A DNA stretch of 23,386 nt from a virus. Under the pieces are notes generated by a model. It saw only the letters and a program-made list of their open reading frames with translations, was not told the DNA's origin and made no database searches. Both the position numbers and the translations under genes were made by a program. Position 1 is the stretch's first letter. Each line of letters opens with the position of its first letter. The stretch covers positions 1 through 23,386 of the IMG/VR virus record IMGVR_UViG_3300033388_001731; one strand, 5' to 3'. Below, piece after piece: positions 1 through 23,386 of this stretch.

Positions 1-92
1 ACCTCCATAGCTAAATATAAAAAACCGTTTTGTTTAATTATATCTAAACCTTTAGATATTATATTAATTTGGTAATCTCTAAACTTCATCAT
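1..92 (-). CDS. Helicase N-terminus (partial, cut by window edge)
   Basis: The reading frame opens on the minus strand with two consecutive ATG codons (92 or 89) and runs off the left edge, giving about 30 residues. Residues 4-8 read FRDYQ and the last visible residues are YLAMEV. The pattern 'RDYQ ... G..YLAMEVR.GKT' is the usual Q-motif to Walker A lead-in of SNF2/DEAD-type SF2 helicases. The Walker A itself would lie just outside the window. The start overlaps the end of the primase-helicase gene by 14 bp, so the two are probably translationally coupled in one leftward replication operon. The family call rests on the motif lead-in only. Confidence 0.6.
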   Translation of the reverse strand, partial: MMKFRDYQINIISKGLDIIKQNGFLYLAME

Positions 93-2466
93 GTTGAGGG
101 AATAATATCCATCTTCCGCCTAAATCCCTTCCTTGTTGAGCGTGTTGATTATATTTAAATAGACTATAGGTGTTAAGCCAGTTTTGAAAAACAACTCTTG
201 AAACAGTAAATTTAGACTTAGGAGCAAAATCTGGATTTTCTTCTACAAAATCATTATATAAATCAGTTTTATATATACGATTATTAGGTCTAAGCTTAGT
301 GTTTTCAATAGAGTTTTTTAGTAGACCGCACCATTCAACAAATTCATGACAAGTTTCAGCAGAAAATTTTCTAATTTTTAAATTAACGAAATCACTCTTT
401 AATAAACCTGTTTCTAAATAACCTTGCAGACAATTAATCATATAATTATCAAACTGGCACCATTCTTCATCGTCCCAATCACCAAACATTAATCTACCAA
501 ACTCAACCAGTGGTGTAAAATCTTTAGTATAATGCTGTGACAGTTCTAACTCCCACTTTCTTCTTTCAAAACTTGTACCTTTACCTTTAATCGCATAGTT
601 TGTAGTAATAGCAACCTTCGGGGATTTTGAAAATGGTATTTTAATTGCATCTTGATTTTTCTTTTCCAAAGTTAAACCTTCTGTAACCACACTAAATAAT
701 CTTTCAAAATCAAAAGCTTTTTTTACATCATCAAAACATAATATCTGTGTATCAGCAGATACTAATTGATAAGCAAACGACCTTTCAAATGTAAAAGATT
801 TACCGTCAATAACTACTAACTTTTTCATTTTAGCCAACCCATTCATAAATAAACCCTTACCAGTACCACCTTCTGGATTGTCTGATATAACCTCATCATT
901 TAGTATTGTAGCTGGACAATAAGATAAGTTTTTATATCCATGCATCAGAAAACCTATAGTGCTTTCCATAGATCTAATTCTACTATCATCATCACCACAA
1001 ATATTATTTATAAAAGTTTTGTAATCACAATTTTGAACATGACATAAAGTAAACTCCCTATCTATAACGTGGTCTTTCCAGACGTAACCACCTAAATCTA
1101 AATAGTCAATTAAGTTAATTTCATTTTGTGTAATCTTTACTGCACAATTTAAAAAGTAAAGATATGCGGTATCTTTTGTATCCTCTATAAAGAACACGTC
1201 AATAGAAGATAGTAACGTCAAAAAATCTTCTCTAAAGTACCTGGTGTTTTCAGCAAAATAATTATAAACACTTATATCATCTAAGTCAAGCAAATGATTT
1301 AAAACAAAATCTTTTATTTCTTTTTCAGACGTATGATCTATAAGATTGTTTATTACCCTTACAAAGACAAAATTCTTACTACCTGTTGGATTAAATTTAT
1401 AAAACCCGCTATCTTCTAAAAAATTTTTATAATAGATAGGTATAATTTTAACATTACCTTTTTTGCTCTTAGTCCAGAATTTGTTTTCTGTTTGCTCTTC
1501 TTGTAACCTAACAATAACTTGTTCTAAGTTTTCATCTGATATTTTATCATTTTTTATATGACATTTAATATCGTGTTTGTCTACTCCCTTTCTTAATTGT
1601 TGTTTTATTACATTAACCTTGTCTTCGTCTTCATAATATTTTGTGCCAAAATTATGGGTGTTTGCATAAGCTGAACTTATTGTTCTTAAAATTTCTGCTC
1701 TACTAAAATCTTTAGATTCAAAATTACTCATAACCATTATGGCTAAATTTTTATCTATACCAAAGTCGTTAAAGGCAGCAGCTAAAACATACACATTATT
1801 GTTTCTTTCCCCGCTTACTAACCCATATTTTTTATCCCACCACTTTACAAGAATATCAACTATTTTATTCTCATCTGTTAATGGTATAGTAGGTTTGTCC
1901 TGGAGCTTAATTTTTTCAACATATTCTTTTTCCTCTACTTTATCCCAGACCTTAGAGTTTTTAGATATATATATTAATGGATCATAAGATTCATAACATA
2001 CTCTTGATACATTTTTTGATGTTGTATCAAAATAAGGAGAGTTTATATGTTTTTGTAATGAATTAAAATAATTCTTGTGATTATCTACATTAGGTGGTAT
2101 TTTAACCAAAGCTTTTAACCCCTTTCCGCTTGGCGAAATAAATACAGAATAGATAAATTTATTTTTAGATAGTCTTTCTTTTTCTTGCAACATTTCTTTG
2201 TTAAGCTTGTACCCGTCAAAATCTAAACAGATTAAACCGCTATGCTCAATTAAAGAACTATCATTTCTTTTATTAAACTTACCACTAAAACATATTGCTG
2301 GTAGTCTTTTTTTTAAATTATTTCTTTCTTCTTTATCCTTAGTCTTTCTTATTTCTTTTACTAACTCTTTTGATGACCCGTCTTCAATACGCTTTAGCAC
2401 TACACTAACATCTCTGTAAAAAGGTTGAGACGTATCTTTTATATCTTTAAATATTGTTACTTGCAT
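79..2466 (-). CDS. Primase-helicase replicase (VirE/BT4734-type primase N-terminus plus SF3-like helicase)
   Basis: This 795-residue protein probably primes and unwinds phage DNA. The N-terminal ~175 residues match the BT4734/VirE_N primase-like domain: LDFDG at 81-85 supplies likely metal-binding acids, SPSGKGLKALVKI spans 111-123, and SRVCYESYDP spans 154-163. The C-terminal part carries an SF3-like ATPase: Walker A PEGGTGKG at 531-538, Walker B ILCFDD at 575-580, a sensor-like ITTN at 620-623 and arginine-finger candidates at R635/R636. The middle (about 200-500) is unassigned. This VirE_N-helicase architecture is common in Bacteroidetes mobile elements and phages. It is the second-to-last visible gene of the leftward operon and follows a terminator-like hairpin at 2483-2505. 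Confidence 0.85.
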   Translation of the reverse strand: MQVTIFKDIKDTSQPFYRDVSVVLKRIEDGSSKELVKEIRKTKDKEERNNLKKRLPAICFSGKFNKRNDSSLIEHSGLICLDFDGYKLNKEMLQEKERLSKNKFIYSVFISPSGKGLKALVKIPPNVDNHKNYFNSLQKHINSPYFDTTSKNVSRVCYESYDPLIYISKNSKVWDKVEEKEYVEKIKLQDKPTIPLTDENKIVDILVKWWDKKYGLVSGERNNNVYVLAAAFNDFGIDKNLAIMVMSNFESKDFSRAEILRTISSAYANTHNFGTKYYEDEDKVNVIKQQLRKGVDKHDIKCHIKNDKISDENLEQVIVRLQEEQTENKFWTKSKKGNVKIIPIYYKNFLEDSGFYKFNPTGSKNFVFVRVINNLIDHTSEKEIKDFVLNHLLDLDDISVYNYFAENTRYFREDFLTLLSSIDVFFIEDTKDTAYLYFLNCAVKITQNEINLIDYLDLGGYVWKDHVIDREFTLCHVQNCDYKTFINNICGDDDSRIRSMESTIGFLMHGYKNLSYCPATILNDEVISDNPEGGTGKGLFMNGLAKMKKLVVIDGKSFTFERSFAYQLVSADTQILCFDDVKKAFDFERLFSVVTEGLTLEKKNQDAIKIPFSKSPKVAITTNYAIKGKGTSFERRKWELELSQHYTKDFTPLVEFGRLMFGDWDDEEWCQFDNYMINCLQGYLETGLLKSDFVNLKIRKFSAETCHEFVEWCGLLKNSIENTKLRPNNRIYKTDLYNDFVEENPDFAPKSKFTVSRVVFQNWLNTYSLFKYNQHAQQGRDLGGRWILFPQHDEV

Positions 2467-2482
2467 TAAATTAAATTGGTTT

Positions 2483-2505
2483 AAAAAAAGGGGGCGTTAA
2501 CCCCC
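2483..2505 (-). terminator. Intrinsic terminator after the SSB-tail gene
   Basis: On the minus strand a GGGGG/CCCCC stem (plus positions 2490-2494 and 2501-2505) with a 6-nt loop is followed by seven T residues (the A run at 2483-2489). It lies 10 bp beyond the stop of the gene ending at 2516 and just before the primase-helicase start at 2466. Transcription of the replicase therefore needs read-through, antitermination or its own promoter. Confidence 0.75.
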
Positions 2506-2515
2506 TCTTATTGTT

Positions 2516-2776
2516 TTAGAAAGGTAAATCTGGATCACCAGCAGAAGCTTTAACTTCTTCTTTCTTTGGCTCTGGTTTCCATGTGTCTACAGCTACATAA
2601 TGAGTCTTTCCATACTCATCAGCTTGTTTTTTCTTTTGTACGTTAAGTTTAATGTATTTTTTACCACTATACTCAAAAACGTGCTCAGAAGGTAAATCAG
2701 ACAGACATAAGCTGCAAGAAACTAAGTTTCCGTCAAACTTTTCTGTACCACTACCTACATAAATTTTGTCTTCCAT
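2516..2776 (-). CDS. Mini-protein with SSB-like acidic C-terminal tail
   Basis: This 86-residue protein ends in DPDLPF, the acidic-hydrophobic tip that bacterial and phage single-strand-binding proteins use to recruit replication and repair partners. It contains the pairs C21..C24 (SCSLC) and a lysine-rich stretch near 48-52 (KKKQ). A linker rich in P, E and K precedes the tip, as in SSB. The body is too short for a full OB fold of SSB (about 110 residues) and no OB signature is obvious. Its place between the nuclease and the replicase fits a single-strand DNA-binding or partner-loading role, but this is inferred from the tail and the neighbours. Confidence 0.55.
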   Translation of the reverse strand: MEDKIYVGSGTEKFDGNLVSCSLCLSDLPSEHVFEYSGKKYIKLNVQKKKQADEYGKTHYVAVDTWKPEPKKEEVKASAGDPDLPF

Positions 2777-2777
2777 T

Positions 2778-2990
2778 TTAATGTATTTTAATTTGATGTT
2801 CCAAAATTTCTAAAACGTCAGCCATAAGCTTTTGCTTATGTTGTTCGCTCTCCATAGTAGTTGGAACTTCTACTATAAATATCTCTCGTTTCCAAGACAG
2901 CTTAGAAAGATAATGTTTTATTACCTTAAAAGTTATCTTTAAAACATAAAAGATTTTTCTGTGCCATATAATATGTCTATAATGTTTCAT
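2778..2990 (-). CDS. Hypothetical small protein, 70 aa
   Basis: I do not recognise it. The start overlaps the end of the nuclease gene by 14 bp and the stop is directly before the SSB-tail gene, as expected for an operon member. The first ~40 residues are unusually rich in H, K, I, Y and F (basic and hydrophobic). The remainder (from about M46) is a predicted helix with mixed charge. If translation starts at M46 instead, only a 25-residue peptide is made. No catalytic motif is visible. Confidence 0.45.
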   Translation of the reverse strand: MKHYRHIIWHRKIFYVLKITFKVIKHYLSKLSWKREIFIVEVPTTMESEQHKQKLMADVLEILEHQIKIH

Positions 2991-3702
2991 AATGTATATG
3001 TTGTTTAATATCCCATTTAGCTTTTTTACTAAAAAATTTATTGTATATATTAACTGCGTATTCTACTTTATTCTCTCCGCTACTTAAAAATTCATCAGAA
3101 GGAACAAATATCCCAACGCGTAAAGATGATTTATCTATCACATAAAAATGTAAAGGTTTATTAAATATTTGTTGATATATATATGCCTGGCTATCATAAT
3201 TATAACGATATGCACTTGACCTAAACTTATTAATATCTGATGTTGTTTTTAGATCTATGATTTTATCTTCACAAATAATATCTGCTTTGCCCTTCCAGTC
3301 TAATCCCATTATTTCTTTTACTCCAGGAACTTCGTATTTATTTGTGTGGTTGTATATCTCCAATGCTAAATCTATATTTTCTTTCAGAGTTAGAATTGCT
3401 TTGTCTATTTCTTCTTTTTCTTTGTGTAGTAAAAGCATTTTACCATGCTCTGCTGCCAGCTCTTTATATGCTTTAGAGTTTCTACTTGAAGCGTCTGAAA
3501 TAATAAAATCAGATAGCTTTTCTGGCTCTAATATTGCTGTGTGAAAATACCTACCTTCCAACATTGCTTTGGTTTCTTCTTTAGCTAATCTAAAATTTAA
3601 TGGATCATTAAGAAGGGTATATATGTCTGAATTAGATAACCACTGCTGACCAAACTGACCATAATAAAGCGTATCGTCTTTAAGTTTTTCTAATATATCC
3701 AT
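2977..3702 (-). CDS. PD-(D/E)XK nuclease, RecB/lambda-exonuclease-like (DUF3799-type)
   Basis: The 241-residue protein is a likely phage recombination exonuclease. The nuclease core is visible: GRYFH at 50-54 (the G-x-x-x-H region of RecB-like nucleases), GKADII at 138-143 supplying the catalytic D141, IIDLKTT at 148-154 supplying D150 and K152, and a conserved Q-x-x-Y at 172-175. Length and motif spacing fit the DUF3799/YqaJ-like group. The gene sits directly downstream (3-bp gap) of the Rad52/ERF-like annealing protein. An exonuclease next to an annealing protein is the classic two-gene phage recombination module (compare lambda exo/bet), so I infer 5'-end resection followed by annealing. 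Confidence 0.8.
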   Translation of the reverse strand: MDILEKLKDDTLYYGQFGQQWLSNSDIYTLLNDPLNFRLAKEETKAMLEGRYFHTAILEPEKLSDFIISDASSRNSKAYKELAAEHGKMLLLHKEKEEIDKAILTLKENIDLALEIYNHTNKYEVPGVKEIMGLDWKGKADIICEDKIIDLKTTSDINKFRSSAYRYNYDSQAYIYQQIFNKPLHFYVIDKSSLRVGIFVPSDEFLSSGENKVEYAVNIYNKFFSKKAKWDIKQHIHYETL

Positions 3703-3704
3703 AA

Positions 3705-4229
3705 CTATATATGTTTAGAAATTTCTTTCTTTACTATAGCTTTTATATTGTATTTACTTTCCAGATTTTTTACTATGCTTGGTAGCCCTAATGATTTATT
3801 AGCAACTACATAGCTTAACACTTTCTTCCAGTTTTCATCACCTATTTCTAATTTAACTTTAGTCTTTACATTATTTTTAGGTTTCTGATTTGAAATAGCG
3901 TTTACAACTTCATCAGCAGAAGCTACTGAATTATCAAGTCCTATACCAAAATTACCTAATGCTCTACCCCACGCAGATGTTTCACAATTCTCAACGTAAG
4001 ATGTTTTGTTGATGTATGATGATCCTTTGTATTCTTCTGCAATTCCAGAAGCTATTAATCTTCCAGTCTCATCTTTTATCTCTGCCTTTATCATTATACT
4101 TTCAGATGTTTTTTCCAGAACATTACTGTCTAATGTATAAGCACTCCATACTTCTCTAAAGTATTTAAGTCTGGTATGTACCTCTACATAATCTTTTCCC
4201 TTAATATTAATTGTTTTTAATTTTTCCAT
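3705..4229 (-). CDS. Rad52/ERF-like single-strand annealing protein candidate
   Basis: The 174-residue protein carries ENCETSAWGRALGNFGIG at 80-97. This motif is strongly conserved in a widespread group of phage recombination proteins usually annotated ERF-like or ssDNA-binding. The N-terminal half (RLKYFREVW near 20-28, then alternating strands to residue 75) fits the same group. The C-terminal third is lysine-rich and probably variable. Its partner is the PD-(D/E)XK nuclease immediately downstream. Its start overlaps the preceding unknown gene by 23 bp. The motif is clear. Assignment to the Rad52 fold is from family knowledge and was not tested here. Confidence 0.6.
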   Translation of the reverse strand: MEKLKTINIKGKDYVEVHTRLKYFREVWSAYTLDSNVLEKTSESIMIKAEIKDETGRLIASGIAEEYKGSSYINKTSYVENCETSAWGRALGNFGIGLDNSVASADEVVNAISNQKPKNNVKTKVKLEIGDENWKKVLSYVVANKSLGLPSIVKNLESKYNIKAIVKKEISKHI

Positions 4230-4623
4230 TTTCGTTATATTTAATTAGTTTTTGTGTGTATAAAGAATATTGGTTCATAACAAATTCCCGTTTAGATTTT
4301 AAATTCTTTATAAATTTATCATTCTTTCTGCTGTTAACTTCTCTTTTCATCATGTTCTCAATTAACTTGAGTTTTCTTTTATTATTATTAATATTTAAAA
4401 TAGTACAACCTTTTACCCAGCCATACTCAAAAAAAATATCATATTCTTCCTGAGATATTTCCTGAAAGTAATCTCCGTTTTTTGAACAGTTTAATATTTC
4501 AGTTTTACTGGGAAATACTTGTATTTTAAATCCCCTATCAATAATACTTTCTCCGTATTGTCTTGTAATACGAATGGGCTCATGCTGTATTGCTTGATTA
4601 TATAGATCAGTCAAGCTATACAT
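4207..4623 (-). CDS. Hypothetical protein, 138 aa
   Basis: Not recognised. The protein has an ordered-looking N-terminal half with several strands and aromatic residues (a YDIFFEYGW stretch near 61-69), then a strongly basic helical C-terminal half rich in K, N and R from about residue 81. The 3' end overlaps the annealing-protein gene by 23 bp and the 5' end is 2 bp from the DnaA-IV-like gene, so it belongs to the replication operon. The basic tail could contact nucleic acid, but that is only a guess. Confidence 0.55.
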   Translation of the reverse strand: MYSLTDLYNQAIQHEPIRITRQYGESIIDRGFKIQVFPSKTEILNCSKNGDYFQEISQEEYDIFFEYGWVKGCTILNINNNKRKLKLIENMMKREVNSRKNDKFIKNLKSKREFVMNQYSLYTQKLIKYNENGKIKNN

Positions 4624-4625
4624 TA

Positions 4626-4940
4626 TTAGCTATTGTTTTTTAGTTCGTGGTTTTTAGAAATTGTATCAACAACAAACTTATAGTCTGGATCACTATCAAT
4701 ATATTCTTTAGCTTTAGTGTACCCATGCATTATAGTATGATATTGTACTGGAAGACCGTTCTCCTCCATAAATCTTTTTATATAAGAAAGTCTTATTGGT
4801 CTTTCTTTTGCCAGAAAGTAAAGCATTTGTCTTGCTTCTACTATTTCTCTTTTTCTACTTTTAGAAAACATTTCCCCTAAAGTAAGGTGAAATTTTTCTG
4901 CTATTGCATCTGCATACGCGTCAAATATATCTTTTTTCAT
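4626..4940 (-). CDS. Stand-alone DnaA domain IV-like DNA-binding protein
   Basis: The 104-residue protein aligns by eye with the C-terminal DNA-binding domain of DnaA and with nothing else of DnaA. FSKSRKREIVEARQMLYFLA (25-44) matches the basic-loop and helix region (LLSKRRSR..ARPRQMAMAL in E. coli). YHTIMHGYTKAKEY (67-80) matches the DHTTVLHACRKIEQ signature helix, with H68 and T69 conserved. The AAA+ ATPase domain is absent, so it should bind DnaA-box-like sites without ATP-driven oligomerisation. It may mark the phage origin, recruit the replicase or block host DnaA. It lies in the replication operon, 2 bp from each neighbour. Confidence 0.75.
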   Translation of the reverse strand: MKKDIFDAYADAIAEKFHLTLGEMFSKSRKREIVEARQMLYFLAKERPIRLSYIKRFMEENGLPVQYHTIMHGYTKAKEYIDSDPDYKFVVDTISKNHELKNNS

Positions 4941-4942
4941 AT

Positions 4943-5260
4943 TTATTTTTTTATTTTATTTTGTAAATCATTTATTCTTCCTAAAGTTTTTATAGCTTTT
5001 TCATAACTCATACCATTTTTCATTAAGTTATCTATTTGCAATTGTGTAATCTCCATTTGCAAATGATGAATTGCTTTTTCAATATCTTGTATATGTTTTG
5101 CTATATCACTCATTCCTTCTTCTTTTTTCTTTCCACAACGCATTAAATAAGTCAGTGCGTTACCTACATTATAAGAAGCAGAAAAGCCGTATACAACTTC
5201 TGAAGCGTGGTAATTATTTTTTCCTATATAATAATCTGGAGTTTTTCTTATTTCTTTCAT
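4943..5260 (-). CDS. DUF3310-like nucleotide-kinase-associated protein
   Basis: The 105-residue protein contains the DUF3310 pattern: an N-terminal DYY....YHASEVVYGF segment (9-26), then SYNVGNALTYLMRCGKK (29-45), then a charged helix (DIAKHIQDIEKAIHHLQ). This domain is common in phages and is often fused to or near nucleotide or DNA-metabolism genes, but its activity is not firmly established. The C-terminal 40 residues are an amphipathic helix. The start overlaps the upstream gene by 47 bp, a long overlap, so the upstream gene's exact end or this start may differ slightly in reality. Confidence 0.65.
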   Translation of the reverse strand: MKEIRKTPDYYIGKNNYHASEVVYGFSASYNVGNALTYLMRCGKKKEEGMSDIAKHIQDIEKAIHHLQMEITQLQIDNLMKNGMSYEKAIKTLGRINDLQNKIKK

Positions 5261-5513
5261 ATCTATTTATAAATTCTTCTGTTAGTGTTTTATTTAATTT
5301 ATACTTACTCATATCATTTTTTATGATAACTCTTTCTGGTATAGGTAAAGGATACCTACAAGCTTCTACAAATCTACCTTTAATTTCTATTAAAGTAGTT
5401 TCTTTAAAGTAATTATTTAGATCTATAGATTCTAATCTATTTATCTTATTATAGTTTCTAAGATGTTGTTCTTCTTTTAGTTTGTTCACTAAGTATTGTG
5501 ACAGTCTTTTCAT
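5214..5513 (-). CDS. Hypothetical basic protein, 99 aa
   Basis: Not recognised. It is a lysine/arginine/asparagine-rich small protein with an IPERVIIKNDMSKY segment in the middle and a strongly basic C-terminal helix ending RLLYRKK. It is the first gene after the structured intergenic region 5531-5664 and overlaps the DUF3310-like gene by 47 bp. The open frame is intact over its whole length and fills the space between the two features, which supports it being real. Confidence 0.5.
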   Translation of the reverse strand: MKRLSQYLVNKLKEEQHLRNYNKINRLESIDLNNYFKETTLIEIKGRFVEACRYPLPIPERVIIKNDMSKYKLNKTLTEEFINRYERNKKNSRLLYRKK

Positions 5514-5530
5514 TTTATTTAATTAAATTT

Positions 5531-5664
5531 TTAGAGGGAAGATAACAGTATTAACTTGTTTTGGCAAAATCGCCTTTATATCTTCCCCCCTAAATACAAC
5601 AAGTAAAAACATTTAATATATGGGCAGTACCCTTTATTATTATTGGGATTATTCCCTACTTGTT
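5531..5664 (-). other. Structured intergenic region (candidate RNA element)
   Basis: Between the 43-aa ORF and the 99-aa gene the sequence is dense in inverted repeats. An 8-bp pair, AACAAGTA (5598-5605) and TACTTGTT (5657-5664), encloses GGGA/TCCC (5645-5656) and GGG/CCC (5622-5632) mini-hairpins, giving a possible three-way junction. Next to it, GGGAAGATA (5536-5544) pairs with TATCTTCCC (5579-5587), extended by flanking near-matches, with a nested GGC/GCC hairpin inside. Read on the minus strand this would form the 5' leader of the replication operon. It has no U-tract terminator. Confidence 0.4.
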
Positions 5665-5794
5665 ATTTTTTATAGTTGTTAATTATGATTTGTTTTAGTA
5701 TATCTTGATTTAACTTTTGCAGCCATTGAATAAATCTTATATTAGGTTTATCCTTTAATTTTTCTTTTAAAATTAATTCGTGTATTTCTTTCAT
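5663..5794 (-). CDS. Small hypothetical protein, 43 aa
   Basis: This short frame starts in an ATGA overlap with the stop codon of the 64-aa zinc-ribbon-like gene, a layout typical of translational coupling. The peptide is mostly helical and lysine-rich, with an FIQWLQKLNQ core. Its stop codon lies at the edge of the structured region 5531-5664. No family is recognised. The coupling geometry is the main support. Confidence 0.4.
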   Translation of the reverse strand: MKEIHELILKEKLKDKPNIRFIQWLQKLNQDILKQIIINNYKK

Positions 5795-5985
5795 AAACCT
5801 AAATCTCTTCGTTCGTCTTCTCTTGCCTCTGCTAAATCATAAAGCTTTAATTCTCTATAGTCGTAATCATTCTGAACTTCACAATAGTCTCCACAAGCAA
5901 TACAAACATCTTTTAAATCTCCATGCTCGTTTTCTATCTCTTCAAACTCATCACCACAACATCTGCTTACAAGATATACCTCCAT
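5791..5985 (-). CDS. Small zinc-ribbon-like protein, 64 aa
   Basis: The protein has two cysteine clusters: C9-C10 in SRCCGDE and C28-x2-C31-x3-C35 in CIACGDYC. The spacing (about 17 residues between pairs) is that of a compact zinc ribbon. The C-terminal third is a highly charged helix (EAREDERRD). Small phage zinc-ribbon proteins of this type are common and largely uncharacterised; nucleic-acid or protein contacts are possible. The start shares one base with the stop of the preceding 58-aa ORF (TAATG) and the end overlaps the 43-aa ORF (ATGA). Confidence 0.55.
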   Translation of the reverse strand: MEVYLVSRCCGDEFEEIENEHGDLKDVCIACGDYCEVQNDYDYRELKLYDLAEAREDERRDLGL

Positions 5986-6161
5986 TACCAGTTAAAATTT
6001 ATAGGGGTTTCTTTTACTTGAGCTCTTTGTTTTTTAATTTTCTTTTCTAAATTTTTAGATCTCAAGTTATTATATTCTTTTACAATATATTCTGTCCAGT
6101 CATTATAATCTAATGCTCTGAACTTATATCTGTTGAAATATTTTTTATACTCTTTATCCAT
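5985..6161 (-). CDS. Small basic hypothetical protein, 58 aa
   Basis: The frame opens at 6161 shortly after the 57-aa ORF and its stop overlaps the next start as TAATG, so it fits the chained operon. The peptide is rich in K, Y, R and N, with a DWTEYIVKEYNNLRSK helix in the middle and a KKIKKQRAQ basic patch. No family is recognised. It is supported by an intact frame, by the tight packing and by the absence of any competing frame on either strand that looks better. Confidence 0.45.
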   Translation of the reverse strand: MDKEYKKYFNRYKFRALDYNDWTEYIVKEYNNLRSKNLEKKIKKQRAQVKETPINFNW

Positions 6162-6164
6162 TTT

Positions 6165-6338
6165 TTACTTTACTTTAGTTAATACAGATTTAGTTTTTTT
6201 ATTTGCAAGAAAATTGTAACGGTTTAATATTAATTGTTCTTCTAAATTATTAATATTACTCCAGAAATCTTTTTTTCCAAATAATCTTTTTTTTAAAACT
6301 TGGTATTCCCGTTCCTCGTTTTTTGTTAGTTTACTCAT
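6165..6338 (-). CDS. Small basic hypothetical protein, 57 aa
   Basis: The open frame starts at an ATG preceded by an AT-rich leader with no Shine-Dalgarno. The product looks helical (KNEEREYQVLKKRLFGKKDF, then NINNLEEQLILNRYNF) and ends lysine-rich. It is the first of four chained tiny ORFs (57, 58, 64 and 43 aa). Function unknown. The EREYQVLKKRLFG stretch resembles short phage helical proteins in general but no specific family. Confidence 0.4.
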   Translation of the reverse strand: MSKLTKNEEREYQVLKKRLFGKKDFWSNINNLEEQLILNRYNFLANKKTKSVLTKVK

Positions 6339-6391
6339 AATTAGTTAATTTAAGTGACAATAATAGTAAATAAAACTTAAATAAAAAAATA

Positions 6392-7009
6392 TTATAATAA
6401 AATAATATCTTCAAAATTAATTTTACAAATCACTAAAGAACTTTCATTGTTTGTTGTACCTCCAATAATATTAACGTCTTTAATCTCTCCAGTATCAAAA
6501 TCAAAATCATTATAATCTAACAATTCATCAGAAAAGAAAGCACTTTCATAACTACTTAGCCAGTCAAACTCGTTACAATACTGTATATCCGTTCCTTCTA
6601 TTTCATTGTATAAAATACGCAAGTTATCTATTTCATCTAATACTTTATAATAAACTGTTCTGGATACTAAATTTGGTTTTAAAATATCTGTTTCCAGTAT
6701 GACTGCATAATTGTCTATTTCATTTTTAATTTCAAAGAACTTATAAAAAAAAGTTGTTGTCCCATCATAAACTTCTATATTATTTTCTCTTTTTGTATAT
6801 GCATAAGAGTATGGAAGAGTATCTAACCTTGTTCCAATATGCTCATAATATGACCTAAAGTTGTCAGATGATATCTCCCAGTAATTCTTGTCTTTTATAT
6901 ACTTATTATACATATAAGACATTACTGTTTCTTTATTTTTTGATTTAACTAATTGAAGGACAGAATGGTTTCCCATTGTATCGTAAGCTGTTACTAAGAA
7001 TTTTTTCAT
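6392..7009 (-). CDS. Hypothetical acidic protein, 205 aa
   Basis: Not recognised. The protein is rich in D, E, Y, F and N, with a strongly acidic stretch near 166-182 (DELLDYNDFDFDTGEIKD) and a hydrophobic C-terminus ending EDIILL. Secondary structure looks like mixed strands and helices. There is no signal peptide or membrane segment. It belongs to the leftward early-region series of acidic unknown proteins (6.4-8.9 kb). Acidic early phage proteins are sometimes DNA mimics or counter-defence factors, but nothing here proves that. Confidence 0.6.
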   Translation of the reverse strand: MKKFLVTAYDTMGNHSVLQLVKSKNKETVMSYMYNKYIKDKNYWEISSDNFRSYYEHIGTRLDTLPYSYAYTKRENNIEVYDGTTTFFYKFFEIKNEIDNYAVILETDILKPNLVSRTVYYKVLDEIDNLRILYNEIEGTDIQYCNEFDWLSSYESAFFSDELLDYNDFDFDTGEIKDVNIIGGTTNNESSLVICKINFEDIILL

Positions 7010-7029
7010 TTTATTACAAATTTAAGAAT

Positions 7030-7263
7030 TTAATCTATTAGCTCAATAAATTCTATTTCATCAATATAATCCTCTTCTCCTTGATAGTTTTCTATTAGAT
7101 AAGTAGGTATTTCACATTGATTATCTAATAAATCTTGAATAGTTATATCTATTTTACCATCTTCTTCTAAATATTCTATCCATGTTTTAGCCCAGTAATA
7201 CAAATCATCTTTGTCGCTAAATATATATTGTATAAATTTTGATTTTTTTATATTGTATCTCAT
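7030..7263 (-). CDS. Hypothetical acidic protein, 77 aa
   Basis: Not recognised. After a basic N-terminal 11 residues the protein is strongly acidic, with a W-rich helix (YYWAKTWIEYLEEDGK) and a C-terminal tail of D, E and I residues (EEDYIDEIEFIELID). The strong acidity and small size are like those of DNA-mimic inhibitors, but size and charge alone are weak evidence. It sits in tight leftward series with its neighbours, with gaps of about 20 bp on each side. Confidence 0.5.
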   Translation of the reverse strand: MRYNIKKSKFIQYIFSDKDDLYYWAKTWIEYLEEDGKIDITIQDLLDNQCEIPTYLIENYQGEEDYIDEIEFIELID

Positions 7264-7281
7264 ATTCTTGAATTTTTATGT

Positions 7282-7779
7282 TTAAAATGGTAAAATTACT
7301 ATATCATAGAGTTCTCCAGTTGGGCTATCATGGTGGTATATTTTAGCTTCATAATGTTCTGGAGATACTTTCTTTATTTTAAATATTAAGTCACAGTCTG
7401 GTACTATTTCTCTATATATATCAAAGGCATTATTTAGATCAAAGATTTTATGTCCAGTTCTGTTTCTCCAGCCCATGTTATACCCATAAACTTCTACTCT
7501 TGCTTTACCTTCATATTTACCAAATTCTTCTTGTATATCGTCTTTAAAATATTCAAAATGATATTGAGGTAAATATTGGTCGTATAAAAAATGGTCTTCT
7601 ATTTCTGCGTCTGTAACTTCTGAAGGGTCTCTATCTTCGTCCATTATTATACTCACCAGATACTCTTGTTTATCGTTTGTGAAAAACTCTATTTCTTGGT
7701 GTATATACTCATTGACATCATAGTAAGTATTCCAATGGCTACTTACTTCATTAATTACTAAGGGGTCTTTATTCGGCAT
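7282..7779 (-). CDS. Hypothetical acidic protein, 165 aa
   Basis: Not recognised. The protein is acidic and aromatic-rich, with a predicted helix-rich first half (EVSSHWNTYYDVNEYIHQEI) and a strand-rich second half (ARVEVYGYNMGWRNRTGHKI). The GYNMGWRNRTGHK segment near 114-126 is the most conserved-looking part. It overlaps the Api92-like gene by 11 bp, suggesting coupled translation and perhaps related function. No catalytic signature is visible. Confidence 0.55.
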   Translation of the reverse strand: MPNKDPLVINEVSSHWNTYYDVNEYIHQEIEFFTNDKQEYLVSIIMDEDRDPSEVTDAEIEDHFLYDQYLPQYHFEYFKDDIQEEFGKYEGKARVEVYGYNMGWRNRTGHKIFDLNNAFDIYREIVPDCDLIFKIKKVSPEHYEAKIYHHDSPTGELYDIVILPF

Positions 7780-8515
7780 AATCTTGATTTATTTTATTAA
7801 TAACTTTGTTTATATATTCTCTAATTTTCTTTTTGTCTTTTAATGTACTTTCGTTTTTTCTAAATTCATGATTTATCATTCTGTCCAATTCTTTATCTGT
7901 AATCTCTAAATAATAATCCAGAATTTCTTCTCTATCTTCTTCCTTTATAAAATCATCAAATAATTTCATCATGTGGTCGTACATATCATCTCCATCATAA
8001 TCTTCCATATGAATTATACTAAATAATCCATCATCAATGTTTTCTTTCATATCATCATGCCAGAAATCCGATAGCTTATACATTCCTTCTCTGTAAGAAT
8101 AATCTTTTTCATAACAATACAGCTCTCCTTTATTCCATATAAATTTTGTCTCTCCCATAAAGTCACAGCCGCTTTCTTCGTAAAACATTTCTGCTCCTAC
8201 TTTAAACTTATTGCATATCTCTCTTATTAATTTAACTGGAGGTGACCATGCGCTATCTCCAGATATATTAAGCGTACATTCATCATTTTTATTAAAGTTC
8301 TTACTATCTAAATCAGTTTCAAAATCCCACCAGCGCGTTCCATATTCATAGTAATCTCTTTCTTTATCCTCTGGGTTAAATTTTTTGTCCAGAATATAAT
8401 CTCCAAACTCAACAAAATAATTTGTTTTTTCATAGTAATTAAATTTGTCTTGTAATTTTTTAAGTGTTTTTTCTTTTCCGAAAATTTGTACACTGTTATA
8501 ACAATAGTTGGCCAT
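7769..8515 (-). CDS. Api92/DUF1281-like ferredoxin-fold protein
   Basis: The 248-residue protein carries the hallmark features of the phage/plasmid Api92-like (DUF1281, YubB ferredoxin-like) group: N-terminal MANYCYNSVQIFG, the YGTRWWDF segment at 58-65, SGDSAWSPPVKLI at 85-97, and a GAEMFYEESGCDFMGE segment at 107-122. In typical members the same order is MANWCYN..G, G.KWD, SAWSPP and YEE.G.DF.G. The C-terminal ~100 residues are an acidic then basic helical extension not needed for the family match. The biochemical role of this family is unknown. In phages and plasmids it travels with anti-restriction and early accessory genes. Confidence 0.75.
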   Translation of the reverse strand: MANYCYNSVQIFGKEKTLKKLQDKFNYYEKTNYFVEFGDYILDKKFNPEDKERDYYEYGTRWWDFETDLDSKNFNKNDECTLNISGDSAWSPPVKLIREICNKFKVGAEMFYEESGCDFMGETKFIWNKGELYCYEKDYSYREGMYKLSDFWHDDMKENIDDGLFSIIHMEDYDGDDMYDHMMKLFDDFIKEEDREEILDYYLEITDKELDRMINHEFRKNESTLKDKKKIREYINKVINKINQDYAE

Positions 8516-8517
8516 AT

Positions 8518-8901
8518 TTATAAATTTTTAATGTAAGTATTGATTAATTTTTTTGCTGTCATCTGCTTGATATCTTCCTTTGCTATTTCTTTATACATAT
8601 TATCCAAATCATCATCTGATATATTTACAAAGTCATTGTAATAATTTTGAAATACATTTAATATAAGAAGTAAATAATTTTTAGTTAATACAGTGTTTTT
8701 ATTATTTACATAATTATTGTAATGAGAATTATGTTCTGCATAAAACTTTATCATCTTAAATATTACTTCTTCTGTTAGTTCATCAAGTTCTTTTGAGCTG
8801 TATTCTTCTGTGCTATATATTTCTACAAGCTCTCTGACGTTTGAGTAAAACCCATCTGTCCATCTGTCCATTACTTCTGCTACCAGTTCTTTTTTATTCA
8901 T
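8518..8901 (-). CDS. Hypothetical helical protein, 127 aa
   Basis: Not recognised. The protein looks all-helical and acidic in its first 50 residues (DELTEEVIFKMIKFYAEHN) with an N/Y-rich centre (HSHYNNYVNNKNTV) and ends KKLINTYIKNL. The stop is 2 bp upstream of the Api92-like gene start, so both are probably in one transcript. It has no signal peptide, membrane segment or metal motif. Confidence 0.55.
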   Translation of the reverse strand: MNKKELVAEVMDRWTDGFYSNVRELVEIYSTEEYSSKELDELTEEVIFKMIKFYAEHNSHYNNYVNNKNTVLTKNYLLLILNVFQNYYNDFVNISDDDLDNMYKEIAKEDIKQMTAKKLINTYIKNL

Positions 8902-8966
8902 ATTTATTATTTAATTGATTAATAACTTTGGTAAAATTAAGTAATTAAATTGATATAACAAAATAA

Positions 8967-9269
8967 TTATTTATTAATAACTTTAACTTGCGGTACTTCA
9001 GCTCTCCAATTTGGATACGTTTCCTCGTCTGTAAGGCATTTAAATTCTATTCTGATATCTTCATACCCTTTATTGTATGCGTTTAAAATAATAGCGTCTT
9101 CGTGTATTCTGTCTGTATGGTCTTTGATATGGTAAAGCTGCCATATCATTCCATTTGGCTGTGTGCGGATTATTATTGAATATGGAAATTGTATTGGTTT
9201 TTGGCCAGTATAAATACAATGTTCTTTTCTAAAATCTAAGTGGGTTTTGTAGCTCGTATAATCTTTCAT
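8967..9269 (-). CDS. Hypothetical protein, 100 aa
   Basis: Not recognised. It has an N-terminal TSYKTHLDFRKEHCIYTGQK stretch and a strand-rich middle (FPYSIIIRTQPNGMIWQLYHI). It ends in a short basic strand. It is the first gene of a new leftward unit: a perfect TAnnTTTG box lies upstream at 9298-9305 and a terminator ends the previous unit at 9333-9366. Confidence 0.55.
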   Translation of the reverse strand: MKDYTSYKTHLDFRKEHCIYTGQKPIQFPYSIIIRTQPNGMIWQLYHIKDHTDRIHEDAIILNAYNKGYEDIRIEFKCLTDEETYPNWRAEVPQVKVINK

Positions 9270-9297
9270 AATAAAAAAATTTAAATTAATAATTGAG

Positions 9298-9305
9298 CAA
9301 ATTTA
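9298..9305 (-). promoter_or_regulatory. Candidate Bacteroidetes -7 promoter box (TAAATTTG)
   Basis: The minus strand reads TAAATTTG here, a full match to TAnnTTTG. It lies 29 bp upstream of the ATG at 9269 and directly after an intrinsic terminator. A second near-match, TTACTTTG, lies at 9319-9326. No clear -33 TTG box at the usual spacing is seen. Confidence 0.45.
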
Positions 9306-9332
9306 GATTTAAACTGTGCAAAGTAATTGCAT

Positions 9333-9366
9333 AAAAAAAAGTCCAGATTTTGAAAAATGGACTTTT
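9333..9366 (-). terminator. Intrinsic terminator after the 94-aa gene
   Basis: A perfect 9-bp inverted repeat, AAAAGTCCA (9337-9345) and TGGACTTTT (9358-9366), encloses a 12-nt loop. On the minus strand it is followed by a T run (A residues at 9333-9340, part of which also sits in the stem). It lies 27 bp after the stop at 9393. Confidence 0.75.
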
Positions 9367-9392
9367 AGATCTAAAGACGTGTTTTTTGGGTA

Positions 9393-9677
9393 TTATCTGG
9401 GTAACACTATGGCTTCAAGTAAGATTTTTTCTGCACATTCTGGACCTTCAAAATATAATTCTGTGTCTTCATGTTGGTAAATTTCGTATCCATTTTCTTG
9501 AATATCTTGTTCTGCTTTGGATACATATTCTTTAAAGAATTTTTTTGCTTCGTCTTCTGATTTAAAATATCGGCTATCAATATAATCCAATAAACCTTGA
9601 TAGTGATGTACTGCGTATATAAACTCTATTTTTGTTTGATACGCTTTTCTAATTATAGCTTCGTGTTGTAACTCCAT
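9393..9677 (-). CDS. Hypothetical protein, 94 aa
   Basis: Not recognised. The sequence suggests an alpha/beta fold: a long helix (HEAIIRKAYQTKIEFIYAVH), then SEDEAKKFFKEYVSKAEQDI, then an acidic strand-rich end. It is transcribed as its own short unit, since a hairpin with four T residues lies upstream at 9715-9736 and a strong terminator downstream at 9333-9366. Confidence 0.55.
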   Translation of the reverse strand: MELQHEAIIRKAYQTKIEFIYAVHHYQGLLDYIDSRYFKSEDEAKKFFKEYVSKAEQDIQENGYEIYQHEDTELYFEGPECAEKILLEAIVLPR

Positions 9678-9714
9678 TATTATTATTTTAGTTAATATTT
9701 GGTCTTCTACTGCG

Positions 9715-9736
9715 AAAAGCCGACCAGTTGGTCAGC
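9715..9736 (-). terminator. Terminator-like hairpin after the 77-aa gene
   Basis: On the minus strand, GC-x-GACCA / TGGTC-x-GC (plus 9719-9736) forms a stem of about 8 bp with a single mismatch and a 2-nt loop, and is followed by TTTT (A run at 9715-9718). It lies 24 bp after the stop of the gene ending at 9761. The T run is short, so termination may be partial. Confidence 0.5.
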
Positions 9737-9760
9737 TAATCACAGAAACAAACACAAATA

Positions 9761-9994
9761 TTAGCGGTATAAATCTTTAATTTCAAACACTTCGGTTGTA
9801 CCGAATTTTGCTTTTACTCTTTCAAGTTGTTCTTGTGCGTGTGTGTATTGTTCCCAATGGAAAGGCAATACTTGATAATCTTTTTTATCGTCAAGCAAGT
9901 AATTCTGGAGAATTATTTTTTCTTGCTGTTTTACAATTTTGGACCATAAATTTATATTATATTCCAGTTGTTCTAATTCGTTTTTTATATGCAT
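9761..9994 (-). CDS. Hypothetical helical protein, 77 aa
   Basis: Not recognised. The protein appears to be two helices (KNELEQLEYNINLWSKIVKQ and HWEQYTHAQEQLERVKAKFG) joined by a loop, with coiled-coil character. The start is 8 bp after the stop of the 126-aa gene, so the two probably form a small operon that ends at the hairpin 9715-9736. Confidence 0.5.
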   Translation of the reverse strand: MHIKNELEQLEYNINLWSKIVKQQEKIILQNYLLDDKKDYQVLPFHWEQYTHAQEQLERVKAKFGTTEVFEIKDLYR

Positions 9995-10002
9995 AATTTT
10001 TA

Positions 10003-10383
10003 TTATTTATGAAAGTTTATATTTATTTCTTTTTCAATTAATCTCATCAAATGACCCGCGATAAATAGAAAATAATTTTCTACTATTTGGTCTTTCTTTT
10101 TTTCTGGAAATTTACCTTCAACAAGGCGTTCAGCTTGTTTAATCATTTGGTCGGGATATGCTTCACAAAAATTAAAAGCTAATCCGCTCAAATAATCTGC
10201 AAGGCGTTCTTGTGTGTTTGGGTATCTTTTAAGGTTGTATGGATAGTTGATTTGTCTTTCTATGGTCTCGGCTAAATAGTGCAGCTTTTCGCTGTCGCTG
10301 AGGTGGTCCACATCTTCGTTAATATCCGCAAGTATTTCATTTCTGAAATTTAACTTGAATTTATTGCTGTTTGTTTTTAACAT
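10003..10383 (-). CDS. Hypothetical helical protein, 126 aa
   Basis: Not recognised. I place the start at the ATG at 10383 rather than at 10428. The longer frame would begin inside a 7-bp GC hairpin (10420-10438) and add 15 unlike, hydrophobic residues, while the ATG at 10383 has the usual AT-rich leader. The product is helical throughout, with YPNTQERLADYLSGLAFNFC near 54-73 as its most distinctive segment. Base composition is somewhat richer in G and C here than in the replication block. Confidence 0.5.
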   Translation of the reverse strand: MLKTNSNKFKLNFRNEILADINEDVDHLSDSEKLHYLAETIERQINYPYNLKRYPNTQERLADYLSGLAFNFCEAYPDQMIKQAERLVEGKFPEKKKDQIVENYFLFIAGHLMRLIEKEININFHK

Positions 10384-10419
10384 TTTAGTAAATTTAATTA
10401 GTATTATTTTTAGTAATAG

Positions 10420-10438
10420 ACGCGGCATAAAGCCGCGT
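10420..10438 (-). terminator. GC-rich hairpin between two leftward genes
   Basis: A perfect 7-bp stem, ACGCGGC (10420-10426) and GCCGCGT (10432-10438), encloses a 5-nt loop. It lies between the gene ending at 10463 and the ATG at 10383. It has no T run on the minus strand, so it may be a 3'-end stabiliser or 5' leader hairpin rather than a true terminator. Confidence 0.45.
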
Positions 10439-10462
10439 TTCGCTGTTCTCAGCTCGTCAGTA

Positions 10463-10726
10463 TTACGCTATTTGAAACTCGCGGACGCTCTTTCTCTTGC
10501 CGCAAGGGGATACGCTTACAAGCTCAGTAATAAAGCCGCTGCGGTCCTTATATACGATTTCTTGACCTCCTAAGTTTTCAAACCATGCAATGGTTTCATC
10601 TGAGGTAATACGTTCGTATGTTTTAAGGTCTATTTGTTCCTCTTCCATTTTTTCCATCTGCCATTGTGGAAGTGGTCGGTAGTCCTCGTTGAGGTGGTAA
10701 GTTGCATAAGTGAGGTTAATCTTCAT
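10463..10726 (-). CDS. Hypothetical protein, 87 aa
   Basis: Not recognised. The product has an acidic helical middle (PQWQMEKMEEEQIDLKTYER) and a strand-rich end (QEIVYKDRSGFITELVSVSP) that suggests a small alpha/beta fold. The ATG is only 15 bp after a strong GC hairpin (10742-10764). That leaves no room for a promoter between them, so the hairpin must be partly read through or processed. Confidence 0.5.
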   Translation of the reverse strand: MKINLTYATYHLNEDYRPLPQWQMEKMEEEQIDLKTYERITSDETIAWFENLGGQEIVYKDRSGFITELVSVSPCGKRKSVREFQIA

Positions 10727-10741
10727 AATATAAAAATTTGT

Positions 10742-10764
10742 GAGCGGGGGAATTTTCCCCGCTC
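10742..10764 (-). terminator. GC-rich terminator-like hairpin
   Basis: A perfect 8-bp stem, GAGCGGGG (10742-10749) and CCCCGCTC (10757-10764), encloses a 7-nt loop, 15 bp after the stop of the gene ending at 10780. On the minus strand the T-rich stretch begins about 4 nt after the stem (ACAAATTTTTA), weaker than a classic terminator. Confidence 0.55.
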
Positions 10765-10779
10765 TGGTTAGTAAATTGA

Positions 10780-11130
10780 TTAATAATTAACAAGTGATTT
10801 CATGAATTTCCAGTCCGACAATCTCCAGTCAAACAATAGATTATTGGCCACCATTCGGACCGCTTCAAAGCTCATATCTGGCTTCTTATCCTTGATACAG
10901 TCCAGAAGGATTTCATAATATACATTTGACACATTCCACTCCGCTTCATCTTTCATCATAGATAATGAAGTTTTAAAGCCCGTTTTCGGTTGGTCTTTGT
11001 AGGTTAATTTAATTCGTTCAAGTTCGTTAAAAACTTTTGTTTGATACAATAGAACAAAATCAGAAACAGACCCGCAAACGTAATTTTTTCGCTGCTTATC
11101 TGTAATGGTGATAATAGGTTTTTTTATCAT
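10780..11130 (-). CDS. Hypothetical protein, first gene of the left arm, 116 aa
   Basis: Not recognised. As the first leftward gene it would be expressed earliest if the arm reads from the centre. It has a strand-rich start (MIKKPIITITDKQRKNYVCG) followed by helices (KVFNELERIKLTY), and W-containing C-terminal helices (LLFDWRLSDWKFMKSLV). The helical C-terminal half with positively charged patches could suit a small regulator, but there is no clear helix-turn-helix. The terminator-like hairpin at 10742-10764 follows it. Confidence 0.55.
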   Translation of the reverse strand: MIKKPIITITDKQRKNYVCGSVSDFVLLYQTKVFNELERIKLTYKDQPKTGFKTSLSMMKDEAEWNVSNVYYEILLDCIKDKKPDMSFEAVRMVANNLLFDWRLSDWKFMKSLVNY

Positions 11131-11167
11131 GTTTATTTATTTAATTAATATTTGTAATGCAATTATA

Positions 11168-11175
11168 CAAAATAA
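11168..11175 (-). promoter_or_regulatory. Candidate leftward promoter -7 box (TTATTTTG)
   Basis: The minus strand reads TTATTTTG, one base off TAnnTTTG, 38 bp upstream of the ATG at 11130. The same octamer occurs at 8959-8966, upstream of the 127-aa gene. The surroundings are extremely AT-rich, so chance matches are likely. Confidence 0.3.
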
Positions 11176-11283
11176 TATTAATATAAATGCAAGAAAAGTA
11201 TAATAATTTTATAAAAATAAGCTCATGTTAATAAATAAATTAATATTGTTAATAACTATTTAATAATCAATAAATTACACTGA

Positions 11284-11580
11284 CTTTGTCGGTCGGTTTT
11301 GTTTGTGTTCGGTCGTGTTCGCTCTGGGGTAAAGGGGAAGCTCCGAACGTGTGCAGCTCCCCAGACGGGGGAAGGAGGACGGGAAAGGACGGGACGCGGT
11401 CCAGCATATGGAGACCAAACAAGGCCACCAGCAGCCACCACCAGACGACCAGCAGCAGACCAACGACAGGCCAACGGGTCAAAAGTAAAAGCCAAAACAA
11501 CCAGCCAAAAAAAAACAAATCACAACCCCCCACCCCAAAAAAAAAGCGTTTTTCTGACGGCACGTGTGCGCGCATAACGT
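11284..11580 (+). other. Compositionally extreme non-coding block between the two arms
   Basis: This stretch is GC-rich inside an AT-rich genome and is sharply partitioned. Positions 11284-11330 contain no A and are G/T-rich. Positions 11331-11400 are G-rich, with GGACGGGA repeated around 11377-11394. Positions 11411-11548 contain only three T residues and are C/A-rich. TCTGGGG (11323-11329) pairs with CCCCAGA (11359-11365). Frames crossing it on both strands give low-complexity, unlikely proteins. The adjoining 11131-11283 is plain AT-rich sequence with no gene. Role unknown: origin, packaging site, structured RNA or Rho-binding RNA are all possible. Confidence 0.5.
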
Positions 11581-11620
11581 AGTAGTACCCTCAACCCCTA
11601 ATTATCTAACAAAAATTTAT

Positions 11621-11628
11621 TATCTTTA
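11621..11628 (+). promoter_or_regulatory. Candidate rightward promoter -7 box (TATCTTTA)
   Basis: The box matches TAnnTTTG at seven of eight positions and is 23 bp from the ATG at 11644, close to the spacing seen at 14785 and 23325. The preceding TTTATTA resembles the upstream part of the other right-arm boxes. Confidence 0.45.
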
Positions 11629-11643
11629 CAAAAAAAAGAAATC

Positions 11644-11877
11644 ATGGCATACGAAAAAAGAATATCACCAGGCAGTAATATTTCTGATATGGTAGACGGT
11701 CTATATGTAAAGGACGGTCGTTTAATAAATGCAAGACCTGACGGTATGAGTGGAATACAACAAGCGTCTATGTATAGATCACAAATGAAAAAACAATACA
11801 AGATAGATTGTATAGCAGACGGTATTGAAAGAGCAAAGATGAGAATGGACGGTGATAAAAATATTTACGAACTATAA
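11644..11877 (+). CDS. Hypothetical protein, first gene of the right arm, 77 aa
   Basis: Not recognised. This small, mildly basic protein begins MAYEKRISPGSNISDMVDGL and contains KDGRLINARPDGMSGIQQAS (23-42), a plausible conserved loop. The rest is helical (SQMKKQYKIDCIADGIERAK). It is a single-gene transcription unit: it has its own promoter-like box at 11621 and a strong terminator at 11907-11939. Being isolated between two control regions, it could be regulatory or a separately expressed virion component. Confidence 0.55.
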   Translation: MAYEKRISPGSNISDMVDGLYVKDGRLINARPDGMSGIQQASMYRSQMKKQYKIDCIADGIERAKMRMDGDKNIYEL

Positions 11878-11906
11878 GACTTCCCCGTTGTTTTAGTTAG
11901 TGAAAG

Positions 11907-11939
11907 TAGGGCGATCAAAAAGATTGTCCTATTTTTTTT
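11907..11939 (+). terminator. Intrinsic terminator of the 77-aa gene
   Basis: A 10-bp stem, TAGGGCGATC (11907-11916) and GATTGTCCTA (11922-11931), with two G-U wobbles and an AAAAA loop is followed by eight T residues (11932-11939). This is a textbook Rho-independent terminator. Confidence 0.85.
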
Positions 11940-11944
11940 ACTAT

Positions 11945-11984
11945 ATGTCGCGTTTATGTCGCGTTTATGTCGCGTTTATGTCGC
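11945..11984 (+). repeat. Tandem 11-bp repeats (iteron-like), 3.6 copies
   Basis: The unit ATGTCGCGTTT repeats exactly at 11945, 11956 and 11967, with a partial ATGTCGC at 11978-11984. A related TATGTCGTA occurs at 12052-12060 and its reverse complement at 12150-12158. The 11-bp period is one helical turn, so bound proteins would line up on one face. Plausible roles are replication iterons or operators for the chaperonin operon. Confidence 0.65.
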
Positions 11985-12076
11985 TTCTAAAACTTTAGGT
12001 AACTTGACTTAACTTATTAATTTACAATATATTATATAAAAACTATGTTATTATGTCGTACTTAATTAGTAAAAAG

Positions 12077-12117
12077 TAAATAAAAAAATATATATTATAT
12101 AAATAAAAAAATATATA
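12077..12117 (+). repeat. AT-only 18-bp direct repeats (possible unwinding element)
   Basis: The 18-mer with TAAAT, seven A residues and TATATA occurs exactly at 12077-12094 and 12100-12117, in a stretch with almost no G or C. It lies between the two copies of the TATGTCGTA motif. Low duplex stability fits an origin unwinding element, but AT-rich promoter DNA is an alternative. The rest of 11985-12180 holds no gene. Confidence 0.5.
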
Positions 12118-12180
12118 AAGAGCCATAGAAATTCAAGATAAACTGGAATTACGACATACGCTTCATTATATTTATTTTGT

Positions 12181-12188
12181 TATATTTG
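12181..12188 (+). promoter_or_regulatory. Candidate groEL promoter -7 box (TATATTTG)
   Basis: This perfect TAnnTTTG octamer lies 34 bp upstream of the groEL ATG at 12215, just after the repeat-rich region. No convincing -33 TTG is seen at the expected spacing. Confidence 0.5.
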
Positions 12189-12214
12189 CCATAATATAAT
12201 TAAATTAAATTCAA

Positions 12215-13804
12215 ATGACTTACATTCCAAAGACCTTGAGTTTTGATGATGAAGGTAGATCAAAATTAATCACAGGCATAACATCAATATCTAAAACAGT
12301 AAAGAGTACATTAGGGCCATTAGGTAAAACAGTATTGTTAGAATCTCCTGAGCATACATCAGGTATGACAATAACTAAAGATGGGGTTACAGTAGCTCGT
12401 TCTATATTTCTAAATGATCCTATTGAAAACCTTGCTGTTCAAATGATGAAGGGTGCAGCAGATAGAACTGCTAATTCAGCTGGTGATGGTACAACAACTG
12501 CTATAGTATTGACAGAAGCAATTGTCATGGCAGGTCAAGAGTTTATTAAACCTGAGCATAATACCACAGAGATTATTAGACATATAAATAAATTAACTCA
12601 AGATGTTATAAGTGGAGTAAAAAAGAAATCAAGAAAGATTACTAAAGATCGTTTATTAGATGTTGCTTGTATTTCAGCAAACAATGACAAGTCTATTGGT
12701 AATATAATAGCTGATGCTTATGACAAGGTTGGTATAAATGGAATAGTGACTGTTGAAAGATCTAAAAGTTCTTCAACATATGCAGAGGTTACAAACGGAT
12801 TAAAAATAGAAAGGGGTTATTCGTCAAACTTATTTATTAATAATCAAAAGAAAGACGAGTGTATACTTGAAGATGTTAAGATTTTAGTATGTGATGCTTC
12901 TATAGAAAGTATATTGCAAATAGAAAATGTTTTAAAGCCAGTAATAAATAACGGTGACAAGTTATTAATTATAGCTCCATGTTCAACTAACGTGATTAAT
13001 ACGTTAGCAGCTAACGTAGTTCGTAATGGATTAAAGTTTTGCAATATAGCCCCACCATCATTTGGATACAAAACCCATGAACTAATGCAAGATATAGCAT
13101 TAGCAGTAGGAGCTAAATACTTTAGTGAAAAAACTGGAGACGACTTAAGTCTTATTATGCCAAAAGATTTAGGTTATGCAGATAAAATAATTTGTAACAA
13201 TGAAAGTACCATTGTTATTAAAGAAGATAATAATACTGAAGAACTACAAATTAGAATAGAAGAATTAAAAGAAGCCAGAGATTCAGTAGAAAAAAATGTA
13301 GACAGAAAGTTTATCAATGAAAGAATAGCAAGTTTAGCTGGATCTATTGGCTGTATATATGTTGGAGGTAATAGTGATATAGAGCAAAAAGAAAAGTATG
13401 ATAGAGTAGATGACTCTGTATGTGCAGTTAGATCAGCATTAGAAGAAGGTATAGTTGCTGGTGGAGGTATCTCATTATTTCGCGCATCTTTACTTTTAGA
13501 CAAACACAAAAGTAAAGATGAAAATGCTGAGGTAGCTTCATTAATTTTAAAGACAGCATTAAGGGCACCTATTAAACAAATCATAGATAATGGAGGAAAG
13601 GATTTTGATAAAATAATTAATCATATATTTGATAAACCATACAATACGGGTTATGATTTAAAGAATGATTGTTTTGGTGATATGTTTAAGATGGGTGTAA
13701 TAGATCCATTAAAAGTAACAAAGAACGCATTAATAAATGCAGTTAGTGTTGCAACAACAATATTAAGCACTAATGCTATTGTAACTAACGTAAGAGTAGA
13801 ATAA
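12215..13804 (+). CDS. groEL: Phage-encoded chaperonin GroEL (Cpn60)
   Basis: The 529-residue protein matches GroEL from end to end (E. coli 548). Signatures include TLGPLGKT (32-39), TKDGVTVA (54-61), NSAGDGTTTA (87-96, with the ATP-binding D91 equivalent to E. coli D87), RGYSSNLFINN (200-210), the apical-domain stretch LLIIAPCSTNV, and VDDSVCAVRSALEEGIVAGGG (398-418, with D399 or D400 equivalent to the catalytic D398). The C-terminal GGM repeats of bacterial GroEL are absent; it ends IVTNVRVE. Key residues are intact, so it should be an active ATP-driven folding chamber, probably for phage virion proteins. groES follows two small ORFs downstream. Confidence 0.97.
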   Translation: MTYIPKTLSFDDEGRSKLITGITSISKTVKSTLGPLGKTVLLESPEHTSGMTITKDGVTVARSIFLNDPIENLAVQMMKGAADRTANSAGDGTTTAIVLTEAIVMAGQEFIKPEHNTTEIIRHINKLTQDVISGVKKKSRKITKDRLLDVACISANNDKSIGNIIADAYDKVGINGIVTVERSKSSSTYAEVTNGLKIERGYSSNLFINNQKKDECILEDVKILVCDASIESILQIENVLKPVINNGDKLLIIAPCSTNVINTLAANVVRNGLKFCNIAPPSFGYKTHELMQDIALAVGAKYFSEKTGDDLSLIMPKDLGYADKIICNNESTIVIKEDNNTEELQIRIEELKEARDSVEKNVDRKFINERIASLAGSIGCIYVGGNSDIEQKEKYDRVDDSVCAVRSALEEGIVAGGGISLFRASLLLDKHKSKDENAEVASLILKTALRAPIKQIIDNGGKDFDKIINHIFDKPYNTGYDLKNDCFGDMFKMGVIDPLKVTKNALINAVSVATTILSTNAIVTNVRVE

Positions 13805-13805
13805 T

Positions 13806-13907
13806 ATGATTAGGCTGTTATTGTGGTTATTTAGGGTAAGGGATATTAATAAAATAGAATCAAATTTAAAAAAATATGAAAGTAAACAGCAGAACACAGC
13901 AGTTTAG
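13806..13907 (+). CDS. Small hydrophobic N-terminal peptide, 33 aa
   Basis: The ATG lies one base after the groEL stop and the frame runs into the next gene, overlapping it by 32 bp. The first nine residues, MIRLLLWLF, are hydrophobic and the rest is a charged helix. It might be a small membrane-associated peptide. Without it, groEL and the 76-aa gene are separated by about 70 bp. The evidence is only position and an intact frame. Confidence 0.3.
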   Translation: MIRLLLWLFRVRDINKIESNLKKYESKQQNTAV

Positions 13908-14106
13908 CAAAAACAGCCTACTTAGAGGTGTAGATAAAGATGGGAATGAATGGTTAGATCAGGATTTATACATAGATTTATATGCAGATAAATTAGCTGC
14001 TGATCTTTTTGAAGAACAAATGATAACTGTAAGAGAGGCTTATTCTTTGGGGAAAGCTTTTAAAAGGTTTTTACACGACCAATTAAATGATAAGCTAAAA
14101 AGATAA
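13876..14106 (+). CDS. Hypothetical protein in chaperonin operon, 76 aa
   Basis: Not recognised. It starts with a polar, mildly basic stretch, then a DKDGNEWLDQDLYIDLYADK segment (20-39), then helices ending KAFKRFLHDQLNDKLKR. It sits between groEL and groES, two bp before the groES ATG, so it is co-expressed with the chaperonins. It might be a chaperonin substrate or accessory factor, but this rests on location only. Confidence 0.6.
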   Translation: MKVNSRTQQFSKNSLLRGVDKDGNEWLDQDLYIDLYADKLAADLFEEQMITVREAYSLGKAFKRFLHDQLNDKLKR

Positions 14107-14107
14107 T

Positions 14108-14365
14108 ATGATAGCAATAGGAAAGAATGTTATAATACAACCAATAGAAGAAGAGTTAAAAACACAGTCTGGGCTTTTACTAACTGCGGCTGATGTAGGA
14201 GAGTTTAGATATAAAAAAGGTAAAGTAATAAAACAAGGAACAGATGTTCAAGCGATCAAAGCAAACGACATTATCTATTATGACAAGTCTGCTGGCTTCA
14301 GCCTTCTTATCAATAATACTTCTTACACTATTATTACTGAGAGAGATATCGTTGTTGTTTTATAA
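14108..14365 (+). CDS. groES: Phage-encoded co-chaperonin GroES (Cpn10), short form
   Basis: The 85-residue protein fits GroES: an N-terminal strand IAIGKNVIIQPIEEE, a mobile-loop region with SGLLLT at 21-26 (E. coli GGIVLT), then KGKVIKQG, then KANDIIYYDKSAGF (51-64, E. coli KVGDIVIFNDGYGV) and the closing TIITERDIVVVL. Between KVIKQG and the KANDII strand, about nine residues are missing relative to E. coli GroES. That segment is the roof beta-hairpin, also absent in phage T4 gp31. It would cap the phage GroEL ring or the host one. The 3' end overlaps the minus-strand regulator gene by 32 bp. Confidence 0.92.
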   Translation: MIAIGKNVIIQPIEEELKTQSGLLLTAADVGEFRYKKGKVIKQGTDVQAIKANDIIYYDKSAGFSLLINNTSYTIITERDIVVVL

Positions 14366-14771
14366 ATTCATTAAGTTTCTTTATAGAATTTCTGTAAAGC
14401 TTGTCAGTATAAGAAGCATCTTTTCTAAATAAAGGATTTAATTGAGCTGTTTCAGATATTTCTTCCCCATTTAATTTACGATATATTGTTCTGGCTATAG
14501 TTTTGCCTTTGTGAGACAATTCATATAATGTAGTATGCTTTCCATATCCTTTTCTCCAAACCTGAATATACTTATCTCTAAGTAAATTATCAAACCTTTT
14601 CTCATTCCATGACATAAGCTCTTCAAATTCCTTGAATTTTGTTTTATTAAAGTAGTCTTCACTGTATAAAAAGAGTATCATATCTATATCAGGAGTGCCA
14701 ATATTGTATTTGGCCTTAACCCAATAGCGAATAACTCTCCAATACTTGAGGTAATCGTGGGAATATTTCAT
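14334..14771 (-). CDS. Winged-helix DNA-binding protein (candidate regulator), minus strand
   Basis: This 145-residue protein is the only clear minus-strand gene in the right arm. The region LMSWNEKRFDNLLRDKYIQVWRK (52-74) followed by GKHTTLYELSHKGKTIARTIYRKLNG (77-102) fits a MarR-like winged helix: a recognition helix, a wing with Y/K residues, then the long C-terminal helix. The N-terminus has a dimer-like helix, DYLKYWRVIRYWVKAKYN. It is convergent with groES and divergent from the gene at 14807, with only 35 bp between the two start codons and a TATCTTTG promoter box inside that gap. I infer a transcription regulator of the right arm, possibly autoregulated. Confidence 0.6.
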   Translation of the reverse strand: MKYSHDYLKYWRVIRYWVKAKYNIGTPDIDMILFLYSEDYFNKTKFKEFEELMSWNEKRFDNLLRDKYIQVWRKGYGKHTTLYELSHKGKTIARTIYRKLNGEEISETAQLNPLFRKDASYTDKLYRNSIKKLNEFIKQQRYLSQ

Positions 14772-14784
14772 TTAATTTAATTAT

Positions 14785-14792
14785 TATCTTTG
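14785..14792 (+). promoter_or_regulatory. Candidate promoter -7 box (TATCTTTG)
   Basis: This perfect TAnnTTTG octamer is 22 bp from the ATG at 14807 and lies in the 35-bp divergent gap with the wHTH gene. The preceding TTAATTAT is shared with the box at 16501. A protein bound here could act on both genes. Confidence 0.55.
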
Positions 14793-14806
14793 TAAAAATA
14801 CAAAAA

Positions 14807-15010
14807 ATGGAAATAGTAAAAGGATCACAAGAGTATTATGATTATGTTGCTCAGTATATGATTCCAAATGGTGAAGAGCTTTATGAAATCTTTTCTCTTG
14901 ACGTAGACTTGTTTGTAGATATGGTAGATTCAGATACATCATATACGTTTACAGATGAAGAGGTAGCTTTAAGCATGGAGAAAAACGGAGACACACTAAT
15001 AATACCATAA
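14807..15010 (+). CDS. Hypothetical acidic protein, 67 aa
   Basis: Not recognised. The protein is acidic (rich in D and E) with a helix NGEELYEIFSLDVDLFVDMV (21-40) and a TFTDEEVALSME segment. It is the first gene after the divergent promoter region. It is followed by the candidate spanin pair after 4 bp, so all three probably share a transcript. Confidence 0.55.
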   Translation: MEIVKGSQEYYDYVAQYMIPNGEELYEIFSLDVDLFVDMVDSDTSYTFTDEEVALSMEKNGDTLIIP

Positions 15011-15014
15011 ATAC

Positions 15015-15230
15015 ATGAAATCTCCTATAGATTTTAAAGACTTTGCTGCAAATCCTATAATAGGAGTTCTATTCTTTTGCCTTATTGCTATTGGATATTT
15101 ATATATTGATAATAAAACTACGTTAACTAATCAAATAAAAGCATTACAAGAAGAAGTAATAACATTAAGAAGTGACTATAAAAAGTTAAATGATAAATTT
15201 ATAGAAACACTACAAGAAATAAATGAATAG
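15015..15230 (+). CDS. Membrane-anchored coiled-coil protein (candidate inner-membrane spanin)
   Basis: The 71-residue protein has a single N-terminal membrane segment (about 14-31, PIIGVLFFCLIAIGYLYI) followed by a coiled coil (35-70, LTNQIKALQEEVITLRSDYK). That is the layout of an i-spanin: type II anchor plus periplasmic coiled coil. It overlaps by 8 bp the start of a lipoprotein gene, the classic arrangement for a two-component spanin. It could also be a generic membrane-tethered structural factor, since no sequence family is recognised. Confidence 0.5.
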   Translation: MKSPIDFKDFAANPIIGVLFFCLIAIGYLYIDNKTTLTNQIKALQEEVITLRSDYKKLNDKFIETLQEINE

Positions 15231-15648
15231 GTTTGTATATATATTATTAATTACAGTATTATCTTGTTCTCAACCAGAAACATTACCAGAACCAGAAGAT
15301 TTTAATATTATTAACGTAGATAGTTTGGCAGATGTTACAATAAATAAAGTAAATAGTCAAAAAAAACAAAAAATCTTGCTGGAGCAAGATTTATGGAGGA
15401 AGAAAAGAGATATTAAAAAAATTGAAAAGAAATATACGGACAGTATATACGAATTAAATAATTTAAAATTAATTACCTCAGACAGTATAGTTGTTGATTA
15501 TAAGATAGTTGTAACTCAAGTAGTAGACTCTGTAAGAATCGCTGTTTCTGATTCATTATGTAAGGTTTGTTTAGCAAGACAAGAGAAAAAAGAAAATAGT
15601 TTAGTAAACAAAGCGTTTAGATGGCTACAAAAAAATATTGAAATTTAA
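15223..15648 (+). CDS. Lipoprotein (candidate outer-membrane spanin)
   Basis: The 141-residue protein begins with a short signal sequence, MNRFVYILLITVLSC, with a lipobox-like VLSC and lipidation cysteine at C15. Mature residues are Q/P/E-rich, followed by a long helix (VNSQKKQKILLEQDLWRKKR near 43-62) and a second region that includes C113 and C116. It overlaps the membrane coiled-coil gene by 8 bp. A lipoprotein following an i-spanin-like gene points to an o-spanin that helps disrupt the outer membrane at lysis, although o-spanins are usually shorter. Bacteroidetes spanins are poorly known. Confidence 0.55.
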   Translation: MNRFVYILLITVLSCSQPETLPEPEDFNIINVDSLADVTINKVNSQKKQKILLEQDLWRKKRDIKKIEKKYTDSIYELNNLKLITSDSIVVDYKIVVTQVVDSVRIAVSDSLCKVCLARQEKKENSLVNKAFRWLQKNIEI

Positions 15649-15649
15649 T

Positions 15650-15657
15650 TATCTTTG
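15650..15657 (+). promoter_or_regulatory. Candidate promoter -7 box (TATCTTTG)
   Basis: This perfect TAnnTTTG octamer, preceded by TTTAAT, lies directly after the lipoprotein stop and 26 bp before the ATG at 15676. It would start transcription of the small basic-protein cluster. Confidence 0.5.
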
Positions 15658-15675
15658 TTTAATTAAATAAATACA

Positions 15676-15834
15676 ATGGCAAAAAAAGGCAGAACAAAAA
15701 GTAAAGGAAATAAAATATGTGCAGCAGGTATTGCGTGGGCTAAAAGAACTTTTGATACTTATCCAAGTGCATATGCTAACATGGCTGCAAGTAAATATTG
15801 TAAAGACCCTAACTACGCAAAAAAATCAAAATGA
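15676..15834 (+). CDS. Small basic Cys-containing protein, 52 aa
   Basis: The peptide MAKKGRTKSKGNKICAAGIA is followed by WAKRTFDTYPSAYANMAASK and a YCKDPNY segment. The K-I-C-x-A-G-x-x-WAKRTFD-x-YPSAYANMAASKYC pattern recurs in short basic proteins of marine phages, as far as I know without an assigned function. Two cysteines (C15 and C42) may form a metal site or disulfide. It is the first member of the small basic cluster and overlaps the next start by 4 bp (ATGA). Confidence 0.6.
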   Translation: MAKKGRTKSKGNKICAAGIAWAKRTFDTYPSAYANMAASKYCKDPNYAKKSK

Positions 15835-15962
15835 TAGATAAGAATAAGTTAAAAAAAATAGCTTCAGAGCTTAAAAAAGCTTCTGCTATGCATAAAGGAC
15901 AGGCAGCAAGAATTGATAAGATGTTAATGTCCATGAAATCTAAGCCAAAGAAGAAGAAGTAA
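15831..15962 (+). CDS. Small lysine-rich protein, 43 aa
   Basis: The start overlaps the stop of the 52-aa gene (ATGA) and the stop overlaps the next start (TAATG), so it is chained by coupled translation. The peptide is almost all helix (NKLKKIASELKKASAMHKGQ) and ends KSKPKKKK. It is very basic and could bind nucleic acid. It is unrecognised, but the chain geometry strongly supports it being real. Confidence 0.55.
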   Translation: MIDKNKLKKIASELKKASAMHKGQAARIDKMLMSMKSKPKKKK

Positions 15963-16192
15963 TGGGTGCTTTAAAGAACTGGGTAAAACAAAAATGGGTT
16001 CGCATAGGTACAGACGGTAAAATAAAAGGACCATGCGGTACATCAAAAAATAAAAAAAAGCCAGACAGATGTCTGCCTTTAGCTAAAGCTCGTTCTTTGT
16101 CAAAAAGACAATTAGCTGCAACAGCAAGGAAAAAAAAGAAGTCAAACAAAACAGTAGTTAGTAATACTAAAGACGCAAAAGTAAGATCATAA
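15962..16192 (+). CDS. Small basic protein with KWV-x-IG and GPCG motifs (DUF5872-like)
   Basis: The 76-residue protein has ALKNWVKQKWVRIGTDGKIK (3-22) followed by GPCGTSKNKKKPDRCLPLAK (23-42) and a strongly basic helical tail ending TKDAKVRS. The order W-x-x-x-KWV-x-IG, then GPCG, then K..P.C.P matches a family I know from marine phages and giant viruses (I believe DUF5872, uncertain). Cysteines C25 and C37 are probably a structural pair. Its role is unknown. Confidence 0.65.
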   Translation: MGALKNWVKQKWVRIGTDGKIKGPCGTSKNKKKPDRCLPLAKARSLSKRQLAATARKKKKSNKTVVSNTKDAKVRS

Positions 16193-16488
16193 TGGCAACC
16201 AGAGGAAGAACTAAAAAAGGGCAAATAAGAAGGACTACTGGTAAAGGTGGGAACTATAGATCTACAAAGTCAGGAGCAGGAATGACTGAAAAAGGAGTAA
16301 AGGCATATAGAAGAGCCAACCCTGGTAGTAAATTAAAAACAGCGGTAACAGAAAAAAACCCTACGGGTAAAAGAGCATCAAGAAGAAAGTCATTCTGTGC
16401 AAGAATGAAAGGAATGAAGGGTCCATTAAAAGACAAAAAAGGAAGACCAACAAGAAAAGCTATGGCTTTAAGACGTTGGAGATGCTAA
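16192..16488 (+). CDS. Basic protein with RRKSFCARMKGMKGP motif (DUF6321-like)
   Basis: The 98-residue protein is strongly basic. GAGMTEKGVKAYRRANPGSK lies at 28-47, and the diagnostic stretch TEKNPTGKRASRRKSFCARM is at 53-72, followed by KGMKGPLKDKKGRPTRKA and an RRWRC end. This arrangement is the one I know as DUF6321, a phage and algal-virus family of unknown function. The start overlaps the preceding stop by one base (TAATG). The basic, compact nature suggests a nucleic-acid or virion-internal role; that is inference. Confidence 0.65.
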   Translation: MATRGRTKKGQIRRTTGKGGNYRSTKSGAGMTEKGVKAYRRANPGSKLKTAVTEKNPTGKRASRRKSFCARMKGMKGPLKDKKGRPTRKAMALRRWRC

Positions 16489-16500
16489 TAAATTAATTAT

Positions 16501-16508
16501 TATATTTG
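16501..16508 (+). promoter_or_regulatory. Candidate promoter -7 box (TATATTTG), possibly leaderless
   Basis: This perfect TAnnTTTG octamer ends only 4 bp before an ATG at 16513. If transcription begins about 7 bases downstream, the mRNA would be leaderless or start at M4 (16522). It shares TTAATTATTAT upstream with the box at 14785. Confidence 0.5.
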
Positions 16509-16512
16509 CACT

Positions 16513-16686
16513 ATGGGAAAAATGAATAAAAAAGATTACAACAGTATTAATTTCAAAAATAAAGATATTGATAGGTTGTCGGCAGGACAGAAAAAAATAG
16601 CTGGTATGACACCGCCATTTAATAAAATTACTGGTAGTGACTTTACAGCACTAAGAAATAAAAGAAATAAAAATAAAAAAGCTTAA
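16513..16686 (+). CDS. Small basic protein, 57 aa
   Basis: This helical basic peptide (KDYNSINFKNKDIDRLSAGQ, then a TPPFNKITGSDF loop) ends in RNKRNKNKKA. The true start may be the second Met (16522) because the -7 box at 16501-16508 is so close. It belongs to the small basic cluster. The ordering 'LSAGQKKIAGMTPPFNKITG..DF..LR' resembles a recurring short phage protein that I cannot name. Confidence 0.5.
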   Translation: MGKMNKKDYNSINFKNKDIDRLSAGQKKIAGMTPPFNKITGSDFTALRNKRNKNKKA

Positions 16687-16688
16687 CT

Positions 16689-16859
16689 ATGCCAACAGTA
16701 ACTCATAAATGCCCAATGACGGGTAAGAAAATGAAAAGAACTTTTCCATACAATGCAGTAGGAAAAGCACAAGCAGTAGAATATGCCAAAACTATGAATG
16801 GTTCTATAAAGAACAATCCTGGTTATGGTATGGAGAAGAAAACTAATTCAGGTTATTAA
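16689..16859 (+). CDS. Small basic protein, 56 aa
   Basis: The start follows the previous stop by two bases. The core HKCPMTGKKMKRTFPYNAVG (6-25) runs into KAQAVEYAKTMNG. The 'MTGKKM..FPY...GKAQA..YAK' pattern is common in very short phage proteins of unknown function. A single cysteine lies at residue 8. It could be a virion-internal or scaffold-associated peptide. Confidence 0.55.
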   Translation: MPTVTHKCPMTGKKMKRTFPYNAVGKAQAVEYAKTMNGSIKNNPGYGMEKKTNSGY

Positions 16860-16876
16860 TATTAAAAATAAAAAAA

Positions 16877-17071
16877 ATGAAACAAGGATACAACGATAGA
16901 TTAGACGAATCTTTAGGAATGAGAAACGGAAAGAAGTCTCAATCAATGAAAGACAGAAGAGATGAGTCAAAAGCTATGTCAAAGAAGATGTATGGTCATG
17001 CATATGGTGCAGACAAGTCTATGTCATACAGACATTCTTCAACTTGGAAAACTCACGATCATTTAAAGTAA
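16877..17071 (+). CDS. Small basic protein with GYNDRLDESLGMR motif, 64 aa
   Basis: The peptide begins MKQGYNDRLDESLGMRNGKK and continues with a second DRRDESKAM copy and a HAYGADKSMSYRH segment. The repeated D-R-x-D-E-S pattern at 7-12 and 27-31 suggests an internal duplication. Short GYNDR-DES-GMR proteins recur in marine phages; the function is unknown. The stop overlaps the next start (TAATG). Confidence 0.6.
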   Translation: MKQGYNDRLDESLGMRNGKKSQSMKDRRDESKAMSKKMYGHAYGADKSMSYRHSSTWKTHDHLK

Positions 17072-17277
17072 TGGCAGGTCGTACAAAAAAGAAAGGAGCT
17101 TTTCCAGAAATAAAAAAAAGTAACCAAGGTAAATTTACATCTTGGGCAAAACGTAATGGTTTTAGTGACGCTTGCAGCGCAGCTAACGCTGTAATGAAAA
17201 ACACTAAAAAATATTCTGAGCCTGTTGTAAAGATGGCTAATTATGCTAAAAACTTTGGTTGTAAAACAAAAGCGTAA
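17071..17277 (+). CDS. Small basic protein with WAKRNGF / MANYAKNFG motifs, 68 aa
   Basis: I start at the ATG at 17071, which overlaps the previous stop as TAATG, rather than at 17044 inside the previous gene. The protein contains GKFTSWAKRNGFSDACSAAN (20-39) and KMANYAKNFGCK near the end. The 'GKFT.WAK..GF..V..AA..V..N...YS..VVKMANYAKNFG' pattern is a recurrent marine phage and giant-virus protein. Cysteines C35 and C64 are present. Function unknown. Confidence 0.65.
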   Translation: MAGRTKKKGAFPEIKKSNQGKFTSWAKRNGFSDACSAANAVMKNTKKYSEPVVKMANYAKNFGCKTKA

Positions 17278-17296
17278 TTAACTAAAATTAAATTCA

Positions 17297-17566
17297 ATGG
17301 CAAAAAAATCAAAAGGCAAAAGAAAAGACTTGCTTAAAAAAGACCCTAAGCAAAAAGAAAATTTAACTTACGAAAATAAAATTAAGGCAGATAAAACTGT
17401 CACAGGTAGAACAGTTGCTCCACCTCCTGAAATTATTGAAGAGTTAAAAAAGACTATTAAGGTTTTAAGCGAAAAAGAAAAAGAAAAAGTGCCTACAAAA
17501 ACATATACTACAAGCAGGCCAAGGACTGCTTTTAATATGAGAGAAAGGCACGATCAAACAAACTAA
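17297..17566 (+). CDS. Lysine-rich hypothetical protein, 89 aa
   Basis: The first 45 residues are a basic, probably disordered stretch (MAKKSKGKRKDLLKKDPKQK). A helix with a PPPEIIEELKKTIKVLSEKE segment (43-62) follows. A Thr/Arg-rich end (TYTTSRPRTAFNMRE) closes the protein. No family is recognised. The frame is intact and lies between two chained gene groups, with gaps of 19 bp upstream and 4 bp downstream. Confidence 0.55.
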   Translation: MAKKSKGKRKDLLKKDPKQKENLTYENKIKADKTVTGRTVAPPPEIIEELKKTIKVLSEKEKEKVPTKTYTTSRPRTAFNMRERHDQTN

Positions 17567-17570
17567 AAAT

Positions 17571-17690
17571 ATGAAAGAAAAATTAATATCTTTGTATTGT
17601 TATTTACAATGCAGCTGGAATGACTTAATGAGATTTTTAACTATGGACGTAGAGTGTTGTCCAAAAGACAAATGTTCATGCAAAATCTAA
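17571..17690 (+). CDS. Tiny cysteine-rich peptide, 39 aa
   Basis: The frame starts at 17571, five bases after the previous stop, and overlaps the next gene by 19 bp. Six cysteines (C10, C14, C29, C30, C35 and C37) are packed into 39 residues, with a CCPKDKCSC cluster near the end. A hydrophobic first half (LISLYCYLQCSW) could tether it to a membrane. It may be a small metal-binding or disulfide-rich factor. Supported only by the frame and cysteine density. Confidence 0.35.
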   Translation: MKEKLISLYCYLQCSWNDLMRFLTMDVECCPKDKCSCKI

Positions 17691-17848
17691 ACAAGTCAAG
17701 AGGGCTGGGAGATACTATTGCAAAAGTTACAAAAGCAACAGGGCTTGATAGAGTAGCAAAAACAATGGCAAAAGCAGCAGGTAAATCTGACTGCGGTTGT
17801 AATGAAAGAAGAGATACTTTAAATAGAGTATTTCCTTATAATAGATAA
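17672..17848 (+). CDS. Small protein with GLGDTIAKVTKATG motif, 58 aa
   Basis: I start at the ATG at 17672; an upstream GTG at 17654 would add six residues, and an ATG at 17678 is also possible. The helix region RGLGDTIAKVTKATGLDRVA is followed by a CGC cluster and an RVFPYNR end. 'GLGD.IAK.TKATG...V', then CGC.{1,3}R, then L...FPY is a family common in Bacteroidetes phages and prophages, of unknown function. It closes the small basic cluster just before the 243-aa structural protein. Confidence 0.6.
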   Translation: MFMQNLNKSRGLGDTIAKVTKATGLDRVAKTMAKAAGKSDCGCNERRDTLNRVFPYNR

Positions 17849-17876
17849 AGAGATTTTTAACCTCAAAATTTAAAAA

Positions 17877-18608
17877 ATGGCATACCCAAAAATTACGGTC
17901 AATACAGGATTAGTATTAGACCTTTTAGTAAAAAGCGATACAGTAGATATACCTTGGCCTGGAGCTCAAATAACAGGAACAGGAACTTTCTTAGACAGCG
18001 GAACAAACACAGGAACAAACAATAATCAATTAATAGACGCAGGAGCAACTTTTACTTCAGCTACAGCTCCTTTTCCAGTAGTTGTTGGTGATAAAGTATA
18101 TAATACAACAACACCAGGTAATGCTTTGGTAACTGGAGTAGCTGCAACAACATTAGATTTTGGTTCTAATATATTTCCAAATACTCCTGAAAATTATATA
18201 ATAACAAGACCAAATCATTTAATAGACACAACAGCAACATTTATAACTTCTGGAGTTAAGGCGGGAGATATTATATGGAATACATTAACTTTTACAGCGG
18301 CATATGTAATAACAGTAAATAATGAGGTAGATCTAACATTAAGCGCTGATCTTTTTGGAACTAATGTAACAGCTAATGATAACTACACTATTTTTACTGG
18401 ACAAGAAGGAGGGTTGAAATCTTCTGAAGGTTGTCTTTTATATGTAGGAGATTCTGCTCAAACAGGTGAAGATACAAGTGTTTTACCTGTAGGAAATAGC
18501 ACAGGAGTTTTATTTAAAAAATTCCCTACGGGACAATACTTACCCGTTCAAATTAAAAGACTTTACGCAACAGGGTCTAATGCTGACGGTTATTTAGCTA
18601 TTTGGTAA
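17877..18608 (+). CDS. Virion structural protein candidate (decoration or appendage), 243 aa
   Basis: The protein is Thr/Gly/Asn-rich and beta-rich throughout, with alternating strand-loop segments (ITGTGTFLDSGTNTGTNNNQ) and no signal peptide or catalytic motif. A repeated I-D-(A/T)-(G/T)-ATF-x-S pattern near 53-61 and 117-125 suggests duplicated subdomains. The end, LPVQIKRLYATGSNADGYLA, resembles the closing strands of phage head decoration or tail proteins. It follows the small basic cluster and precedes the lysis genes, so it is probably a virion component. The exact place in the particle is unknown. Confidence 0.55.
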   Translation: MAYPKITVNTGLVLDLLVKSDTVDIPWPGAQITGTGTFLDSGTNTGTNNNQLIDAGATFTSATAPFPVVVGDKVYNTTTPGNALVTGVAATTLDFGSNIFPNTPENYIITRPNHLIDTTATFITSGVKAGDIIWNTLTFTAAYVITVNNEVDLTLSADLFGTNVTANDNYTIFTGQEGGLKSSEGCLLYVGDSAQTGEDTSVLPVGNSTGVLFKKFPTGQYLPVQIKRLYATGSNADGYLAIW

Positions 18609-18609
18609 T

Positions 18610-18876
18610 ATGACTATTATCTCTGAAGATACAAAAGTTAGTTTAAGTCCTAAAAACTTTATTACTATTATTGTATTAATTGCAAGTTTTGTAGGTATGT
18701 ATTATACATTACAAGCAGACATTCAAGAAGCAAGAGAATTACCAGAGCCAACTCAGGTTCCTACTGAACAAATGATACAAATTCAAAAAGAGTTAACTTT
18801 TATTAAAACAGAAATGTTAGAGATGAAAGAAACTCTTAACAGATTAGACGATAGAATTTATAGTTTAAAAAAGTAA
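18610..18876 (+). CDS. Membrane-anchored coiled-coil protein beside lysis genes, 88 aa
   Basis: One membrane segment (about 17-34, FITIIVLIASFVGMYYTL) is followed by a proline-rich hinge (ELPEPTQVPTE) and a coiled coil (56-86, MIQIQKELTFIKTEMLEMKE). It lies one base after the structural-protein stop and four before the amidase. It resembles a lysis-cassette accessory: a second i-spanin-like or holin/antiholin-like candidate. Similar short phage proteins with a 'GMYYTLQADI..A.ELP' stretch occur widely, without defined function. Confidence 0.55.
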   Translation: MTIISEDTKVSLSPKNFITIIVLIASFVGMYYTLQADIQEARELPEPTQVPTEQMIQIQKELTFIKTEMLEMKETLNRLDDRIYSLKK

Positions 18877-18879
18877 ACC

Positions 18880-19293
18880 ATGAGAACAATAAGAAAAATT
18901 ATTGTTCACTGTTCTGCTACACCAAGAAACAAAGACTTTTCGGCTGAAGATATTAGAGACTGGCACGTAAAAGGAAATGGTTGGGACGATATAGGATACC
19001 ACTATGTTATTAGACTTGATGGATCTATGGAGTATGGAAGAATGGTGGATAAGTATGGGGCTCATGTTAGTGGGCATAATTATGATAGTTTAGGTATTTG
19101 TTACATTGGAGGAATGGATAAAGAAATGACAGAATGGGAAGATACCAGAACAGAAGAACAAAAAGAATCTTTAATTATGTTGCTTAAGACTTTAAAAAAG
19201 TTTCACCCAGAAGCAGTTGTATATGGACATAGAGATTTTTCAACTAAAGCTTGTCCAAGCTTTGATGCAAAAAAAGAATATAAAGACATATGA
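18880..19293 (+). CDS. Endolysin: N-acetylmuramoyl-L-alanine amidase (Amidase_2)
   Basis: The 137-residue protein is a compact Amidase_2 (T7-lysozyme-like). Catalytic and zinc residues are visible: H10 in IIVHCSAT, Y40 and H41 in GYHYVI, H117 in VVYGHRDF, K123 and C125 in STKACPSFD. These positions parallel T7 lysozyme H17, Y46, H122, K128 and C130. It cleaves the amide bond between N-acetylmuramic acid and L-alanine. No signal peptide is present, so it needs the holin for release, and the holin-like gene overlaps it by 4 bp (ATGA). Confidence 0.93.
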   Translation: MRTIRKIIVHCSATPRNKDFSAEDIRDWHVKGNGWDDIGYHYVIRLDGSMEYGRMVDKYGAHVSGHNYDSLGICYIGGMDKEMTEWEDTRTEEQKESLIMLLKTLKKFHPEAVVYGHRDFSTKACPSFDAKKEYKDI

Positions 19294-19694
19294 GTATTTG
19301 GAACAAAATATTTGGAGCCGCAGGAATGGAGGTGGCAGACAAAGTTAGTCAGGTGGTTGATAAATTTGTTGAAACTCCTGATGAGAAAAAAGAGTTTAAA
19401 AAACAGATGATGCAAGTTTTTTCTGATAGCGTTGCTGATGAGCAAAAAAACATTACTGAGAGATGGAAAAGTGACATGACATCAGATAACAAGTTGTCAA
19501 AATCAGTACGACCAGCTGTTTTAATTTTCTTAATTTTTAGCACAATATTGCTTATTTTTATTGACTCAGGATTTATTACCTTTGTAGTTGATGACGAGTG
19601 GAAAGATTTATTAAAAGTTTTACTTGTTACAGTGGTTGCTGCATACTTTGGTGGTAGATCATACGAAAAAGGAACAAAAATAAAAAATAAGTAA
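19290..19694 (+). CDS. Holin-like membrane protein (Holin_3TMs-type)
   Basis: The 134-residue protein has an amphipathic N-terminal half (MSIWNKIFGAAGMEVADKVS) and a charged helix with an ERWKSDMTSDNKLSKSVRP region (57-75), then membrane segments at 76-91 (AVLIFLIFSTILLIFI) and 106-121. The 'W.SD..SD..LSK..RP' lead-in before the first membrane span is characteristic of a phage holin family. It begins in the amidase stop (ATGA), the standard arrangement. It forms inner-membrane holes that release the endolysin. Confidence 0.8.
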   Translation: MSIWNKIFGAAGMEVADKVSQVVDKFVETPDEKKEFKKQMMQVFSDSVADEQKNITERWKSDMTSDNKLSKSVRPAVLIFLIFSTILLIFIDSGFITFVVDDEWKDLLKVLLVTVVAAYFGGRSYEKGTKIKNK

Positions 19695-19696
19695 AA

Positions 19697-20419
19697 ATGT
19701 CAAGAATTGTTAGTTATCCATTACAAAATGTAGTAGTAGGATCAGATAAATGGATAGGTTCTGACATGGTCAATGACGGTCAAACTAAAAACTTTAGTGC
19801 TGATGCTGTTGCAATATTCTTAAACACCTTTAATAAAATAGAGGTAAATGCATTAAAGTATAGATTTCAAAACTGGTTAGCAGGTCAAACAAGAGAGCCA
19901 GGAACTATTTCTTTTTCAACATCTAATATAGGAAGCCCAGCCTTTAATTCTATAAGTAGTTTTATGCTGAGTAAATTTCAGTTAGCATCAACCATAGACG
20001 TATCATCTTATTATTCAGTACCATTAGTTGGGTCAAGCGTAGTAATATCACAAGCTGATGATCCATCAAAGTTTGGTATATATACATGGAATAGTGTAAC
20101 ACAAGACGCGCAAGAGCCAAATTTTTATGATATTTCTGTAACCCTACAGGCCAGCACAGGAAGCTTAATTAACAATAAAGATTATTTCATATCTTTGCTC
20201 CAGTATGCGTCAAGCAGTACAGGAGACAAAAATTTTGTTTTTTCACAAGACGTAGCTTCAGCTACTTGGGTGGTAACACATAATTTAAATAAGTATCCTT
20301 CTGTTAGTGTTGTTAACAGTTCAACAGAAATAGTATACGGAGATGTAGTGTATGATAGTTTGAATGAGGTAACAATAACTTTTAATGGCGCACACACAGG
20401 AAAAGCATTTTTTAACTAA
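19697..20419 (+). CDS. Tail or fibre protein with shared C-terminal domain, 240 aa
   Basis: The N-terminal part has GSDKWIGSDMVNDGQTKNFS (15-34), a segment that in marine phages often opens virion proteins attached to the tail. The C-terminal region from about residue 180 is a compact beta domain: FVFSQDVASATWVVTHNLNK, then YPSVSV, then VYDSLNEVTITFNGAHTGKA and FFN at the end. The 'THNLNK.P.V.V.....V..D..Y.S...V.I.F....SG.A' module is a known phage receptor-fibre ending and also appears at the end of the 806-aa protein (HNLNTRDVMVYVYD). Probably an adhesin or its partner. Confidence 0.65.
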   Translation: MSRIVSYPLQNVVVGSDKWIGSDMVNDGQTKNFSADAVAIFLNTFNKIEVNALKYRFQNWLAGQTREPGTISFSTSNIGSPAFNSISSFMLSKFQLASTIDVSSYYSVPLVGSSVVISQADDPSKFGIYTWNSVTQDAQEPNFYDISVTLQASTGSLINNKDYFISLLQYASSSTGDKNFVFSQDVASATWVVTHNLNKYPSVSVVNSSTEIVYGDVVYDSLNEVTITFNGAHTGKAFFN

Positions 20420-20429
20420 AAAAAACAAA

Positions 20430-20825
20430 ATGAAAAAAATATTTTTAACATCAGTATTAAGTTTAATGACAATTTTTGCTTCGGCACAATTTATGGTAAC
20501 AAGCATGATAAGCGAGCCAGCAGACGGAGAAGAAATGAGTTTAGACAACTTAACTGATAACATTGGAGTAATGTACTCTTTTGACAAGATTAGTGTAGGA
20601 ATAATGATGAACGGAGAAGAGTATGATTTAGCAGCAAGATACTCTTTAGGTGAAAAGCTATTTGCATATGGCTTAATTACAACAGAAGAAGAAAATGTAT
20701 CTTTGGGAGTAGGTTATTCTCTTAATGTATGGAATGAATTATACATAGAACCATCTTACCTAATGGACTTAGAAAACGAAGATTATGAAGGAGAGCTAAA
20801 ATTAAGCTTAACTTATAAATTATAA
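20430..20825 (+). CDS. Exported beta-rich outer-membrane-like protein, 131 aa
   Basis: I start at the ATG at 20430, not at 20385, because the signal peptide MKKIFLTSVLSLMTIFASAQ begins there; cleavage after ASA is likely. The mature part is a series of amphipathic strands (IGVMYSFDKISVGIMMNG, then FAYGLITTEEENVSLGVGYS, then LYIEPSYLM, then LKLSLTYKL), as in a small outer-membrane barrel. An exported host-type protein between two fibre genes suggests it changes the infected cell surface, for example to block superinfection. That is inferred from location and type. It could also be a secreted virion component. Confidence 0.6.
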   Translation: MKKIFLTSVLSLMTIFASAQFMVTSMISEPADGEEMSLDNLTDNIGVMYSFDKISVGIMMNGEEYDLAARYSLGEKLFAYGLITTEEENVSLGVGYSLNVWNELYIEPSYLMDLENEDYEGELKLSLTYKL

Positions 20826-20850
20826 ATTAAAATAAAAAAAGAAAAGAACA

Positions 20851-23271
20851 ATGCCTATTAATTTTTTACAAAATGTATCGCTCAATAATACCGAGCTACA
20901 AAATTTTAAAGTAGAGAACTCATTAACATTACCTTCGGGTTTATCTGGTGAGGGACAATTAATCTACAAATCTAATGATAATACTTTACATTATCATACA
21001 GGATCTAATAGCTGGAAAACAGTTGGGTCGGTTACATCAGTAGGTATATCAAGTAATTATTTAACAATAGGAAGCACGCCTGTAACTACAAGTGGTACTA
21101 TATCTGTAAATATGCCAAACTCTGGGGTTACTGCACAACAATATACTAATGCAACTGTAACAGTAAATGCACAGGGTATTATAACAGCCGCTTCAAGTGG
21201 TACAGATAATGTTGGTGTTGCTACATTTACAAATACTAACGGGACGTTTATTTCGGCAGGTACTCAAAACTCAGCTGCAACTGGTGCTGTTACAATGGGA
21301 ACTATTGACTTATCAGCTTCTGGATCACCAAGTGCAACTACATTCCTTAGAGGGGATAATGTTTGGGCTACACCAGCAGGAGCATATACTTCATGGAGTT
21401 TAGAAGGAGACAATGCAACAACTGTAGATATTACAGATGGACTTAGAGTAGACTTTACAGGTGGTACTGGAATTAGCACCGCAGTAGCATCAGGCACTCC
21501 AAACACATTAACTATTACAAACACTGGGGTTACTTCTTTATCTGGGTCTTCTCCTATTGCAGTTAGTGCTTCATCAGGAGCGGTAACAATTTCTTATACA
21601 GGAGGTACGGGATCAATGAACAGCTGGACAATTCAAGGAGATAGTGGAAGCTCAAGTGTTGGAAATGGTGAAGCCGTAGATATTGCTGGTGGAACATATT
21701 TAACAAGTGTTGAATCATCAAGAACTGTAACTGTAAATCACGATAGTACATCAAGAAGTGATACTACAAGCACAGACACAGTAGGTTCTGGAGGAACATT
21801 TACAAAGGTTGACTCAATAACTACTAACGCAACAGGTCACGTTACAGCAATCAATGTAGAAACCATAACAATGGGGTCTTTTGATAATTATGGTTCTTGG
21901 TCATTAGCTGGAGATGGAGGAGGAACAACTCAAACAATATCATCTGGAAATACTGCTAATTTCCTTGGAGGTACAGGTATATCAACAGCAGCAGGAGCAA
22001 CTGATGACTTAACAATAACAAACACATTACCATTTAATAGTATAACATTAGCAGGTTCTTCAGGAGGAAGTAATTCTACTATATCAAATAATGGTACTAT
22101 TACAATTACAGCAGGATCAAACATAACCGCAACAGGTGATGGTTCAGGTGGTGTAACTGTAGCGTATACTGGAGGTACAGGGTCAATGAATAGCTGGACT
22201 ATAGGTGGAGACTCAGGAACATCAACAGTATCTAACGGTCAAACAGCAACAATTGCAGGGTCTACAGGTATTGATACTGCTGAGTCTGGACGTACAGTAA
22301 CAGTAAGTCTTGATTTGAACGAATTAACTACAATTACTTCGGCAGCAGCAACAGATGAATTAATTATTAATAGTTCTGGTAATAAAAAGATTGATATAGA
22401 TGATATTCATTTAAATCAGTTTGGAGATGCAGAAGCAGATGTAGACTTTGGTGGAAATAAACTATTAGATGTAGCAAGCGGTACAGCGTCTACAGACGGT
22501 GTAAACTTAGGACAAGTTCAAACTTTAATTGCTGGTGTTGGACAGTTTAAGGGAGGATATAATGCAAACACTGGTCTAACAGTAGATTTAGGTGCGGGTA
22601 ACGGTTCATTAGATGGCGCAAGTAATATAGCATCAGACTTAGGTGATTTCTTTGTAGTAACAACTGCTGGTAATGCTTTTTATTCGGAAACACTGGAGGT
22701 TGGTGATTTAATATTTGCAAATCAAGCTATTACTGCAAGCTCTAATCCAGCATCAACAGTTTATACAGTAGTTATACAAGACGAAAACGTAGCAGGTGCA
22801 GGAGCAACAGATGGAGCTACTCAAAAAGGGGTAGCAGGATTTGATTCAGCAAACTTTGGAGTTACAGCAAATGGATTTGTTACATTAGATAATACAGGAG
22901 TAAGTGCAGGATCAGTAGGAGGCGTAACTAAATCTTTAAGCGCAACAGTTACTGCAAAAGGTTTACTTACTTCTTTATCAGAACAAACAATTGCAATACC
23001 AGCGTCACAAATTACAGATTTCTGTTCAGCTGTAGCTTCTTGTATTAGTACAAACTATAACTTTAAAACTACAATTACAGGAGCAGGACCATTTACAATA
23101 AATCATAACCTGAACACAAGAGACGTTATGGTGTATGTTTATGATAATGTAAGTCCATATGAACAACAATTTGTAGAAGTTATTCATACTGATGCTGATA
23201 ATGTTACTCTTAAAACAGCAGCGTCTTTAGGATCAGGAGTTCTTAGAGTTCTGGTAACTGAGGTACTTTAA
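20851..23271 (+). CDS. Large repetitive tail fibre / adhesin, 806 aa
   Basis: The N-terminal INFLQNVSLNNTELQNFKVE and a GEGQLIYKSNDNTLHYHTGS segment match phage fibre ends that attach to the baseplate or tail. A long Gly/Ser/Thr/Asn-rich shaft follows, with units such as YTGGTGSMNSWTI repeated at about 249-261 and 439-451, and SRSDTTSTDTVGSGGTF then TNATGHVTAINVETI near 310. The C-terminal ~65 residues (TGAGPFTINHNLNTRDVMVY onwards) are the same kind of beta domain that ends the 240-aa protein. The protein is probably the host-recognition fibre. A 22-bp hairpin follows at 23282-23329. Confidence 0.8.
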   Translation: MPINFLQNVSLNNTELQNFKVENSLTLPSGLSGEGQLIYKSNDNTLHYHTGSNSWKTVGSVTSVGISSNYLTIGSTPVTTSGTISVNMPNSGVTAQQYTNATVTVNAQGIITAASSGTDNVGVATFTNTNGTFISAGTQNSAATGAVTMGTIDLSASGSPSATTFLRGDNVWATPAGAYTSWSLEGDNATTVDITDGLRVDFTGGTGISTAVASGTPNTLTITNTGVTSLSGSSPIAVSASSGAVTISYTGGTGSMNSWTIQGDSGSSSVGNGEAVDIAGGTYLTSVESSRTVTVNHDSTSRSDTTSTDTVGSGGTFTKVDSITTNATGHVTAINVETITMGSFDNYGSWSLAGDGGGTTQTISSGNTANFLGGTGISTAAGATDDLTITNTLPFNSITLAGSSGGSNSTISNNGTITITAGSNITATGDGSGGVTVAYTGGTGSMNSWTIGGDSGTSTVSNGQTATIAGSTGIDTAESGRTVTVSLDLNELTTITSAAATDELIINSSGNKKIDIDDIHLNQFGDAEADVDFGGNKLLDVASGTASTDGVNLGQVQTLIAGVGQFKGGYNANTGLTVDLGAGNGSLDGASNIASDLGDFFVVTTAGNAFYSETLEVGDLIFANQAITASSNPASTVYTVVIQDENVAGAGATDGATQKGVAGFDSANFGVTANGFVTLDNTGVSAGSVGGVTKSLSATVTAKGLLTSLSEQTIAIPASQITDFCSAVASCISTNYNFKTTITGAGPFTINHNLNTRDVMVYVYDNVSPYEQQFVEVIHTDADNVTLKTAASLGSGVLRVLVTEVL

Positions 23272-23281
23272 TCACAATTAC

Positions 23282-23329
23282 ATATACGAGTTATATTAAA
23301 AGAAATGTCTTTTAATATAATTCGTATAT
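23282..23329 (+). terminator. 22-bp hairpin after fibre gene, overlapping the next promoter
   Basis: Two 22-nt arms (23282-23303 and 23308-23329) pair with one G-U wobble and a 4-nt AATG loop. The stem is AT-rich and no T tract follows, so it may terminate poorly, stabilise the 3' end or control the promoter box whose first five bases lie in its second arm. Confidence 0.6.
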
Positions 23330-23332
23330 TTG
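23325..23332 (+). promoter_or_regulatory. Candidate promoter -7 box (TATATTTG)
   Basis: This perfect TAnnTTTG octamer sits 23 bp before the ATG at 23348. Its first five bases are inside the second arm of the 22-bp hairpin, so forming the hairpin or an extruded cruciform could compete with promoter use. Confidence 0.5.
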
Positions 23333-23347
23333 TAAAAATTCCTATCA

Positions 23348-23386
23348 ATGTCTATAAATTTTATACAGTCTATACTTTTACCTGAT
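23348..23386 (+). CDS. Start of a further tail/fibre-type gene (partial)
   Basis: Only 13 residues, MSINFIQSILLPD, are visible before the window ends. The opening MSINFIQ resembles MPINFLQ at the start of the 806-aa fibre protein, which suggests another fibre or structural protein made from a shared N-terminal attachment motif. It has its own -7 box at 23325-23332. The call rests on this short similarity and location. Confidence 0.4.
   Translation, partial: MSINFIQSILLPD

Follow-up and report, generated by a model that had tools for sequence, protein, structure and literature searches.

The element and its surroundings

The window analysed here is a stretch of 23,386 bases of viral DNA with a GC content of about 31%. 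A block of unusual composition lies in it between a leftward gene at 10780-11130 and a rightward gene for a 77-amino-acid protein at 11644-11877, which is followed by groEL at 12215-13804 and by a probable groES at 14108-14365, the latter named from its sequence only. A sequence-only reading of this DNA had placed the block at 11284-11580 and called it GC-rich and strand-asymmetric. That description holds, with 50% GC at 11251-11550, and the conserved parts span about 11226 to 11628, wider than the coordinates first given. The two compositional runs that had been pointed out are also exact. The A-free run at 11284-11330 (47 nt: 22 T, 17 G, 8 C) is the longest in the window, against 30 nt elsewhere, and the 138 nt at 11411-11548 contain 65 A, 48 C, 22 G and just three T; a maximal stretch holding no more than three T residues starts at 11410 and measures 139 nt, where the rest of the window reaches 48 nt. 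Simulating the whole window 300 times with a first-order Markov model gave maxima of 42 nt without A and 61 nt with up to three T, and both runs are far outside chance. The A-free run is the box-bearing part of the element described below, and the low-T run is its linker plus A-box.

Relatives were collected by way of groEL (80 loci) and the 77-aa protein (53 loci), from collections that may omit records very near the window, and an iterated profile was built from 11481-11640. This profile gave one match per locus in 124 loci (78 non-redundant), at the same position with respect to the 77-aa gene or groEL, so that the conservation at the arm junction envisaged in the sequence-only reading is indeed found. 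In small searches the profile also matched Elemovirus MT497098 (E 2e-6), a Flavobacterium phage in culture that has retained the element's right half, and the circular 60.8-kb genome MW202828 (E 8e-6). An assembly artefact is excluded because independent contigs and isolates carry the element. No Rfam family matched anywhere in the window at gathering score, and literature searches found no description of such an element. The block is non-coding, neither an artefact nor a gene, and constitutes a previously undescribed non-coding DNA element.

The carriers are best explained as a family of lytic Bacteroidota-type phages. The IMG/VR relatives are metagenomic, and we infer Bacteroidota hosts from the type of promoter and from the element-bearing Flavobacterium phage. 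A search of 84,980 genomes for prophages and hosts informs on no host, because the sole match was a phage-sized contig of 61.6 kb in a Pseudomonadales bin, probably a binning error; this contig carries a DnaA domain IV gene. For the phage groEL and the probable groES, the best relative among annotated phage records (MW202828) shows 57% identity. One structural protein of Elemovirus MT497098 has the C-terminal domain of the crAss muzzle (PF25729), suggesting a connection with crAss-like phages.

Conserved parts of the block

The left flank contains the lowest-GC 120-mer of the window (11136-11255, 10.8% GC), a candidate strand-opening region that is also the region of the leftward promoter. Across the family, the locus-wide GC minimum falls in this flank in 10 of 77 cases, against 2.8 expected. 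Two DnaA-box-like 9-mers, TGTTAATAA on the + strand (reverse TTATTAACA), lie here in the same orientation and 21 bp apart, at 11226-11234 and 11247-11255. The consensus TTATYAACA occurs 26 times in the left flanks of the family, against 1.2 expected, but in only 14 of the 78 members, a count to be read with the proviso that the host's own box sequence may differ. The sites have one orientation in nearly all cases, and they are 21-22 bp apart in every member of the window's clade.

To the right follow the partly palindromic motif 1, AATAATCAATAAATTACA at 11262-11279 (family type TGATnnTCAnnnnnTTACA), and a bipartite box, all on the + strand. The first, -35-like half of the box is motif 2a (TTTTGTTTG, 11297-11305); exactly 13 bp further on comes motif 2b, TCG-N4-GGGG-TAAA at 11319-11333, with TCG at 11319-11321, GGGGTAAA at 11326-11333 and a putative transcription start just after. 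The syntax of the family is the palindrome and then TTTTGTTTR-N13-TCG-N4-GG-TAA at fixed spacing: the distance from TTTTGTTTR to TCG was 13 bp in 44 cases, and any other spacing occurred in 1-12 cases each, in motifs that had been spotted by eye in the same sequences that were used for counting. A matrix for the box finds one site per genome, in the block only and always on the same strand; ten outside matches occurred in 1.03 Mb, and two of these lie in blocks with long linkers. Motif 1 is either 22-23 bp (15 cases) or 33-34 bp (11 cases) from the box, distances that are one helical turn apart. The fixed spacing and the helical phasing are the strongest evidence on the nature of the element, and point to duplex DNA bound by protein rather than to the single-strand function proposed in the sequence-only reading.

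The 17 bp from TTTTG to TCG resemble a promoter spacer. The -7 consensus of the Bacteroidota host sigma factor is TAnnTTTG (PMC7366714), and a comparison of the box with the sigma-ABfr promoter found the -33-like TTTG but no TAnnTTTG, with TCG-N4-GG instead. Because the host -7 element is absent, a phage-modified or alternative polymerase would be needed at the box. Two phage systems were considered and rejected. The 3' half of the box resembles the start sequences of T3 and T7, and no PF00940 polymerase was found in 20 genomes, a weak result since control genomes were also negative. A hairpin promoter of the N4 type was set aside as well; the one domain in the Flavobacterium phage's giant virion protein is DUF3293, and a polymerase domain is absent.

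Directly after GGGGTAAA comes a predicted hairpin, GGGGAAGCT...AGCTCCCC at 11334-11362 on the + strand, and here the sequence-only reading was right to look for covariation, since the pairing is kept through sequence changes in the family. Across 28 divergent members, with anchors chosen blind to pairing, the two arms of a hairpin pair better with each other than with arms swapped between members (z -3.6 to -4.5, p <= 3.5e-4, with RNA or DNA energies); earlier, hand-picked anchors had given z -7.1. Of the tests made here, this one alone was redone with blinded anchors. Moving the windows by 40-120 nt gave nothing significant in the direction of hairpin pairing, and compensatory change is present at the predicted place. 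The evidence comes from the relatives, because in the window alone neither segment folds better than its shuffles (z -0.27 and -0.20). The own-versus-swapped comparison does not separate an RNA from a DNA hairpin, and by G-U pairs the + strand folds better, though not significantly (p 0.12). The stem TCTGGGG/CCCCAGA noticed earlier is a different pairing; it is perfect in the window (11323-11329 with 11359-11365) but is common only to the two closest relatives.

The hairpin overlaps a zone of G clusters (11326-11400, + strand) of the type that initiates R-loops. Such clusters occur on the + strand in 40 of 78 members, on the other strand in 13-14 and in about 1% of control tiles. By the QmRLFS rules, the same 40 members and the + strand of the window have an initiation zone, and so does the window's other strand. 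The elongation zone (at least 100 nt with at least 40% G) is found in 9 of 78 members; the window reaches 35% and fails. Next comes a low-T linker of low complexity (11411-11480, + strand), which is fast evolving and often consists of clade-specific short repeats. Its letters are C/A, G/A or G/T according to clade, and T stays low (median 20%, against 33% in the loci), arguing that the strand asymmetry is conserved rather than the letter pair. The repeats of the linker were also considered as iterons, and 39 of 78 members gave p<0.05, but a much clearer array lies upstream of groEL.

Further to the right lies the A-box, AAAAGCCAAAACAACCAGCCAAAAAA with its AAAAGCCAAAA box (11487-11512, + strand), among the most conserved parts of the profile. 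A C run follows at 11526-11536 (+ strand), with a G run nearby in other clades; pairing of either run with the G clusters, judged by eye, was inconsistent across clades and was dropped. In the family the run is succeeded by tandem GTATAAC sites and then by a promoter. In the window, GCATAACGTAGTAGTACCCTCAACC lies between the C run and the promoter, and tandem CGTATAAC/GTATAACCC-like sites plus CCCTCAACC occupy 11571-11597 (+ strand). The -7-like element of the rightward promoter, TATCTTTA at 11621-11628 on the + strand, resembles the consensus TAnnTTTG (PMC7366714) and stands 16 nt before the ATG of the 77-aa gene.

Iterons and replication proteins

The 77-aa gene (11644-11877, + strand) is kept in 53 relatives, and its product matches no Pfam or PHROG family. 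Terminator-like hairpins follow it in 11 of 20 relatives; the window's own putative intrinsic terminator, at about 11905-11936, was read by eye and contains G-U pairs. Beyond it, upstream of groEL and 310 bp to the right of the block, is an iteron element (11944-12159), in which TATGTCGCGTT is repeated 3.7 times with an 11-bp period, with further copies at 12053 (+) and 12152 (-, inverted). The array surrounds an AT-rich stretch that includes a second GC minimum (11.7%, at 12001). In 34 of 39 loci the corresponding region is richer in repeats than shuffled sequence; 719 direct repeat pairs were counted where shuffling gave 93, with a spacing peak at 11 bp. The unit differs by clade and the position of the array is conserved. 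Helically spaced direct repeats beside an AT-rich stretch were thus found at 11944-12159, not in the block. An iteron array beside an AT minimum is how an origin core classically looks, and for this reason the iteron element is a likelier seat of the origin proper than the block. The block, the DnaA-box-like sites and the iterons together would make a control locus of about 1 kb.

Candidate initiators, recognized from sequence, are encoded in the same genome. One is a stand-alone protein of 104 aa (4626-4940, - strand) consisting of DnaA domain IV, the DnaA-box-binding fold (PF08299, E 1e-8), and another is a primase/helicase-type replicative protein (79-2466, - strand) with BT4734-like_N, PriCT_1 (just below cut-off) and DUF5906 domains. 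The DnaA domain IV protein was found in 19 of 20 full-length relatives and in 5 of 5 more (24 of 25), and several genomes have a second, longer copy. Its AlphaFold2 model has a pLDDT of 90, and the best PDB matches of the model are the DnaA-DNA complexes 3pvp and 1j1v (TM-score 0.78/0.85, Foldseek E 1e-3 to 3e-3). The phage protein shares with domain IV of E. coli DnaA (1j1v) the fold, an H-x-T motif and the arginines that we take to be equivalent, in numbering and role, to R399 and R407; in the alignment the R407 equivalent is invariant in 30 phage proteins, and the R399 equivalent is mostly R or K. Unlike E. coli DnaA, it stands alone at about 100 aa, without an AAA+ domain. It is a probable trans partner of the locus.

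A proposed composite origin and its alternatives

An origin was among the functions first proposed for the block, and an origin or control site remains the best reading. We put at about one half the probability that the block forms the non-coding middle of a cis-acting locus for the control of replication and transcription. Its role is best read, by analogy, as the promoter and DnaA-box side of a composite origin that works like pR/ori of phage lambda, where replication starts at iterons and needs pR transcription through the origin region for efficiency (PMC3985674). The phage DnaA domain IV protein and an iteron-binding initiator would assemble on the locus, and a factor at motif 1 would help RNA polymerase, or a phage-modified form of it, at the TTTTGTTTR-N13-TCG box. 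Transcription would then run rightward by way of the hairpin, the G clusters and the low-T linker towards the iterons, and would open the duplex or supply a primer there. The linker would be kept free of self-complementary sequence so that the strand stays open.

We favour the composite origin because the element is present in single copy at the same position in 124 loci, the Flavobacterium phage and a circular genome, and because the fixed-spacing box, the phasing at 22-23 or 33-34 bp and the compensatory hairpin go together with G clusters biased to one strand. It is favoured also because the DnaA-box-like sites are so enriched (26 against 1.2) in phages that nearly all encode the DnaA domain IV protein (19 of 20), because iterons with an 11-bp peak lie beside the AT minimum in 34 of 39 loci, and because lambda provides a precedent (PMC3985674). 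The block is flanked by leftward and rightward promoters, with the DnaA-box-like sites and the lowest GC on the left. Several findings weigh against the composite origin. The DnaA-box-like sites are confined to those 14 of 78 members, the full R-loop model applies to 9 of 78 and not to the window, and DnaA domain IV was not matched in Elemovirus, which retains the element's right half. It could also be that the iterons act as the origin by themselves, or that they are a groEL operator. Cumulative GC skew, which had been suggested as a check, carries no replication signal; it tracks the gene strand in five genomes, for example at the counter-oriented gene 14334-14771, and was discarded as origin evidence.

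In a bolder version, a stand-alone DnaA domain IV would mark the site, a phage-specific promoter with a start hairpin would drive a low-T transcript or strand, deliberately left unpaired, through it, and fast-changing iterons on the far side would load the primase-helicase. That these features define a new class of phage origin is a speculative proposal and on balance unlikely. Very little is known of origins and early/late switch regions in environmental Bacteroidota phages. The element has a sharp and testable syntax common to at least 78 phages, including an isolate with a culturable Flavobacterium host, and it would also reveal phages whose share of DnaA is limited to the box-binding part.

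The likeness to the lambda origin extends to the iteron array, the AT-rich stretch, the link to DnaA and a promoter that would transcribe through the origin region (PMC3985674). In lambda, however, the iterons are embedded in gene O, and O and P are expressed from the promoter, whereas here the region is non-coding, is split by the 77-aa gene and has in addition a hairpin, a low-complexity low-T linker and a DnaA domain IV of the phage's own. Iteron plasmid origins such as P1 oriR and pSC101 also combine tandem DnaA boxes, an AT-rich opening region and iterons in one locus. The present locus resembles them in its tandem DnaA-box-like sites, candidate opening region and iterons, but these sites and the iterons are about 700 bp apart, its iteron units vary by clade and no Rep protein was identified as an iteron binder. 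In ColE1 RNA II and the T7 primary origin, a promoter immediately precedes a structured or G-rich transcript that could serve as primer for DNA synthesis. A predicted promoter directly upstream of a structured, G-rich stretch can be read from the sequence here as well, although the R-loop model is only partly satisfied and, unlike the case of T7, no single-subunit RNA polymerase was found (the control was also negative).

The rival that deserves most attention is that the block controls transcription only, a possibility that we consider real if somewhat doubtful. A phage-specific, activator-dependent promoter (motif 1 plus box) would then produce a short non-coding RNA or a 310-nt structured leader of the 77-aa gene, beside divergent early and right-arm promoters, and the iterons would be the origin by themselves, or a groEL operator. 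An oriented, single-copy box of fixed spacing, immediately followed by a hairpin and set in helical phase with a palindrome, is indeed typical of a promoter plus activator, and a rightward gene with terminator-like hairpins behind it follows. A 310-nt leader would be superfluous, however, given the host-type -7 promoter just before the ATG of the 77-aa gene, and the block contains no terminator that would end an RNA. The structured RNA suggested in the sequence-only reading retains a hairpin with conserved pairing but lacks an Rfam match, and the DnaA-box-like sites and the DnaA domain IV protein would go unexplained. A Rho-loaded, unstructured RNA (a rut site) in the C/A-rich part, also suggested at first, would suit the window itself, where C outnumbers G in the low-T segment (48 against 22) and the segment's fold does not beat shuffles; such an RNA is very improbable, as the C-richness is confined to the window's clade and the same place is G/A- or G/T-rich in others.

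We regard a fast-evolving gene for a small protein as equally remote, in agreement with the sequence-only reading. Open frames of 92-102 aa exist on both strands, and the closest three genomes have a weak codon-position bias (13/18/31), but stops are rare in every frame of T-poor DNA, most codon changes are non-synonymous and the bias is absent from a second clade; most other members have no open frame across the block, and block lengths show no constraint modulo 3. A packaging or terminal site (cos/pac), of double- or single-stranded DNA, is improbable too, even though 5 of 31 near-full-length contigs end less than 500 bp from the block where 0.5 would be expected. The far ends of four of these contigs lie elsewhere, the ends of other full-length contigs are scattered, and in MW202828 about 12 kb separate the element from the terminase gene. 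The fifth contig has both its ends inside the element and wraps round by about 97 nt, up to a G run. This is a break of the assembly in a circular map, the end repeat having been missed at the homopolymer.
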